Shown here piece after piece: positions 1 through 64,000 of a stretch of DNA of 64,000 bases. The position numbers were made by a program, and so were the translations under genes. The number at the start of each line of letters is the position of its first letter. The stretch's first letter is position 1. Origin of the DNA: Cellulomonas wangsupingiae (GTDB lineage Bacteria > Actinomycetota > Actinomycetes > Actinomycetales > Cellulomonadaceae); assembly GCF_024508275.1 (NCBI RefSeq), contig NZ_CP101989.1, positions 868,001-932,000 of the forward strand, given 5' to 3'. The notes below the pieces were generated by a model that made no database searches, had not been told where the DNA came from, and saw nothing but the letters and a program-made list of their open reading frames with translations.

Positions 1-1584
1 GCGTGCGGCCTGCACGCGGCCGGGGTGCGCCGGGGGGACCGGGTCTCGCTGCTCGTCCCGCCCGGCGCCGACCTCACCGCGACCCTGTACGCGTGCCTGC
101 GGATCGGCGCCGTCGTCGTCGTCGCGGACGCAGGCCTCGGGGCGCGCGGGCTGACGCGCGCGGTGCGCGGCGCGCAGCCGGCGGTCGTCGTGGGGGAGCG
201 CAGGGGGCTGGCCGCGGCGCGCGCCCTGCGGTGGCCGGGGCGCCGCGTGTCCACGACGACGCTGCCGCCCGCGACCGCCGCGGCCCTCGGTGTCGAGCTG
301 AGCCTGCCCGACGTCGTGGACCTGGGCGCCGGTACCGGGCTGCCGCCCGCGCCGGCCCCCGACGACCTCGCGGCGGTCCTGTTCACGTCCGGGTCGACCG
401 GCCCCGCGAAGGGCGTCGTGTACACGCACGCGCAGCTCGCGGCCATGCGCGACGCCCTCGCGGCCCAGTACGGACTGGGCGTCGGGACGGGCATCGTGGC
501 GGGCTTCGCGCCGTTCGCGCTGCTCGGTCCGGCGCTCGGCTGCTGCTCGGTGACGCCCGACATGGACGTCACGGCGCCCCGCACCCTGACCGCGCGGGCG
601 GTCGCCGCCGCGGCCGACGCGGCCGCGGTCGGGGTCGACGGCACGACGGTCGTGTTCCTGTCGCCCGCAGCCGTCGCCAACGTCGTCGCGACGTCGGGCG
701 AGCTCACCGCCGACGACGAGCGGGCGCTGGCGCGCGTGCGTCTGCTGCTCTCGGCCGGTGCGCCGGTCGCTGAGCGGCTGCTCGCGGCGGTCGGGGACCT
801 CGTCCCGCGCGCCGTCCCGCACACCCCCTACGGCATGACCGAGGGCCTGCTGCTCACCGACGTGACGCTCGAGGAGATCCGGGCCGCTGGGCCCGGCGGT
901 GCGGCCGGCGGTGCGTGCGTCGGCCGGCCGGCCGCCGGCGTGACCGTCCGGATCAGCGCGCTCGACGCCGACGGGCGCGCGACGGGACCCCTCACGGCGG
1001 CTCCCGACGTCACCGGCGAGGTCGTCGTCGCCGCCCCCCACGTCAAGGACCACTACGACCGGCTGTGGCTGACCGACCGCGACAGCCGGCGCGGGACGCC
1101 CGACGGCGACGGAGCGACGAGGCCCGGAGCGACGCGGCCCGCGGGTGCCGAGGACCTCGTGCCCGGGGCCCGGTGGCACCGGACCGGCGACGTCGGGCGC
1201 CTCGACGCCGACGGGCGGCTCTGGATCGAGGGGCGGCTGGCGCACGTCCTGGTCACCGCGGACGGGCCCGTCACCCCGGTGGGCCCCGAGCGGCGCGCGG
1301 AGTCCGTGCCCGGGGTGCGGCGTGCGGGCGTCGTCGGCGTCGGGCCCCGCGGCACCCAGCAGGTCGTCGTCGTGGTCGAGACGCAGGTCGGTGCGCGCCG
1401 GCCCGCGCTCGCGGCGCCGGCGCTCACCGCGGCGGTGCGGACCGCCGTCGGGCGGGACGTCGCGGCGGTGCTCGTCGTGCCCGACCTGCCGACCGACGTC
1501 CGCCACAACTCCAAGATCGACCGTGCACGCCTCGCGGCCTGGGCCGACCGGGTGCTGGCCGGCGGGCGGATGGGCCGGCCGTGA
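1..1584 (+). CDS. oleC: OleC-like AMP-dependent ligase (beta-lactone synthetase), 5' end outside window
   Basis: The frame is open from base 1, so the start lies upstream; the GTG at 25 is internal. Visible ANL-superfamily motifs are the P-loop LFTSGSTGPAKG (about residue 130), the A5 motif TPYGMTEG and the hinge region RWHRTGDVGRLDADGRLWIE. The C-terminus carries RHNSKIDR, typical of OleC of the OleABCD head-to-head hydrocarbon pathway, where OleC converts a 2-alkyl-3-hydroxy acid to a beta-lactone. The stop overlaps the next gene (OleD-like) by 4 bases, which supports the assignment. In Gram-positives OleB and OleC are often fused, so an OleB domain may lie upstream. A generic acyl-CoA ligase is the alternative. 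Confidence 0.75.
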   Translation, partial: ACGLHAAGVRRGDRVSLLVPPGADLTATLYACLRIGAVVVVADAGLGARGLTRAVRGAQPAVVVGERRGLAAARALRWPGRRVSTTTLPPATAAALGVELSLPDVVDLGAGTGLPPAPAPDDLAAVLFTSGSTGPAKGVVYTHAQLAAMRDALAAQYGLGVGTGIVAGFAPFALLGPALGCCSVTPDMDVTAPRTLTARAVAAAADAAAVGVDGTTVVFLSPAAVANVVATSGELTADDERALARVRLLLSAGAPVAERLLAAVGDLVPRAVPHTPYGMTEGLLLTDVTLEEIRAAGPGGAAGGACVGRPAAGVTVRISALDADGRATGPLTAAPDVTGEVVVAAPHVKDHYDRLWLTDRDSRRGTPDGDGATRPGATRPAGAEDLVPGARWHRTGDVGRLDADGRLWIEGRLAHVLVTADGPVTPVGPERRAESVPGVRRAGVVGVGPRGTQQVVVVVETQVGARRPALAAPALTAAVRTAVGRDVAAVLVVPDLPTDVRHNSKIDRARLAAWADRVLAGGRMGRP

Positions 1585-2582
1585 GGGTCCTGGTCACGGG
1601 GGCGTCCGGCCTGCTGGGCCGCACGACCGCCGCGCGCGTCCGTGATGCCGGGCACGAGGTCCGCACGTTCCAGCGCCGGCCCAGCGGGGTCGACGGCGTG
1701 GAGGACCGCCCCGGCTCGGTCACCGACCCCGACGACGTCGATCGTGCCGTCCGCGGGGTCGACGCGGTCGTGCACCTCGCGGCCAAGGTGTCGCTCGCCG
1801 GGGACCCGGCGGACTTCCGGCGCGTCAACGTCGACGGCACGCGCACGCTGCTCACCGCGGCCGCCCGGTACGGCGTCGCGGACGTCGTCCACGTGTCGTC
1901 GCCGTCGGTCGCGCACACGGGCACCGCGATCGTCGGCGAGGACGCGCGACGTGCCGACCCGCTGCGTGCGCGCGGCGCGTACGCCCGCACCAAGGCCGAG
2001 GCGGAGCTCCTCGCCCTGACCTTCGAGGGCGACCTGCGGGTCGTCGCGGTCCGGCCGCACCTCGTGTGGGGGCCCGGTGACGTGCAGCTCGTCGCGCGCA
2101 TCGCCGAGCGCGCCCGCACCGGTCGGCTCCCGCTGCTCGGCCACGGCGCCGCCCTCATCGACACGACGTACCTCGACAACGCGGCATCGGCGCTGGTGGC
2201 GGCCCTGCACCGGCTGGGAGACGCGGACGGCGTCGTCCGCGGGCAGGCGTACGTCGTGACGAACGGAGAGCCGCGGACGGTCGCGGAGATGGTCGCGGGG
2301 ATCTGTACGGCCGCCGGGGTGCCCGCCCCGACGTACCGCGTGCCCGCCGCGGTGGCGCGGGGGGCGGGCGCCGTGGTGGAGGCCGTCTGGGGGCGTCTCC
2401 CGCTGCGCAGCGCCGACGGGGAGCCGCCCATGACGCGGTTCCTCGCGGAGCAGCTGTCGACCGCGCACTGGTTCGACCAGCGCCGCACGCGCGCCGACCT
2501 GCGCTGGCGACCCGAGGTGTCGATCGACGAGGGTCTGCACCGCCTGGCCGAGCGGTCGCGCGCGGCCCGGCCCCCGCGATGA
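1581..2582 (+). CDS. oleD: OleD-like NAD(P)-dependent 3-beta-hydroxysteroid dehydrogenase family reductase
   Basis: A 333-residue extended short-chain dehydrogenase. It begins with a Rossmann motif VTGASGLLG at residues 5-13 and has the catalytic YxxxK as YARTK near residue 135. GTG at 1581 overlaps the TGA of the upstream ligase (GTGA), implying translational coupling. OleD reduces the 2-alkyl-3-ketoacid made by OleA before OleC acts. The family match alone would only say NAD-dependent epimerase; the OleD call rests on coupling to the OleC-like ligase. Confidence 0.75.
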   Translation: MRVLVTGASGLLGRTTAARVRDAGHEVRTFQRRPSGVDGVEDRPGSVTDPDDVDRAVRGVDAVVHLAAKVSLAGDPADFRRVNVDGTRTLLTAAARYGVADVVHVSSPSVAHTGTAIVGEDARRADPLRARGAYARTKAEAELLALTFEGDLRVVAVRPHLVWGPGDVQLVARIAERARTGRLPLLGHGAALIDTTYLDNAASALVAALHRLGDADGVVRGQAYVVTNGEPRTVAEMVAGICTAAGVPAPTYRVPAAVARGAGAVVEAVWGRLPLRSADGEPPMTRFLAEQLSTAHWFDQRRTRADLRWRPEVSIDEGLHRLAERSRAARPPR

Positions 2583-2612
2583 CGGTCGGTGCTGCCGTGG
2601 TGCACCCGGTCC

Positions 2613-2641
2613 TTGACGCGGGCCGAATCCCTCCCTACGTT
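2613..2641 (+). promoter_or_regulatory. Sigma70-like promoter of the xylanase gene
   Basis: TTGACG (2613-2618) and TACGTT (2636-2641) are separated by 17 bases. Transcription would start near 2648, just before the palindrome at 2657. Confidence 0.5.
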
Positions 2642-2656
2642 GGCACCCGCCCGCGC

Positions 2657-2670
2657 GTCTAACGTTAAAC
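2657..2670. promoter_or_regulatory. Probable LacI-family operator of the xylanase gene
   Basis: GTCTAACGTTAAAC is a 14-bp palindrome with one mismatch and the central CG typical of LacI-family sites. It lies just downstream of the predicted transcription start, a classic repressor position. Its sequence differs from the two operators at 17170 and 17282, so a different LacI-type regulator is likely. Confidence 0.5.
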
Positions 2671-2809
2671 ACGACGCGCGAGCAGGCCCGCCGGGCTCCG
2701 CCGGTCACAGTCGACCGTCGCGGGCACCGGGCCGCGTACGGCCGTGCCGGCCGGGTCGGGGCACGCGCCGACGCGTCGGCCCCGGTGGGGACTCGGAGAG
2801 GAAGCAGAC

Positions 2810-4687
2810 ATGGGGCGCACCGCACGACGAGGTGGCGGTGGACCGGACGCGACGCCGCCCGGTGGTCGCCGCTGGGCCACGCGGTGGACGGGCGCGGGTG
2901 CCGCGGTCGTCCTGGTGGCCGTCGCCGCGGCCGTGGCCGTGCCGGCACTGGCCGGCGACGAGACCTTCGACGTCGAGATCCGGCTCGAGGGTCGCGACGG
3001 GAAGGTCACCGGTGCGGGCAGCTACCAGCCGGGGGAGACGGTCGAGCTGACGGCGACGCCCGGCGAGGGGCAGGTGTGGGCCGGGTGGACGTCGCCCGAC
3101 CTGGCCTGGATCGGCGCCCGGGTGGACTCGTTCACGATGCCCGAGCAGGACGTCGTCCTGACGACGACGTTCCGCCAGGAGATGGCCCCGCTCAAGGACG
3201 TCTACCGCGACTACTTCGACGTGGGGAACATCTGGTCCCACCCGGGCACGTACGCAGCGGGATCGCAGCCGTCGGAGACGGTCGACCGGCACTACAGCGT
3301 CATGACGGCCGAGAACGCGATGAAGCCGGACCAGCTGCTGCCCGATGACGCCATCGACCCCGTGACGGGCGAGTTCACCTTCCGGTTCGACGCGGCCGAC
3401 GCGTTCGTCGACGAGACGCTCGCGCGCGGCATGACGGTGCACGGGCACGTGCTCGTCTGGCACGGCCAGTCCCCGCCGCGTCTCAACACCGGCGCGACGG
3501 GCGGGACGCGCGCGCAGGCCAGGGCCAACATGGAGCGGTACGTCCGCGAGGTGCTCACGCACTTCCAGGGCCGCGCCGCGACGTGGGACGTCGTCAACGA
3601 GGCGTTCGTCGACGGGCTGGAGACGTTCGACCCCGCGACGCAGGACTGGCGCGACCAGCTGCGCGGCGGCCCCCACGGCGGGACGTCCGACTGGTACACC
3701 GCCTACGCCAACGGTGCCGACGCGGCGGCGGGGGAGAGCCCGGCGGACTTCATCTACGACGCGTTCCTGTTCGCCCGGCAGTACGGGCCGGAGGTGCGCC
3801 TGGAGTACAACGACTTCAACGTCTTCCAGTCCGAGGGCAAGGCGCGGGCCATCATCGCGATGGCCACCGACCTCAACACCCGCTACGCCGCCGAGCACCC
3901 GCAGGACCCGCGTCCGCTGGTCGAGGCCATCGGCATGCAGTCGCACAACTACCTCAACCAGACCCCGGCCTTCGCGTGCTCGGGCCACACCCGGCTGCCG
4001 GGCCTGGTCGACGACGAGGCTGCGGAGTGGCGCGCGGGCGCGTGCTCGGACGCCGCCTCCGTCGAGCGGTCGATCCAGCTCATCGTCGAGGCGGGCTTCG
4101 CGGTCAGCATCAGCGAGCTGGACCTGCAGGTCTGGGAAGCGTGGGACGGCCAGCCCGAGGGGGACGACCGCGCCGCCCACCGCGACCTGACGGACCCGTC
4201 CGTCCACGACCGGATCTCCCGCGCCGGCTTCACCTACTGGGACGGCAAGATCGAGAACCGCGCCGAGCTCGAGGCGATCCAGGCGCAGCGGTTCGCCGAG
4301 TACTTCGCCGTCTACAAGACGTACGCCTCGCACATCGACCGCGTGACGTTCTGGGGCATGACCGACGAGGCGAGCTGGCGCTCCACCCACAACCCGCTGA
4401 TCCTCAACAGCGACTTCTCCGAGAAGCTCGCGGCCGCCGCCAGTGCGGATCCCGAGAGCTGGCTCGGGCTGGAGGCGCCGCTGACGGACGTCTCCGGGCT
4501 CGAGAGCGCGGTCGCCCGGGCCGAGGAGTCCGCCGCCACCGGTGCCACGGTGGCCGACGGCGCGGCGGTGCAGGACGCGCTGGACCGCGCGCGGGACGTC
4601 CTGACGCGGGACGCGTCGCAGGCGGACCTGGATGCGGCGGCCACGGCGCTGCTCGACGCGGTCGCGGGGGTGCCGCAGGGGTCGTAG
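2810..4687 (+). CDS. Secreted or anchored GH10 endo-1,4-beta-xylanase
   Basis: A 625-residue protein. ATG at 2810 follows a GGAGAGGAAG ribosome site. A basic N-terminus precedes a hydrophobic segment (about residues 25-45), a signal peptide or anchor. Residues about 47-120 resemble a divergent InlB B-repeat (GAGSYQPGETVELTATP). The GH10 domain spans about 130-540: HGHVLVWHGQ, acid/base E264 in TWDVVNEAF and nucleophile E436 in SISELDLQV. The C-terminus (about 560-625) is a short helical FIVAR-like module with no recognisable carbohydrate-binding domain. It would cut xylan backbones outside the cell. A promoter with a palindromic operator precedes it. Confidence 0.92.
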   Translation: MGRTARRGGGGPDATPPGGRRWATRWTGAGAAVVLVAVAAAVAVPALAGDETFDVEIRLEGRDGKVTGAGSYQPGETVELTATPGEGQVWAGWTSPDLAWIGARVDSFTMPEQDVVLTTTFRQEMAPLKDVYRDYFDVGNIWSHPGTYAAGSQPSETVDRHYSVMTAENAMKPDQLLPDDAIDPVTGEFTFRFDAADAFVDETLARGMTVHGHVLVWHGQSPPRLNTGATGGTRAQARANMERYVREVLTHFQGRAATWDVVNEAFVDGLETFDPATQDWRDQLRGGPHGGTSDWYTAYANGADAAAGESPADFIYDAFLFARQYGPEVRLEYNDFNVFQSEGKARAIIAMATDLNTRYAAEHPQDPRPLVEAIGMQSHNYLNQTPAFACSGHTRLPGLVDDEAAEWRAGACSDAASVERSIQLIVEAGFAVSISELDLQVWEAWDGQPEGDDRAAHRDLTDPSVHDRISRAGFTYWDGKIENRAELEAIQAQRFAEYFAVYKTYASHIDRVTFWGMTDEASWRSTHNPLILNSDFSEKLAAAASADPESWLGLEAPLTDVSGLESAVARAEESAATGATVADGAAVQDALDRARDVLTRDASQADLDAAATALLDAVAGVPQGS

Positions 4688-4735
4688 CCGGGTCGCAGCA
4701 GCAGCGGGACGCCCCGCCGCGTGGGTGTGTCGGCG

Positions 4736-5359
4736 TCAGGGCGCGGCGGGGTCCGCCCTGCGCCGCCGCGCGATGCGCACACCGATGGCGACGCCGATCG
4801 CGCCGAGCGCCATGGGCACGGCACCGCTGCCGCCTCCCGGTGTCAGCGCCTGCAGGGTGCCCCCGACCAGCGGGACGGCACCGCACACGAGGTACGTCCA
4901 CATGCGCGCCCGCGACGGCGGCAGCGCCACGGCCGCGCGCAGGCCCGCGAGCGTGGGACCCCCGGACGGCGTCGTCGGCGCCGGGAGTGCGCCGTACGGC
5001 GCCGGCGGGGCGGACGGCCACGGGGACGCGAGCACGTCGGCGGGGTCGGTCTCGAACTCCGGGTCGATCGGGGTGCTCGGCAGGTGCTCGAACCAGAACC
5101 GGTCCACGAGGTCGCCGATCCGCTCGACCGGGACGCCGCGGCTGTCCACCAGGAGCACCTCCCGGTCCTCGTGGATGACCTGCTCGACCCCCGGGACCCC
5201 CTGCAGCAGCGCGACGGTGCCCGCGACCAGGTCCTCGTAGGGGTGCGCGGCGACGTCCGAGAACCCGAGCTCGGTGCGCAGCACGCCGCCCCCCAGGTCG
5301 GTCACCCGCTCGATCCAGTACACGGGCTCCCCGGCGAGCAGCCCGGGCAGTCTCTCCAT
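4736..5359 (-). CDS. Hypothetical protein with two C-terminal membrane segments
   Basis: A 207-residue protein starting MERLPGLLAGEPVYW. The first 90 residues are soluble (Glu/Asp/Val rich). A proline-rich linker follows, then two hydrophobic segments near residues 155-177 and 183-200, and a basic RRRR tail. No family recognised. It converges with the xylanase gene. Further upstream starts in the frame are possible but lack support. Confidence 0.65.
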   Translation of the reverse strand: MERLPGLLAGEPVYWIERVTDLGGGVLRTELGFSDVAAHPYEDLVAGTVALLQGVPGVEQVIHEDREVLLVDSRGVPVERIGDLVDRFWFEHLPSTPIDPEFETDPADVLASPWPSAPPAPYGALPAPTTPSGGPTLAGLRAAVALPPSRARMWTYLVCGAVPLVGGTLQALTPGGGSGAVPMALGAIGVAIGVRIARRRRADPAAP

Positions 5360-5500
5360 GCCCGAGCATCGGCAGGTGGGTGCTGCGAGATGAGTCGGGC
5401 CCGCTCGGCCTGCGGGGTGACGCGCGGCCCCGGCCCGCGTCACCCGGTCGGCGGCCGGGAACAGCCCGTCGGCGCGGGCCACCGCAGGTACCGTGCGCGG

Positions 5501-6133
5501 ATGGCCGAACCCGCCGCCCGCAGTGCCTCGCCACCGGCGCACCCTCTGTCGGGTGTCACCGCGTTGACGATGAAGCGTCGCGTGAGCTGGCGGGAGCAGT
5601 ACTGGGAGTTCCGGCCGCTGGGCCCCGACGGCGTCGAGGGCGACGTCGTGCTGTACGGCACGCAGAGGCAGCTGCGCGTACCCGAGGAGTACCCGTTCTC
5701 GACGGACCGGGCGCACACCCGACCGTCGATGACGGTGCGCGCACGCGGCGTGATCAACCTCGGCAACGCCTGCTACGACGCGTTCGACGAGCGCGGCGCG
5801 CCGATCGGCTGCCTCCAGTACCGGTGGATGGAGTCGCAGGTCGTGCACACCTGGCGCGTCATGGGCCGGGGCGCGGACCTCGTCGGGATGCAGCAGAACG
5901 TCCTGGGCGGGATGCTGCGGGTGGCGTTCAGCCGGCTGCCGGTCGTCTCCCTGATCCCGCTGCGCCGCGGGTTCGACTTCCGGTTCCGCGACACGACGGG
6001 CGCCGAACGCCTGCGTGTCGAGTGCCGCGCGGGCTCGCGGGACCGCTACACGGTGACGACGCCCGGCGGGTCGGTCGACATCCGGCTCGCTGCGGGCATC
6101 GCGCTGCTGCTCGACTGGCGCGGCGGGATCTGA
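5501..6133 (+). CDS. Hypothetical protein, possibly LURP-one/tubby-like fold
   Basis: A 210-residue soluble protein starting at ATG 5501. It is rich in short beta-strand-like stretches with conserved-looking aromatic patches (WREQYWEFRP, GMQQNVLGGMLRVAF). The strand pattern with a late hydrophobic helix recalls LURP-one-related/scramblase-like folds, but this is a guess from pattern only. It converges with the TetR gene, 25 bases apart. Confidence 0.6.
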   Translation: MAEPAARSASPPAHPLSGVTALTMKRRVSWREQYWEFRPLGPDGVEGDVVLYGTQRQLRVPEEYPFSTDRAHTRPSMTVRARGVINLGNACYDAFDERGAPIGCLQYRWMESQVVHTWRVMGRGADLVGMQQNVLGGMLRVAFSRLPVVSLIPLRRGFDFRFRDTTGAERLRVECRAGSRDRYTVTTPGGSVDIRLAAGIALLLDWRGGI

Positions 6134-6158
6134 GCCACGGCTCTCGACGCCTCGGCCC

Positions 6159-6791
6159 TCAGCCGTCGACCAGCCCACGCACCGACGCCCCGAACATCTC
6201 GCGCACGGTCGCGCCGAGCAGGTCGAGCGCCTCCTGGAGGTCCAGCTCCCCGTCGGCCCAGGACGCCATGACGCTGGACAGCACCCCGCGCACCCCGTAC
6301 CCGACGGCCTCGGCGACGGCCCGACTGTGCGGTCCGCGGTCGGCGGCGGACGCCAGGACGTGCGCGGCGACCAGCTCGGCCCACCCGGACACCAGCGGCC
6401 GCGCCCACTCGGCCGGGACCGTGGGGTCGTCGGCCAGGACGGTCAGGCGCAGCCGGTAGAACTCCCGGTCGGCGTCGTCGTACCGGATCGAGGCGCGGAC
6501 GGCGTCGACGACCTGGTCCAGCGCGTCGCCGCCGGCGGGGGCGTCGCGCAGGTGCCGTGCGACGACCTCCTGGTTGGCGGCGTAGTCGTCGCCGAGGAGC
6601 GCGACCTTGGAGGGGAAGTAGCGGAAGAAGGTGTTGCGGCCGATCCCGGCGACCTCGGCGATGCGCTGCACGCTCGTCGCCGCGTAGCCGTGGGTGGCGA
6701 ACTCGCGCATCGCGGCGTCGCGCAGGGCCCGGTGCGTCGTCGCCCGTGGTCGGCCGGGGCCCGTCGCGGGCGGCGGGTCGGGCACGGGCAC
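6159..6791 (-). CDS. TetR family transcriptional regulator
   Basis: A 210-residue repressor. The N-terminal HTH has the TetR signature: FATHGYAATSVQRIAEVAGI followed by GRNTFFRYFPSK (about residues 30-65). The C-terminal ligand domain is all-helical. It is transcribed away from the flavoenzyme at 6913, and a 33-bp palindromic element lies between the two starts, so it most likely represses that gene and itself. The ligand is unknown; an acyl-CoA or small aldehyde would fit the neighbour. Confidence 0.88.
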   Translation of the reverse strand: MPVPDPPPATGPGRPRATTHRALRDAAMREFATHGYAATSVQRIAEVAGIGRNTFFRYFPSKVALLGDDYAANQEVVARHLRDAPAGGDALDQVVDAVRASIRYDDADREFYRLRLTVLADDPTVPAEWARPLVSGWAELVAAHVLASAADRGPHSRAVAEAVGYGVRGVLSSVMASWADGELDLQEALDLLGATVREMFGASVRGLVDG

Positions 6792-6852
6792 GGCGGGTCC
6801 CTCTCGTGGCAGGTCAGGTGGACCTTATCGGGACCATGGCCCCGCTCGATCG

Positions 6853-6885
6853 TTTCGGTACGCCAGTACGTTGCCAGTACCGAAA
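6853..6885. promoter_or_regulatory. Palindromic operator between TetR and flavoenzyme genes
   Basis: Perfect 9-bp arms TTTCGGTAC (6853-6861) and GTACCGAAA (6877-6885) flank a 15-base spacer. CCAGTAC also occurs twice as a direct repeat inside. The element sits 28 bases before the start of the flavoenzyme and 62 before tetR, the expected place for a TetR operator. Confidence 0.6.
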
Positions 6886-6912
6886 TGCTTGGCCCGTACG
6901 AAGGAGTGCGTC

Positions 6913-8865
6913 ATGGTCTACCCCCACCTGTTCTCGCCGCTGACGATCCGGGGCGTGACGCTCAGGAACCGGGTCGACTTCCCGGCCATGGCCACCAAGA
7001 TGGGCGCCGACGGCGGGTACGTCACCGACGCGCTCATCGACTACCACGTCGCCCGCGCGCGCGGCGGCTGCGGCCTGCTCACCGTCGAGGCGACGTCCGT
7101 CCACGGGCCCACGGCGCCACGCAACTTCATGTCGATCGCCGACGACTCCTACCTCGAGGGGTGGATCCGCTTCAACGAGGCCGTCCACGCCGCGGGGGGC
7201 ACGACCTGCATCCAGCTGTGGCAGGGCGGCTTCGTCCCCCCGGGTCAGGACCCCGACACCTACGCGGTGATCCCCAGCGACATGCCGTTCGGCCCCGGTG
7301 TGGTCCTGCCCGGGGCCTCCGTCGAGACGATCGCCGAGATCGTCCAGGCGTGGGGCGAGGCCGCGGCCCGCTCGGTCGCGGCGGGCTTCGACGTCCTGGA
7401 GTTCCACGCCGGGCACAACTACTCCCCGGAGATGTTCCTGTCGCCCGGGTTCAACCGGCGCACCGACGCGTACGGCGGCAGCGCCGAGAACCGCATGCGC
7501 TACCCGCTGGAGTGCATCGACGCGATCCGCGCGGCCGTCCCGGACGACGTCCCGCTGATGATGCGCGTCTCCGCGGGCGACGACGGGGTCCCCGGCGGCA
7601 ACACCGTCGACGACGTCATCGCGTTCACGAAGGTCGCGCGCGAGCACGGCGTCGACATGGTCAACGTGTCGCGGGGCACCCCGATGAGCGTCAACCTGCA
7701 GGTCCCGACGATGGACCACGACCGGGGCTTCAACGTCCACAACGCCGCCAAGTTCAAGGCCGGGACCGGCCTGGTCACGGTCGCCGTCGGGCGGATCAAC
7801 GACCCGCAGCAGGCCGAGGACATCATCGCCTCGGGCCAGGCGGACATGGTCGTCATGGGCCGCGCGCAGATCGCCGACGCCGACTTCTGCGCCAAGGCCA
7901 TGGCCGGGGAGGAGTGGCGGATCATCCGCTGCGTCGGCTGCAACCAGGGCTGCTTCGACCGGATCGCGTCGGCGAACGCCGCCACCTTCCCCCACATCTC
8001 CTGCCTGCAGAACCCCGCCGTGGGCCGCGAGGCGGAGTTCCGGGTCCCCAAGACCGACAACCCCCGCACGATCCTCATCGCCGGCGGCGGCATCGGCGGC
8101 ATGGAGGCGGCCGAGCGGCTGCACGCCCTGGGCCACAAGCCGATCCTCTGCGAGGCGTCCGGCAGGCTCGGCGGCCAGTTCTACATGGCCGGCCTCGCAC
8201 CCCGGAAGGGCGAGATGAGCGACGCGGCCATGAGCCGGGCCAGCACGCTCGAGCACTTCGGCGTCGACGTGCGGCTCCACACCCCGGTGACGCCCGCCGT
8301 CATCGACGAGGTCGCGCCGGACGAGGTGATCATCGCCATCGGCTCGACGCCCGTCACCCTGGACCTCGAGGGGTCGGAGCAGAACACGGTCATCGACACC
8401 GAGACGGTCCTGACCGGCTACTCGCGGCTCGTGGGCGACGTCGTCGTCGTCGGTGGCGGGCTCGTCGGGCTCGAGGTCGCCGAGTACCTCGCGGAGAACG
8501 ACCCGCGCGTCACGTCCGTCACCGTGGTGGAGATGGGCTCGGAGGTGGGCCGCGACCTGGGCATGCTGCGCAAGCAGGAGGTCGTCACGCACCTCGCGCT
8601 CAACCACGTCAGCACGCTCGTCGACACCCGGTGCCTGCGGATCACCGCCGCGGGCGTCGTGGTCCGGCGCGGGGACGAGGAGTGGACGATCCCGGCCACG
8701 GGCGTCGTCGTCGCCGTCGGGTCGCGGTCCCTCGACACCACCGAGCTCACCGACCACTGCCTGGCACGCAGCATCCCGTTCCACATCATCGGCGACGCCC
8801 GCGAGCCGCGGCGCGCGATCGACGCCGTGGCCGAGGCGGCGGAGGTGGCGATCTCGGTGCGCTGA
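6913..8865 (+). CDS. Old Yellow Enzyme family NADH:flavin oxidoreductase (2,4-dienoyl-CoA reductase type)
   Basis: A 650-residue, two-part FMN/4Fe-4S/FAD enzyme with the length and layout of FadH/TMADH proteins. ATG at 6913 has AAGGAG at 6901. The N-terminal TIM barrel (1-360) carries the flavin-site segment FHAGHNYSPEMFLSPGFN and NRRTDAYGGS. The cysteines CVGCNQGC plus a following SC fit a 4Fe-4S cluster near residues 338-360. The C-terminal half has dinucleotide motifs IAGGGIGGMEAAE and VVGGGLVGLEVAE. It would reduce an enoyl or related unsaturated substrate with NAD(P)H. The substrate is not evident; regulation by the divergent TetR is likely. Confidence 0.85.
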   Translation: MVYPHLFSPLTIRGVTLRNRVDFPAMATKMGADGGYVTDALIDYHVARARGGCGLLTVEATSVHGPTAPRNFMSIADDSYLEGWIRFNEAVHAAGGTTCIQLWQGGFVPPGQDPDTYAVIPSDMPFGPGVVLPGASVETIAEIVQAWGEAAARSVAAGFDVLEFHAGHNYSPEMFLSPGFNRRTDAYGGSAENRMRYPLECIDAIRAAVPDDVPLMMRVSAGDDGVPGGNTVDDVIAFTKVAREHGVDMVNVSRGTPMSVNLQVPTMDHDRGFNVHNAAKFKAGTGLVTVAVGRINDPQQAEDIIASGQADMVVMGRAQIADADFCAKAMAGEEWRIIRCVGCNQGCFDRIASANAATFPHISCLQNPAVGREAEFRVPKTDNPRTILIAGGGIGGMEAAERLHALGHKPILCEASGRLGGQFYMAGLAPRKGEMSDAAMSRASTLEHFGVDVRLHTPVTPAVIDEVAPDEVIIAIGSTPVTLDLEGSEQNTVIDTETVLTGYSRLVGDVVVVGGGLVGLEVAEYLAENDPRVTSVTVVEMGSEVGRDLGMLRKQEVVTHLALNHVSTLVDTRCLRITAAGVVVRRGDEEWTIPATGVVVAVGSRSLDTTELTDHCLARSIPFHIIGDAREPRRAIDAVAEAAEVAISVR

Positions 8866-8874
8866 GGCCGGGCG

Positions 8875-8901
8875 GCCCGACGGCGGGTTCCGCCGTCGGG
8901 C
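8875..8901. terminator. Bidirectional hairpin terminator between convergent genes
   Basis: A perfect 12-bp stem (8875-8886 with 8890-8901) and a 3-base loop GTT, ten bases after the flavoenzyme stop and facing the sigma-factor gene. There is no long U tract, as usual in high-GC actinobacteria. Confidence 0.65.
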
Positions 8902-8950
8902 GCGGTGGTGGTGTCGTGCGTCCGCCGACGACACGGCCACCGGCACGTCG

Positions 8951-10171
8951 TCAAGGTGGGCCCTCGTCGTCCACAGCTCGTGCCCGCGCGGCGAGGTACG
9001 CGCGCACCGCGGCGTCGTCGCAGAGCTCCGCCGCCCGGCGGAACGCGACGGCGGCCTGTGCCCGGCTGCCCGCGCGCGCCAGGAGGTCCGCCCGGGCCGC
9101 CCACCAGGGCTGGAACGCGGGCGACGGTTCCGGTGGCAGCGCCGCCAGTCCGGCCGCGGCACCGTCGAGCCGCCCGACCACCGACGCGAGCGCCACCCGC
9201 CCGCCCAGGCTGGGGGCGACCGCGTCGAGCGCGACGTACAGGGTCCGCAGGGCCGCCCAGTCGGTACGTCCCGTGCGGCGCCGGTCCACGTGCACCGCCT
9301 GGATCGCGGCCTCCAGCCGGAAGCGCCCCGGCACGCCCGGGCGCTGCGCCCGGCGCAGGTACGTCTCGCCCTCCGCGACCAGGTCGGCGTCCCACCCGGC
9401 GGGGTCCTGCTCGTCGAGCGGGACGAAGGCGCCGGGCGCCTGCCGGCGCGCGAGCGACAGCGTGACCAGCGCGGCGAGCGCCCACGCCTCCGGCTCGTCG
9501 GGCAGCGCCGACGCGAGCGTCACCGCGAGGTGCTGCGCCTCGGCCGCGAGGTCGTCCCCCTGCCGCCACGTGAGCGCCGCGCAGCCGTACACGGCCTCCA
9601 GGACGGGCGGCAGCCGCTCGGCCATCGCCGTACGGTCCGGCACGACGAACGGGATGCGCGCCCGCGCGATGCGCCGCTTGGCCCGCACGAGGCGCTGCTG
9701 CATCGCGGCGGGGGAGACGGCGAACGCGGTGGCGACCCGTGCCGAGTCGAGCCCGAGGACGGTCTGCAGCATCAGCGGCGTGCGGGCGTCGGCCGCGATG
9801 GCGGGGTGCGCGCAGACGAACAGCAGCGCCAGGCGCCGGTCGGGGATCGCGAACGGGTCGACGTCGGCGAGCGGGTCGTCGGCGGGAAGGTGCTCGGTGA
9901 GCGCGTCGACGGGCAGCGCCGCGGCCCGCCGGTGCGCCGCCGACCGCCACACGTCACGCACCCGGTTGCGGGCCACGGTGAGCAGCCACGCGTCGGGGCT
10001 GCGCGGCACGCCGTCGACCGGCCAGCGCGTCAGCGCCTGCTCGAACGCGTCCGCCAGTGCGTCCTCCGCCAGTGCGACGTCGCCCGCGTGCGCCGCGAGC
10101 AGCGCCAGGAGCCGCCCGTACGAGTCGCGGGCGGCGCGCTCGGCGGCCGCCCGCGCCCGTGCGGCGCTCAC
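8951..10171 (-). CDS. ECF42-type RNA polymerase sigma factor with TPR-like C-terminal extension
   Basis: A 406-residue protein starting at GTG 10171, which overlaps the stop of the YCII gene (GTGA). Region 2 is visible as DAWLLTVARNRVRDVWRS. A region 4-like HTH segment follows (LDSARVATAFAVSPAAMQQRLVRAKRRI). The long extension after residue 190 (TLYVALDAVAPSLGGRVALA and AFQPWWAARADLLARAG) is the tetratricopeptide-like tail that defines ECF42. This group has no anti-sigma factor and is encoded with DGPF proteins, as here. The extension probably controls activity. Confidence 0.85.
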   Translation of the reverse strand: MSAARARAAAERAARDSYGRLLALLAAHAGDVALAEDALADAFEQALTRWPVDGVPRSPDAWLLTVARNRVRDVWRSAAHRRAAALPVDALTEHLPADDPLADVDPFAIPDRRLALLFVCAHPAIAADARTPLMLQTVLGLDSARVATAFAVSPAAMQQRLVRAKRRIARARIPFVVPDRTAMAERLPPVLEAVYGCAALTWRQGDDLAAEAQHLAVTLASALPDEPEAWALAALVTLSLARRQAPGAFVPLDEQDPAGWDADLVAEGETYLRRAQRPGVPGRFRLEAAIQAVHVDRRRTGRTDWAALRTLYVALDAVAPSLGGRVALASVVGRLDGAAAGLAALPPEPSPAFQPWWAARADLLARAGSRAQAAVAFRRAAELCDDAAVRAYLAARARAVDDEGPP

Positions 10172-10545
10172 GCGTTGGGCGTCCACACACCGTCGACGGT
10201 GTACGTCGCGCCGGGCCGCACCTCGACCGGGCCCCAGCCGATGGACGGTGCGCGACGCGCGAGGTCGATGGCCGCGTCGAGGTCCGGGACGTCGACGACG
10301 AACGTGCCGCCGAGCTGCTCCTTGGTGTCCGCGAACGGCCCGTCCTGCACCTGCAGGACGCCGTCGACGGTCCGCAGCGTCGTGGTGCTCGTCGACGGCT
10401 GGAGCACCTCGGCGCCGACGAGGACCCCGGCGGCCTGCAGCGTCGCGGCGTAGGCGGTGAACTCGCGCTCGCCGGCGGCCCACGCCTCCTCGCCGAGCTG
10501 CTCCGGAGTGGTCTGCGGGTAGTGCAGCAGGATCGAGTACCGCAT
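10168..10545 (-). CDS. YCII/DGPF-domain protein paired with the ECF sigma factor
   Basis: A 125-residue dimeric alpha-beta barrel type protein, MRYSILLHYP at the start and the name-giving VQDGPFADTKEQLGG in the middle. It is first in a two-gene operon with the ECF42 sigma factor, overlapping by 4 bases. DGPF proteins are standard targets and partners of ECF42 factors; their biochemical role is not settled. Confidence 0.88.
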   Translation of the reverse strand: MRYSILLHYPQTTPEQLGEEAWAAGEREFTAYAATLQAAGVLVGAEVLQPSTSTTTLRTVDGVLQVQDGPFADTKEQLGGTFVVDVPDLDAAIDLARRAPSIGWGPVEVRPGATYTVDGVWTPNA

Positions 10546-10587
10546 GGCGTCCTCCTCGGACGGTTCGTCGTCACCTCAGGGCGCCGA

Positions 10588-10604
10588 CCGGGCGTGTCGC
10601 CCGG
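10588..10604. other. Strong short hairpin in the yciI-arr divergent region
   Basis: CCGGGCG, loop TGT, CGCCCGG: a perfect 7-bp stem about 43 bases before the DGPF gene start on the minus strand. It lies in the 231-base divergent region and ends no annotated gene. It could be a 5' leader hairpin or a regulator site. No convincing ECF42 promoter motif was found by eye. Confidence 0.35.
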
Positions 10605-10776
10605 CCGGCGGTCGGCCGTGGGGCCGCACACCTTGATGACGATCTCGCGGGCGCCCGGCAGACACCGGGTGCGGCAAGGGCCCGCGGCGGCGACTGCGGG
10701 TCCCGGGGGGAAAGGTGACGCCACGACGGACCGTGCAGCGGTACCGTGCTGCCTTTGTCGCACCCCGGGAGTCGTC

Positions 10777-11202
10777 ATGTCCGACCAGTCACCGACCGGC
10801 GTCGACGACGCCGGACCGTTCTTCCACGGCACCCGCGCGGACCTCGCCGTCGGGGACGAGCTGGTGCCGGGCCGCAGCTCGAACTACGGGTCGCGGCGCG
10901 CCGCCAACCACGTCTACCTGACGGCGACGCTCGACGCCGCGACGTGGGGCGCCGAGCTCGCCGCCGGGTCCGGGCCGGGCCGGATCTACCGGGTCGAGCC
11001 GACCGGGCCCATCGAGAACGACCCGAACCTCACGGACCAGCGGTTCCCCGGCAACCCGACGCGGTCCTACCGCACGCGGCACCCGGTCCGGGTCGTCGGT
11101 GAGGTCCTGGACTGGCAGGGCCACGCACCGGAGGTGCTGCAGGCCATGCGCGACCACCTCGCCGAGCTCGCGCGGCAGGGCGTCGAGGCCGTCGACGACT
11201 GA
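10777..11202 (+). CDS. arr: Rifampin ADP-ribosyltransferase
   Basis: A 141-residue protein with the usual Arr length. Family signatures are GPFFHGTRADLAVGDELVPG with catalytic His17, SNYGSRRAANHVYLTATLD, and YRVEPTGPIENDPNLTDQRF followed by PGNPTRSYRT. Arr transfers ADP-ribose from NAD+ to the C23 hydroxyl of rifamycins and inactivates them. All key motifs are intact. It stands alone with its own upstream region and there is no integron or transposon nearby, so it looks chromosomal and intrinsic. Confidence 0.93.
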   Translation: MSDQSPTGVDDAGPFFHGTRADLAVGDELVPGRSSNYGSRRAANHVYLTATLDAATWGAELAAGSGPGRIYRVEPTGPIENDPNLTDQRFPGNPTRSYRTRHPVRVVGEVLDWQGHAPEVLQAMRDHLAELARQGVEAVDD

Positions 11203-11206
11203 GGGG

Positions 11207-11353
11207 TCAGCCCTCGTCGAGGTCGTCGTCGTCGGGCGTCGTCCCGCCCTGGTTGACGTCGCCCGCGTCGGGGCCGGGTCCGGTCTCGACGGGTGAGGTC
11301 TGCTGCTCGTCGCCGTGCGTGTCAGGGCTCGCGGGTCCGGGGTTCTCGCTCAT
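11207..11353 (-). CDS. Small acidic hypothetical protein
   Basis: A 48-residue, highly acidic, Pro/Gly/Asp-rich protein (MSENPGPASPDTHGDEQQ at the start, PDDDDLDEG at the end). It is probably disordered. It converges with arr, four bases apart. The composition resembles the small acidic protein at 12218. Function unknown. Confidence 0.55.
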   Translation of the reverse strand: MSENPGPASPDTHGDEQQTSPVETGPGPDAGDVNQGGTTPDDDDLDEG

Positions 11354-11462
11354 CTCTGCTCCTCGTCCGTGTCGTCGCGGCCGACGGCGCGTCGGCCCGT
11401 CCCCCGAGCATCGCCACCCGGGCGGGGTCGCGCACGTCGGCGCGGCTGCCGGTTCCGAGGTG

Positions 11463-11475
11463 TCAGATAATCTGA
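11463..11475. promoter_or_regulatory. Palindromic operator of the toxin-antitoxin operon
   Basis: TCAGATAATCTGA is a perfect 13-bp palindrome (6-bp arms, central A), 20 bases before the antitoxin start. It is AT-rich against a very GC-rich background and contains the -10-like GATAAT. It is the expected site for antitoxin autorepression. Confidence 0.65.
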
Positions 11476-11495
11476 TCCTGCCGTAGGCTGGTGGC

Positions 11496-11753
11496 GTGCG
11501 CACCGTCACCGCGACCCACGCCTCGCGGGGGTTCTCCGACCTCCTCGACGCGGTGGAGCACGGCGAGACCGTCGCGATCACCCGCGGGGGCCACGTCGTC
11601 GCGGAGATCCGTCCGGCGGTGCCGGCCACCGGGCGCTCGCTGCGTGAGGCGCTTGCGGCGGTCCCACCGCTCGACGACACGTTCGGTGACGACATCGCCG
11701 GCGCGATCGCCCTGCTCGTCCCCGAGCAGGGCGACCCGTGGCGCGACGACTGA
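11496..11753 (+). CDS. Phd/YefM-type (VapB-like) antitoxin
   Basis: An 85-residue protein with the prevent-host-death fold: MRTVTATHASRGFSDLLDAV then GETVAITRGGHVVAEIRP. The N-terminal part binds DNA and the acidic C-terminal tail would neutralise the toxin. The GTG start at 11496 was chosen for homology. It overlaps the toxin gene by 16 bases and follows the palindrome at 11463. Confidence 0.85.
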   Translation: MRTVTATHASRGFSDLLDAVEHGETVAITRGGHVVAEIRPAVPATGRSLREALAAVPPLDDTFGDDIAGAIALLVPEQGDPWRDD

Positions 11754-12136
11754 TCCTCGACACCACCGCCCTCATCGCGTACGAGCGCGGCACGGTCGAC
11801 CGGACGCTGCTCGACGCGGACGATCTCGCGATCGCCGCGATCACCGTGGCCGAGTTCCGCACCGGGATCGAGCTGGCAGACACCGCGCAGCGCGCCGCCG
11901 ACCGGTCCCGTGTGCTCGCGGCGATCACCGCGGCGGTCACCGTGCTCGACTACGGCGAGCGCACCGCGGCCGAGCACGCGCGCCTGATCGCGCACGTCCG
12001 ACGCACGGGCACCCCGCGTGGCGCGCACGACCTGATCATCGCCGCGCACGCCGCCGAGCACGGCCGGATCGTCGCCTCGCGTGACGCGCAGGCGCGGTTC
12101 GGTGCGCTGCCTGGCGTCACCAGCGTCTCCCTGTAG
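11738..12136 (+). CDS. vapC: PIN-domain ribonuclease toxin (VapC family)
   Basis: A 132-residue PIN domain. The acidic metal-binding residues are visible: D9 in LILDTTALIAYE, the Glu in VAEFRTGIE, D in GAHDLIIAAHA, and D in IVASRDAQARF. VapC toxins cleave tRNA or rRNA in a Mg-dependent way. It is translationally coupled to the antitoxin by a 16-base overlap. The active site looks complete, so the toxin should be functional. Confidence 0.88.
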   Translation: MARRLILDTTALIAYERGTVDRTLLDADDLAIAAITVAEFRTGIELADTAQRAADRSRVLAAITAAVTVLDYGERTAAEHARLIAHVRRTGTPRGAHDLIIAAHAAEHGRIVASRDAQARFGALPGVTSVSL

Positions 12137-12217
12137 CGCGGACCCGGCCTTCGCCGGTTGCAGCGCGTCGCGCATCGTCGCAGGCTGGGGGCACGGCACG
12201 ACCCACAGGAGGCTGCG

Positions 12218-12355
12218 ATGAGCGAGACCGACGAGGGCCGCTCCGGCGGCACGCACGCCGAGGACCTGTCCGACGAGGGCGTCGGCGGGACCGCGACCGA
12301 CGAGCCCAGCACCTTCGAGCCGGAGGAGGACCCCGACGCCGCGCAGGACGACTGA
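12218..12355 (+). CDS. Small acidic hypothetical protein
   Basis: A 45-residue acidic protein (MSETDEGRSGGTHAEDLSDE, ending EEDPDAAQDD) with a good AGGAGG ribosome site. It lies directly before the LigD-like gene and may be co-transcribed with it. Composition is like the 48-residue protein at 11207. Function unknown. Confidence 0.55.
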   Translation: MSETDEGRSGGTHAEDLSDEGVGGTATDEPSTFEPEEDPDAAQDD

Positions 12356-12416
12356 CGACCGGGGCACCACCCCGGCGGACGACGGCGCGCCGGCCGCGCT
12401 GGGCACGTACCGCTCG

Positions 12417-13979
12417 ATGCGCGACTTCGCGCACACCCCGGAGCCGGCCGGGGCGCCCGCCCCCGCGGCGGACGGGGAGCGCCGGTTCGTCGTGCAGCGC
12501 CACCGTGCGCGCCGCCTGCACTACGACGTGCGCTTCGAGATCGACGGCGTCCTGGTGAGCTGGGCGGTGCCGAAGGGCCCGACGCTGGACCCGACGGCGC
12601 GGCGCATGGCCGTGCACGTCGAGGACCACCCGCTGGAGTACGAGGCGTTCGAGGGCGTGATCCCGCACGGGCAGTACGGCGGCGGCGACGTCATCGTGTG
12701 GGACCGCGGCACGTGGCACCCGTACAAGTCCGACGACCCGGCGGCCGAGGTCGCCGGGGGGCAGCTGCACGCCGAGCTGCACGGCGAGCGGCTGCGCGGC
12801 AAGTTCCTGCTGGTGCGCCGCGACAGCGGCGACGGCAAGGACCAGTGGCTGATGTTCCACAAGCGCGACGAGCACGCGGTCGTGGGCTGGGACGCCGAGG
12901 ACCACCCCACGTCCGTGGTGTCCGGGCGGACGAACGACGAGGTCGCGGCCCACCCGGACCACATCTGGCGCTCGGGCGTCCCCGCGGCGCAGGCGGACGT
13001 GGACCTGCACCCACCGGTGCCCGACGTGCCCCCGCCCACGGACGACGAGCTCGCGGCGCTCGACGACCTGGGCGCGAGCGGCACGTGGGACGTGCACGGG
13101 CGGCGCCTGCGGGTCACCAACCTCGACAAGGTGCTGTTCCCCGCGCGCGACGGCGAGGCGCCGGTCACCAAGCGTGACCTGCTGCGCTACACCGCGTGCG
13201 TCGCGCCCGTCGCGCTGCCGTACCTGGCGGGGCGCGCGCTGAACATGCACCGCTTCCCGCAGGGCGCCGGCACGCGCGGCTTCTGGCACAAGCAGCTGCC
13301 GGACCACGCGCCCGACTGGGTGCCGCGCTGGGACAACCCCGCCGCGGACCCGGGGGAGACGAGCACGTACCTCGTCGTCGACGAGCCCGCCGCGCTGGTG
13401 TGGGCCGCGAACTTCGGTGCACTCGAGTGGCACGCGTGGACGTCGCGCACCGCCGCGCCCGACCTGCCGACGTACGCACTGGTCGACCTCGACCCGGGCC
13501 CGGCGACGGCCTGGGAGGACGTCGTGCTGCTGGCACGCCTCCACCGCGACGCCTTCGAGCACCTGGGCGTCCGCGCGTTCCCCAAGCTCACGGGCCGTCG
13601 CGGCATCCAGATCTGGGTACCGGTCGCTGTCGGACCGACCTTCGACGAGACGCGGGCGTGGGTCGAGCGGCTGTCACGGACCGTCGGCAAGGTCGTGCCC
13701 GACCTCGTGAGCTGGCGCTGGGAGGTCAGCGAGCGCGGCGGCCAGGCGCGCCTGGACTACACGCAGAACGCGGTCAACAAGACCTTGGTCGCCCCGTACA
13801 GCCCGCGCGCGTCGGCCGGGGCGCCGGTCTCGGCGCCCCTCTCGTGGGACGAGCTCGACGCGGACTGGCTGCGGCCCGACGCGTTCACGGTCCGCACCGT
13901 GCTGGACCGGGTGGCCGAGCACGGCGACCTGTTCCGGGGCGTGCTGGAGGGCGACCAGGTGCTGCCGCGCCTGACCTGA
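12417..13979 (+). CDS. LigD-like 3'-phosphoesterase / primase-polymerase, no ligase domain
   Basis: A 520-residue protein. Residues 1-170 are the LigD phosphoesterase domain (QRHRARRLHYDVRFEIDGVL, AVPKGPTLDP, EYEAFEGVIPHGQYGGGDV). Residues about 220-515 are the LigD polymerase domain (VTNLDKVLFPARDG, YALVDLDPGP with the metal-binding DxD, and KLTGRRGIQIWVP). The ATP-dependent ligase domain of full LigD is absent and the order is PE then Pol, unlike mycobacterial Pol-PE-Lig. It probably processes ends in non-homologous end joining with a separate ligase and Ku. Similarity seems to begin a few codons before the ATG at 12417, where no standard start is present. Confidence 0.85.
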   Translation: MRDFAHTPEPAGAPAPAADGERRFVVQRHRARRLHYDVRFEIDGVLVSWAVPKGPTLDPTARRMAVHVEDHPLEYEAFEGVIPHGQYGGGDVIVWDRGTWHPYKSDDPAAEVAGGQLHAELHGERLRGKFLLVRRDSGDGKDQWLMFHKRDEHAVVGWDAEDHPTSVVSGRTNDEVAAHPDHIWRSGVPAAQADVDLHPPVPDVPPPTDDELAALDDLGASGTWDVHGRRLRVTNLDKVLFPARDGEAPVTKRDLLRYTACVAPVALPYLAGRALNMHRFPQGAGTRGFWHKQLPDHAPDWVPRWDNPAADPGETSTYLVVDEPAALVWAANFGALEWHAWTSRTAAPDLPTYALVDLDPGPATAWEDVVLLARLHRDAFEHLGVRAFPKLTGRRGIQIWVPVAVGPTFDETRAWVERLSRTVGKVVPDLVSWRWEVSERGGQARLDYTQNAVNKTLVAPYSPRASAGAPVSAPLSWDELDADWLRPDAFTVRTVLDRVAEHGDLFRGVLEGDQVLPRLT

Positions 13980-13991
13980 CCGGGCCGCCGC

Positions 13992-15110
13992 TCACTCGCC
14001 GCGCGCCGCTGCCCGCTCCCGCAGCTCCCGGCCGCGCTCGACGTCCTTCTCGAGCCGGGCCCGGCGCTTGTCGCTCGCGCGGGTGTCGCGCGGCGGCAGC
14101 TGGAGGGTGCGCTCGGCCGCCATGCCGGCCTGCAGCTCGCGGCCCCGCTCGAGCTCGGCGTCGAGCTCGGCGCCGAACAGCAGCGCGAGGTTCGAGACCC
14201 ACAGCCACAGCAGCAGCACGATCACCCCGGCGAGCGACCCGTACGTCGCGCCGTAGTCCGCGAACTGCGACACGTACAGCCCGAGGCCGGCCGAGGCGAG
14301 CAGCCACACGACGATCGCGATCAGCGCGCCGACGCTCACCCACCGGAACCGCGGCTGCCGCACGTTCGGCGTGCCGTGGTAGAGCAGCGCCACGGCCGTC
14401 ACGACGAGCACGAGCACGAGCGGCCACTTCGCGACCTGCCACACGCTGACGACGGTGTCGCTGAGCCCGACGGCGCTGCCGACGCTCGCGGCGACGGGAC
14501 CCGACAGCGCGAGGAACGCGACGACCAGCACCGCGATGAGCACGAGCACCGTGGTGAGGACGAACAGCACGGGCCGCAGCTTCCAGATCGGCCGGCCCTC
14601 GTCGACCTCGTAGATGCGGTTCATGCCTCGCCCGAAGGCGGTCACGTACCCGGACGCGGACCACAGCGCGACCACGAGGCCCACGACGAGCGCGATCCCG
14701 GCGGACGGCGCGTCGGCGAGGTTCTGCAGGATCGGCTCGAGCGTCTCGACCGCGGAGCCGGCCCCGGCGTCGCGTGCGACGTCGGTGATCCGGGTGACGG
14801 CCTCGTCCGGGTCGGACACGAGTCCCAGCAGCGAGACCACGGCCAGCAGGGCGGGGGCGAGCGCGAGGACCGCGTAGTACGTCAGGGCGGCCGCGAGGTC
14901 GGTGCACTGGTCGTCCATGAACTCCCGGACGGTGGTGCGCAGCACGTACCCCCACGAGGGCTTGCGCAGCTGGGCGGGGGAGTCCGGCTTGCGCGGGTCG
15001 TCGGGTGCGGGCGCGTCCGCCTTGCGTGCGGCGGCGCCCGCCTCGTCGCCGCCGCCGGGGCCGACGGGCGCCGTGCCGTCGCCTGCCGCCGTGGTGCGGG
15101 TGTCGTCCAT
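13992..15110 (-). CDS. YihY/BrkB family multi-pass membrane protein
   Basis: A 372-residue protein. A charged N-terminus (about 60 residues) precedes LAAALTYYAVLALAPALLAV, the family signature. Six hydrophobic segments follow to about residue 320, including WSASGYVTAFGRGMNRIYEV and GATYGSLAGVIVLLLWLWVS. The tail is long, charged and coiled-coil-like. The family was once called ribonuclease BN or BrkB; its function is unsettled. It converges with the LigD-like gene, 12 bases apart. Confidence 0.85.
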   Translation of the reverse strand: MDDTRTTAAGDGTAPVGPGGGDEAGAAARKADAPAPDDPRKPDSPAQLRKPSWGYVLRTTVREFMDDQCTDLAAALTYYAVLALAPALLAVVSLLGLVSDPDEAVTRITDVARDAGAGSAVETLEPILQNLADAPSAGIALVVGLVVALWSASGYVTAFGRGMNRIYEVDEGRPIWKLRPVLFVLTTVLVLIAVLVVAFLALSGPVAASVGSAVGLSDTVVSVWQVAKWPLVLVLVVTAVALLYHGTPNVRQPRFRWVSVGALIAIVVWLLASAGLGLYVSQFADYGATYGSLAGVIVLLLWLWVSNLALLFGAELDAELERGRELQAGMAAERTLQLPPRDTRASDKRRARLEKDVERGRELRERAAARGE

Positions 15111-15296
15111 GTCGCCCCCTGAGCGCAGTCGTTCGTGGGCGGTCCGGCCGCGTCGCGGCCGTCACGTCCCTGGCTGCCTCGCCGGTGACGTCCGGCGGGC
15201 TGAGCGGCCGTTCCCTGACCTGACGCTCACGCTACGTCGCGGTCCGCGACGCGCAAGCGGACGCCGGCGCGGGTCGCGGGGCGTGCCGCCCGGGGG

Positions 15297-16076
15297 TCAG
15301 GCGTCGAGCACCGCCCGGGCGTGGCGGCGCACCTCGTCGACGGTCGCCACCAGCGACGCCGCGTCCCGCCCGGCGGCGGCGACGACGCCGTCGAGCCCGT
15401 CGAGGCCGGCCGCGGCCAGCAGCCGCTTGTCGTTGGTGGCCCACGTGGCGCGCCGGGCGAGCACGGCGTGCGCGTACGCGTGCGCGGCGACCGCGACGAG
15501 CCCGAGGCACGCGGTCGCCGCCCCCCGCTCGGCGTGCGCGCGCCGCGCGTAGGCCAGCGTCGCGTCCGCGCGGTCGGCCCACACGCCCGGCGCCGCGCGC
15601 CGCAGCGCGTCGGGGTAGCCCTCGACCCGCGGCGCCTCGCCGCGCAGCACCCGGCCGAGGGCCAGCTCCGCGACGACGAGGTACGTGGGGATCCCCGCGA
15701 CGTGGAACATCAGCGGCTCGACGTCGAACTCGCCGCGCCCCGCGCGCACCACCTCCCGCTCGACCACGTCGAGGTCGCGGTAGTGCACGTCGACCGCGCG
15801 GCCGTCGACGCGCAGCCACGCGCCGCCGTTGAACACGCCGCCGCCCCAGCCGCCGACGGGCGAGACCTCGCCCTCCCAGCCCAGGTCGCGCAGGTCCTGC
15901 GGGTCGAAGGGGCCGCGGTAGTGGACCGCGAGGTCCCAGTCGCTGTCGGGACCCGCGGTGCCCTGCGCGCGCGACCCGCCCAGCAGCACGGCCTGCACGC
16001 CGGGCAACGCCGCCAGCGCGTCGGCCGTGCGGGCCAGGAACCGCCGGTCGCCGGGTGGCGGGGTCGAGGTGGGCAC
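15297..16076 (-). CDS. Nucleotidyltransferase-domain protein (aminoglycoside adenylyltransferase-like fold)
   Basis: A 259-residue protein. The NTP-transferase signature GGSRAQGTAGPDSDWDLAV lies near residues 33-51 and provides two catalytic Asp; a third is likely in AVDVHYRD near residue 100. The C-terminal half is helical, as in KNTase-like proteins. The substrate cannot be read from sequence; resistance to an antibiotic is possible but not shown. The GTG start lacks a clear ribosome site. Confidence 0.75.
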   Translation of the reverse strand: MPTSTPPPGDRRFLARTADALAALPGVQAVLLGGSRAQGTAGPDSDWDLAVHYRGPFDPQDLRDLGWEGEVSPVGGWGGGVFNGGAWLRVDGRAVDVHYRDLDVVEREVVRAGRGEFDVEPLMFHVAGIPTYLVVAELALGRVLRGEAPRVEGYPDALRRAAPGVWADRADATLAYARRAHAERGAATACLGLVAVAAHAYAHAVLARRATWATNDKRLLAAAGLDGLDGVVAAAGRDAASLVATVDEVRRHARAVLDA

Positions 16077-16116
16077 GTCAGGAGAATGCCTGCCCGGGCG
16101 CGCGCTCGCACGGCGT

Positions 16117-17154
16117 TCAGGGGGCGGGCGCGGTGGACTCCCGGACCACGAGGGTCGTGGCGAGCTGGACGTACCAGGACGCGGGCTCGTGACCCGCCGC
16201 CATGCCCAGCACGGTCTCCACGGCCATGCGGCCCATGCCGTCCAGCGGCTGGTGCACCGACGTCAGGCGCGGGCTGGTCCAGCTCGCCTGCGGGGTGTCG
16301 TCGAAGCCCACGACGCTGAGCCGGCCGGGGACGGCCACGCCCAGCTCCTGGGCGGCGGCCAGCACCCCGACGGCGATCTCGTCGTCACCGGCGACGACCG
16401 CCGTCGGGGGGTCGGGCAGCCGCAGCACGTCGCGGGCGTGCCGGATGCCGCTCTCGACGGTGAACTCGTCGCTGCGCACGAGCGCGGGGTCGGGCTCCAC
16501 CCCGGCGGAGTCGAGCGCGGCCCGGTAGCCGTGCAGGCGCTCGCGCGCGGCCGCCGAGCCGTCGGGCCCGCCGATCCAGGCGATGCGGCGGTGCCCCAGG
16601 TCCAGCAGGTGCTCGGTGGCGGTGCGGCCGCCCGCCCAGTTGGTCGCGCCGATGCTCACGACCCGGGCCTCCTGGGTGTCGACGGGGTCGACCATGACGA
16701 ACGGCAGGCCCGCCTCCTGCGCGGCGAGCAGCAGGGCGTCGGGCCGCGCGAGCGTGAGGCCGACGACGCCGACCGCGCCGGCCGCGCGCTGCTCGTCGAC
16801 CCAGTCGCGGGCGGCGGCGCGGGTGACGCGCGCGTCACGGTCGGGCGCGAGCCGGACGACGAGGTCGGCGCCCGCGGCGGTGGCGGCGGTGAGGATGCCG
16901 CCGAGCACGTGCGTCATGTAGGGCGACTCGAGCACGTCGAGGACCGCGACGAGCGTCGGACCGCGGCGGGTGTCGCGGCGCTCGGTGGTGGGGCGGTAAC
17001 CCAGCTCGTGCACCGCGGCCAGGATCCGGGCGCGCGTGTCCGCAGCGACGTCGTCCCGTTCGTTGAGCGTCTTGGAGACGGCTGCGCGGGACACCCCGGC
17101 GCGGCGCGCGACGTCCTCCAGCGTGACGCGTCGGGACGACGGACGACCGGCCAC
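16117..17154 (-). CDS. LacI family transcriptional repressor of the xylosidase gene
   Basis: A 345-residue regulator. The HTH is TLEDVARRAGVSRAAVSKTL; the hinge and periplasmic-binding-protein-like domain follow (TLVAVLDVLESPYMTHVLGG, VVAGDDEIAVGVLAAAQELG, FDDTPQASWTSPRLTSVHQP). The GTG at 17154 is preferred because the AGGAG site at 17168-17164 abuts the GTG at 17163 and is correctly spaced for 17154. Divergent from the GH39 gene, with two matching operators between, so it should repress both genes and respond to a xylo-oligosaccharide or xylose. Confidence 0.9.
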   Translation of the reverse strand: MAGRPSSRRVTLEDVARRAGVSRAAVSKTLNERDDVAADTRARILAAVHELGYRPTTERRDTRRGPTLVAVLDVLESPYMTHVLGGILTAATAAGADLVVRLAPDRDARVTRAAARDWVDEQRAAGAVGVVGLTLARPDALLLAAQEAGLPFVMVDPVDTQEARVVSIGATNWAGGRTATEHLLDLGHRRIAWIGGPDGSAAARERLHGYRAALDSAGVEPDPALVRSDEFTVESGIRHARDVLRLPDPPTAVVAGDDEIAVGVLAAAQELGVAVPGRLSVVGFDDTPQASWTSPRLTSVHQPLDGMGRMAVETVLGMAAGHEPASWYVQLATTLVVRESTAPAP

Positions 17155-17169
17155 CGGTGGCACCTCCTG

Positions 17170-17186
17170 CTCGAAACTGTTTCGAG
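17170..17186. promoter_or_regulatory. LacI operator 1, before the regulator gene
   Basis: CTCGAAACTGTTTCGAG is a perfect 17-bp palindrome (8-bp arms, central T), 16 bases upstream of the regulator start. It shares CGAAAC-N-GTTTCG with operator 2. Confidence 0.8.
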
Positions 17187-17281
17187 CCTAGGGTGCCGGA
17201 GAAGGTCCTGGCAAGGCGTCGCACGCCGTCTTGACCCTCTCCGATCAGCACCCGTACAGTCGCGCCCGCAACACGATCGTT

Positions 17282-17296
17282 GCGAAACAGTTTCGA
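17282..17296. promoter_or_regulatory. LacI operator 2, before the GH39 gene
   Basis: GCGAAACAGTTTCGA matches the core of operator 1 (CGAAAC-N-GTTTCG), with one mismatch at the outer base. It lies 20 bases before the xylosidase ATG. Confidence 0.8.
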
Positions 17297-17315
17297 CGCT
17301 CGACGAGGAGACGTC

Positions 17316-18959
17316 ATGGACGCCGCGCGCCACGACAGCACCCGCCCGCTGACGGTCGACGGGTCGGCGCCCGTCGGCCGCCCGCTCCACCACGTGTGGA
17401 ACGAGTGCGTCGGCGCGGGCCGCGCCAACGAGGCGCTGCGCGCGGACTGGCAGGCGCACTTCCGCGAGGCCGTCGACGTGCTCGGCGCCCGTCACGTCCG
17501 GTTCCACGGCCTCTTCCACGACGACATGTTCGTGTACCGCGGCAACGACGGCGGCGGTGGCGGCTTCGGCACCCCGACCCCGCTGGCCGAGCCCCTGCAC
17601 ACGTTCAGCTACGTCGACAAGGTCTTCGACTTCATCCTGTCGACCGGCGCACGGCCGTTCATCGAGCTCGGCTTCATGCCGCGCGACCTGGCGACGCAGA
17701 CCGAGACGCTGTTCTGGTGGAAGGCGCACTGCAGCCCGCCCACCGACATGGGCCGCTGGGCCGACCTGGTGTCCGCCACCGTGCGCCACTGGATCGAGCG
17801 GTACGGCATCGACGAGGTGCTCCAGTGGCGCTTCGAGGTCTGGAACGAGCCCAACCTCGTCCCGCTGTTCTGGACCGGCACCCGCACGCAGTACTTCGAG
17901 CTGTACGAGGCGAGCGTCCGCGCGATCAAGGCGATCGACGAGCGGCTGCTCGTCGGCGGCCCGTCCACCAGCGTCTTCGTCCCCGACGCCCGCTACGCCG
18001 GCGAGTACGAGGACCGGACGGCGTCGATCGCCACCGGCGAGGCCGAGGACCCCGACGCCCTCGACTGGCGCCCGGTGTGGATCGAGGAGTTCCTCGCGTG
18101 GTGCGCCGAGCGCGACCTGCCCGTCGACTTCGTCACCGCGCACCTCTACCCGACGGACTACGCCGCGACGCCGAGCGGGGGCGCCAAGGAGATCAGCCGC
18201 TACGTCGACGCGACGTACGACGACCTCACGCTGCTGCGCAGCATCCTGGCGAGCAGCCCCTACCCGGACGCCGAGGTCCACATCACCGAGTGGTCGACGT
18301 CGCCGTCGAGCCGCGACCGGTCGCACGACACGCTGTTCGCCGCGACGTACATCACGCGCGCCTACCTGCGCTGCGCCGGGCTCGCCGACTCGATCTCGTA
18401 CTGGACGTTCACCGACGTCTTCGAGGAGGGCGGTGCGGGTCTCGGCCCGTTCCACGGCGGCTTCGGCCTGGTCAACGAGCAGGGCCTGCACAAGCCGACG
18501 TTCCACGCGTTCGAGATGCTGTCACGCCTCGGCGACGAGGTCCTCGCCGACCTGCCGCACGGCATCGTCACGCGTCACCGCGCCTCGGGGAAGGTGGCGG
18601 CGGTCCTCCACCACTACCCCGACGAGATGGGCGGGCGCTCCGTGCGCGCCGAGAACACGTACGCCGCCGCGCGGGGCCTCGCCGACGTCGGCTCGCGCCG
18701 CACCGTGCGGCACACGGTCGAGGGTGTGGCGCCCGGTGCCGAGTTCGACCTCGTGCAGCTCGACTGGGAGCACGGCAACGTCGCGGAGGCGTGGCACGCG
18801 ATGGGCGAGCCGCTCAACCTGACGCCCCGCCAGACGGCCGACCTGCGCGAGACGGCCGACGGGCTGCTGCGGCGGACCCTGACGGCGTCCGCCGACGGCG
18901 TGCTGGAGATCGACCTCGACCTGCCGCCGTGGGCGGTCGTCGGGATCACGCAGCGCTGA
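17316..18959 (+). CDS. GH39 family beta-xylosidase-like glycosidase
   Basis: A 547-residue intracellular enzyme (no signal peptide). ATG at 17316 has GAGGAG upstream. The GH39 TIM barrel shows the acid/base E178 in EVWNEPNL and the nucleophile E325 in ITEWSTSPS. A beta-sandwich domain follows from about residue 400. It would release xylose from short xylo-oligosaccharides taken up after xylanase attack. The divergent LacI gene and the two shared operators indicate substrate-induced expression. Confidence 0.88.
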   Translation: MDAARHDSTRPLTVDGSAPVGRPLHHVWNECVGAGRANEALRADWQAHFREAVDVLGARHVRFHGLFHDDMFVYRGNDGGGGGFGTPTPLAEPLHTFSYVDKVFDFILSTGARPFIELGFMPRDLATQTETLFWWKAHCSPPTDMGRWADLVSATVRHWIERYGIDEVLQWRFEVWNEPNLVPLFWTGTRTQYFELYEASVRAIKAIDERLLVGGPSTSVFVPDARYAGEYEDRTASIATGEAEDPDALDWRPVWIEEFLAWCAERDLPVDFVTAHLYPTDYAATPSGGAKEISRYVDATYDDLTLLRSILASSPYPDAEVHITEWSTSPSSRDRSHDTLFAATYITRAYLRCAGLADSISYWTFTDVFEEGGAGLGPFHGGFGLVNEQGLHKPTFHAFEMLSRLGDEVLADLPHGIVTRHRASGKVAAVLHHYPDEMGGRSVRAENTYAAARGLADVGSRRTVRHTVEGVAPGAEFDLVQLDWEHGNVAEAWHAMGEPLNLTPRQTADLRETADGLLRRTLTASADGVLEIDLDLPPWAVVGITQR

Positions 18960-18966
18960 GGGAGCG

Positions 18967-18998
18967 GGGGCGTGCCCGTCGCACGACGGGCGCGCCCC
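18967..18998. terminator. Bidirectional hairpin terminator
   Basis: A 14-bp stem (18967-18980 with 18985-18998, one T-G wobble) and a 4-base loop, seven bases after the GH39 stop and facing the response regulator. Confidence 0.65.
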
Positions 18999-19001
18999 GC
19001 C

Positions 19002-19682
19002 TCACACGTCGCCGGCCTCGTGCACGCAGATGGCGATGTGCGTGCGGTTGTCCGCGGGCATCTTCTCCAGGATGCGGCTGATGTGCGTCTTGACGGTCGC
19101 GACCGTGATGAACAGCTCCGCCGCGATCTCGGTGTTCGACAGGCCCCGCCCGATGGCCCGGGCGACGTCACGCTCGCGCTCCGTGAGCGCGTCGAGGTGC
19201 TGCCGCGCCGCCGTGCGGCGCTCGTCGCGCGGCCGGTGCGTGACCGACGCGATGAGCCGGTCCGTGACGGACGGGGACAGCGTCGTGCGTCCGGCGCCCG
19301 CGTCCAGGACGTGCCGCACGATCTCGGCCGGTGGCGTGTCCTTCAGCAGGAACCCCGCGGCGCCGAGGCGCAGCGCCCCGAGGACCATCTCGTCGGTGTC
19401 GAACGTCGTGAGGATGACGACCCGGGCGTCCGGCTGCGCCGCCAGGAGCCGCTCGGTCGCCGCGAGGCCGTCGAGCCGCGGCATGCGGATGTCCATGAGC
19501 ACCACGTCCGGCGACGTCGCGCGGACCACCTCGATCGCCTCCAGGCCGTCGCCCGCCTCGGCGACCACCTCGATCGCCGGGTTCGCGCCGAGGATGAGCC
19601 GCAGCCCGACGCGCACGAGCGTCTCGTCGTCGACGAGCACGACCCGCACCGGGCGCACCGCCTGCTCCACCGTCGTCGTCAC
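19002..19682 (-). CDS. NarL/LuxR-type response regulator
   Basis: A 226-residue protein. The receiver domain has the acidic pocket VVLVDDE, the phospho-acceptor Asp in DVVLMDIRMPRLDG and Lys in GFLLKDTPP. The C-terminal LuxR HTH is LTERERDVARAIGRGLSNTE then IAAELFITVATVKTHISRIL. The start GTG at 19682 overlaps the kinase stop (GTGA). It pairs with the histidine kinase upstream; targets are not evident. Confidence 0.92.
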   Translation of the reverse strand: MTTTVEQAVRPVRVVLVDDETLVRVGLRLILGANPAIEVVAEAGDGLEAIEVVRATSPDVVLMDIRMPRLDGLAATERLLAAQPDARVVILTTFDTDEMVLGALRLGAAGFLLKDTPPAEIVRHVLDAGAGRTTLSPSVTDRLIASVTHRPRDERRTAARQHLDALTERERDVARAIGRGLSNTEIAAELFITVATVKTHISRILEKMPADNRTHIAICVHEAGDV

Positions 19683-20926
19683 GCGTGTCCCTCCGTCCCG
19701 GCCACCCACGGCAGCCACGCCTGCACCGCGAACGTCCCGTCGGGACGGCGCTGCACGTCCAGCCCGCCGCCGGTCAGCCGCAGACGCTCCGACAGCCCCG
19801 TCAGGCCCCAGCCCGACGTGGGCAGCGGCGCGCTCGGCGGCTGCTCCGGGACCGGGTTAGTCACCTCGACCCCCACGCGCTCGCCGGGCGACCCGTGGAG
19901 CCGCACCTGCACCGGCGCCCCCGGCGCGTGCTTGCGCGCGTTCGTCAGCGTCTCCTGCACCACGCGGTAGAGGTGCCGGCTGGTCGACACCGGCAGCCGC
20001 GCCAGGTCGTCCTCGCCGACGTGGTCGAGCACGAACGTCACGGGCGAGCCCGCGGCCCGCGTGCCCTCGACGAGCTCGCCGACCTGCGCGAACGTCGGCT
20101 GCGGGCGGGCCTGCTCGTCGGCGGTCGACGTGTCGCGCAGCAGCCCGAGCACCTCGCGCAGCTCCCCGAGCGCCTCGTGCGCGTTCTCGCGGACCACGGC
20201 GGCGGTCTCGCGGACCTGCTCGGGCTCGAGGCCCGCGCGGTACTCCAGCGCCCCGGCGTGCAGCGCGACGAGCGACAGCCGGTGCGCCAGCACGTCGTGC
20301 ATCTCGCGGGCGATGCGGTTGCGCTCGGCCGCGCGGGCGCTATCCCCGCGTGCGTCGGCCTCGCGGCGGGCGATGGCTGCCTGCTCGCGCAGCGACCCCA
20401 CGAGCGCGCGCCGTCCGCCGATGAACATGCCGGTGACGATGACCAGCGCTGTGAACACCAGCTGGACGACGACCACTGCGGCCTGGGAGGGCGAAGGGCC
20501 CTCGAGCGTCACCACGTACGTGCTGAACGCCCGGTCCGCGACCAGGGCAGCACCCACCCACAGCACGCCGATCGGCGCGATCTCGGCCCACCGCCGCCGC
20601 GTCGCCAGCGACACGACGGCCAGGAGCACGAAGCCACCGGCGAACGGCGCGAACGACCCGAGGGCCACGATGATCCCGGTCAGCAGCAGGGGGGCGCGCC
20701 GCCGCAGGACGTACAGCGTCCCGCACACCAGCGTGCCGGCGACGTCCGCCACGAGCCAGAGCCCTGCGCTGGCGCGCGTCTGCATCGTCGGGTCCGCCTC
20801 GAGGCTGACGCCGTACATCACGAGCCCGCCGAGCGCGCCGACCACGAGCGCGAGGAGCACCCGCCACGTCAGTGCCCACGCCCGTCGGCCACGACCGGGT
20901 GCGTGCAGGGTGGCGGTGCTGGTCAC
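19679..20926 (-). CDS. NarL-family sensor histidine kinase
   Basis: A 415-residue membrane kinase. Hydrophobic segments occupy about residues 15-165. The HisKA_3 dimerisation motif is RIAREMHDVLAHRLSLVALH with phospho-accepting His near residue 210. The C-terminal HATPase has the N-box segment YRVVQETLTNARKHAPG and GWGLTGLSERL. First gene of a two-gene operon with the response regulator. The signal is unknown; the sensor part is almost all membrane, as in kinases that sense cell-envelope stress. Confidence 0.9.
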   Translation of the reverse strand: MTSTATLHAPGRGRRAWALTWRVLLALVVGALGGLVMYGVSLEADPTMQTRASAGLWLVADVAGTLVCGTLYVLRRRAPLLLTGIIVALGSFAPFAGGFVLLAVVSLATRRRWAEIAPIGVLWVGAALVADRAFSTYVVTLEGPSPSQAAVVVVQLVFTALVIVTGMFIGGRRALVGSLREQAAIARREADARGDSARAAERNRIAREMHDVLAHRLSLVALHAGALEYRAGLEPEQVRETAAVVRENAHEALGELREVLGLLRDTSTADEQARPQPTFAQVGELVEGTRAAGSPVTFVLDHVGEDDLARLPVSTSRHLYRVVQETLTNARKHAPGAPVQVRLHGSPGERVGVEVTNPVPEQPPSAPLPTSGWGLTGLSERLRLTGGGLDVQRRPDGTFAVQAWLPWVAGTEGHA

Positions 20927-21080
20927 GAGCCGATGCTAGGTGCGCGGCACCGCGGAGCGGATCGGTCGCGAGGACGACCCTCCGGGTGGCCGGCGCACCC
21001 GGCCGGTGCTCGTGGCCGACGCGGGGGCGCTCGTCCGCGCGGCCGATGCGCGTGCGTCACCGGCGGGCGACGATGGGACC

Positions 21081-22109
21081 GTGAGCAGCGCGCACGTCGT
21101 CGTCGACCGCCCGGGCACCTACGCGTACCACCGCCTGCAGCGGACCCGGCCGGGCACCTGCTGGTGGCGGCCGCTGGTCGTGGGGGTCGTCGCGCTGGCG
21201 CTCTACGTGGTGCTCCTGGCGGTCGGGGGCGTCCTGGTGCTCGTCGCCGCGGTCGCGTCCGGTCCGGGCGGGACGGACACGCTCGCGGCCCTCGACGTGG
21301 CCGACTTCACGGACCCCCTGGCCTTCGCGCTCGGGATGCTCACGATCATCGCGATGATGCCCGCCGTGCTCGTGGCCACGTGGCTGCTCGGCGCCCGGCC
21401 GGTCGGGCTGCTCGTGTCCGTCGCCGGGCGCGTCCGGTGGGGGTGGACGGCGCGGTGCCTCGGTGTGGCGGCGGGGCTCGCGCTCCTGCTGAACGGAGGC
21501 GACGCGGTGCTCGCGGCGCTCCGCGGGCAGGCGTGGGAGCCGCAGGTGACCGCCACCTCGTGGCTGCTGGTCGCGCTCGTCGTGCTGCTCGTGCCGGCGC
21601 AGTGCGTCGCGGAGGAGGTCGTGTTCCGCGGCTACCTCGTGCAGAGCGTCGGGACGTGGCTGCGGCACCCCGCCTTCGCGATCCTGCTGCCGGTGCCGCT
21701 GTTCGTGCTCGGGCACACCTACGTCAACCTCGCCATGGTCGACACCGCCGTCTGGGCGACGGCGATGGGCTGGCTCGTATGGCGAACGGGTGGTCTCGAG
21801 GCCGCCGCGGCGGCCCACGTCGTCAACAACGTCACCGTGTTCACCCTGGGCGCCGTGGGCCTGGCCGACCTCGACCTGGTCGACATCGGGCCGGTCTCCC
21901 TCGCGGTCTCGACGGCGTCGACGCTGGCCTACGTCGCACTGGTCGAGGTGCTGGTCCGGCGCACAGGACTGCCCACCGTGCGGGTGGTGCGGGGCGCCTC
22001 CCCGGCCGCCGCCCCCGGCGCCGTCGGGGCCGCCGTCGGGGTCCTGCCCGCACCGGCCCCGCCGTCCGGGTCCGGTCCTGTCACAGCCGCGACGTCACCC
22101 CGGCCGTGA
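21081..22109 (+). CDS. CPBP family intramembrane metalloprotease
   Basis: A 342-residue multi-pass protein. The three family motifs are present: EEVVFRGYL (EExxxR) near residue 178, FVLGHTYVN (FxxxH) near 210 and HVVNN (HxxxN) near 247. They build the zinc-type active site in the membrane. The GTG at 21081 was chosen because the frame upstream has no protein-like character. A 47-base gap separates it from the HTH-TPR regulator, so the two may be linked, for instance in peptide processing. Confidence 0.85.
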   Translation: MSSAHVVVDRPGTYAYHRLQRTRPGTCWWRPLVVGVVALALYVVLLAVGGVLVLVAAVASGPGGTDTLAALDVADFTDPLAFALGMLTIIAMMPAVLVATWLLGARPVGLLVSVAGRVRWGWTARCLGVAAGLALLLNGGDAVLAALRGQAWEPQVTATSWLLVALVVLLVPAQCVAEEVVFRGYLVQSVGTWLRHPAFAILLPVPLFVLGHTYVNLAMVDTAVWATAMGWLVWRTGGLEAAAAAHVVNNVTVFTLGAVGLADLDLVDIGPVSLAVSTASTLAYVALVEVLVRRTGLPTVRVVRGASPAAAPGAVGAAVGVLPAPAPPSGSGPVTAATSPRP

Positions 22110-22114
22110 CAGGA
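22076..22114. promoter_or_regulatory. Inverted repeat before the HTH-TPR regulator
   Basis: TCCTGTCAC (22076-22084) and GTGACAGGA (22106-22114) are perfect 9-bp arms with 21 bases between. The element covers the stop codon of the protease and ends 42 bases before the regulator start. It may be an autoregulatory operator or a hairpin. Confidence 0.45.
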
Positions 22115-22156
22115 GTCCAGGTCGCCCTCTTTCGCGCGGGGGAGAGGCTGCCTATC

Positions 22157-23461
22157 GTGAGAGCCGTGCACCCCGTGAGTGAACGCATCCGTGACGCACG
22201 TGAGCGCTGCGGCCTGTCGCAGGCGGACCTCGCGCGCGCGGCCTCGATGCACCCCAGCTACGTCTCGCACCTCGAGCGCGGCGTCCGCGGGCCGGGGGAC
22301 GGCGCGCTCGAACGGCTGGCCCGCGCCCTGGGGGTCACCACGACCTACCTCGAGCAGGGTGAGCGCTCACCCGCGTACGTGGCGTCCGAGGCGTCGGTCG
22401 TGCGCGCCCGTCAGCTCGTGCGCGCCGGCCGGGCCCGTGAGGCGGTCACCGAGCTCGAGACCGTCGACCTCGACGCGCTCGACGTCGACCAGGCCGCGCG
22501 GGTCCTGCTCGCCCGCTCGGAGGCCCTGGACCTCGCCGGGGACCTCGAGGCCTCGGCGCGGCTCCTGGTCGAGACGACCCGCCTGCTGACGCAGGGACAC
22601 CGCCCCCAGCGTGCTGCCTACGCGGCGACGCGCCTGGTCATGGCGCTGACCGAGGCCGACGACCTGCACGCCGCGGTGCGCGTCGGTGAGGAGCAGCTGG
22701 CGGCGCTCGCGCAGGGCGCGGCGGGCACCGACGAGATCTTCCGCCTCGAGTCCACGCTGGTCTGGGCCTACGTGGCCCGCGGCGACGTCACGTACGCGCG
22801 GGTGCGCGGGACGGACCTGCTGTCCCGTGCACTGGTCCACGGCTCGGCCCGGGCCGTGTGGTCCGTGCACTGGAACCTGGCGTTCGTCGACGACGCGCTC
22901 GGTGACGCGCAGGACGCGCTGGCGCACCTGCACGCCGCGCTCGCCCTCGCCGGCGGCGCCGAGGCCGACCGTGACGTCCCCCGGCTCCGCCTCGACCTCG
23001 CGCACCTGCTGCTCGCTGTCGTCCCCGCCCGCCCGCGGGAGGCGCTGCTCGAGCTCGACGCCGCGGGCACGGCCCTGGAGGTCGGCGAGTCACGGGTCGA
23101 GCTGGCGCGCTCGGCGACCATCCGGTCCCGCGCGCTGCTGATGCTCGGCGACCACCGTGCCGCCCTCTCGCACGCGTCGCGGGCCGTCGAGATGCTCTCC
23201 TCCGGAGAGCGACGGGACGCGGCCGCGGCGCACGAGGCGCTCGGGGACGCCCTGCTCGCGTCGGGCGAGCGGACGGCGGCGATCAAGGCGTACCGGCAGG
23301 TCGCCGACCGGCTCGACCTCGTCCCGGCGGGACGTCCGTCGGCCGTCGCCTGGCGGCGCGTCGGCGACCGGCTGCGTGCGGCGGGGGACGACCGCGCACG
23401 CGTCGCCGAGGCGTACCGGCGTGCGCTCGACGGCGCCGGGGTGGGCACCACGCGCCGGTGA
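22157..23461 (+). CDS. HTH (XRE/Cro-type) regulator with TPR-like domain, RRNPP-like architecture
   Basis: A 434-residue protein. GTG at 22157 has GGGGGAGAGG nine bases upstream; GTGs at 22166 and 22175 are alternatives. The HTH spans about residues 8-65 (GLSQADLARAASMHPSYVSH then LERGVRGPGDGALERLARAL). The rest is a chain of helix pairs rich in Ala/Leu with TPR character (ARVLLARSEALDLAGDLEAS, RVAEAYRRALDG). This HTH-TPR layout is that of RRNPP sensors (PlcR, NprR, Rgg) that bind secreted peptides. The next gene encodes a 39-residue secreted peptide, which makes a sensor-peptide pair plausible. It is unproven: HTH-TPR proteins of other roles are common in actinobacteria. Confidence 0.75.
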   Translation: MRAVHPVSERIRDARERCGLSQADLARAASMHPSYVSHLERGVRGPGDGALERLARALGVTTTYLEQGERSPAYVASEASVVRARQLVRAGRAREAVTELETVDLDALDVDQAARVLLARSEALDLAGDLEASARLLVETTRLLTQGHRPQRAAYAATRLVMALTEADDLHAAVRVGEEQLAALAQGAAGTDEIFRLESTLVWAYVARGDVTYARVRGTDLLSRALVHGSARAVWSVHWNLAFVDDALGDAQDALAHLHAALALAGGAEADRDVPRLRLDLAHLLLAVVPARPREALLELDAAGTALEVGESRVELARSATIRSRALLMLGDHRAALSHASRAVEMLSSGERRDAAAAHEALGDALLASGERTAAIKAYRQVADRLDLVPAGRPSAVAWRRVGDRLRAAGDDRARVAEAYRRALDGAGVGTTRR

Positions 23462-23791
23462 CCCCCGGTGGGCCGTGAGGCCCACGCCCGACGGCCAGGA
23501 CCCGACGCAGGCGTCCCGCGCCGTCGTCCGCCGGCCGCTGCCGGGACGCCCCGGCGTGCACCGGGGACCGGCTCCGCGGTCGTCCGCGCCTCCTCGACGG
23601 GGTCGCGCACGACCGTGCGATCGGCGTGCGCGGAGGGGGTCGGGTGCCGCAGAACTGCGACACGCCCGGACAAAGTCGGACTAGGGAGTGTCTACGCGGT
23701 CTTCGCCGAAGTCATTGCGGTCGAGACATCCGCGTGGGGAACATTCCGGAGTGCCGGACGTCCCGGCACCTCGTCCCGAAGGAGATCCACC
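23462..23791. other. 330-base gene-free stretch before the peptide gene
   Basis: No protein-like frame beyond chance opens here. The second half (23660-23760) is less GC-rich than its surroundings and probably holds the peptide promoter. Visible elements are the small inverted repeat CTTCGCCGAAG (23701-23711) and GACAC/GTGTC arms near 23660 and 23689. No strong terminator is seen after the regulator. Confidence 0.4.
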
Positions 23792-23911
23792 ATGAAGAAG
23801 CTCACCGTCACCCTCGTGGTCGCCGTCCTCTCCCTCGCCGGTGTCGCCGGTGCCTCCGCGGCCTCGGCCGCCCCCAGCACGGCCCTGTCGCCCTGCTGCA
23901 AGTTCGTCTGA
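23792..23911 (+). CDS. Tiny secreted peptide precursor, candidate signalling peptide
   Basis: A 39-residue precursor with an excellent ribosome site (AAGGAG, 23779-23784) nine bases before ATG 23792. The N-terminus starts MKKLTVTLVVAVLSLAG and continues to an Ala-Ser-Ala stretch ending near residue 26, a textbook Sec signal peptide. Cleavage after ASA would leave about 13 residues, APSTALSPCCKFV. It lies downstream of the HTH-TPR regulator on the same strand. The good start region and intact signal peptide argue against a chance ORF. It could be a pheromone for that regulator or a small wall-acting peptide. Confidence 0.7.
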   Translation: MKKLTVTLVVAVLSLAGVAGASAASAAPSTALSPCCKFV

Positions 23912-23940
23912 GGAGCGCTCCCACGATGAGCCGTCGCCTC

Positions 23941-23985
23941 GCGTCGCCGTGCCGAGGGCCCCTGGGGGTCCACGGCCGGCGACGC
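23941..23985. terminator. Hairpin between convergent peptide gene and small gene
   Basis: GCGTCGCCG (23941-23949) pairs with CGGCGACGC (23977-23985), with further CCGTG/CACGG pairing inside. It starts 30 bases after the peptide stop and faces the minus-strand gene at 24004. Confidence 0.45.
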
Positions 23986-24003
23986 GGGCGCGGCGGGAGT
24001 CGG

Positions 24004-24234
24004 TCAGCCCGTCCGGCCGGGCTCGCCGCTCAGCAGCAGGACGGACTCCACGGTGTCGATGCGGATGCAGGGCGCCGCACCGGACGGTCCGACGAAGATG
24101 ACGTTGCCGGACAGCAGGCAGGACAGCGGTCCGGCGTACTCGCCCCCCGACGACGTCCGGACGGCGACCTCGCACCCGTCGAGGTGGCTGAGGTAGGCGC
24201 GCACGCCGGCGAGCGCGGGGTCGACCGGGTCCAT
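24004..24234 (-). CDS. Small hypothetical protein, possible small beta-barrel
   Basis: A 76-residue protein with a beta-rich centre (YAGPLSCLLSGNVIFVGP and IRIDTVESVLLLS), loosely like an LSm-type small barrel. It has two Cys. No family is assigned. It converges with the secreted-peptide gene. Confidence 0.5.
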   Translation of the reverse strand: MDPVDPALAGVRAYLSHLDGCEVAVRTSSGGEYAGPLSCLLSGNVIFVGPSGAAPCIRIDTVESVLLLSGEPGRTG

Positions 24235-24317
24235 CGCCCGAACCTATCCCGCGGGTGCGGTGCGGCGCGTCGCCCGTCCCGGTGGCTCGCGGCCCGCCGT
24301 GACGGGGCCGGCGCCGG

Positions 24318-24917
24318 TCAGCCGGTGGCGGACGTCGCGCGGGCGACCCGCTCGAGGTGCTCGCGGTGGGCGGCCCACTCCGCGGCCGTGCGGACCCCGA
24401 GGTTCGCGTCGCCGGCCCGCATGCCCGCGACCCCGTCGACCGTCTCGCGCAGCACGTCCGCGTGCCCCGCGTGGCGCGTGACCTCGGACAGCAGGTGCAC
24501 CAGCACGGTGTGCAGCGAGACGTCGGCCTTCTGCGGGCCCCACCACGGGACGTGTCCGGGCGCATCGAGGGGCAGGGCCTCGACCGTGGCGTCGGCGTGG
24601 GCGCACGAGTGCTGCCACAGGGAGAGCACGTCGGCGCGTGTCTCGTCCTCGGCCGCGTACATGTCGGACTCCGGCGCCGCGTCCGCCTCGAACCACGGCA
24701 CCGGGCCGCGCGGCGACGGGCGGCCGAAGACCACCCCGAGGTAGTCGAGCTGCACCGAGGCGACGTGCTTCACCAGGCCCAGCAGGTTGGTCCCCGTGGG
24801 GACGAGCGGACGGCGGACGTCGTAGTCGTCCAGCCCTTCGAGCTTGCCGACGAGGTCGCTGCGGGCCTCCCGCAGGTACCGGTGCAGGACCTGCTTCTGG
24901 GTGGGTGCGGCGGTCAT
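24318..24917 (-). CDS. DinB-like (DUF664) protein
   Basis: A 199-residue four-helix-bundle protein. It starts MTAAPTQKQVLHRYLREAR and contains the conserved LLGLVKHVASVQLDYLGVVF (His of the metal triad) and VLVHLLSEVTRHAGHADVLR (further His). DinB-like proteins bind a divalent metal and often act as thiol transferases; the specific role here is unknown. The frame is open far upstream on this strand, but the ATG at 24917 fits family length. Confidence 0.8.
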   Translation of the reverse strand: MTAAPTQKQVLHRYLREARSDLVGKLEGLDDYDVRRPLVPTGTNLLGLVKHVASVQLDYLGVVFGRPSPRGPVPWFEADAAPESDMYAAEDETRADVLSLWQHSCAHADATVEALPLDAPGHVPWWGPQKADVSLHTVLVHLLSEVTRHAGHADVLRETVDGVAGMRAGDANLGVRTAAEWAAHREHLERVARATSATG

Positions 24918-24952
24918 GCCGACATCCTGCACGCGGGCACCGACACCACGGG

Positions 24953-26245
24953 TCACACGCCGCGAGGGCGGCGCAGCGCCTCGCGCAGCGGCGGCACGGG
25001 TGTGCCGGCGTCCGCCAGGTACCGGCGCGTCCGGCGCCGGCTGCGCAGCACCCCGGCGACCCCCACGACCCAGGGCACGAGGAGCACCGCGAACGCCAGG
25101 CGGTACGCGTCGAGCGAGTACGACGTCGTGCCGGGGGGCGACACCAGCTCGAGGACGACACCGACCGCGAGGACGCCGGCGATGGTCGACGTGAAGCCCC
25201 CGGTGTTGACGAAGCCCGTGGCCGTGCCCAACCGGTCCATCGACGTGAAGGTCCGGGCGAAGTCGATGCCGACCAGTGACACCGGCCCCCCGGCGCCGAT
25301 CACGACCGCGAACACGACCAGCTGGCCCAGCGGGCGGGGCGTCGAGGGGACGAGCAGCGCCACCCACACCGCGAGCGTCGCGGTCGCGGAGGCGAGGACG
25401 ACCCACGACCGTCGCAGCGGGTGGCGGGAGGTCCAGTGGCCGATGAGCGGCCCCGCCGTGATGGCGGACACCGTCATCGCCGTGAGCAGCAGGCTCGCCT
25501 CCCCGGGGGTGCGGCCCTGGGCCGTCACGAAGAAGGGCACGCCCCACAGCAGCGCGACGACGTTGAACGAGAAGGGCGTCAGGAAGTGCGTCCAGTACCC
25601 GAGCCGGGTGCCGGCGGGCAGCGCGGCCGCCCGCACCGCGGGGACGAACCGCTCCCGGGCGGCGCGCTCGCCCGGCACGGCCGGGCGCGGAGCGAGGCCG
25701 ACGGCCGCGGCCACCGTGGCGGCGACACCGACGAGCGCGAGCGTCCCGAACGCGGCCTGCCAGCCCTCGGCGTGCAGCACCCAGGCGACCGCCAGGGCGG
25801 ACACGATCTGGCCCGACTGCCCGACCAGGCCGGTGACCTGCACCATCACGGGGATGCGGCGCGCCGGGAACCGTTCGGCGATGAGCCGGCAGGCGCTGAT
25901 GAAGATCGCGGCGTCGCCACCACCGAGGAGGGCGCGTGCCCCGAGCGCGGTCGGCACGTCGTCGGCGATCGCCAGCAGCCCTTGGCCGGCGGCCATGACG
26001 GCGGCGCCCGTCGTCAGCAGCGCCCGCGGCCCGAACCGGTCGACCGCCTGCCCGGCCGGGATCTGCAGGCCCGCGTAGACGGCGAGCTGCATGACGGAGA
26101 ACATCGCCAGACCCGTGGCCCCGAGGGAGAACCGCTCGACCGCCTCGACCCCGGCGACCCCGAGCGACGTGCGGTGCACGACGGCCACCAGGTACACCGC
26201 TGCCGCGACCGCCCACACCGCCATGGCGCTGCGGCCCGCGCGCAT
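24953..26245 (-). CDS. MFS transporter
   Basis: A 430-residue membrane protein with about 12 hydrophobic segments. ATG at 26245 has a GGAGG site. The first half shows FSLGATGLAMFSVMQLAVYA and AGQAVDRFGPRALLTTGAAV, the MFS loop 2-3 DRxGxR motif. The substrate cannot be inferred. The DinB gene lies 35 bases downstream on the same strand, so the two may form an operon. Confidence 0.88.
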   Translation of the reverse strand: MRAGRSAMAVWAVAAAVYLVAVVHRTSLGVAGVEAVERFSLGATGLAMFSVMQLAVYAGLQIPAGQAVDRFGPRALLTTGAAVMAAGQGLLAIADDVPTALGARALLGGGDAAIFISACRLIAERFPARRIPVMVQVTGLVGQSGQIVSALAVAWVLHAEGWQAAFGTLALVGVAATVAAAVGLAPRPAVPGERAARERFVPAVRAAALPAGTRLGYWTHFLTPFSFNVVALLWGVPFFVTAQGRTPGEASLLLTAMTVSAITAGPLIGHWTSRHPLRRSWVVLASATATLAVWVALLVPSTPRPLGQLVVFAVVIGAGGPVSLVGIDFARTFTSMDRLGTATGFVNTGGFTSTIAGVLAVGVVLELVSPPGTTSYSLDAYRLAFAVLLVPWVVGVAGVLRSRRRTRRYLADAGTPVPPLREALRRPRGV

Positions 26246-26602
26246 CCCGACCTCCGTTCCTCGTCCCGTCCCAGCCTAGGCCGGGTTTCGGCGTGTCCCG
26301 GCCGCCCTGCGGGGGTGGGTGGGCAGCGCAGGGCGCGGCGCCGGGTAGATGAACGGTCACCTGATCGGACCAGCCTGGACAGTTGACCAACTGCGCGTGC
26401 ATGACCCACACTTCAACCCGACGGTGCGTATCGCCTGCCCCCTGCGCGGTGCGCACCGTCTCAGCTTCCGATCCGACGGGACGGGCCCACGCGGCCCGTC
26501 CCGTCGGTCGTTCCCGGGCACCTGCGGGCGCCCGCGGGTCACGTCCGGCTCTCCTTGCGTGTCCGCCCCGGGATCGGCCCGTCGCCCGGTTACCGTGCCA
26601 GG
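26246..26602. other. Divergent region with orphan structured elements
   Basis: 357 bases between divergent genes. It holds CAGTTG-AC-CAACTG (26380-26393), a stem with 9-bp arms GACGGTGCG (26420-26428) and CGCACCGTC (26452-26460), and a perfect 15-bp stem with 5-base loop (26473-26487 with 26493-26507). No gene ends here, so the last hairpin is not an ordinary terminator. A small RNA or a structured leader of the gene at 26603 is possible. Confidence 0.5.
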
Positions 26603-29600
26603 GTGACCGCTCCCGCACGCACGCCCGCCACGGGGACCACCCCGTCCGGGACCACGTCGCCGGCCGACGGCGACGTCGCCCCGGCGGAGCGCCCCGACAC
26701 CGCCGACGGCGCGCACGTGGCGCTCGTCGAGCCGCCGTCGCCCGCCGAGCTGCTCGAGAGCGCCGTCGCCACGTGGCGTGGCGCGCTCGTCGAGGCCGCC
26801 GGCGCCTCGACCCTCGCCGACGTCGACCAGCTCGGCGACGCCGCGCTGGACCTGTCGTCCGCCCACCCGTCCGGCATGGCCCAGCTCTTCGCCGGCCGCC
26901 CCACACGCCTGTCGAACCTCGTGCGCGAGCCCGGTGCGCTGTCCGCCGCCCGCCGTCGCGCCCGCGCCGTCTCGGCCCGGGCCGCCGGGTACACCCAGCG
27001 CTACGGCATCGCCTCGACGTCCCTGGCCATCGGTGTCGCCACCTGGACCGACAGGTCCAGCGCCGACCTCGCGTCCGACGACGTCGGCGCGCTCGCCCAC
27101 GTCACCCGGCACCCGCGGACGCCGTCCGGGCGCCCCGCCGGGCCCGACGGCCAGGACGCCGCCGTCCGCACGGTGCGTGCACCCGTGCTGCTGCGGCCCG
27201 TGGGCCTGCGTGCGCGGGGCAGCGGCGAGGACGACCACGAGCTCGAGCTCGAGCCGTCGATCGAGGTCAACCCGGTGCTGGCGCGCGCGCTGCGCGGCCA
27301 CGGCGCGCTCCTCGACCCCGCCGCCGTCGCCCGCGGCACGTTCACGGCCGCAGGCTTCGACCCCCGCGGAGCGCTGCAGCGGCTGGCGTCGCTGGGCGAG
27401 GCCGTGCTCGAGGACTTCTCCCTCGTCGAGCGGGTCGTCGTCGGCACGTTCGTGCACCCCGGCCAGGTCATCGTCGACGACCTCGACCAGCTCGTCGGGA
27501 CGCTCGAGCACCACGACGTGGTCCGGGCGCTGGCCGGCATCGACGACGCACGGGCCGCGCTGCAGGTACCCCTGCCCGAGCCCGTGACCGGCGATCGCGA
27601 CCCGGCCCTCGAGCGGGGCGTCGGCGACCTCGACCCCGCGCAGCAGCACGTGCTCGACGTCGTGGCGACCGGCAGCCACGTCTTCGTCGACGCCCCGACG
27701 GGCTCCGACGTCACCGGCACGCTCGCCGCGATCGTCGCCGACGCGGCGGCCGAGGGGCGCACCGTGCTCTACGTGCCCGGTCACCGCCGCGCCGCCGTGT
27801 CGCTCGTCGAGCGCCTGCGGCGCCTCGGCCTCGGCGACGTCGTCCTGGACGTGGAGCCGCACGCCGGCTGGCGCGCCAGCGCCGCGCGCCGGCTCCTCGG
27901 CGCGATGACCCTCGAGCCGCCGGTCGTCGACACGGACGCCGTGCAGGCGGTGCGTGGCCCGCTGCTCGAGCACCGCGAGCGGCTGCGCGGCTACGTCGAC
28001 GCGCTGCACGTGCCGCGCGAGCCGTGGGGTGCGTCCGCGTACGACGCGCTGCAGGAGCTCGCACGGCTCACCGCGACCCGGCCCACGCCGGCCACGACGG
28101 TGCGGCTCGGCCCCGACGTCGCGCGGATGCTGGACCCCGAGCAGCGCACCCGCCTCGCCCGGGACCTCGTGCGTGCCGGGGAGCTCGGCGCGTTCTCGCT
28201 GCGCCCGCAGGACACCCCCTGGTACGGGGCCGACCTGCGCACCGCCGCCGACGCGCAGGTCGTGCGCCGCCGGCTGGACCGCCTGCTCGACGTGACGCTG
28301 CCCCTGCTGGTCCAGCGCGTCGAGCAGGTCGCCGCCGAGACGGGCCTGACCCGCGCGACGACGCTCGACCAGTGGGCCGAGCAGCTGCGGATGCTCGACG
28401 GCGTCCGCACGTCGCTCGACGTGTTCCAGCCCCTGGTGTTCGAGCGCACGGCCGCCGACCTGGTCGCGGCCACCGCGACGAAGCAGTGGCGCGAGGAGCA
28501 CGGGATCCCCATGGGGTTCTGGGTCCGGCGCCGGCTGCGCAAGCAGGCCAAGGACATGCTGCGTCCGGGCCGCCCGGTGGCGGACCTGCACGGCGCCCTG
28601 CTCGAGGTGCAGGAGCGCCGCGAGCTGTGGCAGGCGCACTGCCCGGCCGGCGGCTGGCCGCGTCTGCCCGAGAGCCTCGAGGTCATCGAGGACGAGCACC
28701 TCGCCGTCCGGCAGGACCTCGAGGGCGTCGCCGAGGTCCTCGCGACGACGCCCGTCGGCGGGCGCCTGTCGGTGACCCCCTTCGACGAGCTGCGCGAGCG
28801 CCTGGCGCGCCTGCGGTCCGGCGCCGCGGCGCTCGACACGCTGCCCGAGCGCACGCACCTGCTGCACGGGCTGCGCGCCGCCGGGCTCGGCGACCTCGTC
28901 GACGAGCTCGCCGCCCGCCGCGTCGACCCGGCCCAGGCACCCGCCGAGCTGGACCTCGCGTGGTGGAGCACCGTCTTCGAGCACGTGCTGGCCGCCGACC
29001 CCGCCCTGGCCGGGTACGACGGGGCCGCGCTCGGCGCCCTGTCCGCCCGGTACGCCGAGCTCGACCGCCGGCACGTCGTCAGCCGCACGGCCCCGGTGCT
29101 CGCCGCCGCGGTCGGGCGCATCGCCGCCGCCGTGCGCCGGCACCGCGACCAGGCGGAGAGCCTGTTCACCGAGCTCGTCGAGGAGCGGATGACGTCGTTG
29201 CGCGACACCGTCGCGCGGCACCCGGACCTGGCGCGGCGGCTGCGTCCCGTCCTCGTCGCCGGCCCGATGCTCGTCGCCCAGGTGCTGCCCGCGTCGCGCA
29301 CGGTCGACCTGGTCGTCATCGACGCCGCCGCCCACCTGCCCGTCGAGGCCGCGCTGCCCGCGATCGCGCGCGGGCGCCAGGTCGTCGTGGTCGGCGACGC
29401 GCGGTGCGCGTCCGGGAGCGCGGTGCGCGACCTCGCCCAGGTGCTGCCGTCGGTCGCGCTGCACGCGGACGCCTCCCGGCGTGACCCGTACCTGACCCGC
29501 TTCCTCGCGGAGCACGGCTACGCGGGCGTCCTGGTGCCCACGCCGCTGCCGTCCTCGCAGCCGCTGGTCGGGCTCGAGAACGTCGACGGCACGGGCATGC

Positions 29601-31063
29601 CCGACCCCGCCAGCAGCATGGTCGACTCGACGACCGCGGAGGTCGAGAAGGTCCTCGAGCTCGTCGTCGAGCACGTCCTGCAGCACCCGGACGAGTCGCT
29701 GGCCGTCGTGACGCTCACGCCCCGGCACGCGGACGCCGTCCGCGAGACCGTGCTGGCGGAGGTGCGTGACAACCCCGCGCTGGCCGCGTACTTCGACGCG
29801 GGACGCGCCGACCCGTTCCTCGTCGTCGACGTCGCGAACGTCGGTGGCCTGCGGCGCGACGCGGTCATCCTGTCCGTCGGCCTGGGGCGCACCCCGCACC
29901 GCCGCGTGCTCCACACCTTCGGGCCCGTCAGCAGGCCCGGCGGCGACGCCCTGCTCCTCGACGCGCTGGGATCGACGCGTCACCGGCTGACGGTCGTCGC
30001 GTGCTTCGGCGCCGAGGACCTCGACCCCGACCGGCTGCGCGGTCCCGGGCCGCGGCTGCTGGCCGACGTCCTGCGCTTCGCCGCCGAGCGTGGCGCCCAG
30101 GCGGCCGGCCACGGCGCGGGGGAGCGCCCGGTGGGCGGCCCCGACCCGGACCGCCTCGTGCTCGACCTGGCCGAGCGGCTGTGGCGGCACGGGCTCGTCG
30201 TCGAGGTCGACCACGGCGTCGAGGGCGGTGCGCGCATCCCGCTCGTCGTCGGCCACCCCGACCTGCCCGACGAGATGCTGGTCGCTGTCCTCACCGACGA
30301 CGCGACGTACGTGGGCGAGCCGAGCGTGCGGGTGCGCGACCGGCTCGTCGGCGACCGCCTCGCCCGGCTGGGCTGGTCGGTCGTGCGCGTGTGGTCGGCC
30401 GCCGCGTTCCTCGACCCGCAGGCCGAGGTCGACCGGATCCGCCGTGCCGTGCACGCGGCGCTCCGCGAGCGGCGCCCCGACGCGGCCCCGATGACGGGCG
30501 CCGTCCCGCAGGTGCCCCACCACGTCGGTGACGACGAGGAGAGCCGCCCGGTGCGGCCGTACGTCGCGCAGCGTCCCGCCACGGGTGCGGTGCCGGTGGT
30601 GCGTCCCGCCACGGGTGCGGTGCCGGTGGTGCAGCCGGCGACGGGCGCGACGCCGGTGGTGCCGGCGGCGACCGGTGCGGTGCCGGTGGTCCGCACGCCG
30701 ACGGGCGTCATCCCGGTGATCGCGTCGGGTGCCGTGGCGTCCGTCGGACCTCACGACGCGCGCCCCGCGGCCACCGGTGACGCCCCGGCAGCCCTCGGCC
30801 CGGACACCGCCACGCCGGCGGACGGGGAGCAGCTCGCCCTGCCCGTGCGGACGGCGCCGCGACCCGACGTGCGCGCCGGCCTGCCGATCAACGCGTACAG
30901 CGACGACCAGCTCGACGACCTGGTGCGGTGGCTGCGGTCCGACGGTGCGGAGCGCAGCCGCGACCAGCTCGCCGACGCGCTGCGCGCCGAGCTCGGTATC
31001 AGCCGCCGGAGCCACCGCGTCGACTCCGCCGTCCGGGCGGCGGTCACCCGCGCCTACAGCTGA
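26603..31063 (+). CDS. Large SF1-helicase-like protein with degenerate ATPase motifs and nuclease-like C-terminal domain
   Basis: A 1486-residue protein starting at GTG 26603. Order follows DUF4011/SF1 helicases with an MTES_1575-type nuclease-like tail. The Walker A equivalent near residue 363 reads APTGSDVTGTLA, without the GKT lysine. The motif II equivalent near 903 reads LVVIDAAAHLPVEAAL instead of the usual DEASQ. The later helicase block (VGGLRRDAVILSVGLG near 1078, then FGPVSRPGG) lacks the usual QGDERD. The Vsr-like region near 1246 reads RDRLVGDRLARLGWSVVRVW. Five 10-residue repeats follow (about 1323-1373), then a Lys-free tail. It probably binds nucleic acid without ATP-driven unwinding. 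Confidence 0.75.
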   Translation: MTAPARTPATGTTPSGTTSPADGDVAPAERPDTADGAHVALVEPPSPAELLESAVATWRGALVEAAGASTLADVDQLGDAALDLSSAHPSGMAQLFAGRPTRLSNLVREPGALSAARRRARAVSARAAGYTQRYGIASTSLAIGVATWTDRSSADLASDDVGALAHVTRHPRTPSGRPAGPDGQDAAVRTVRAPVLLRPVGLRARGSGEDDHELELEPSIEVNPVLARALRGHGALLDPAAVARGTFTAAGFDPRGALQRLASLGEAVLEDFSLVERVVVGTFVHPGQVIVDDLDQLVGTLEHHDVVRALAGIDDARAALQVPLPEPVTGDRDPALERGVGDLDPAQQHVLDVVATGSHVFVDAPTGSDVTGTLAAIVADAAAEGRTVLYVPGHRRAAVSLVERLRRLGLGDVVLDVEPHAGWRASAARRLLGAMTLEPPVVDTDAVQAVRGPLLEHRERLRGYVDALHVPREPWGASAYDALQELARLTATRPTPATTVRLGPDVARMLDPEQRTRLARDLVRAGELGAFSLRPQDTPWYGADLRTAADAQVVRRRLDRLLDVTLPLLVQRVEQVAAETGLTRATTLDQWAEQLRMLDGVRTSLDVFQPLVFERTAADLVAATATKQWREEHGIPMGFWVRRRLRKQAKDMLRPGRPVADLHGALLEVQERRELWQAHCPAGGWPRLPESLEVIEDEHLAVRQDLEGVAEVLATTPVGGRLSVTPFDELRERLARLRSGAAALDTLPERTHLLHGLRAAGLGDLVDELAARRVDPAQAPAELDLAWWSTVFEHVLAADPALAGYDGAALGALSARYAELDRRHVVSRTAPVLAAAVGRIAAAVRRHRDQAESLFTELVEERMTSLRDTVARHPDLARRLRPVLVAGPMLVAQVLPASRTVDLVVIDAAAHLPVEAALPAIARGRQVVVVGDARCASGSAVRDLAQVLPSVALHADASRRDPYLTRFLAEHGYAGVLVPTPLPSSQPLVGLENVDGTGMPDPASSMVDSTTAEVEKVLELVVEHVLQHPDESLAVVTLTPRHADAVRETVLAEVRDNPALAAYFDAGRADPFLVVDVANVGGLRRDAVILSVGLGRTPHRRVLHTFGPVSRPGGDALLLDALGSTRHRLTVVACFGAEDLDPDRLRGPGPRLLADVLRFAAERGAQAAGHGAGERPVGGPDPDRLVLDLAERLWRHGLVVEVDHGVEGGARIPLVVGHPDLPDEMLVAVLTDDATYVGEPSVRVRDRLVGDRLARLGWSVVRVWSAAAFLDPQAEVDRIRRAVHAALRERRPDAAPMTGAVPQVPHHVGDDEESRPVRPYVAQRPATGAVPVVRPATGAVPVVQPATGATPVVPAATGAVPVVRTPTGVIPVIASGAVASVGPHDARPAATGDAPAALGPDTATPADGEQLALPVRTAPRPDVRAGLPINAYSDDQLDDLVRWLRSDGAERSRDQLADALRAELGISRRSHRVDSAVRAAVTRAYS
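30571..30720 (+). repeat. Five in-frame 30-bp tandem repeats
   Basis: Units begin at 30571, 30601, 30631, 30661 and 30691. The first two are identical; the others diverge mainly at third positions. Each encodes a decapeptide of the form RPATGAVPVV. The repeats form a linker between the nuclease-like domain and the C-terminal tail of the helicase-like protein. Confidence 0.9.
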
Positions 31064-31106
31064 TCCGGCGGTCGGTCGCCGCCGCGCCGGGTGCGAGGAT
31101 CGGACC

Positions 31107-31451
31107 ATGAGCACCGCACCGCGACGCCCGCGCCGGGCCGTGCGGCCCTCGGGGACCGTCGGCGACGACGAGTCGGTGCTGCGCACGGCCGTGCCGGCTG
31201 CGCCGCACGACGACGCCCCGTCGGCGGTGCGGGGTGACGCGGGCGGACCTGCCCCCGCGCCCGCCGCGCCGGGCGCGTCGCAGGCCGAGGCGCCCACGGC
31301 CACACCGCCCACGGCCACACCGCCCGCGGCCGGCCCCGCGGACCCGTGGACGGCACTGCGCTCCGCCGACGACTCGGACCAGGGCTGGGGCCGTGACGAG
31401 CCGTCCTCGAACGACGAGCGTCTGCGGCGGGAGAAGCCGCCGCACTGGTGA
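31107..31451 (+). CDS. Hypothetical Pro/Ala-rich protein
   Basis: A 114-residue protein. Low-complexity Ala/Pro/Thr (ATPPTATPPA) fills the middle and a charged, Trp-containing end (DQGWGRDEPSSNDERLRREK) closes it. Probably disordered. It starts 44 bases after the helicase-like gene and may be in its operon. No function assigned. Confidence 0.6.
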   Translation: MSTAPRRPRRAVRPSGTVGDDESVLRTAVPAAPHDDAPSAVRGDAGGPAPAPAAPGASQAEAPTATPPTATPPAAGPADPWTALRSADDSDQGWGRDEPSSNDERLRREKPPHW

Positions 31452-31512
31452 GCCGCTCGCACGGGTCACCGTCCCGTGGGCGGTGACCCGTGCGGCGCGG
31501 ATGGTCAGCCGG

Positions 31513-32142
31513 TCAGGCTCCGGGAGGGTTGCTGGGCGGCTCCGGCGGGGTCCCCGGTGCGGTCGGCGGCACGACCGGCGGCACGGTCGGCGTGGCGCCG
31601 GCCGACGGCGTCGTGTCGTTGGCGATGGCCGGCGTCAGCCGCTGGGCCAGCAGGTCGCGGATCTCCTGCAGGAGCAGGACGTCCTCGGCCGGCGCGGCCG
31701 GCTCGTCCTCCTCGCCCTTCTTGCGGCGCGCGGCGAGCGCGTTGAGCGGCAGCACGATGAGGAAGTAGATCGCGGCCGCCGTGATGAGGAACTGCAGGAG
31801 CGCGTTGAGGATGACGCCGACCTGGATGGGGGCGATCGGGTCCTCGCCCGGGTCCGGCGTGCGCCAGGTGTAGGGGCCGATGTCCCAGACGCCCTCGAGG
31901 TTCGGCTTGCCGAAGATCCACCCGATGACGGGGCTGATGAACGCGTCCTGCAGCGCGGCCACCACGGCGGTGAACGCGGCGCCGACGACGACGCCGACGG
32001 CGAGCTCGATCGCGTTGCCCCGCGCGATGAAGTCCTTGAATCCCTGGAGCACCTTGGCCATGCCCGTGACGCGCGGGCTGGCGCTCACGGCCCTGATCCG
32101 GTCGCCCGCTGCCCGCGGGCGTTCCCGCTTGCTCTCGGCCAT
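31513..32142 (-). CDS. mscL: Large-conductance mechanosensitive channel
   Basis: A 209-residue protein. The core MscL signature is VLQGFKDFIARGNAIELAVG followed by VVVGAAFTAVVAAL (TM1), with TM2 near VGVILNALLQFLITAAAIYF. A longer N-terminus (28 residues before the usual start) is supported by the GGGGGGAGG ribosome site before ATG 32142, though an internal ATG near 32061 would give the normal length. The C-terminus after the usual helix bundle is Pro/Thr-rich. It opens under membrane tension to release solutes on osmotic downshock. Confidence 0.93.
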   Translation of the reverse strand: MAESKRERPRAAGDRIRAVSASPRVTGMAKVLQGFKDFIARGNAIELAVGVVVGAAFTAVVAALQDAFISPVIGWIFGKPNLEGVWDIGPYTWRTPDPGEDPIAPIQVGVILNALLQFLITAAAIYFLIVLPLNALAARRKKGEEDEPAAPAEDVLLLQEIRDLLAQRLTPAIANDTTPSAGATPTVPPVVPPTAPGTPPEPPSNPPGA

Positions 32143-32188
32143 GCCGACCTCCCCCCGACGGTGGCGCCCGGACGGACGACCTCATCGA

Positions 32189-32902
32189 TCATGGCACGAC
32201 GACCGCGACGATCCGGGCGGACACGGACATCTGGGCGAGGCGGACCGCCTCGTCGGGCGTCACGGCGACCACCACGGGTGGGGCGTCGTCGGACGACGTC
32301 GCGCCGCCGAGCAGCCCGCCCGCGCCCGCCTCGCCCGGCGGCGACGGGCGGACGAGCGCACGACGCGCGACCGTCTCGCCGGTGCCGCCCTCCGGCCGGG
32401 CCGCCACGAGGTCGAGGTGCATCCCAGGTGCCAGGAGGGCGGCCATGGCGGGGTCGTCGAGCCGCACCGCGACGACGACCGTGCCGGGTGGGCCCGTGAG
32501 GGTCGCGTCCACGAGCAGCGCCGGCGTCAGGGGCAGGCGTGCCCCCAGGTCCACCGCGGCGACGCGGCCGGCCACGTCGTCGGGGCGGGTGAGCGCTCCC
32601 CCCGGCGCAGCCCCGGGCGGGACGGCGGCGACCAGCACGTCGGCGGGTTCCAGGGTGCTGCCCGCCGCCACGTCGTGAGCGAGCACGACGACGGGCACGG
32701 TGAGCGCCGGCGGCGGTCGCAGCGCGTGGACGGTGACGGCGGCGGCGGCGCCCACGCACAGCGCCGCGACGGCGAACCGCAGCCGCCACACCGCTGCCCG
32801 CACCCGCAGTCGGCGCGGGGGCCGGACGCCGGGGAGCGGCGGCGGTGGAGTGCCGGTGTCACGCCAGGGCGCGGGGGGCACTGCGGAGGTCGGGAGCACC
32901 AT
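32189..32902 (-). CDS. SAF-domain protein (CpaB/RcpC-like)
   Basis: A 237-residue protein with one N-terminal membrane segment (about residues 42-62: FAVAALCVGAAAAVTVHAL) and a SAF domain (VVVLAHDVAAGSTLEPADVL). A second beta-rich part resembles the RcpC/CpaB fold of Flp-type pilus proteins. No other pilus gene is in the window, so pilus assembly is not implied. It lies 46 bases upstream of mscL on the same strand. Confidence 0.75.
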   Translation of the reverse strand: MVLPTSAVPPAPWRDTGTPPPPLPGVRPPRRLRVRAAVWRLRFAVAALCVGAAAAVTVHALRPPPALTVPVVVLAHDVAAGSTLEPADVLVAAVPPGAAPGGALTRPDDVAGRVAAVDLGARLPLTPALLVDATLTGPPGTVVVAVRLDDPAMAALLAPGMHLDLVAARPEGGTGETVARRALVRPSPPGEAGAGGLLGGATSSDDAPPVVVAVTPDEAVRLAQMSVSARIVAVVVP

Positions 32903-32995
32903 GCCGCGACGCTAGGCCGCGCGGGCGCCCCGGGGACGTGCGGTGGGCGCGCCGGTGGACGCGAGCCGCCCGCGCGGGACCTGTGGGCGGCTCGG

Positions 32996-33352
32996 TCAGG
33001 ACGCGGCGGGCGTCGAGGCGGCAGGGGTGCTCGACGACGAGCCGGACGTCGCCGGCGCGGGCGTCGAGGTGCTCGACGACGTGCTCGACGACGAGTCGGT
33101 CGACGAGCTCGACGACGAGTCCGACGACGTGCTCGACGACGTCCCCGAGCTGCCCGACCGCTTCGACGACGAGCCGGCGCGCGCGTCGTTGCGGTAGAAG
33201 CCGGAGCCCTTGAACACCACGCCGACCGTCGAGAACACCTTGCGCAGCCGACCCTCGCACTCCGGGCAGACCGTCAGGGCGTCGTCGGTGAACGACTGCT
33301 GCACCTCGAAGGCGTGCTCGCAGGCCGTGCAGCGGTAGGCGTAGGTGGGCAA
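32996..33352 (-). CDS. FmdB-family zinc-ribbon protein with Ser/Thr/Asp tail
   Basis: A 118-residue protein. A TTG start at 33352 with GGGAG upstream gives the expected MPTYAYRC start; no ATG or GTG is near. The zinc ribbon uses C8, C11, C29 and C32 (CTAC and CPEC). After residue 62 the protein is almost only Ser, Thr, Asp, Pro and Ala. The family regulates or binds in amide- and formamide-type systems, but its role here is unknown. Confidence 0.82.
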   Translation of the reverse strand: MPTYAYRCTACEHAFEVQQSFTDDALTVCPECEGRLRKVFSTVGVVFKGSGFYRNDARAGSSSKRSGSSGTSSSTSSDSSSSSSTDSSSSTSSSTSTPAPATSGSSSSTPAASTPAAS

Positions 33353-33655
33353 CGTGACTCCCGATCGTCGTCGCCGGCGTGCCCGGCGTCCTCGAAGTGT
33401 TCCTGCTCCTGGAGGTCGTCCCGGCGGCCGTCCCGCGGGCCCGTGGCCCGCCGAGGCGTACGCGACGGTCGACCGACCCGCCGGACGTGCGCCGGACCGC
33501 ACGGCACCTGCCGCACGGGACCTGCCGCACCGACGGGCTGCGCCCGCAGACGTGGCCGACCGGCGCGGACGCGGCCGGGACGGCGCTGGCACTCTCAGGA
33601 TCCGAGTGCCAACTCTAGCGCTCGCGTCAAGCGACCTCGCGGGTACCCTGCGACC
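33353..33655. other. Divergent region holding the CIRCE element
   Basis: 303 bases between the FmdB gene (minus) and the acylase gene (plus). The only clear element is the CIRCE-type repeat at 33587-33611. Confidence 0.5.
33587..33611. promoter_or_regulatory. CIRCE (HrcA) element
   Basis: TGGCACTC, nine bases, GAGTGCCA. The arms are perfect 8-bp inverted repeats with the exact N9 spacer of CIRCE (consensus TTAGCACTC-N9-GAGTGCTAA; TGGCACTC variants are usual in actinobacteria). It ends 44 bases before the acylase start. HrcA repression and heat induction of that gene are inferred. Confidence 0.75.
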
Positions 33656-36223
33656 GTGCCCCGTCGCCACCGCATGCGCACCGCGCTCGTCGTCACCGCC
33701 GTCGTCGTCGTGGTCGCGCTGGTGACCTCCGCGCTCGCGACCGCGCTCGTGCTGCGGCGCCCCCTGCCGGACGTCCAGGGCACCCAGCGGCTGCCCGGGC
33801 TGGGTGCGGAGGTCCAGGTCACGCGCGACGCGCGCGGCGTGCCGACCGTCGTGGCCGAGACACCGCACGACCTGTTCCTCGCCCAGGGCTACGTGTCCGC
33901 GCAGGACCGGTTCTTCGAGATGGACTACCGCCGGCACGTGACGGCGGGTCGCCTCTCGGAGCTCGTCGGGGTGAACGAGGACGCGCTCGCCTCGGACAAG
34001 GTGGTGCGCACGCTCGGCTGGCGCGTCGTGGCGGAGCAGGAGTGGGCCCTGCTGTCCGACACGACGCGGGCGCACCTGCAGGCCTACGCCGACGGCGTCA
34101 ACGCCTACCTGGAGGACCGCGACCCGGGGTCCATCGCCATGGAGTACACGGTGCTCGGCCTGCGGGTCCCGCAGCGGGCCCCCGAGCCGTGGGACCCGGT
34201 CGACTCGCTCGCCTGGCTCAAGGCCATGGCCTGGGACCTGCGCTCCAACTACGACCGCGAGCTGTCGCGGGCGATCACGTACCAGTCCGTGCCCGACGTC
34301 GCGCGCGTCGAGGAGCTCTTCCCGCCCTACCCGCAGGACCGCAACATGCCGATCCTGACGGCCGCGGAGCTGACGGCGGGCGTGCAGCCCGCCGTCGCGG
34401 TGGACCTGGACCTGACGGCGTCGGACCTCCAGGACGCGCTCGCGTCGGCCGACCGGGCGCTCGCCGCCGTGCCGCACCTCGTGGGTGAGGGCGAGGGCGT
34501 CGGGTCGAACTCGTGGGTCGTGTCCGGCGAGCACACGGTGTCCGGCAAGCCGATCCTGGCCAACGACCCGCACCTGGGCATCTCCGCGCCCGGCATCTGG
34601 TCCCAGGTCGGGCTGCGGTGCGCGGACGTGTCGGAGGCCTGCCCCTACGACGTCACCGGGTTCGCCCTGGCGGGCCTGCCGGGCGTGGTCATCGGCCACA
34701 ACGGCGCGCTCGCGTGGGGCCTGACCAACATGGGCGCCGACGTCACCGACTTCTTCCTCGAGCGGATCGACCGCGACGGTGCGCGCGTCGACGGCGGGCA
34801 CGAGCAGCTGGGCGCGCGGATGGAGACCATCGAGGTGGCCGGCGGCGACGACGTCGAGATCGCGATCCTCAGCACCCGGCACGGCCCCATCGTGTCCGAC
34901 GTCCTGCCGGTGAACCCGGCCGCGCAGGCACCCGTGCCGGCCGACGCACCGGGGACGCGCTTCGCCGTGTCGCTGGCGTGGACGGCGCTCGAGCCCGGCC
35001 GCACGGTCGACGCCCTCTTCTCGCTCATGACCGCGGACGACGCCGACGACGTCGCCGCGGCCGCCGCGCTGTTCGACGTGCCGTCCCAGAACATCGTGTT
35101 CGCGACGACCGACGGCCGGATCGGCTACCAGGCCCCGGGGCGGATCCCTGTGCGTGCGGCCGTGGACGGGCCCGTGCCGTCGGACGGCACGTGGCCCCGG
35201 CCGGGCTGGGACTCGCGCTACGACTGGCAGGGCTGGGTGGACCCGGCGGCGATGCCCCGCACGCTCGACCCGGCCGAGGGGTTCGTCGTCGCGGCGAACC
35301 AGGCCGTCACCCCCGCGGGCGTCGGCCCGTTCCTCGGCAGGGACGTCGACTACGGCTACCGCTCGCAGCGGATCCGCGACCTGCTGACGGCGCGCATCGC
35401 CGAGGCGCAGCCCGTCGACGTCGCGTCGACGGCCGACCTGCAGACGGACCAGCGCAGCCCGTACGCGCAGGTGCTCGTGCCGGCGCTGCTCGAGATCACC
35501 GTGGAGGACCCGTTCGACCGGCGCGGCCAGCAGCTGCTGCGCGACTGGGACCAGGTGATGGACGTCGACTCCGCCGCGGGCATGTACTTCGCGGCCGTGT
35601 GGGCCGACGTCCTGGAGCTCACGTTCGCCGACGACCTGCCGGAGGGGCACGGGCCCACGGGCGACTCCCGCTGGCTGGAGGTCGTCCGGACGATGCTCGA
35701 GAACCCCACGTCCCCGTGGTGGGACGACAGGTCCACCCCGGGTGTCGTCGAGGGGCGTGACGACGTCCTCGCCCGCGCGCTCGTCCAGGCGCGGCGGCAG
35801 CTCACGGCGCAGATCGGCAGCCGCACCGACGACTGGGCGTGGGGCCTGCTGCACGTCGCCGCACCGCAGCACCCCGTCCTGGGCGGCGACGGCTCGCCCG
35901 ACATCGTCCGCCGCGTCGTCAACCCGTCGCCGCAGCGGGTCGGCGGTGGCTCGTCCATCGTCGACGCGAGCGGGTGGGACGCGTCGTCCGGGTCGTTCGC
36001 CGTGACGTCGGCGGCGTCGATGCGCATGGTCGTCGACCTGGGCGACCTCGACGCCTCCACGTGGGTCAACCTCACCGGCACGTCGGGGCACCCGGCCAGC
36101 AGCCACTACGACGACCAGCTGGAGGCGTGGGCGCAGGGCCGCCAGTTCCCGTGGCCGTACTCCGGGGTGGCCGTCGAGGCGGACGCGGTGGACCGCCAGA
36201 CGCTGGCACCGGCCGAGGGCTGA
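33656..36223 (+). CDS. Penicillin acylase family Ntn-hydrolase, membrane-anchored or secreted
   Basis: An 855-residue precursor. GTG at 33656 or ATG at 33674 starts it; both give an N-terminal hydrophobic segment (TALVVTAVVVVVALVTSALA). The alpha chain runs to about residue 283; autocleavage before Ser284 in GSNSWVVSG would free the beta-chain nucleophile. The next motif is LANDPHLG. Such enzymes hydrolyse amides, including acyl-homoserine lactones, cyclic lipopeptides and penicillins; the substrate is unknown. The CIRCE element 44 bases upstream suggests heat-shock control. Confidence 0.88.
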   Translation: MPRRHRMRTALVVTAVVVVVALVTSALATALVLRRPLPDVQGTQRLPGLGAEVQVTRDARGVPTVVAETPHDLFLAQGYVSAQDRFFEMDYRRHVTAGRLSELVGVNEDALASDKVVRTLGWRVVAEQEWALLSDTTRAHLQAYADGVNAYLEDRDPGSIAMEYTVLGLRVPQRAPEPWDPVDSLAWLKAMAWDLRSNYDRELSRAITYQSVPDVARVEELFPPYPQDRNMPILTAAELTAGVQPAVAVDLDLTASDLQDALASADRALAAVPHLVGEGEGVGSNSWVVSGEHTVSGKPILANDPHLGISAPGIWSQVGLRCADVSEACPYDVTGFALAGLPGVVIGHNGALAWGLTNMGADVTDFFLERIDRDGARVDGGHEQLGARMETIEVAGGDDVEIAILSTRHGPIVSDVLPVNPAAQAPVPADAPGTRFAVSLAWTALEPGRTVDALFSLMTADDADDVAAAAALFDVPSQNIVFATTDGRIGYQAPGRIPVRAAVDGPVPSDGTWPRPGWDSRYDWQGWVDPAAMPRTLDPAEGFVVAANQAVTPAGVGPFLGRDVDYGYRSQRIRDLLTARIAEAQPVDVASTADLQTDQRSPYAQVLVPALLEITVEDPFDRRGQQLLRDWDQVMDVDSAAGMYFAAVWADVLELTFADDLPEGHGPTGDSRWLEVVRTMLENPTSPWWDDRSTPGVVEGRDDVLARALVQARRQLTAQIGSRTDDWAWGLLHVAAPQHPVLGGDGSPDIVRRVVNPSPQRVGGGSSIVDASGWDASSGSFAVTSAASMRMVVDLGDLDASTWVNLTGTSGHPASSHYDDQLEAWAQGRQFPWPYSGVAVEADAVDRQTLAPAEG

Positions 36224-36241
36224 ACCCGGGCCGCGCGCGTG

Positions 36242-36907
36242 TCAGGCGTCGGCGTCGGGCTGCGGCCCCAGCCGACGCCAGCCGTCCGGCGTCGCCACGG
36301 CGGTGACGGTCAGGTCGTGCGGCTCGCGGGGGACGACGTCGAGGAGCTCGTCCTCGTGGACCAGTGCGATCACCGGGGCGCCGGGCCGCACGTGCGTCAG
36401 CACGCGGTCGTACCAGCCCCCGCCCTGCCCGAGGCGGCCGCCCGCGACGTCCACCGCGAGCGCGGGGACGAGGACCACGTCGGCGTCCGCCAGGGTCGCG
36501 GCGCCGAGCGGCGGGCCGCTCGGCTCCGGGGGGCGGCCCGGTGCGCGCTCCCGCAGGTCGTCGCGGCCGGCGTACTCGGCCCAGTCGCGCTGCAGACCGG
36601 TGCCCAGCACCGGCATGAGCAGCCGGACGCCGCGCGCGGCGAGCTCGTCGAGGATCGGGCCGGTGCCCGGCTCGGTGGGACGCGAGGCGTACACGCTCAC
36701 GCAGCGCGCCGCGGCGACCTCGGGGATGGTCAGGAGGACCTGCGCGAGCTGCTCCGCGACCTCGGCGCGACGTCGCGCCGACCGGTGGTTGCGTCGGGCG
36801 CGCACCTGGCGCCGCAGACGGTCCTTGTCCTCGGACATGTCGCGAGGCCGGGGGTTCCCGACGGTCGCCTCGTCGACGTGCCAGGGGGGCTGGGCGGCGG
36901 TGCTCAT
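36242..36907 (-). CDS. 5-formyltetrahydrofolate cyclo-ligase
   Basis: A 221-residue protein. ATP and folate motifs are visible: LRRQVRARRNHR near the N-terminus and GRLGQGGGWYDRVL with VPALAVD near the C-terminus. It converts 5-formyl-THF to 5,10-methenyl-THF with ATP. It converges with the acylase gene and is divergent from glp/moeA. The N-terminus is about 20 residues longer than usual, so the ATG at 36839 (MSEDKDRLRR) may be the true start. Confidence 0.88.
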   Translation of the reverse strand: MSTAAQPPWHVDEATVGNPRPRDMSEDKDRLRRQVRARRNHRSARRRAEVAEQLAQVLLTIPEVAAARCVSVYASRPTEPGTGPILDELAARGVRLLMPVLGTGLQRDWAEYAGRDDLRERAPGRPPEPSGPPLGAATLADADVVLVPALAVDVAGGRLGQGGGWYDRVLTHVRPGAPVIALVHEDELLDVVPREPHDLTVTAVATPDGWRRLGPQPDADA

Positions 36908-37029
36908 GTCACCAGTGTCGCAAACGTCGCGCCCGCCACGATCGTCCCGCTCCGTTCCGTGGTGCACCGGGCCGGTGCCGAGGGGCGCGGCGACCCCGGC
37001 GCGAGCCGCCGACCGGGCACAATGCGCGC

Positions 37030-38274
37030 ATGAGATCGGTCCAGGACCACCTCGCCGCCGTGCTCGCGGCCGCAGGCCCGGTGCCCCCGCTCGACGTCGT
37101 GCTCCACGACGCGTCGGGCTGCATCCTGGCGGCGGACGTCGTCGCGCCCGTCGACGTGCCGGCCGTGCCGGTGGCCACCCGGGACGGGTACGCCGTCGCC
37201 GCGGACGACACGTACGGCGCGGGAGCGCACGGCCCCGACCTGCCGGTCGCGCACGACCTGCACGCCGGCAGCCCGGCGGGCCTGCGGCACGTGCCCGGGA
37301 CGGCCGTGCGCGTGGCCTCGGGGGCGCCGCTGCCGCTCGGGGCGGACGCGGTGGTGCCGATCGAGGAGACGGACCGCGGGCAGGCCCGGGTCGCGTTCCA
37401 GCGCGTGGCCGTCGCGGGGCAGCACGTGCGGTACGCGGGGGCGGACGTCCGTGCGGGCGAGCTCGTCCTGACGGCGGGCACGCGGCTCGGGGCCCGGCAG
37501 ATCGCGCTCGCCGCGGCGATGGGCCGCGGGCGCCTGACCGTGCACCCGACGCCGCGCGTCGTGCTGCTGTCGGTCGGCAGCGAGCTCGTCGAACCGACGA
37601 CCGCGGCCCGCCCCGGCACGGTGTTCGAGGTCGACGGGCACGCCCTCGAGGCCGCGGTGCGCGACGCCGGTGCGACACCCGTGCGCGTCGGCGCCGTCCC
37701 CGACGAGCAGGCCGTGCTGCGCGAGGCGCTCGAGGACCAGCTCGTGCGGGCGGACCTCGTCGTGCTCACCGGCGGCCTGTCCGAGCTCGCGCACGACACC
37801 GTCAAGGACGTCCTCGCGCCGCTCGGCACGGTCCGGATCGACCAGGTGGCCATGACGCCCGGCCTGCGGCACGGCTTCGGGACCGTCGGTGCGCTGGGCC
37901 TCGACGCGGGGGAGCGGGGTGGCCGCACCGTCCCGCTGTTCGCGCTGCAGGGGCACCCCGTCGCCGCGCAGGTGTCCTTCGAGGTGTTCGTCCGGCCGGC
38001 GCTGCGCGCGATGGCCGGGCACACCGAGCTGTTCCGCCCCTCGGTGACCGCGACCGCCACGCACGGGTGGGCGTCGCCGCCCGGGCTCCGGCAGTTCGTC
38101 CCGGCGACCGTGCTCGGGTCGCCCGACGAGGGGTACCGTGCGACGCCGATCGGTGACCCGTCGGCGCCGTCGACGACCGCGCTCTCGCACGCGAACGCGC
38201 TGGCCGTCGTCGGCGAGGGCGACGTGACGGTGCACCCGGGGTCGGTCGTGCACTGCCTGGTGCTGGAGGGGTGA
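37030..38274 (+). CDS. glp: Gephyrin-like molybdotransferase (Glp/MoeA family), probable divisome protein
   Basis: A 414-residue MoeA-family protein. The four-domain layout is present (VATRDGYAVAADD, VVPIEETD, LLSVGSELVEP, FEVDGHALEAAVRDAG). Catalytic-type motifs deviate from metabolic MoeA: GGLSELAHDTVKD in place of the usual G-VS-GDYD, and QGHPVAAQ in place of PGNPVSA. It is followed by an acetyltransferase gene and sepX/glpR, the arrangement described for corynebacterial Glp, a gephyrin-like protein that binds FtsZ and the membrane receptor GlpR. A molybdenum-cofactor role is not excluded. Confidence 0.8.
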   Translation: MRSVQDHLAAVLAAAGPVPPLDVVLHDASGCILAADVVAPVDVPAVPVATRDGYAVAADDTYGAGAHGPDLPVAHDLHAGSPAGLRHVPGTAVRVASGAPLPLGADAVVPIEETDRGQARVAFQRVAVAGQHVRYAGADVRAGELVLTAGTRLGARQIALAAAMGRGRLTVHPTPRVVLLSVGSELVEPTTAARPGTVFEVDGHALEAAVRDAGATPVRVGAVPDEQAVLREALEDQLVRADLVVLTGGLSELAHDTVKDVLAPLGTVRIDQVAMTPGLRHGFGTVGALGLDAGERGGRTVPLFALQGHPVAAQVSFEVFVRPALRAMAGHTELFRPSVTATATHGWASPPGLRQFVPATVLGSPDEGYRATPIGDPSAPSTTALSHANALAVVGEGDVTVHPGSVVHCLVLEG

Positions 38275-38320
38275 ACGTGCAGCCGGACGGAACCTTGACC
38301 ACGACCCGGGAGGGGTGAGC

Positions 38321-38926
38321 GTGGCTGTCGGGTGGCCCGCCGTCCTCGTCGACGGCGACGTGCGGCTGCGGCCGCTGCGCCGCCGGGACGCGGACGCGTG
38401 GATGGCGCTGCGGGCGCGCAACCTCGGCTGGCTGGAGCCGTGGGACGCGACCAGCCCCGAGCCGGTGAAGGGACCGCGGCCGACGTTCGGGCAGTTCGTG
38501 CGGGCGCTCGGGGCGCAGGCGCGCGAGGGGTCGGCGCTGCCCTTCGCGGTGGAGCGCGGCGGTGAGCTCGTGGGGCAGCTGACGGTCTCCTCGATCCAGT
38601 ACGGCTCGTTGCGCTCGGGCTCCATCGGGTACTGGGTGTCCCGGGACGCCGCCGGCCAGGGGATCACCCCGACGGCCGTGGCGCTCGCGACCGACCACTG
38701 CTTCCGGGTGCTCGGGCTCCACCGTGTCGAGGTCAACATCCGGCCGGAGAACGGCCCGTCGCTGCGCGTCGTCGAGAAGCTCGGGTTCCGCGACGAAGGG
38801 CTGCGCCTGCGGTACCTGCACATCCGCGGGCAGTGGTGCGACCACCGGTCGTTCGCGCTCACGGTCGAGGACGTGCCCGAGGGGCTCGTCGAGCGGTGGC
38901 ACCGCAGGCGCCTGCAGGGGCACTAG
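38321..38926 (+). CDS. GNAT acetyltransferase (RimJ/RimL-like)
   Basis: A 201-residue protein. GTG at 38321 has GGGAGG correctly spaced; the GTG at 38315 is too close to it. The GNAT acetyl-CoA region is seen in GYWVSRDAAGQGITPTAVAL and HRVEVNIRPENGPSLRVVEK. It resembles ribosomal-protein N-acetyltransferases, but the substrate is unknown. It sits between glp and sepX/glpR, where a rimJ-type gene is commonly found in actinobacteria. Confidence 0.85.
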   Translation: MAVGWPAVLVDGDVRLRPLRRRDADAWMALRARNLGWLEPWDATSPEPVKGPRPTFGQFVRALGAQAREGSALPFAVERGGELVGQLTVSSIQYGSLRSGSIGYWVSRDAAGQGITPTAVALATDHCFRVLGLHRVEVNIRPENGPSLRVVEKLGFRDEGLRLRYLHIRGQWCDHRSFALTVEDVPEGLVERWHRRRLQGH

Positions 38927-39006
38927 CACCGTCCGGAGACGGAACGCGGGCGCGACACGCCGCACCGGTGCGGCGCCGGGGGCGCCGGGCACCCTACCGT
39001 CGTGAC

Positions 39007-40113
39007 GTGAATGAACTCGCAGGCCCCGCAGCGCTCGCGCTCGTGGGTCTGTGGGCGGCGTATCTGGTGCCGCACCACCTGCGGCACCGTCAACGGTTGC
39101 TGGAGGCTCGGGCCGACGACCGGTTCTCCGCGGGTCTGCGCGTCGTCGCGGTGGCGAGCAGCACGCGCCGCCGGCTGGGGCGCGGGGCTGCGGCGGCCGG
39201 GATGTGGGGACCGAGCACGTCGGCACTGCTGACCCCGGGGACGGGGGTGCCGACGGCGTACGTCGGCACGCTGACAGGAGGCACCACCGTGGATCGACCG
39301 CACGCCACACCCGAGCGCATCTCCGCCGAGGCCGCACGCCGGCTCGCGCAGGCGCGTGCCGCCCGGGCGGCGTCCGCTGCCCGTCGCGGGGCCGCCGCGC
39401 GCCGCCGCGGGCTGCTCGCGGCCGTCCTCGTCGCCGCGTCCGTCGCCGGCTGGGTCATGGCGGGCGTCGCGCCCGCCGTGACGTGGGTCGTCGGCGCCGT
39501 CCCGACGGTGCTGCTCGCGTCCGTCGTCGTCCTCGGGCGGCGTGCCGTGATCGCCGGTCATGCCGCCGACGCGCAGTGGGCGCGGACGATCGAGCGCGAG
39601 GAGCGGCTCGCCGCGCGTCCGCGCACCGGTGCGACGGCCGTCGTGCGGCCGCGCACGGGCGCGACGCCCGCCGTGACCGCCGACCCCGGTGCCCCCGTGC
39701 CGCTGGTGACCGGTCACGCGGTCCGGCCGTCGGACGCGCACACCGAGGTCTTCGAGCGGATCGTCGAGGACCGCGGCGAGTCCGCAGGCCCGGCGCGGCA
39801 CGCGACCGGCCAGGTGCCGGTGGTGCGACGCGCCGCGGGCACCGCCCAGGACGGCGCCGGCGACGAGCAGGACTCCGAGTGGTCGCCCGTGCGCGTGCCG
39901 AAGCCGACGTACACGATGAAGGCGCCGGCGCCACGCCGCGAGCCCGCACCCCTGGGGGAGGCCGACGCGGAGGCGTCGACGGCCCGCCGCCCCGCCGACG
40001 CGCCGACGACCGCGGACACCGCGCCCGCAGCGGAGTCGGAGCCCGCCGCCGTCACGACCGGCAGCATCGACCTCAACGCGGTGCTGGCGCGCCGCCGCGC
40101 GGCCGGCCAGTAG
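39007..40113 (+). CDS. sepX: Divisome protein SepX/GlpR
   Basis: A 368-residue protein. The N-terminal segment NELAGPAALALVGLWAAYLV followed by PHHLRHR matches the SepX/GlpR start. A second pair of membrane segments lies near residues 138-178. The cytoplasmic tail is low-complexity with RTGATAVVRPRTGATPAV repeats and ends SIDLNAVLARRRAAGQ. SepX of Streptomyces and GlpR of Corynebacterium tether FtsZ-ring components to the membrane; GlpR binds Glp. Start GTG 39007 was chosen from that conserved N-terminus. Confidence 0.82.
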   Translation: MNELAGPAALALVGLWAAYLVPHHLRHRQRLLEARADDRFSAGLRVVAVASSTRRRLGRGAAAAGMWGPSTSALLTPGTGVPTAYVGTLTGGTTVDRPHATPERISAEAARRLAQARAARAASAARRGAAARRRGLLAAVLVAASVAGWVMAGVAPAVTWVVGAVPTVLLASVVVLGRRAVIAGHAADAQWARTIEREERLAARPRTGATAVVRPRTGATPAVTADPGAPVPLVTGHAVRPSDAHTEVFERIVEDRGESAGPARHATGQVPVVRRAAGTAQDGAGDEQDSEWSPVRVPKPTYTMKAPAPRREPAPLGEADAEASTARRPADAPTTADTAPAAESEPAAVTTGSIDLNAVLARRRAAGQ

Positions 40114-40216
40114 CCCTCGTCCCGGCGGCGCGTGTGACGTGCGCCGCAACGGTCGTGGGGCGTGCTCCCGGTTTCCGCAGCGGGGCGCGGTGATGCTAGT
40201 GTGATCCCCGCTTCAA

Positions 40217-40291
<75 letters not shown>

Positions 40292-40313
40292 CTGTGATGT
40301 CGCAGGACATCAG

Positions 40314-40346
40314 CAGCAGGCCGGACCCTCAGGGTCCGGCCTGCTG
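40314..40346 (+). terminator. Terminator after tRNA-Ala
   Basis: A perfect 15-bp GC-rich stem (40314-40328 with 40332-40346) with loop TCA, followed by GCGTTT. It lies 24 bases after the tRNA. Confidence 0.85.
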
Positions 40347-40532
40347 GCGTTTCCGGGGGTGGGCGTCCCTGCCGCCCCGTGGCCACGGTGCGGGGGAGGC
40401 GGCGGTCTCATCCGAACGGGTCTCTCGTTCGCCTCATGGGGCGAGGCGCGCGCTGATAGTTTCCGGACACATCGCGTGGACGCGTGGCCGGTGGCGCGCA
40501 CACGCTGCCCGCGACCCGGCGAGGGGCCCCCA

Positions 40533-41489
40533 GTGAACGATCGACGTGCAGACGGACGTGGGACGAAGATGTGGGGAACGGCGGTGCTCACCGTCGGCTT
40601 GCTGGCGCTCGGTGCGTCGACCGCCGCGGCCGCCCCGGTCGGTCGAGAGGCCAGCCCGGGAGACGGCTTCACCGCTCCGACGAGCAGCGACCAGTTCGCC
40701 ACCCAGCTCGGCATCAGCACGGTGTGCGCCGACGGCGGCGTCGCCGCCGCGGTCTACTCCACGATGAAGGCGGGCACGCCCTGGTCGGTCGGTGACGGCC
40801 TGATGTACATCGGCGGCGAGCGGGCCACGATCACCCGCCCGAGCTCCGGTGAGGAGTTCGGGTACAGCTTCGAGGACATCCTCTACCTCGAGAGCGTCCC
40901 CGAGCTGTGGCTCATGGACCCCGACGAGGGGGACGGCATGACGATCGCCGAGGGCGACGTGGCGACGGTCCGCTACGCGATCGGCGACAACCAGGAGGAC
41001 GGCATCCCGGTCTCCACCACGCTGGACTGCTCCGCACCGGGCGCCGTCTTCCGGTTCTGGAGCCCGCGGTTCGACAACGCCCACTTCTTCACGACGAGCT
41101 ACGCCGAGGCGGCGCACATCATCGGCGGCGACAGCAACTGGCAGTACGAGGGTGTCGCGTTCCGTGGGGCCCCGCTGGTCGACGGCACGTGCACGCAGGG
41201 CGAGGCGGTCCACCGCTTCTACTCGCCGGTCTTCCAGTCGCACTTCTTCACGAAGAGCGAGTCCGAGAAGGCGCACATCGTCGCGAACGACCGGAACTGG
41301 AGCTACGAGGGCGTCGCGTACTGCGCGGCCGCCTCCCCGGCCGCCGGCACGACCCCGCTCCACCGCTTCTGGAGCCCCGCCTTCGGCAAGCACTTCTTCA
41401 CCGCCGACCAGGGCGAGGCCGACCACATCCGCGCCAACGACCGCAACTGGACCTACGAGGGCGTCGCCTACCACGTCTGGGGTGCCTGA
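40533..41489 (+). CDS. Secreted protein with three DUF5648 repeats
   Basis: A 318-residue protein with signal peptide (WGTAVLTVGLLALGASTAAA, residues 13-32). Residues about 35-165 are an acidic domain of unknown type. Three repeats of about 45 residues follow, each of the form HRFWSPxFxxHFFT ... NDRNWxYEGVAY, with about ten residues between. The repeats probably form a small beta-propeller-like or glycan-binding unit. It is a neighbour of the GH6 cellulase (convergent), which fits a role in binding polysaccharide, but this is inference. An internal ATG at 40569 is an alternative start. Confidence 0.8.
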   Translation: MNDRRADGRGTKMWGTAVLTVGLLALGASTAAAAPVGREASPGDGFTAPTSSDQFATQLGISTVCADGGVAAAVYSTMKAGTPWSVGDGLMYIGGERATITRPSSGEEFGYSFEDILYLESVPELWLMDPDEGDGMTIAEGDVATVRYAIGDNQEDGIPVSTTLDCSAPGAVFRFWSPRFDNAHFFTTSYAEAAHIIGGDSNWQYEGVAFRGAPLVDGTCTQGEAVHRFYSPVFQSHFFTKSESEKAHIVANDRNWSYEGVAYCAAASPAAGTTPLHRFWSPAFGKHFFTADQGEADHIRANDRNWTYEGVAYHVWGA

Positions 41490-41501
41490 GCACTCGTGCG
41501 G

Positions 41502-41531
41502 CCGCGTGCCCGCCGGACGGCGGGCACGCGG
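41502..41531. terminator. Bidirectional hairpin terminator
   Basis: A perfect 13-bp stem (41502-41514 with 41519-41531) and loop GGAC between the convergent DUF5648 and GH6 genes. Confidence 0.7.
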
Positions 41532-41565
41532 CACGGGCGTCCCGTGCGGTGGCGCAGGGCCCGCC

Positions 41566-43065
41566 CTACCAGCCCGCCCGTGCGCTCAGCCCCAGCAGGT
41601 ACGCCTCCCAGAACCTGCCCGCGGCCGGCCCGCCGTTGCACGCGCCGTCGGACCGGCCCGGCGTCTTGAGCCACAGGTCGGCGACGTGCGGTCCGGTGCC
41701 CGTGGCCCGCGGCGGGTGCCCGAGCGCGCGCCCCTCGGGGTTGCACCACACCGTGCCGGTCGGCCCGGCCAGCGGGCCGTTGCCGTTGCGGGACGTGTCG
41801 ACGACGAACGCGGCCCCACCGAGCAGCGTCGACACGTACGTGCCGTAGGCGACCTCGTGGGCGCTGGTCTGGAAGTTCGACGTGTTGACGGCGAACCCGG
41901 CCGCCCGGTCGACGCCCGCGGCGCGCAGGCGCTGCGCGATGTCGGTCAGGTGACGGGTGCTCCAGCCGAAGCTGTTGCTCGACGCCGCGTCCAGGTACAC
42001 CTCCGCGCCGGCGCCGGCGTACGCGCCGACCGAGTACCGCAGCAGGTCGAGGCGTTCGGTGCTGTCGCCGCACCGGTCCAGGTGCAGCAGCGCGTCGGGC
42101 TCGACGACGACGACGGCCCGCGATCCCGCGATCCCGGCCGCGACGGCGTCGACCCACGCGCGGTACCCGTCCGGCGTCGTGATGCCGCCCGAGGAGTGGC
42201 TGCCGCAGTCGCGGTCGGGGATCGCGTAGGTGACGAACACCGGCGTCGCCCGGGCCGCGGCCGCCGCCTGGGCGTACGCCCGCACCCGCGTCGTGTCGTC
42301 GGCGGGGCCCAGCCACCGGGCGGTGCCGCGACCGGCGGCCTTCTCCAGCAGCACCGCGTCGGCCGTGCGGCCCGACGCGCGCGCAGCGCGGGCCGCTACG
42401 GCCGCGTCGCCCGCGGGGTCCGCGTACGCGGGCCGGTCCCGCAGCGCCGTCCGGTGGACGCGCTCGCCCTCGCCGTCGGGCCGCGTGCCCCCGGCCCCCG
42501 GCAGCTGCGGCCGGGGCAGCGGCGCAGGAAGCGGCAGCGTCACCACCGCCGGCACCTTCGGGGCGGCCGGGGTCGGGGTGGACCAGACGCTCGCACCCGC
42601 GGTCGAGATGAGGTACACCCGCGCGTGGTCCTTGACGACCAGACGGGCACCCGGGGACGCCGCGCCCGCGCTCCACAGCACGTCGCCACCCGTGACGACC
42701 TGCAGGTCGCCGGCCGGGGTCACCGCCGCGTGGGCGCCGGGGGTCGTCGTCGCCGTCCGCCACACCACGGCCGAGGCGCGCGTCAGCACGAGGTCGCCGT
42801 CGCCGCGCATCGTCAGCCGGACGTCGCCGACCGCGATCGACTCCTCCGCCCGCAGCACTCCACCCGACAGCACCCGGTCGGCGACGCCCGCCGCGCGCCC
42901 GTCACCCGTCGGGAGGTCGCGCACCTGGGCCTCACGCACGGCGGGCCCGGCAGTCGCCGGCAGGGGGACCAGGGCGGTCGTGGCCGCCAGGGCGGCGCCG
43001 ACGGCCACGACGGCGCCCGTCAGCAGGCGGGACAGGGCGGAGGTGCGGGGCATCGGCGCAGACAT
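41566..43065 (-). CDS. Secreted GH6 cellulase with N-terminal bulb-type lectin domain
   Basis: A 499-residue protein. Start ATG 43065 has GAGGAAG upstream. Signal peptide about 1-40. Residues about 47-155 form a bulb-type (mannose-binding) lectin unit with repeats LTMRGDGDLVLTRASAVVWR and VTPAGDLQVVTGGDVLWSAG. The GH6 domain (about 185-499) contains PDRDCGSHSSGG with the catalytic Asp, VVVVEPDALLHL and ADLWLKTPGRSDG. GH6 enzymes cut beta-1,4-glucan by inversion. Lectin plus GH6 in place of a CBM2 is unusual for a Cellulomonas-like cellulase. Confidence 0.88.
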   Translation of the reverse strand: MSAPMPRTSALSRLLTGAVVAVGAALAATTALVPLPATAGPAVREAQVRDLPTGDGRAAGVADRVLSGGVLRAEESIAVGDVRLTMRGDGDLVLTRASAVVWRTATTTPGAHAAVTPAGDLQVVTGGDVLWSAGAASPGARLVVKDHARVYLISTAGASVWSTPTPAAPKVPAVVTLPLPAPLPRPQLPGAGGTRPDGEGERVHRTALRDRPAYADPAGDAAVAARAARASGRTADAVLLEKAAGRGTARWLGPADDTTRVRAYAQAAAAARATPVFVTYAIPDRDCGSHSSGGITTPDGYRAWVDAVAAGIAGSRAVVVVEPDALLHLDRCGDSTERLDLLRYSVGAYAGAGAEVYLDAASSNSFGWSTRHLTDIAQRLRAAGVDRAAGFAVNTSNFQTSAHEVAYGTYVSTLLGGAAFVVDTSRNGNGPLAGPTGTVWCNPEGRALGHPPRATGTGPHVADLWLKTPGRSDGACNGGPAAGRFWEAYLLGLSARAGW

Positions 43066-43366
43066 CAGGGCTTCCTCGTCGGGGTCGCCTGCCCGATCGG
43101 CCGGCGCGCACGCCCGATGCGTCGGCGCCCGGGTGACCGATCCCCGGGCGTTCGGTGCGAAGCACGGCGATTGCGGCGGCCCCGCCCTGTGAGCGTGGAC
43201 ACAGCCGCGGCCGCCCTCGCCGGTGCGCCGCGCGGGCGAGAGCCCGCACTGACCGGCGACTCCCCGCCGCACGCCCGCGAACGCGCAGGTGAACGCTGTG
43301 TGACGGCGAGGCCCCTGTGAGCGGGGTCACCGCAGCGGGTGACCGATTCGCCGCTAACGTCGACGC
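43066..43366. promoter_or_regulatory. Divergent promoter region of GH6 and UGPase genes
   Basis: 301 bases. It holds a CGCCCGGG/CCCGGGCG inverted repeat (43126-43133, 43143-43150), an inverted repeat GGTCACC/GGTGACC (43325-43331, 43338-43344), and the 11-mer GGGTGACCGAT twice (43131 and 43337). No CelR-like TGGGAGCGCTCCCA site was seen. Confidence 0.4.
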
Positions 43367-44746
43367 ATGAACGGACTCGCCCTCGCCCAGCGCAAGATGC
43401 GTGACGCCGACGTGCCCCCCGCCGCGGTCGACGTGTTCTCCCGGTTCTACGGTCTCCTGGAGTCCGGGAGCACGGGGATCGTCCGTGAGGCGGACGTCGA
43501 CCCGCTGACGGACGTCCCCCACCTGGACACCCTGGAGGTCGACGACGCCGCCGCGGCGGACGCGCTCGCCCGCACGGCCGTCATCAAGCTCAACGGCGGC
43601 CTCGGCACGTCGATGGGCATGGACCGCGCGAAGTCGCTGCTGCCCGTGCGCGGGCGGCGCACCTTCCTCGACGTCATCGCCGACCAGGTCCTCGCGGCCC
43701 GCAAGAACACGGGCGCGCGCCTGCCGCTGGTCCTCATGAACTCGTTCCGGACCCGCGACGACTCCCTCGCCGCGCTCGCCGCCCACCCGGCGCTCGCCGT
43801 CGACGGGGTCCCGCTGGACTTCCTGCAGAACCGTGAGCCCAAGCTGCTGGTCGACGGGCTGACGCCCGTCGACTGGCCCGCCGACCCGACGCTCGAGTGG
43901 TGCCCGCCCGGCCACGGCGACCTGTACCCGGCGCTGTACTCCTCGGGCGTCCTGACGGCACTGCTCGACGCCGGCTTCCGTTACGCGTCCGTCTCCAACT
44001 CCGACAACCTCGGTGCGACGCCCGACGCGCGCGTCGCGGGCTGGTTCGCGGCGACGGGTGCGCCGTTCGCCGCCGAGGTCGCGCGCCGCACCCCGGCGGA
44101 CCGCAAGGGCGGGCACCTGGTGGTCCGGCGCTCGGACGGGCGGATCGTGCTGCGGGAGTCCGCGCAGACCGCGCCCGAGGACGCCGACGCCGCGGCCGAC
44201 ATCGCGGCGCACGCCTACTTCAACACCAACAACCTGTGGCTGGACCTCGAGGCGCTCGCCGCGGAGCTGGACCGCACGGGCGGTGTCCTGGACCTGCCGC
44301 TGATCCGCAACGAGAAGAACGTCGACCCGACGGACAGGACGTCCCCGAAGGTCGTGCAGATCGAGTCCGCCATGGGCGCCGCGATCGAGGTGTTCGACGG
44401 CGCCGCGGTGCTGGAGGTGGGCCGCGAGCGGTTCCTGCCCGTCAAGACGACGAACGACCTGCTGGTGCTGCGCTCCGACGTGTACGACGAGGACGACGCG
44501 CACCGCCTCGTCGCCGCCGTCCCCGCGCCGTTCGTGGACCTCGACCCGGCGCACTACGCGCTCGTCGGCGGCTTCGACGCGCTCGTGCCCGACGTGCCGT
44601 CGCTGCGTGCCGCGACGTCGCTCAAGGTGCGCGGCCGGTGGACCTTCGGGCCGGACGTGCGGGTCGTCGGTGACGCCGAGCTCGTCGGCGACGGGGGCGA
44701 GGTGCCCGCGAGCGCGACGCTCGACGCGGCCGGCGTGCACGCCTGA
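43367..44746 (+). CDS. UTP--glucose-1-phosphate uridylyltransferase (eukaryote-type)
   Basis: A 459-residue enzyme of the UGP2-like family, not GalU. The nucleotide loop is KLNGGLGTSMGMDRAKSLLP near residues 70-90. Other marks are PHLDTLEVDD, LDFLQNREPKLLVDGLTP and NSDNLGATPD. The C-terminal beta-helix part is present. It makes UDP-glucose from UTP and glucose-1-phosphate for glycan, trehalose or wall synthesis. ATG at 43367. Confidence 0.92.
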   Translation: MNGLALAQRKMRDADVPPAAVDVFSRFYGLLESGSTGIVREADVDPLTDVPHLDTLEVDDAAAADALARTAVIKLNGGLGTSMGMDRAKSLLPVRGRRTFLDVIADQVLAARKNTGARLPLVLMNSFRTRDDSLAALAAHPALAVDGVPLDFLQNREPKLLVDGLTPVDWPADPTLEWCPPGHGDLYPALYSSGVLTALLDAGFRYASVSNSDNLGATPDARVAGWFAATGAPFAAEVARRTPADRKGGHLVVRRSDGRIVLRESAQTAPEDADAAADIAAHAYFNTNNLWLDLEALAAELDRTGGVLDLPLIRNEKNVDPTDRTSPKVVQIESAMGAAIEVFDGAAVLEVGRERFLPVKTTNDLLVLRSDVYDEDDAHRLVAAVPAPFVDLDPAHYALVGGFDALVPDVPSLRAATSLKVRGRWTFGPDVRVVGDAELVGDGGEVPASATLDAAGVHA

Positions 44747-44782
44747 CGCGCCCCGCCCGCGCCCGGCGTCGTCCGGACGTGC

Positions 44783-44826
44783 CGAGGGCCGGCACCCGGC
44801 GTCGTGCGCCGTGGTGCCGGCCCTCG
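44783..44826. terminator. Bidirectional hairpin terminator
   Basis: Perfect 13-bp arms CGAGGGCCGGCAC (44783-44795) and GTGCCGGCCCTCG (44814-44826), with an 18-base loop, between convergent UGPase and the GlsB-like gene. Confidence 0.6.
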
Positions 44827-44849
44827 CGTCCGTGCTGGTCGCCCGCTGG

Positions 44850-45116
44850 TCAGCGGCGCTTGCCGGCCCAGCTCGCGTAGATGATGACGAAGATCGCCGC
44901 GAGGACGACCTGCAGGAGGATCTCGATCCAGTCGATGCCGTCGGTGACCGCGACGCCCACCTGCTGCGCCAGCCACGTGCCGATGAGCGCCGCCACGATC
45001 CCGATGATGATCGTCACGACGATCGAGATGTTCTGCTTGCCGCGCACCAGGAGGCGGCCGAGCGCCCCGATGATCGCACCGATGACGATGGCACTGATGA
45101 TGCCGGAGATACCCAT
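44850..45116 (-). CDS. GlsB/YeaQ/YmgE family stress membrane protein
   Basis: An 88-residue protein with three hydrophobic helices (ISAIVIGAIIGALGRLL, IVVTIIIGIVAALIGTWLA and ILLQVVLAAIFVIIYA). The GARLL and G-xGGIVGAxIG type pattern is of the transglycosylase-associated/YmgE family. ATG at 45116 is preferred over the GTG at 45122 because AGGAG is correctly spaced. Members respond to envelope and pH stress; exact function unknown. Confidence 0.85.
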   Translation of the reverse strand: MGISGIISAIVIGAIIGALGRLLVRGKQNISIVVTIIIGIVAALIGTWLAQQVGVAVTDGIDWIEILLQVVLAAIFVIIYASWAGKRR

Positions 45117-45299
45117 GTCCACTCCTCAGAAGTCAGGACCGATGACCGGTCTGCGAGGAAACTAGGGCACCTCGGCGCAGTCCGCTCGTCGAAAGCGCAG
45201 GTTGTGACCCGACGCACCTTGCGGCGCTTCGTCCTGATTGGGTCTCCGGCGGGGTAGGTTGCCGTCGCTGGGGTGACGTCGCCCGTCCTGAGGAGTGCC

Positions 45300-46772
45300 G
45301 TGTCCGACGCGTTCGCGATCGTGCCAGTCCCGCTCGTCGTCCAGCCGTCCTCGCAGGCGCCGTTCGTCATCACGCGGTCCACCGTCGTCGTCGTGGACGC
45401 GGACGAGGAGCTCGTGCCCGTCGCGGTCCTCACCGCCGACCTGCTCGGCCGTGTCAGCGGGCGTGCCGTGGAGATCCGGTACGCCGAGCCCGACGCCCCG
45501 GGGGTCGTGCGGATGCGGCTCGTCGAGGACCTGCCGCCCGGCCCGGAGACGTACCGGGTCGTCGTGGGGCAGGGGCGCGTGCGCCTCGAGGCGCGCACCA
45601 CCGACGGCCTCGTCCACGCGGTCGTGACGCTGCGCCAGCTGCTGCGCGAGCGCGCGGACGGCGGCATGCAGGTCGACGCCGTCCGCATCGAGGACGCCCC
45701 CCGGTACCCGTGGCGCGGCCTGTCGCTGGACGTCGCGCGGCACTTCGTCAGCGTGCCGGACCTGAGGGTCCTCATCGGCCTCATGGGGCACTACAAGCTC
45801 AACGTGCTGCACCTGCACCTCACCGACGACCAGGCGTGGCGCCTGGACCTGCCGTCGCGGCCCGAGCTCGTCCGACGCTCGAGCGCGCACTCCGTGGGCG
45901 GCGACCCCGGTGGGTACTACTCGGCCACCGACTGGGACGAGATCCTCGCGTACGCCCGGGCCCGCGCGATCCGCGTCGTGCCCGAGATCGACGTGCCGGG
46001 GCACGTCAACGCGGCGCTGCACGCGTACGACGAGCTGAACCCCGACGGGCGGGCCCCCGACGAGTACCTCGGCATCGAGGTGGGCTTCTCGCGCCTGCAC
46101 GACGACCTGCCCGCGACGCACGCGTTCCTCGCCGACGTCTTCGGCGACCTGGCCGACATGACGCCGGGCGGGTACCTGCACATCGGCGGCGACGAGGTCC
46201 TCACGATGGCGCCGGACGAGTACGAGCGCCTCGTGCGGTCGGCCGCGGCCGCCGTGACCGCGCACGGCAAGCGCGTCGTCGCCTGGCAGGAGGTGGCGTC
46301 GGTCGCCGAGCTGCCCGCGGGGACGGTCGTGCAGTACTGGGACACCCGCGTGGACCCCGCGCCGTTCGTCGCCGCGGCGCGCGCCGGCGCGCGGCTCCTG
46401 ATGTCACCGGCATCGAAGGTGTACCTGGACATGAAGTACCGCCCGGGGTTCCCGCTCGGGCAGGAGTGGGCCGGGCACGTCGAGCTGCGCGACGCGTACG
46501 ACTGGGAGCCGGACGAGCTCGTCGAGGACCTGCCCCCCGACGCGGTCGTCGGCGTCGAGGCCGGCCTGTGGACCGAGACGCTGCGCACGCTGGACGACCT
46601 GACGACGATGCTGCTGCCGCGGCTCGCCGCGGTCGCCGAGGTGGCGTGGAGCGCGCCGGACCGCCGGGACTTCGACGACTTCACCGCGCGGCTGCGCGCG
46701 CACGGCCGGCACTGGGACCGGCTGGGCCTCGCCTGGCACCACACCCCGCAGGGCAGCTGGGACGACGCCTGA
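45300..46772 (+). CDS. GH20 beta-N-acetylhexosaminidase
   Basis: A 490-residue enzyme. The GTG at 45300 has GAGGAG (45290-45295) correctly spaced; the GTG at 45273 does not. Residues 1-130 are the GH20b domain and 135-485 the TIM barrel (GLSLDVARHFV, HLHLTDDQAWRL, VVPEIDVPGH). Substrate-assisted catalysis uses D298-E299 in HIGGDEVL. No signal peptide, so it acts in the cytoplasm on chitin or wall oligosaccharides. It converges with pmt, two bases apart. Confidence 0.92.
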   Translation: MSDAFAIVPVPLVVQPSSQAPFVITRSTVVVVDADEELVPVAVLTADLLGRVSGRAVEIRYAEPDAPGVVRMRLVEDLPPGPETYRVVVGQGRVRLEARTTDGLVHAVVTLRQLLRERADGGMQVDAVRIEDAPRYPWRGLSLDVARHFVSVPDLRVLIGLMGHYKLNVLHLHLTDDQAWRLDLPSRPELVRRSSAHSVGGDPGGYYSATDWDEILAYARARAIRVVPEIDVPGHVNAALHAYDELNPDGRAPDEYLGIEVGFSRLHDDLPATHAFLADVFGDLADMTPGGYLHIGGDEVLTMAPDEYERLVRSAAAAVTAHGKRVVAWQEVASVAELPAGTVVQYWDTRVDPAPFVAAARAGARLLMSPASKVYLDMKYRPGFPLGQEWAGHVELRDAYDWEPDELVEDLPPDAVVGVEAGLWTETLRTLDDLTTMLLPRLAAVAEVAWSAPDRRDFDDFTARLRAHGRHWDRLGLAWHHTPQGSWDDA

Positions 46773-46774
46773 CG

Positions 46775-48577
46775 TCAGACCCAGGTGGGCAGCCACATCC
46801 GCAGGTGCCACTGCTCCCACGGGATGACGAACGCCGCCCACACCGGGTAGAAGAACAGCCCGACGCCCACGACGAGAGCCACGAACACCCCGATCGCGGC
46901 GATCGTCCAGCGCCGTGCGCGACGGTCGCCGTCGGTCCCGTCATCGCCGACCGCCGGCCCCACCAGCAGCCCGAGGACGTACACGAGCGTCAGCACGACC
47001 CACGGCACGAACGCCACGGTGTAGAACGCGAAGATCGTGCGGTGCGCGTACGCGAACCACGGCAGCCACCCGGCGACCACGCCCGACAGCACGGCGCCGG
47101 CACGCCAGTCGCGGTAGCGGACCAGCCAGAACAGGGCCACGAGGATCGCGGCGGCACCCGCCCACCAGATGAGCGGGTTGCCGACGGCGACGATCGCCTG
47201 CGAGCAGGACTCGGCGCCGCACGCCCGCTGCGCGGCCTCGCCGGTCAGCCCGGACACCTCCGGCGGGTAGAAGAACGAGGTCGGCCGCCACTGCACGATC
47301 CAGCCCAGCGGGCCGGCGGCGTAGCCGTGCGGCGTCTCCAGGCCGTTGTGGAACCGCCACATGTCCTGGTGGTACGCCCACAGCGACCGCAGCGCGGGGG
47401 GCAGCCACGTGACGCCCTGCCCCGGGTTGTCCTGCGCCCAGTGCCGGTTCCACCCGCCGTCCGTCGCGAACCACCCGGCCCACGTGCCGAGGTAGGTGAG
47501 CAGCGCGGTGGGCACCATGACGAGGAACGCGACCACGGCGTCCTTGACGAGCGTGGCCCGCACCCACGGGCGCACACCGGCGCTGCGACGCGCCGTCGCG
47601 TCCCACATCACGGTGAGCAGGCCGAAGACCGCGAGGAAGTACAGGCCCGACCACTTGGTGCCGATCGCCAGGCCGAGCAGGACACCCGCCGCGAGCCGCC
47701 ACCAGCGGAACCCGAGGCCGGGGCCCCAGCCCAGCGTGCCGCCGGCGTCGAGGACCGCGGCGGACCGGACCGCGAGGCGTCGTCGTGCCTGCTCCCGGTC
47801 GAGGATCAGGCAGCCGAACGCGGCCAGCGCGAAGAACATGAGGAACGGGTCGAGCAGGCTGACCCGCGACTGCACGATCGCCTGGCCGTCCAGCGCGAGG
47901 AACAGCCCTGCGGTGGTGCCCAGCGCGGTGGAGGCGAACAGCCGGCGCGCGATGCGCGCGATCATCAGCACCGCGAGCGTGCCGCACACGGCGGCGGCCA
48001 GACGCCACGCGGACGAGCTCTCGACCCCGCCGCCCAGCCGCATGCCGAGCGCGATCATCCACTTGCCCATCGGCGGGTGGACGACGTACTCCGGGTCCGT
48101 GCCGAGCATGCTCGTGTCGCCGGCCTCGAAGGCCGCGTTCGGCTCCTCGCCCCAGGACGCCTCGTAGCCGCGCACGAGCAGCGAGTAGGCCTGCTTGACG
48201 TAGTACGTCTCGTCGAACACCAGCGAGTGCGGGCGGCCGAGGTTCCACAGCCGCAGAAAGCCCGCCAGCGCCGTGACGGCGAGCGCCCACAGCCAGCCGT
48301 TCAGGCGGGCGCGCGGTGTCGCGTCGAGCGCGAGCGTGCCGGCCCCGAGCAGCCTGTCCAGCAGGCGCCGCTCGTGCGGTTCCTCGGGGGGCGCGACGGG
48401 ATCCTCGGGGAGCGCGGCGGGGTCGCCCGTGGTCGTCCCCGGGTCGGCGGTGCCGGCCGGGGTCGCCGCGGTGCCCGGCCGGTCCCCGGCCGCGGCGGGC
48501 AGCGTGTCCGCGGCGGTGTGCGGGGTCGCGCCCGGGCCGCTGGGCACGCGCTCGGTGTCGTCTCCGTCGGTCGGCAC
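46775..48577 (-). CDS. pmt: Protein O-mannosyltransferase (GT39, Pmt)
   Basis: A 600-residue multi-pass membrane enzyme. A Pro/Thr-rich cytoplasmic N-terminus precedes TM1 near residue 110. The catalytic loop DE is in PHSLVFDETYYVKQAY, and HPPMGKWMIALGMRLGG follows. About nine more membrane helices run to the end. It moves mannose from polyprenyl phosphomannose to Ser/Thr of secreted proteins, matching the many Pro/Thr-rich exported proteins here. The GTG start at 48577 (VPTDGDD) lacks a clear ribosome site; later starts are possible. Confidence 0.85.
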   Translation of the reverse strand: MPTDGDDTERVPSGPGATPHTAADTLPAAAGDRPGTAATPAGTADPGTTTGDPAALPEDPVAPPEEPHERRLLDRLLGAGTLALDATPRARLNGWLWALAVTALAGFLRLWNLGRPHSLVFDETYYVKQAYSLLVRGYEASWGEEPNAAFEAGDTSMLGTDPEYVVHPPMGKWMIALGMRLGGGVESSSAWRLAAAVCGTLAVLMIARIARRLFASTALGTTAGLFLALDGQAIVQSRVSLLDPFLMFFALAAFGCLILDREQARRRLAVRSAAVLDAGGTLGWGPGLGFRWWRLAAGVLLGLAIGTKWSGLYFLAVFGLLTVMWDATARRSAGVRPWVRATLVKDAVVAFLVMVPTALLTYLGTWAGWFATDGGWNRHWAQDNPGQGVTWLPPALRSLWAYHQDMWRFHNGLETPHGYAAGPLGWIVQWRPTSFFYPPEVSGLTGEAAQRACGAESCSQAIVAVGNPLIWWAGAAAILVALFWLVRYRDWRAGAVLSGVVAGWLPWFAYAHRTIFAFYTVAFVPWVVLTLVYVLGLLVGPAVGDDGTDGDRRARRWTIAAIGVFVALVVGVGLFFYPVWAAFVIPWEQWHLRMWLPTWV

Positions 48578-48693
48578 CGGGCCATCGTAGAGGTACCCGG
48601 AAGGGGGCGATCCGGGCGTGCCCGGCCGGTGGGACGCGGGCCGGTGCGCGCCGCCCGGGCGGGGGTCCCCGCGGGTGGTGGCAGGCTGGGACG

Positions 48694-49650
48694 GTGACCG
48701 TGACACCGCCCGCCGAGCCCGTCCAGGACCCCGTCGACGACGCGGCGCCCGACCTCACGGACCGTCCCGCGGTCACCGCGCCGGCGACGGTGCCGCCGGC
48801 CCGCTCGGTGCGTGGCGGGGCGCTCGTCCTCGCGGCGACCCCGATCGGCGACGCCGAGGACGCCTCCGGCCGCCTGCGCCGCCTCCTGGCCGACGCGGAC
48901 GTCGTCGCCGCGGAGGACACGCGCCGCACGCGCGCGCTCGCCGCCCGGCTGGGGGTGACGATCGGCGGGCGCGTCGTCAGCCACCACGAGCACAACGAGG
49001 CCGACCGCGCGGACGAGCTGCTCGACGTCGTCGCCGGCGGCGGCACGGTGCTCGTCGTCAGCGACGCCGGGATGCCCACCGTGTCGGACCCGGGGTTCCG
49101 GGTCGTGCAGGCGGCCGTGGCCGCAGGGCTCCCGGTGACCGTCGCACCGGGCCCGAGCGCCGTGCTGGCGGCGCTCGCGCTGTCCGGCCTGCCGACGGAC
49201 CGGTTCTGCTTCGAGGGGTTCCTGCCGCGGCGCCCGGGGGACCGCGCCCGGGCGCTGACGGCGCTCGCCTCCGAGCGGCGGACGATCGTGCTGTTCGAGG
49301 CGCCGCACCGTGTCGCGGACGCGCTCGACGCGCTCGTCGACGCGTTCGGTGCCGACCGTCCGGCGGCGGTGTGCCGCGAGCTGACCAAGACCTACGAGGA
49401 GGTGCGACGCGGCCCGCTGGCCGAGCTGGCCGCGTGGGCGCGTGCGGGCGAGGTGCGCGGCGAGGTCGTGCTCGTCGTCGGCGGCGCCCCGGCCGACGGC
49501 CCGCGGGACGTGGCGGACCTCGTGCCCGAGGTCCGGGCCCGCGTCGACGCGGGCGAGCGGCTCAAGACGGTCGTCGCCGAGGTCGCCGAGGCGACCGGTG
49601 TGCCGAAGCGCGACCTGTACGCGGCGGCCCTGGCGTCGCGGACCCCCTGA
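48694..49650 (+). CDS. rsmI: 16S rRNA (cytidine(1402)-2'-O)-methyltransferase
   Basis: A 318-residue protein with a 40-residue Pro-rich N-terminal extension. Family motifs: LVLAATPIGDAEDAS (usually ATPIGN), VVAAEDTRRT, HHEHNE, VLVVSDAGMPTVSDPGFRVV and CFEGFLPRRPGDRA. It uses SAM to 2'-O-methylate C1402 of 16S rRNA at the P site. It is divergent from pmt, a pair often seen together in actinobacteria. GTG at 48694 or 48700. Confidence 0.9.
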   Translation: MTVTPPAEPVQDPVDDAAPDLTDRPAVTAPATVPPARSVRGGALVLAATPIGDAEDASGRLRRLLADADVVAAEDTRRTRALAARLGVTIGGRVVSHHEHNEADRADELLDVVAGGGTVLVVSDAGMPTVSDPGFRVVQAAVAAGLPVTVAPGPSAVLAALALSGLPTDRFCFEGFLPRRPGDRARALTALASERRTIVLFEAPHRVADALDALVDAFGADRPAAVCRELTKTYEEVRRGPLAELAAWARAGEVRGEVVLVVGGAPADGPRDVADLVPEVRARVDAGERLKTVVAEVAEATGVPKRDLYAAALASRTP

Positions 49651-49662
49651 GCCCGCGCGGCG

Positions 49663-50256
49663 TCACAGGGTGCGCGAGTCGACCAGCTCGGCGCCCGCGG
49701 CCGCCATCGCCTCACGCGCGGCGGCACCCTGCTCGGGCGTCACCGGGACCGTGAGGTCCGTCAGCACGCGCGCCCGCAGCCCGGCCGTCAGCGCGTCGAG
49801 GGTGGTCGCCCGCACGCAGTGGGACTCGGCGATGCCCACGACGTCGACGTCGGTGACGCCCGCGTCGCGCAGCAGGTCGGCCAGCGGGCGGCCGTCGGCG
49901 TCGACGCCCTCGAAGCCGGAGTAGGCCGCCGCGTACTCGCCCTTGCGGACGCTCACGTCGGGGCGCAGGTCCGCCAGCGCCGGGTGCAGCTCGGCCTCGG
50001 GCGTGCCGACGACGGCGTGCGGCGGCCAGGTGTCGACGTAGTCGGGCGTGTCCGAGAAGTGGGTGCCCGGGTCGACGTGCCAGTCCTGCGTCGTCGCGAC
50101 CAGCGCGTAGCGGCCCCGGTGCGCGGCCGCGTAGTCGGCGACGGCGTGCGCGACCGCGTTGCCGCCGTCGACGGCCAGCGCACCGCCCTCGCAGAACGTC
50201 GGCTGCACGTCCACGACGATCAGCGCGCGCGTGGGGGGCCTCGTCGTGTCGTCCAT
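49663..50256 (-). CDS. pncA: Nicotinamidase (isochorismatase-like fold)
   Basis: A 197-residue protein. The catalytic triad of the family is D in ALIVVDVQPTF, Lys in VRKGEYAAAYSGFEG, and Cys in VVGIAESHCVRATTLDAL. The metal-binding QDWH segment is present. It hydrolyses nicotinamide to nicotinate in NAD salvage and activates pyrazinamide. It converges with rsmI. Full length and all key residues present. Confidence 0.92.
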   Translation of the reverse strand: MDDTTRPPTRALIVVDVQPTFCEGGALAVDGGNAVAHAVADYAAAHRGRYALVATTQDWHVDPGTHFSDTPDYVDTWPPHAVVGTPEAELHPALADLRPDVSVRKGEYAAAYSGFEGVDADGRPLADLLRDAGVTDVDVVGIAESHCVRATTLDALTAGLRARVLTDLTVPVTPEQGAAAREAMAAAGAELVDSRTL

Positions 50257-50313
50257 GGCGCCATCCTGCACCGTGCGCGCGCCGGGGTGGGGCCCGCGCG
50301 GCACAGTGGTGCC

Positions 50314-51558
50314 ATGGGACGTCGCCGCGGACCCGCGCGCGGGCTGGTGGCCGCGCTGACGGGCGTCGGCCTCGCGGGTGCCGCGCTCGCGGGCTGCACC
50401 CCGGACCCGCCCACCCCCGCGCCGTCGCGGACCACGGCCACCGCGGCGCCGTCGCCGACCGCCGCCCCGCCCTCGGCGGAGCCCACGGCGCCCGCGCCCG
50501 TCGTGCGCGACGTGCCGACGGTGGCCGTCACGTCCGTCCACGACGTCGCGACGGGCCTGGCCGCACCGTGGGGCCTGGCGTTCCTCCCGGACGGCCGCGC
50601 GGTGGTGACGCTGCGCGACGAGGCGCGTCTGGTGGTCGTCGGCGGGGACGGGACGGTCACGGACGTGACGGGCCCCGGCGCCGAGGAGATCGCCGCGCTG
50701 ACCGCCCCGCGCGGCGAGGGCGGGCTGCTCGGCGTGACCGTCGTACCCGGGGACGACGCCGCGACGGGGTCCGTCGACGTCGTCGTCTACCTGACGGCCG
50801 CGCGCGACAACCGCGTCCTGCGTGCGACGCTCGCCGGGACGACGCTCGGCCCCACGCGGGTGCTGCTCGACGGCATCCCGCGTGGCTGGAACCACAACGG
50901 CGGCCGCGTCGAGCTCGGCCCGGACGGCCACCTGTACGTCACGACGGGCGACACGTACACGCCGGGCGTCGCGCCCGACCCCGTGAGCCTCGGCGGCAAG
51001 GTCCTGCGCGTCACGACGGACGGGGCGCCGGCGCCCGGCAACCCCGACCCGTCGTCGCCCGTGTGGACCCGCGGGCACCGCAACGTGCAGGGCATCGGCT
51101 GGGCGCCGGACGGCCGGCTGTTCGCCTCCGAGTTCGGCCAGGACACCTGGGACGAGCTCAACGTGCTGCGCGCGGGTGCGGACCACGGCTGGCCCACGGT
51201 CGAGGGGCGGGGCGGGGCGGACCGGGGGTTCACCGACCCGGTCGCCGTGTGGGCCACGTCGGACGCGTCGCCGTCCGGCCTCGCCGTGACGGACGAGGGC
51301 GTGTACCTCGCGGGCCTGCGCGGACGCACCCTGTGGCGGGTCCCGCTGCGGCCCGTCGACGCGTCCGCCCTGGACGACCCCGCGTCGGACGCCGCCGGCG
51401 TCGGGACCCCGCAGCCCCTGCTCGCAGGGGAGCACGGCCGGCTGCGGGCCGTCGAGGTCGCGCCCGACGGGTCGCTGTGGGTGCTGACGAACAACACCGA
51501 CGGGCGCGGCACTCCGGTGGCGGGGGACGACCGCATCCTGCGCGTCACGGTCGGCTGA
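50314..51558 (+). CDS. Lipoprotein PQQ-type sugar dehydrogenase (GdhB/YliI-like)
   Basis: A 414-residue protein with lipobox LAGC (Cys near residue 28) after a short signal peptide. A Pro/Thr linker leads to a six-bladed beta-propeller. Family motifs: GLAAPWGLAFLPDGRAVV, RGEGGLLGVTVVPG, GWNHNGGRVELGPDG and GHRNVQGIGWAPDGRLFASE. Members are soluble or lipid-anchored PQQ-dependent aldose dehydrogenases. No PQQ-synthesis gene is in the window, so the cofactor may be taken up or the enzyme may use another. Confidence 0.88.
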   Translation: MGRRRGPARGLVAALTGVGLAGAALAGCTPDPPTPAPSRTTATAAPSPTAAPPSAEPTAPAPVVRDVPTVAVTSVHDVATGLAAPWGLAFLPDGRAVVTLRDEARLVVVGGDGTVTDVTGPGAEEIAALTAPRGEGGLLGVTVVPGDDAATGSVDVVVYLTAARDNRVLRATLAGTTLGPTRVLLDGIPRGWNHNGGRVELGPDGHLYVTTGDTYTPGVAPDPVSLGGKVLRVTTDGAPAPGNPDPSSPVWTRGHRNVQGIGWAPDGRLFASEFGQDTWDELNVLRAGADHGWPTVEGRGGADRGFTDPVAVWATSDASPSGLAVTDEGVYLAGLRGRTLWRVPLRPVDASALDDPASDAAGVGTPQPLLAGEHGRLRAVEVAPDGSLWVLTNNTDGRGTPVAGDDRILRVTVG

Positions 51559-51761
51559 CGCCCGGCGTCACGTGAGACGCCGCTGAGAGTCCGGTTGCGA
51601 CCGGCGTGGCCGCTACGGGTGGATCGTCCCGATCGGTACTGTGTGCGCCGTCCGGTGACCCGCACCCGTGGGCCCCCGGTGACCGACCGGACGACGACGA
51701 CGGCGGTGACGACCTGAGCACCACGACCACGCGACGACGAGCGACCCGGAGAGGCCGACCA

Positions 51762-51929
51762 ATGCCCGCGAGAGCGAAGAGCATCCTCATGTGGATCGTC
51801 GTGATCTTCCTCATCTACGCCGTGGTGACGAACCCCGACCAGGCCGCCGACGTCGTGCGCGCCATCTGGGACTTCATCTACGGGGCGTTCACCGGCTTCG
51901 CGCGGTTCTTCGACAACCTGGCCTCCTGA
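51762..51929 (+). CDS. Small single-pass membrane protein
   Basis: A 55-residue protein: basic start, one membrane helix (ILMWIVVIFLIYAVVTNP) and an amphipathic end WDFIYGAFTGFARFFDNLAS. It has a GGAGAGG ribosome site. It precedes the PH-domain gene by 19 bases and is likely in the same operon. Function unknown. Confidence 0.7.
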   Translation: MPARAKSILMWIVVIFLIYAVVTNPDQAADVVRAIWDFIYGAFTGFARFFDNLAS

Positions 51930-51948
51930 CGCCGGACGAGGTGACGAG

Positions 51949-53082
51949 GTGACGACGGACCACGCGACGCGCATCGTCATGTCGCACCGGCTGCTGCGCC
52001 GGTACGTGCTGCCCAGCGAGCGCGTCGTGCTGGCGACCCGCCGGCACTGGGCGCGCCTGCTGGAGCCCGCGCTGTCCGCGTCCGCGGTCTTCGCCGTGTG
52101 CGGCTGGCTCACGTACGTGCTGCAGCCGACGCTCGGCGACGGCGTCCTCGCGGTGTGGTGGCTGTGGCTCGCGGCCCTGGGCCGGTTCGCCTGGTACCTG
52201 CTGGTGTGGCGCGTCGAGTGGTTCGTCGCGACCGACAAGCGGATGCTCCTGCTGACGGGCCTCGTCACGCACCAGGTCGGCATGATGCCGCTGATGAAGG
52301 TCACCGACATGCGGTACTCGCGGTCGGTGCCGGGCCAGATGCTGGGCTACGGGCAGTTCCTGCTCGAGTCCGCCGGCCAGGACCAGGCGCTGCGGCAGAT
52401 CAACTGGGTGGCCCGGCCCGACGCGACGTACCGCGACCTGTGCGCGCTCATCTTCACGCCCGTGACCCCGCCACCCTCCGACGGCGAGGACGGCCCGGCC
52501 CCGCGCCGGCGCGCGGCGGCGCGCCCGCCCGAGGGACCGCCGCCGTCGGTGCCGCCCGCGCGCACGGGCCGGGCGGGCGCGCTCGCCGTCGCGGAGGCGC
52601 CGGTGACGCCCCCGCGGACGGGCACCGTCCCGGGGCAGCGCGTCGACCCGCACCCCGACGGGCCGCCCGACGACGGCGCGCCGGACCGCTGGGCCGAGCC
52701 CGTGGTCGTCTGGCCGTCCCGCGAGCAGCCCTTCGAGCCGGACGACACCCAGCCGCTGCGGATCCGCCCCCGCGACGAGACCGACGACGTCGACGCCCCG
52801 CCCGGCGACGGTGCCGAGCCCGAGCGTCGTCTGCCGCCGACGCTGGCCGAGGCGGCCGAGGACGGCATGTCCGTCGAGGCCGAGGCGATCGCCGGGGAGG
52901 AGGCGCTGCGGCTCGACGAGGAGGAGGCGCACGAGCGCGCGTGGGACGTCTCGGACCCGTCGGCCCGGTTCGTCGACCTGGGCGGCCGCCGCGGGCGCGA
53001 CGACGTGGACGCGCCGGAGGACCCGCCGGAGCCCGGACCGGTGGATGGGAAAGAGGACGAGGGCGAGGACCGCCGCACCTAG
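51949..53082 (+). CDS. PH-domain (bPH2) membrane protein with long acidic/proline-rich tail
   Basis: A 377-residue protein. Two membrane segments at about residues 35-90 lead to a bacterial PH domain (WFVATDKRMLLLTGLVTHQV and VTDMRYSRSVPGQMLGYGQF). After residue 170 the tail is disordered, rich in Pro, Asp and Glu. The GTG start at 51949 overlaps nothing. Nine bases separate it from metG. Confidence 0.8.
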   Translation: MTTDHATRIVMSHRLLRRYVLPSERVVLATRRHWARLLEPALSASAVFAVCGWLTYVLQPTLGDGVLAVWWLWLAALGRFAWYLLVWRVEWFVATDKRMLLLTGLVTHQVGMMPLMKVTDMRYSRSVPGQMLGYGQFLLESAGQDQALRQINWVARPDATYRDLCALIFTPVTPPPSDGEDGPAPRRRAAARPPEGPPPSVPPARTGRAGALAVAEAPVTPPRTGTVPGQRVDPHPDGPPDDGAPDRWAEPVVVWPSREQPFEPDDTQPLRIRPRDETDDVDAPPGDGAEPERRLPPTLAEAAEDGMSVEAEAIAGEEALRLDEEEAHERAWDVSDPSARFVDLGGRRGRDDVDAPEDPPEPGPVDGKEDEGEDRRT

Positions 53083-53091
53083 GATCGACGC

Positions 53092-54879
53092 ATGTCCCGC
53101 ATCCTGTCGGCCGTCGCGTGGCCCTACGCGAACGGCCCCCGCCACATCGGTCACGTCGCCGGCTTCGGCATCCCGTCGGACGTCTTCAGCCGGTACATGC
53201 GCATGGCGGGGCACGACGTGCTCATGGTCTCGGGCACCGACGAGCACGGCACGCCGATCCTCGTGCAGGCCGACAAGGAGGGCGTCAGCGCCCAGGAGCT
53301 CGCGGACCGGTACAATCGCGTCATCGTCGAGGACCTCACGGCGCTGGGCCTGTCGTACGACCTGTTCACGCGCACCACGACGCGCAACCACTACGCGGTG
53401 GTGCAGGAGATGTTCCGCACCGTGCACAAGAACGGGTACATGGTCGAGAAGACGACCATGGGCGCCGTCAGCCCGTCGACGGGCCGCACGCTGCCCGACC
53501 GCTACATCGAGGGCACGTGCCCCATCTGCGGTTACGACGGCGCGCGCGGCGACCAGTGCGACAACTGCGGCAACCAGCTCGACGCGATCGAGCTCATCAA
53601 CCCGACGAGCAAGATCAACGGCGAGACACCGCGCTTCGTCGAGTCGAACCACTTCTTCCTCGACCTGCCCGCGTTCGTCGACGCGCTGGGCGACTGGCTG
53701 CGCACGCGCACCGGGTGGCGTCCCAACGTGCTGAAGTTCTCGCTCAACCTGCTCGACGACGTGCGTCCGCGTGCCATGACGCGGGACATCGACTGGGGCA
53801 TCCCTGTGCCGCTCGACGGCTGGGAGCAGAACCCGACCAAGCGGCTGTACGTGTGGTTCGACGCGGTCATCGGGTACCTGTCGGCGTCGATCGAGTGGGC
53901 GCGCCGCAGCGGCGACCCGGACGCGTGGCGCCAGTGGTGGAACGACCCCGAGGCCCTGTCGTACTACTTCATGGGCAAGGACAACATCACGTTCCACTCC
54001 CAGATCTGGCCGGCGGAGCTCCTGGGCTACGACGGCAAGGGCGCGCGCGGCGGTGCGCCCGGCGCGTACGGGTCGCTGAACCTGCCGACCGAGGTCGTGT
54101 CGAGCGAGTTCCTCAACGTCGAGGGCAAGCAGTTCTCGACGTCGCGCGGCCGCGTGATCCTCGTGCGCGACATGCTCGCCCGCTACCAGCCCGACGCGCT
54201 GCGCTACTACATCTCGGTCGCCGGGCCGGAGATGCAGGACGTCGACTTCACGTGGGCGGAGTTCAAGCGCCGCACCAACGACGAGCTCGTCGCGGGCTGG
54301 GGCAACCTCGTCAACCGCACCGCGAGCATGGTGCACAAGAACTTCGGCGAGATCCCGACGCCGGGCCGGCGCGAGCCCGTCGACGAGGCGCTGGTGGCCG
54401 AGGTCACCACCGCGTTCGGGCGCGTCGGCGAGCTCGTCGGCGCGCACCGGCAGCGCCAGGCGCTGCAGGAGGCCATGCGGGTGGTCGGCGAGGCCAACCG
54501 GTACGTCTCGGAGACCGAGCCGTGGAAGCTCAAGACGGACCCGGACCGCCTGGCCACGGTGCTGCACACCACGACCCAGGCGGTCAGCGACCTCAACACG
54601 CTGCTCGCGCCGTTCCTGCCGCACAGCGCGCAGGCGGTGCACGAGGCGCTGGGCGGCACGGGGACGTTCTCGCCGCAGCCGCGCATCGAGGAGGTCACCG
54701 ACCTCGACGACGACTCGCGGCACTACCCGGTCATCACGGGCGACTACACCTCGGTGCGGGGCACGTGGCAGCCGAAGGCGATCGTGCCGGGCACCCGGAT
54801 CGACAAGCCGACGCCCGTGTTCACCAAGCTCGACGACGCCATCGTCGAGGAGGAGCTCGAGCGCCTGCGGCAGGCCTGA
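53092..54879 (+). CDS. metG: Methionyl-tRNA synthetase
   Basis: A 595-residue class I enzyme. HIGH motif in [15 protein letters not shown], zinc knuckle with four Cys in [18 protein letters not shown] (about 143-160), KMSKS equivalent [10 protein letters not shown] near residue 345. Charges initiator and elongator tRNA with methionine. No C-terminal dimerisation (Trbp111-type) domain, as usual for this shorter form. ATG at 53092; followed after 4 bases by tatD. Confidence 0.97.
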
Positions 54880-54883
54880 GGCC

Positions 54884-55816
54884 GTGGCACGCAGGAAGCG
54901 CGAGACCGGCTGGCCCCCGGCGCCGGAGCCGCTGCCGGCGCCCGTCGTCGACGACCACACGCACCTGGAGTCGGTCGTCGGGTGGCGCGCGGACGGCTGG
55001 GACCCGGCCGACGCCGCGGCGCACCCGGACCTGGCCGCGCACCTGGGGCGCGCGGCCGCGGTCGGGGTGACCCGCATGGTCCAGGTCGGGTGCGACCTGG
55101 AGGCCGTGGCCTGGACCGACGCGGTGGTGCGGGAGCACCCGGCCCTGCTGGGGGCCGTGGCGATCCACCCCAACGAGGCCGTGCTGCACGCCGGCGTGCG
55201 CGAGGTCGCGCCCGACGGGCTGGACCCGGACCCGCAGCCGCGCCACGACGTCATGCTGGACGACGCGCTCGCGGCGGTCGCGGACGTCGCGCGGGACAAC
55301 CCGCGGGTGCGGGCGATCGGCGAGACGGGGCTCGACTTCTTCCGTGCGGGGGAGCGGGGACGTGCGGTGCAGCGCGAGGCGTTCCGGGCGCATGTCGCCC
55401 TGGCCAAGGAGCTGGGGCTGGCGCTGCAGATCCACGACCGCGACGCCCACGACGAGGTCGTCGACGTCCTGCGCCGTGACGGCGCGCCGGAGCGCACGGT
55501 GTTCCACTGCTTCTCCGGCGGGGTCGACCTGGCCCGCGTGTGCGCGGACGAGGGCTGGTACTGCTCGTTCGCCGGGCCCGTGTCGTTCCCCGCCAACGAG
55601 GACCTGCGAGCGGCCCTGCGCGTGCTGCCCGCCTCCCTGGTGCTCGTCGAGACGGACGCGCCGTACCTGACCGTTCACCCGTTCAGGGGCAGGCCCAACG
55701 CGCCGTACCTCCTGCCGGGGACCGTCCGGGCCGTGGCGGAGGCGACCGGGCGGCCCCTGGAGGACGTGTGTGCGCAGGTCAGCGACGTGGCGACGCGCGT
55801 GTACGGCCCGTGGTGA
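54884..55816 (+). CDS. tatD: TatD family hydrolase (metal-dependent DNase)
   Basis: A 310-residue TIM-barrel hydrolase. Metal ligands: DDHTHLESVV at the N-terminus (His-X-His), E in IGETGLDFFR, HDRDAHDE, FHCFSGG and VETDAPYLTV. It is a 3'-5' exonuclease-like hydrolase involved in DNA repair. The metG-tatD-rpf-rsmA-ispE order is a standard actinobacterial arrangement. Confidence 0.93.
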   Translation: MARRKRETGWPPAPEPLPAPVVDDHTHLESVVGWRADGWDPADAAAHPDLAAHLGRAAAVGVTRMVQVGCDLEAVAWTDAVVREHPALLGAVAIHPNEAVLHAGVREVAPDGLDPDPQPRHDVMLDDALAAVADVARDNPRVRAIGETGLDFFRAGERGRAVQREAFRAHVALAKELGLALQIHDRDAHDEVVDVLRRDGAPERTVFHCFSGGVDLARVCADEGWYCSFAGPVSFPANEDLRAALRVLPASLVLVETDAPYLTVHPFRGRPNAPYLLPGTVRAVAEATGRPLEDVCAQVSDVATRVYGPW

Positions 55817-55846
55817 GGTGCGCGGGAACGAACCCACCGGTGGCCG

Positions 55847-55920
55847 CGGAGGTCACGGATCGGCTACGGTCGGTCCGGCACCGGGGGGTGCGACCCGTCA
55901 AGGACGCACGACGCGGTGCC
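55847..55920 (+). promoter_or_regulatory. Promoter and structured leader of the first G5 hydrolase gene
   Basis: GTCAC-six bases-GCTAC (55852-55867) resembles a degenerate MtrA-type direct repeat. The same GTCAC...TACGGTCG string is seen before the second gene at 57254. Downstream are nested stems: GGCACCG/CGGTGCC (55877-55883, 55914-55920) and GTGCG/CGCAC (55888-55892, 55905-55909). A leader RNA is inferred. Confidence 0.45.
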
Positions 55921-55967
55921 GATACGAGCTTCAGGGCAGCGTCCCTCCCGCAGACCCGAAGGACATC

Positions 55968-57164
55968 GTGACCGGTCACCCGCAGGTGCCGGGCCGTCGC
56001 GCGGCACGCGCGCGCGACCGGGCCGCACGCACCGCCGCACAGGCCGTCGTGCTCGCGCTCGTCGCGGGCGGGACCAGTGCGTTCGCCGCGATGCACAAGG
56101 ACGTCACCGTCGACGTCGACGGCACGCAGGTGCAGGTGCAGACCTTCGGCCGCACCGTGGCGGACGTGCTCGAGGCCGGAGGCGTCGAGGTCGCGGACGG
56201 CGACCTGGTCGCGCCCGGGCTCGACCAGGCGGTCGGGCGCACCGGGCAGGTCGTGGTGCGGCACGGGCGCGAGATCGCCGTCGAGGTCGACGGCCGGGAG
56301 CAGAAGGTCTGGACCACGGCGCTGACCGTGGGGGAGGCGGTCGAGGAGCTCGGGCTGCGGGACGGCGTGCGCCTGTCGGCGTCGCGCTCGGCCGCCGTGG
56401 GCCGCGACGTGCTGCGCGTCTCGACACAGAAGACGGTGCACCTCGTGGTCGACGGTCAGGTCATCGACGGCGTCACCAGCGGGTCCACCGTGCGCGACGC
56501 GCTGCGGGAGATCGGCCTCGTGCTCGAGGAGGCCGACCAGGTCTCGGTGCCGCTGGACGCCGCCGCGGTCGACGGGCTCGTCGTGATGGTCACGCGCGCG
56601 GCGACGTCGGGCGAGACGGTGACCGAGGCCGTGCCGTTCGAGGTGCGCGAGGTCGAGGACCCCCTGCTCGTCAAGGGCAACAAGGTCGTGAAGTCGAAGG
56701 GCCGGGCGGGCCAGCGCACGACGACGTACGCGCTGGAGGTCGTCGGCGGCGTGGTGGTCGGCCGCACTCCTCTCGCGTCGGTCGTGACGGTGCCCGCGGT
56801 GGACCAGGTGGTCCACGTCGGCACGGCCGAGCTGCCCGACCCCTCGACGGTCGCCGTCGAGCCGGGCACGGCGCAGGCCATGGGCAAGGCGATGGCCGCC
56901 GAGCGCGGCTGGGGCGACGACCAGTTCGCGTGCCTGCTGTCCCTGTGGAACAAGGAGAGCGGCTGGCGCTGGAACGCCGAGAACCGGTCCTCCGGGGCGT
57001 ACGGCATCCCGCAGTCGCTGCCCGGGTCGAAGATGGCGACGGCCGGTGCGGACTGGCGGACGAACCCCGCGACGCAGATCTCCTGGGGTCTGGGGTACAT
57101 CTCCGGCCGGTACGGCGACCCGTGCGGTGCGTGGGCGCACTCGCAGGCCAAGGGCTGGTACTGA
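55968..57164 (+). CDS. DUF348/G5-domain lytic transglycosylase-like cell-wall hydrolase
   Basis: A 398-residue exported protein. Signal or anchor segment about residues 20-45. Three DUF348 units (HKDVTVDVDGTQVQVQTFG and later copies) are followed by a G5 domain (TEAVPFEVREVEDPLLVKGN). The C-terminal lysozyme-like domain is AQAMGKAMAAERGWGDDQFA with CLLSLWNKESGWRWNAEN, as in aggregation-promoting/SLT-type proteins rather than Rpf. It would cut peptidoglycan at the cell surface. It is a partial paralogue of the next gene, sharing DUF348-G5 but not the catalytic domain. Confidence 0.87.
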   Translation: MTGHPQVPGRRAARARDRAARTAAQAVVLALVAGGTSAFAAMHKDVTVDVDGTQVQVQTFGRTVADVLEAGGVEVADGDLVAPGLDQAVGRTGQVVVRHGREIAVEVDGREQKVWTTALTVGEAVEELGLRDGVRLSASRSAAVGRDVLRVSTQKTVHLVVDGQVIDGVTSGSTVRDALREIGLVLEEADQVSVPLDAAAVDGLVVMVTRAATSGETVTEAVPFEVREVEDPLLVKGNKVVKSKGRAGQRTTTYALEVVGGVVVGRTPLASVVTVPAVDQVVHVGTAELPDPSTVAVEPGTAQAMGKAMAAERGWGDDQFACLLSLWNKESGWRWNAENRSSGAYGIPQSLPGSKMATAGADWRTNPATQISWGLGYISGRYGDPCGAWAHSQAKGWY

Positions 57165-57253
57165 CCTCTCGCGTACCGCCGGCGGGGCGCGCCGGTGCCC
57201 CACGAACCGTTTCGCGTGACGTGGCTCTCATGCCGCAGGGGTTGGATCTCGCG

Positions 57254-57373
57254 TCACAATTCCGTTACGGTCGCGTGTCGCCATTGCACGGAGGGTCGTC
57301 GATCCTCGTGCGGTGACACCACGGTGGCCGCAAGCTGCGCCCGCCGAGACCGCCGGGATCGGGGACCCTCCGT
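57254..57373 (+). promoter_or_regulatory. MtrA-like box and structured leader of the rpf gene
   Basis: GTCACAATTCCGTTAC (57254-57269) is a GTNAC-N6-GTNAC direct repeat, the type bound by MtrA at rpf and wall-hydrolase promoters. Downstream, ACGGAGGGTC (57288-57297) pairs with GACCCTCCGT (57364-57373), a perfect 10-bp stem enclosing 66 bases with further internal pairing. It does not match the ydaO c-di-AMP motif by eye. Confidence 0.5.
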
Positions 57374-57454
57374 CGTGCGGACGCCCACGGTGCTCACGCG
57401 CCGCGACGCGGCCCACGTCTCCCTGTGCCCGGGATCGACGACGGCTGGAGCCTC

Positions 57455-58687
57455 GTGCAGTTCTCGACCCGCCACACCGGTCCGACCTCGTCGGCGACCT
57501 CCGCCGGCGCCTCCCACCTCGACACCGCACCCGACGCGGGTGCCCCCGTCTCCCGCCGCCGCTGGCCGCTGATCGCCGCCGGCACCGCCGTGCTGGTCGT
57601 CGCCGCCGGTGGCAGCGCCTACGCGCAGGCCCACAAGACCGTCGAGCTCGACGTCAACGGCGAGGTGGAGACCGTCTCGACGTTCGCCGGCTCCGTCGAG
57701 GGCCTCCTCGACGCGCAGGACATCGAGGTCAGCGGGCACGACACCGTGTCCCACAGCGGAGCCCTGACCGACGGCGCGCAGATCGTCGTCCGGCACGCGA
57801 CCGCGCTCGTCGTGGAGCTCGACGGCACCCGCCAGGTCGTCTGGAGCACCGCGCTCAGTGCCGACGAGGCGCTCGACACGCTCGCCGACCGCGCCGGCAA
57901 CGTCGCCCTCCTCGCGTCCCGCTCGGCGGAGCGCGTCGAGCTGCCGCTGGAGCTCGCCGTGAGCGGCCGCGCCGAGGTCCTCGTCGACGGCACCGTCCTC
58001 GACGTGCCCGACGCCGACGCGACGGTCGGCACGGTCCTGGAGGAGACGGGCGTCGCGCTGCAGCCGCTCGACCGCGTCAAGGTCCAGCGCAGCGCCGAGG
58101 GCGTCGTGCAGCTCGTCGTGCAGCGCGTCGTCGTGCAGGACGTCGCGACGACCACCGAGGTCCCCTTCACGTCGCGCACCGAGGACGACGCCACGCGCTT
58201 CGTCGGCCAGAAGGTCGTCGCGCAGGCCGGCGTGCCCGGCGTGCACACGGTCGTCGACCGCGTCACGACCGTCGACGGCGTCGAGGAGTCCCGCGCGCTC
58301 ATCAGCGAGGGCGTCACGCAGGCCCCCGTCGAGGAGGTCGTCCAGGTGGGGACCAAGGCGCGACCCGCGCCGACCCCCGCAGCGCCGCGGTCCGGCTCGT
58401 CCGCCGGCTCGTCGGCTGCCGGCCCGATCGCCGCGGGCGGCGACGCCGACTCGCTGAACTGGGCCGCGCTCGCGAGGTGCGAGTCCGGCGGCCGCGTCGA
58501 CGCGGTCTCCTCGACCGGCAAGTACCACGGGCTCTACCAGTTCTCGGTCGCCACGTGGCAGTCGGTCGGCGGCGCCGGCCTGCCGTCCCAGGCGTCGGCC
58601 GAGGAGCAGACGGCCCGCGCCAAGATGCTCTACAACCGCTCGGGCGCCGGGCAGTGGCCGCACTGCGGCAAGAACCTGTTCAGCTGA
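57455..58687 (+). CDS. rpfB: RpfB-like resuscitation-promoting factor
   Basis: A 410-residue protein from GTG 57455, which has GGAG just upstream; GTG 57425 would add ten residues. A membrane/signal segment (PLIAAGTAVLVVAAGGSAYA) is followed by three DUF348 units, a G5 domain (TEVPFTSRTEDDATRFVG) and a Ser/Ala linker. The C-terminal Rpf domain starts LNWAALARCESGGRVDAVSS with the catalytic Glu in CESGG and continues GLYQFSVATWQSVGG. Rpf enzymes cut peptidoglycan to restart growth. It overlaps no neighbour; an 18-bp hairpin follows. Confidence 0.93.
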   Translation: MQFSTRHTGPTSSATSAGASHLDTAPDAGAPVSRRRWPLIAAGTAVLVVAAGGSAYAQAHKTVELDVNGEVETVSTFAGSVEGLLDAQDIEVSGHDTVSHSGALTDGAQIVVRHATALVVELDGTRQVVWSTALSADEALDTLADRAGNVALLASRSAERVELPLELAVSGRAEVLVDGTVLDVPDADATVGTVLEETGVALQPLDRVKVQRSAEGVVQLVVQRVVVQDVATTTEVPFTSRTEDDATRFVGQKVVAQAGVPGVHTVVDRVTTVDGVEESRALISEGVTQAPVEEVVQVGTKARPAPTPAAPRSGSSAGSSAAGPIAAGGDADSLNWAALARCESGGRVDAVSSTGKYHGLYQFSVATWQSVGGAGLPSQASAEEQTARAKMLYNRSGAGQWPHCGKNLFS

Positions 58688-58707
58688 CGCACCCCGCCCG
58701 CTGCAGA

Positions 58708-59100
58708 ACTGGATTGCTCTCTCACCCCCATGGGGTGAGAGAGCAATCCCCCTCCCGTGGTGAGAGTGCAATCCAGTCCCCCACCCCGGGGTGAGAGTGC
58801 AATCCAGTCGCCCCATGTGGTGAGAGTGCGATCCAGTCGCCCCACCCCGGGGTGAGAGTGCGATCCAGTCGCCCCTCCTGTGGTGAGAGTGCAATCCAGT
58901 CCCCCCGTGTGGTGAGAGTGCGATCCAGTCGCCCCGTTGCCCGGTGAATGAGCGATCCAGTCGCACCGTCCCCAGGGCGTGCCCGATTGCTCGCTCGCCC
59001 TCGGTGACTGGATTGCTCTCTCGGCGGCGGGGTGGGGTGCTGATGACTGGATTGCTCTCTCGTGGCGGGGTGGGGGTGGTGGTGACTGGATTGCTCTCTC
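58708..59100. repeat. Array of 13 phased, strand-switching repeats
   Basis: Core unit GTGAGAGTGCAATCCAGTC or its reverse complement. A reverse unit (58708-58725) and forward unit (58735-58749) form an 18-bp perfect hairpin (58711-58728 with 58732-58749). Seven forward units start at 58760, 58791, 58820, 58852, 58883, 58912 and 58944, spaced 29-32 bases. Reverse units follow at 58985 (degenerate), 59006, 59045 and 59084, the last three exactly 39 bases apart. A/G variation (GCAATCC/GCGATCC) alternates. It is not a CRISPR: spacers are 10-20 bases and C/G-rich. Confidence 0.9.
58711..58749 (+). terminator. Long hairpin after rpfB, likely terminator
   Basis: A perfect 18-bp stem with loop CAT, 24 bases after the rpfB stop. 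It is built from the first two repeat units, so it may be terminator and repeat at once. Confidence 0.6.
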
Positions 59101-59166
59101 GCGGCGGGGTGGGGGTCGGGCGGGGTGGTGCGGGGCGGGGGTGTGCGGGACGTAGGCTCGGGGGCC

Positions 59167-60189
59167 ATGTCGGCGATCACCCTGCTCGGGCCTGCGGAGA
59201 TCCGCGCGCTCGCGGAGCGCGCCGGTGTGCGACCCACCAAGACGCTCGGCCAGAACTTCGTGCTCGACGCGGGCACCGTCCGCAAGATCGTGCGCCAGGC
59301 GGACGTCGTGGCGGGGGAGCGGGTCGTGGAGGTCGGCCCCGGGCTCGGGTCGCTGACCCTCGGCCTCCTGGAGGCCGGCGCCGACGTGGTGGCGGTCGAG
59401 ATCGACCCCGTCCTGGCGCGCCTCCTGCCGCAGACCGTCGCCGCGCACGTCCCCGGGCTGACCGTCGCCGACGCCGACGAGAGCCGGCTCGCAGGCCTCT
59501 CCGTCGTCGACGAGAGCCGGCCTGCAGACCTCGCCGACACCGCGCCGCACCCGGCCCCGTCGCGCACCGTCGTCCTGCGCGACGCGGACGGCCGCGCGCG
59601 GCTCACGGTCGTCACGCAGGACGCCCTGACGGTGACCGCGCTGCCCGGCCCGCCCCCGACGGCCCTCGTCGCGAACCTCCCGTACAACGTGTCGGTGCCG
59701 GTCCTGCTGACGTTCCTCGAGCGGTTCGACTCGCTCGAGCGCGGGCTCGTCATGGTGCAGGCCGAGGTCGCGGACCGCCTCGCGGCCCCTCCCGGCAGCC
59801 GCACGTACGGCATCCCGTCGGCCAAGGTCGCCTGGTACGCGTCGGCCCGCCGCACGGCCACGGTCGGCCGCGCCGTGTTCTGGCCCGCGCCGCACGTCGA
59901 CTCGGCGCTGGTGCGCCTCGACCGGCGCGAGCCGCCGGCGGCGACGGTGTCGCGGCAGGACGTGTTCGCGGTCGTCGACGCGGCGTTCGCGCAGCGCCGC
60001 AAGATGCTGCGCTCCGCGCTCGCGGGCGTCGCCGGCTCGTCCGCCGCCGCGGAGCAGGCGGTGCGTGCGGCGGGCCTCGACCCGCAGGTGCGCGGTGAGC
60101 AGGTCGACGTCGTGGGCTTCGCGCGCATCGCCGAGGCGCTCGGCGCCGCCCGGCCCGCGACGCCCGGACCTGGCACAGTGGCACCGTGA
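59167..60189 (+). CDS. rsmA: 16S rRNA (adenine(1518)-N6/adenine(1519)-N6)-dimethyltransferase
   Basis: A 340-residue KsgA-type enzyme. SAM motifs: [38 protein letters not shown] and catalytic [11 protein letters not shown] near residue 175. It dimethylates A1518 and A1519 of 16S rRNA. It carries an insertion of about 50 residues (about 100-150) with an internal duplication, DESRLAGL and DESRPADL, not usual in the family. Its stop overlaps ispE by GTGA. Confidence 0.95.
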
Positions 60190-61121
60190 CGCTGACCCCC
60201 TTCGACGATCTGCCCGACCGTGCCGTGCGGGTGCGCGCCCCCGGCAAGGTCAACCTGTCGTTGCGCGTCGGCCCGCGCGAGCGCGACGGCTACCACCAGG
60301 TGGTGACGGTGTTCCAGGCCGTGTCCGTCTACGAGGAGGTCGTCGCGACCCCCGCCGACGTGTTCGGCGTCAGTGCGAGCGGGCCGCAGGCCGACGCGGT
60401 GCCGACGGACGAGTCGAACCTCGCGCTGCGCGCCGCGCGCGCGGTCGCGGAGCGCGCGGGCGTCGACGACGCCGTGCACCTGCACCTCGTCAAGGGCGTG
60501 CCCGTGGCGGGCGGCATGGCCGGGGGCTCGGCGGACGCGGCAGCGGCCCTGGTCGCGTGCGACGCCTTCTGGGGCACCGGCCTGTCGCGCGACGACCTGC
60601 TGGAGCTCGCGGCCGAGCTGGGCTCCGACGTCCCCTTCTCGCTCGTAGGGCACACGGCGGTGGGCCAGGGACGTGGGCACCTGCTCACCCCCGCGCTGAG
60701 CCGCGGCGAGTTCCACTGGGCGTTCGCCGTGCAGGACCGGGGCCTGTCGACGGCGGCGGTCTACGAGGCCTACGACGGCCTGTGCACCCAGGTCGAGCCG
60801 CTGGGCGACGAGGAGGACGTGCCCCTCATGCAGGCGCTGCTCGCCGGCGACGCGGCAGCGCTGGGTGCTGCCCTGCACAACGACCTGGAGAGTGCCGCGA
60901 TCGAGCTGGACCCGGGCCTGACGGAACCCCTGGCGGTCGCGACCGACGCGGGCGCACTGGGCGTCGTGGTGTCCGGCTCGGGTCCCACGGTCGCGGCCCT
61001 CGCGCGCAGCCGGCAGCACGCGCTCGCCGTGGCGGCGGCGTTCACGGCGGCCGGTGTCGCGGACCGCGTGCTCACGGCGAGCGGGCCCGTCCCCGGTGCC
61101 CGGGTCGTCGCGGGGGAGTGA
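60186..61121 (+). CDS. ispE: 4-diphosphocytidyl-2-C-methyl-D-erythritol kinase
   Basis: A 311-residue GHMP kinase. The ATP-binding loop is [20 protein letters not shown] near residues 105-125, and [19 protein letters not shown] at the N-terminus is the IspE signature. The C-terminal GSGPTVAAL motif is present. It phosphorylates CDP-ME in the MEP route to isoprenoids. GTG at 60186 overlaps the rsmA stop, so they are translationally coupled. Confidence 0.95.
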
Positions 61122-61152
61122 CCATGAGCAGGACCCGACCGCGAGGCCGGCG

Positions 61153-62550
61153 ATGACGGCGACGAGCGCGGCGCTCGACGTCCTGGCGCGCGGCGACGTC
61201 GCGGCGCCCCTGCCGTCGGACCCGGACGAGCCGGGCTGGGAGCGTCCCGCCCCGCCGCAGGACGCGCTGCGCTGGGACGCGCTGGGTGCAGGTGCGCTGT
61301 ACGTCGGCGCGCTGCTGTCCATGGTGCTGGTGCGGGTGGCCGGTATGTACCCCGACCAGGCGGCGGGCTGGGTCGCGGCACTGATGCTGGCCGCGGTGAC
61401 CCTGCCGCTCGCCGTGCGCCGGCGGTGGCCCAGCGCGGTGGTGGTGGTCGTCGGGGCGGCGTTCATCACGGCGCAGGCGCTCGGCGTGGTCGAGACGCTC
61501 GTCATGAACATCGCGCTCTTCTGCGCGTTGTACACGGTCGGCGCCTGGGAGGCGGACCGGCGGCGCGCGACGGCCGCACGCGGGCTCGTCGTGGTCGCGA
61601 TGATGGTGTGGCTGTTCGTCGCCCTGTTCATGGTGGCGACGGACCCGGAGACCGCGAAGGACATGCCGGACCAGGTCGGGGTGCTCTCCCCGTTCGTGTC
61701 CTTCACGCTGCTGCAGCTGCTGACGAACGTCCTGTACTTCGGTGGCGCCTGGTTCTTCGGGGAGCGCGCGTGGCGCTCCGCGCGCGAGCGCGCCCGCACG
61801 GACTTGCGGACCCACCTGCTCGTCGTGGAGCGGCACCGGGCCGAGGAGCAGGCGGTCGCTCTCGAGCGGCTGCGCCTCGCGCGTGAGCTGCACGACGCGG
61901 TCGCGCACCACGTGTCGCTCATGGGCGTGCAGGCCGCCGCCGCGCGCACGGTCCTCGCGTCGGACCCCGTCCGCGCGGCCGACGCCCTCGGGCACGTCGA
62001 GGACGCCGCCCGGGAGGCGGTGCAGGAGCTGCACGGCATCCTCGGCATGCTGCGTGACGGCGGCGTGACGGTCGGGGCGACCCCCGCGTCGGGGGAGGCG
62101 CTCGCGTCGCTCGACCTGGACCGGCTGCCGGACCTCGTCACGCAGGCGCGGGCGGGCGGGCTGGCGGTGGCCTACCAGGAGGTGGGCGAGCCGCGTCGGC
62201 TGCGGCCGCTGGCGTCGCTCAACCTGTACCGGATCGCGCAGGAGGCGCTGACCAACATCCGCAAGCACGCGGGTCCGGGCGCCCGGGCGGAGGTCCGGCT
62301 GCGGTGGTCGACCGACGACGTCGAGCTGGAGGTGTCGGACGACGGTGGGACGGCGCGCCCGGCGCGCCCGGCCACGTCCGGTGGCATGGGCCTGGTCGGC
62401 ATGCGCGAGCGCGCGGCTGCGGACGGCGGCACGTTCGAGGCGAGCCGCCGGCGCTCCGGCGGGTTCGTGGTACGCGTACGGCTGCCGCTGGCGGCACCGG
62501 TCGACGGCGGGGTCGCGGTGCCGGCCCCCGGGACGAAGGAGCAGGGATGA
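61153..62550 (+). CDS. NarL-family sensor histidine kinase
   Basis: A 465-residue kinase. About six membrane segments between residues 45 and 215 form the sensor. HisKA_3 motif ARELHDAVAHHVSLMGVQAA has the phospho-accepting His near 248. HATPase segments are YRIAQEALTNIRKHAGPGAR and GMGLVGMRERAAA. Its stop overlaps the response regulator ATG (ATGA). Start ATG 61153, just after a tiny ten-codon ORF that is not counted as a gene. Confidence 0.9.
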   Translation: MTATSAALDVLARGDVAAPLPSDPDEPGWERPAPPQDALRWDALGAGALYVGALLSMVLVRVAGMYPDQAAGWVAALMLAAVTLPLAVRRRWPSAVVVVVGAAFITAQALGVVETLVMNIALFCALYTVGAWEADRRRATAARGLVVVAMMVWLFVALFMVATDPETAKDMPDQVGVLSPFVSFTLLQLLTNVLYFGGAWFFGERAWRSARERARTDLRTHLLVVERHRAEEQAVALERLRLARELHDAVAHHVSLMGVQAAAARTVLASDPVRAADALGHVEDAAREAVQELHGILGMLRDGGVTVGATPASGEALASLDLDRLPDLVTQARAGGLAVAYQEVGEPRRLRPLASLNLYRIAQEALTNIRKHAGPGARAEVRLRWSTDDVELEVSDDGGTARPARPATSGGMGLVGMRERAAADGGTFEASRRRSGGFVVRVRLPLAAPVDGGVAVPAPGTKEQG

Positions 62551-63206
62551 CGACGAGCGTGCGGGTCGTGCTCGCGGACGACCAGGCGCTGCTGCGGGCG
62601 GGGATCGGCACGATCCTGTCGGCGCACCCCGGCATCGAGGTGGTCGGCGAGGCCGGCACGGGTGCGGAGGCGGTCGACGTCGTGCGGGCGACGCGTCCCG
62701 ACGTCGTCTGCATGGACGTGCAGATGCCCGACATGGACGGCCTGGAGGCCACGCGGCGCATCGTCGCGGACCCGGCCGCGCACGCGGCCGTCGTGGTCCT
62801 GACGACGTTCAACCGCGAGGACTACCTGCTCGAGGCGCTGCAGGCCGGCGCCGTGGGGTACCTGCTGAAGACGTCGCGGCCCGAGCAGCTCACGGACGCG
62901 GTGCTGCGCGCCGCGGCCGGCGAAGGGCTCCTCGCGCCCGAGGTGACGCGCGCGGTCATCGCGCGTGCCGTGCGGGAGCGCACGCCGACGCACCCGGCGC
63001 CGCGGCACGCCGTCCCGCTCACCGAGCGGGAGCAGGAGGTGCTCACGCTCGTCGCGCGCGGGCTGAACAACGACGAGATCGCGGCCGAGCTCGTCGTGAG
63101 CCGGGCGACGGTCAAGACGCACGTGTCGAACCTGCTGGCGAAGCTGGGCCTGCGGGACCGCGTGCAGGCGGTGGTGTACGCGCACGAGCACGGCCTGGCC
63201 TCCTGA
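62547..63206 (+). CDS. NarL/LuxR-type response regulator
   Basis: A 219-residue protein. Receiver: VVLADDQALLRAG, phospho-Asp in DVVCMDVQMPDMDG, Lys in GYLLKTSRP. LuxR HTH: LTEREQEVLTLVARGLNNDE and IAAELVVSRATVKTHVSNLL. It forms an operon with the kinase before it. An ABC ATPase gene follows behind a hairpin, so control of that transporter by this pair is likely. Confidence 0.93.
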   Translation: MTTSVRVVLADDQALLRAGIGTILSAHPGIEVVGEAGTGAEAVDVVRATRPDVVCMDVQMPDMDGLEATRRIVADPAAHAAVVVLTTFNREDYLLEALQAGAVGYLLKTSRPEQLTDAVLRAAAGEGLLAPEVTRAVIARAVRERTPTHPAPRHAVPLTEREQEVLTLVARGLNNDEIAAELVVSRATVKTHVSNLLAKLGLRDRVQAVVYAHEHGLAS

Positions 63207-63209
63207 CGT

Positions 63210-63235
63210 GCGTCTCCGTCCCGGGACGGAGACGC
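63210..63235 (+). terminator. Palindromic terminator after the response regulator
   Basis: A perfect 26-bp palindrome (13-bp arms 63210-63222 and 63223-63235) starting three bases after the stop, with a few central bases left unpaired as the loop. Confidence 0.65.
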
Positions 63236-63334
63236 AGGATCGGCCGGGGGCCGGAGCCGCCGCCCCGCCGTGACGCCTACCGTCGACGGTGGACGCCCGG
63301 GGCACCCGGGCGCGGAGGTGGCAGGGGAGGGACG

Positions 63335-64000
63335 ATGCTCGAGCTGCACGGGATCAGCCGGTCGTTCGGCGACCGTCTCGTGCTCGACGACGTGAGCTTC
63401 ACGGTCGGGCGCGGGCGGCTGACGGGGTTCGTCGGTGGCAACGGTGCCGGCAAGACCACGACGATGCGCATCATCCTCGGGGTGCTGGCCGCGCACGCCG
63501 GCACGGTCACGATCGACGGGGTGCCGGTGGGCGGCGCGCAGCGCACGCGGTTCGGGTACATGCCGGAGGAGCGCGGGCTCTACCCCAAGATGCAGCTCGT
63601 CGAGCACCTGACCTACCTGGCGCGCCTGCACGGCTTCGACCGTGACGGCGCGACGGGGCGGGCCGAGGTGCTCGTGGAGCGCCTGGGTCTGACCCCGCGT
63701 GCCAAGGACCCGGTCGAGAGCCTGTCCCTGGGCAACCAGCAGCGCGCACAGATCGCGGCGGCCCTGGTCCACGACCCGGACGTCCTGGTGCTCGACGAGC
63801 CGTTCTCGGGGCTGGACCCGATGGCGGTCGAGGTCGTCCAGGGCGTGCTCGCCGAGCGGGCCGCGCAGGGCGTGCCCGTCCTCTTCTCGTCCCACCAGCT
63901 CGACGTCGTCGAGCGGCTGTGCGACGACCTGGTCATCATCGCCGGCGGCAAGGTGCGCGCCGCGGGGACCCGCGAGGGTCTGCGCCGTGAGCACGGCAGG
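63335..64000 (+). CDS. ABC transporter ATP-binding protein, 3' end outside window
   Basis: The first 222 residues are seen; the gene continues past the window. ATG at 63335 follows a GGGGAGGG site. Walker A GGNGAGKTTTMRI near residue 36, signature LSLGNQQRAQIAAAL, Walker B VLVLDEPFSGLDP and switch His in SSHQ. The closest type is NatA/CcmA-like DRA-family ATPases that drive drug or sodium export with a permease encoded next. It has its own promoter region after the terminator at 63210. Confidence 0.92.
   Translation, partial: MLELHGISRSFGDRLVLDDVSFTVGRGRLTGFVGGNGAGKTTTMRIILGVLAAHAGTVTIDGVPVGGAQRTRFGYMPEERGLYPKMQLVEHLTYLARLHGFDRDGATGRAEVLVERLGLTPRAKDPVESLSLGNQQRAQIAAALVHDPDVLVLDEPFSGLDPMAVEVVQGVLAERAAQGVPVLFSSHQLDVVERLCDDLVIIAGGKVRAAGTREGLRREHGR

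Follow-up and report, generated by a model that had tools for sequence, protein, structure and literature searches.

The genes for an HTH-TPR regulator and for a tiny, putatively exported peptide with a double cysteine near its end, which adjoin each other in the window (the whole 64-kb stretch of DNA analysed here, G000:C1:868001-932000, part of one 4.1-Mb contig), almost certainly form a functional unit, judging from how consistently they are found together. An earlier note on this DNA had read them as a regulator-peptide pair with RRNPP-like logic, and co-conservation supports that reading: the two probably make up a peptide-signalling circuit of RRNPP logic that uses double-cysteine peptides, the peptide being the regulator's ligand. 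This candidate system extends far beyond the genus, and the recurrence of the pairing across many actinobacteria suggests an undescribed form of peptide communication. The two genes and their nearest signals are as follows.

22157..23461, plus strand: HTH-TPR regulator, candidate peptide receptor (from Pfam, AlphaFold2 and orthologue N-termini)
22153..22158, plus strand: -10-like TATCGT (from sequence; by eye, 10 of the 13 group A loci have it at this position)
23792..23911, plus strand: mini-peptide gene of 39 codons, its start signal-peptide-like and its tail SPCCKFV (from sequence; co-conserved with the regulator)
23778..23784, plus strand: ribosome-binding site GAAGGAG (from sequence)

The regulator had been described as a 434-residue XRE-HTH and TPR-like protein, and both the domains and the open frame (22157-23461, 434 aa) stand, with HTH_3 (PF01381, E 2.6e-15, residues 11-65) and TPR_2 (E 1.9e-6) above the Pfam cut-offs; it is the length that probably needs amending. 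Because orthologues align from VHPVSERI onwards and TATCGT (22153-22158) overlaps the first GTG of the frame, the more likely start is the GTG at 22166, which would give 431 aa and a leaderless transcript. The AlphaFold2 model is all-helical (mean pLDDT 92.2) and, together with Pfam, gives the HTH plus C-terminal TPR superhelix by which RRNPP(A) receptors are recognised. Its predicted superhelix resembles the structures of Rap, NprR and PlcR, Rap being among the best bacterial matches, and eukaryotic TPR proteins match it better than do RRNPP receptors; the fold is predicted to be of a kind that binds peptides. RRNPP-specific sequence models represent just part of RRNPP, and none in Pfam or NCBIfam matched the regulator up to E 1, only general HTH and TPR models doing so, which is why we do not class it as a member. 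We rate the present system as a variant of the RRNPP-like kind, set apart from RRNPP membership.

The peptide gene follows the regulator after ~330 bp. Its frame, from the ATG at 23792 to a stop that ends at 23911, encodes 39 aa with a charged start and a hydrophobic core, so that the features pointed out before (a 39-codon ORF, its strong ribosome site, a start resembling a signal peptide and a Cys-Cys end) can all be read directly in the DNA. A small gene for a putatively exported pro-peptide (export being judged, at all loci, from hydropathy only) next to the receptor gene is another hallmark of RRNPP(A) systems that this locus shows. One fixed filter returned eight signal-like mini-ORFs in the 64-kb window, and the one at 23792 alone has CC in its last 12 residues. 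Under a simple AxA rule, the mature part measures ~7 to 31 residues in 19 peptides. PCCK is unchanged across 16 aligned peptides of the window's own group (group A), and it is this CC tail, the most constant feature of the peptides, rather than the hydrophobic core that is conserved. Peptide genes also occur in tandem, four each in L012 and L013 and five in L205, where they are consecutive (L205:3168-3992, in G818) and have the tails CCKAQF, CCKTQF, CCK, CCK and CCKTIES.

The earlier note had staked the pairing on conservation of the peptide beside orthologues of the regulator, and this is what a census of 208 distinct regulator sequences, each counted once over 349 loci (ten of which entered via a peptide search), revealed. 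A mini-ORF selected by length, hydropathy, one K or R close to the start and CC close to the end (criteria that varied slightly between scripts) lies within 400 nt of 161 of the 208 regulators. It accompanies all 27 regulators at least 54% identical to that of the window, 77 of the 78 others with at least 500 profile bits (the sole exception, L111, has one frame containing several copies), 28/33 at 300-500 bits, 21/30 at 200-300 bits and 8/40 of the most distant, below 200 bits. Among the closer clades, then, the link is almost complete, and it weakens as the regulators become more distant. The five regulators at 300-500 bits that fail the filter are those of L202, L203, L289, L305 and L049, the last having a 74-aa CC frame under a looser rule. 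Other scans, whose locus sets share genomes, agree: all 30 loci returned by a regulator search in 58 genomes have an adjoining signal-like Cys-Cys mini-ORF, and a scan of 76 loci detected the regulator in 74 and the CC mini-ORF in 72 of these (62/64 once the ten peptide-search loci are removed). The cysteine pair is concentrated in the vicinity of the regulator, where 40 neighbourhoods contain 41 CC mini-ORFs, compared with none among 51 signal-like mini-ORFs in the far flanks of the same neighbourhoods (438,561 bp). At 61 class-level loci, the corresponding figures are 44 of 76 signal-like mini-ORFs within 400 nt vs 1 of 26 beyond 600 nt. High GC does produce many spurious frames, but the likelihood that the mini-ORF is a chance open frame is close to nil, since its place, start, ribosome site and tail are conserved, which refutes the idea at the level of conservation.

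Two main groups emerge from the search of 58 genomes. In group A (L001-L013, 58 to 100% identity to the window regulator), the peptide gene lies downstream of the regulator on the same strand and its product ends in PCCK plus zero to few residues; in group B (L014-L028, 38 to 43% identity), it lies upstream on the same strand and the tail is mostly G..GCCR or GCCK. Each of the 27 genus genomes that belong to group A has at least two regulator matches, and the window's own genome also has a group B locus (L056, G000:C1:2516987-2518279; peptide tail GSGCCKDFV). With 44 further genomes set aside for their weaker matches (E as high as 1), 29 of 81 genus genomes contain a strong group A peptide match, its best E being at most 2.2e-10; a regulator adjoins it in 27. 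The other two are G031 (L172:6245-6367, ending SPCCKAT), in which no regulator was detected, and G821 (L173:683-805, ending SPCCKAK), with none on its 3,424-base contig. These might be signal producers lacking a receptor, just as L202 (G817) and L203 (G810), which have divergent family regulators and no adjoining CC mini-ORF under the filter, might be receivers lacking a signal. A peptide in G031 with no detected regulator is hard to reconcile with a type I-like membrane toxin restrained by the HTH protein, a very improbable reading for which a short hydrophobic N-terminus adjoining an HTH gene could be cited, and which conservation of the tail rather than the hydrophobic core further contradicts.

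Beyond the genus, a profile built from 11 regulators found family members in at least 25/396 genomes of the order and at least 24/396 of the phylum (both at E 1e-20), and, within the class (at 1e-25), in at least 52/296 genomes, representing at least 27 of the 115 genera sampled; the genome tallies are lower bounds because only the best four or five candidates per genome were scored. Among L031-L060, 28 of 30 loci have a CC mini-ORF (L054 and L055 have none). At class level, it is found in 42 of 61 loci (a tally including at least one doubtful case, L316, at 656 nt from the regulator), mostly divergent from the regulator, and the peptides often end in bare CC (PGMCC, GDFCC, PPTCC, VWCC). At phylum level, only 3 of 24 loci have one (L072, L075 and L076), the other 21 being without. 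Eight distant phylum-level loci (L061-L066, L069 and L070) have tiny signal-like frames beside the regulator that contain no cysteine; their tails, W/P-rich or proline, include GFPWPK, GYPWPK, KWPWG and NWPHH. Named genomes contributed 73 loci, most of them from Cellulomonas and others from Cellulosimicrobium cellulans DE0111, Pengzhenrongella frigida, Streptomyces sp. SID12488 and Sphaerisporangium sp. TRM90804, and every one of these loci has a CC mini-ORF within 2.5 kb. Such a frame adjoins the regulator in Streptomyces (L287), one ending AGCC lies upstream in Nonomuraea gerenzanensis (L349), and none was found near the regulator in Streptomyces NBC_01176 (L348). Second paralogues (family f105) in genomes of 7 to 11 Mb (L331-L339) are without a CC mini-ORF.

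In a tree of 56 regulators, four of the groups defined by gene order and by the type of peptide tail (A, C, E and G) are clades with a support of at least 0.99, these two traits thus tracking the receptor clade; group B is recovered with a support of just 0.19, and neither group F (W/P tails) nor the mixed group H is monophyletic. Peptide pN/pS is 0.35 in one group B set, 0.86 and 0.68 in two group A sets and, in the window's subgroup, 0.99 across the predicted tail and 1.01 across the final ten codons. We read the peptide as a fixed core around which the code changes, or more plainly, as showing what looks like weak constraint on the rest. A broader idea, which we hold to be evenly balanced between right and wrong, is that Actinomycetes have a widespread family of secreted peptides with vicinal Cys-Cys at or near their end (PCCK, GCCR, GMCC, DFCC, VWCC) that are read by dedicated cytoplasmic HTH-TPR receptors, with the Cys pair as shared recognition core, possibly redox-gating the signal (disulfide outside, reduced inside), and the surrounding residues as the private code of each clade. 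A cysteine pair is unusual in a peptide needing re-import, and we know of no other double-cysteine pheromone. The chief rival, unlikely in our view, makes the peptide a secreted effector with thiol or metal chemistry (copper, zinc, redox protection), its gene being the conserved target of a regulator sensing something else. A Cys-Cys near the C-terminus suits such chemistry, the constancy of CC agrees with it and tandem copies would raise the dose. However, the residues next to CC and the tail type vary with the receptor clade, which a general chelator would not need, and the eight distant frames ending PWPK, WPHH or similar have no CC at all.

The promoter regions of the two genes contain the following elements.

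22094..22110, no strand: operator-like palindrome GTCACCCCGGCCGTGAC, GTCA-N9-TGAC, upstream of the regulator (exact in all six of L001-L006)
23711..23727, no strand: operator-like GTCATTGCGGTCGAGAC, one mismatch to GTCA-N9-TGAC, with GTCATTGC block, in the peptide promoter region
23689..23694, plus strand: TGTCTA block in the peptide promoter region (GTCTA at -97 to -105 in 21/21 group A leaders)

A candidate operator site is common to the regulator and peptide promoters of Cellulomonas loci, which would suit a ligand gene under auto-regulation and, in favour of the effector explanation, also a target gene. In the 56 promoter regions (regulator and peptide) of 28 group A and B Cellulomonas loci, GTCA-N9-TGAC is exact in 34 and has at most one mismatch in 49, including all 28 peptide promoter regions; it is missing from seven regions, all of them regulator promoters (L007-L013). 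By comparison, 200 mononucleotide shuffles gave a maximum of one exact and seven with at most one mismatch (an overstatement of significance, since the sequences are related), and other gaps (3 to 17) gave at most six exact. In 13 further loci of the order, the site is exact in six and came top in an unbiased scan of 256 half-sites x 12 gaps, a scan that is not fully independent because, of these six, L040, L042 and L045 fall in the group B clade and L051 and L052 are near-identical. It is exact in none of the 61 class-level loci (12 have it with one mismatch), so operators probably differ among clades, and in none of 19 phylum-level loci. In group B, the palindrome appears to cover the -10-like region of the regulator promoter.

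Two other candidate operators were rejected. The 9-bp inverted arms seen before the regulator (TCCTGTCAC, 22076-22084, and GTGACAGGA, 22106-22114) are present in the window, but the operator role does not survive comparison, the left arm being absent from the 130 nt upstream in the five closest orthologues (L002-L006) and the inner palindrome alone being conserved. TGTCTA-N29-AGACA matches perfectly at the window locus only and, with at most two mismatches, yields 23 forward and 13 reverse matches vs a higher count (38 and 27) for the reversed-pattern control. Genome-wide, GTCA-N9-TGAC occurs at no fewer than 83 places vs 14 for its control (coding and intergenic pooled), and TGTCTA-N16-GTCATTGC is perfect at the peptide locus only, with 76 places vs 33 for its control at up to three mismatches; because of these outcomes, no regulon is named.

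The leader of the peptide gene offers a possible second layer of control, in the form of a conserved structure.

23751..23769, plus strand: 5' leader hairpin GTGCCGGACGTCCCGGCAC, just before the ribosome site (consensus in 23 aligned leaders)

In these 23 leaders, three of seven consensus pairs are changed on both sides, one pair in ten sequences, with a small covariation term (-0.55, a figure with no shuffle control behind it), and Rfam has no match to the hairpin or near the locus. All 21 folded leaders of group A first copies have GTCTA and then, 21 to 22 nt on, GTCATTGC, which is missing from the later tandem copies shown for L007, L009 and L011-L013. The stretch 23740-23791 in the window corresponds to the conserved structured leader of first-copy group A peptide genes, and in folds computed for individual leaders, the ribosome site is often paired with a GGGACC block further upstream.

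Following RRNPP logic, the circuit might run as follows: (i) the mini-ORF would give a pro-peptide that is exported through Sec and then cleaved after the signal peptide (for the window's peptide, perhaps between ASA and APSTALSPCCKFV), (ii) the signal would be the C-terminal stretch around the double cysteine, (iii) the mature peptide would be taken up again by an oligopeptide importer, perhaps using one of the five oligopeptide-binding proteins (SBP_bac_5) encoded in the window genome, (iv) it would bind in the TPR superhelix of the cytoplasmic regulator and (v) it would alter the regulator on GTCA-N9-TGAC sites in its own and the peptide promoters, resulting in density-dependent auto-regulation. 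Since the group B palindrome seems to sit over the -10-like region of the regulator promoter, our first guess for the direction of control would be repression relieved by the peptide.

Such a circuit would be a relative, in logic, of several known ones. PlcR-PapR and NprR-NprX belong to the Bacillus cereus group (Bacillota), whereas the present system is found in Actinomycetota, has a double-cysteine tail, a GTCA-N9-TGAC site and often a divergent gene order, and differs in that its regulator matches no RRNPP-specific Pfam or NCBIfam model. Rgg-SHP and ComR-ComS of streptococci have very short pro-peptides adjoining the regulator gene, and are echoed by the W/P-rich tails of some distant loci, in contrast to the classic signal-peptide-like start seen here and the Cys-Cys of most closer members. 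Rap-Phr and AimR-AimP likewise combine a TPR receptor with an exported peptide; Rap, unlike the present regulator, has no HTH, and AimR-AimP is phage-borne, unlike the present family, to which a phage collection offered only one short match (17% of the query, residues 4-76) and a plasmid collection two. Most of what is known about cytoplasmic peptide quorum sensing comes from Firmicutes, and if the peptides are signals, they would provide Actinomycetota with a genetically encoded, synthesisable signal family, and would make talk by linear peptides in actinobacteria, and what these control, directly testable.

The portions of the literature consulted are in keeping with this. RRNPP has been described as a Firmicutes system, actinobacterial signals being typically small molecules (PMC10075063, in part), and RRNPPA prevalence has been assessed among Firmicutes (PMC9765709, in part). 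Cell-cell signalling is known in the same phylum from the gamma-butyrolactones of Streptomyces, small molecules where the present candidate signal is a peptide, and the excerpts of the same review list cyclic or modified peptides and gamma-butyrolactones as actinobacterial signals, contain no regulator-peptide pair and come from a main text in which RNPP, oligopeptide and Cellulomonas are absent (PMC4748050, in part). A literature search with a scope that excluded preprints and most subscription papers returned no description of such actinobacterial pairs among the matches listed. Several pheromone pro-peptides per system, tandemly duplicated, are on record for RRNPPA (PMC11343458, in part), to which L012, L013 and L205 may be likened, with the difference that here each pro-peptide would have its own small gene.

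A CPBP membrane protease, which the earlier note had cast as part of the system, is indeed present upstream in the window (PF02517, E 2e-15, frame read from 21081), but its role as a system component falls: it adjoins the regulator in only 5 of 11 group A neighbourhoods (the window and L085-L088) and has no tblastn match in the six other 17-kb group A regions (L089-L094), so it was rejected as a constant maturase. A crude neighbour comparison (frames of at least 90 aa in 41 regions) revealed no second family-wide cluster, the regulator cluster being present in 33 regions and the next in 11. By Pfam name, none of 18 neighbour proteins scanned is a metal or thiol protein, and among just these 18 there is no match to an AgrB-like processing protease or sensor kinase, as would mark a system of Agr-type thiolactone peptides. 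The effector explanation finds no partner in this picture, and lack of a family-wide cluster also leaves no constant gene for immunity, modification or export, of the kind expected if the peptide were an antimicrobial or bacteriocin-like product under a regulator of its own. This last idea, improbable to our mind, is suggested by a peptide that is small, fast-changing and sometimes duplicated and that has a signal-like start, and it is further weakened by the shortness of the mature part. Peptide signalling stays the preferred reading. As for individual neighbours, L089 in group A has MFS, TetR and dehydrogenase genes upstream, and 11 group B loci have a divergent gene cluster upstream of the peptide, assigned by Pfam to the EAL domain in L095 (L095:9673-11236), which could possibly represent a c-di-GMP output of the circuit.
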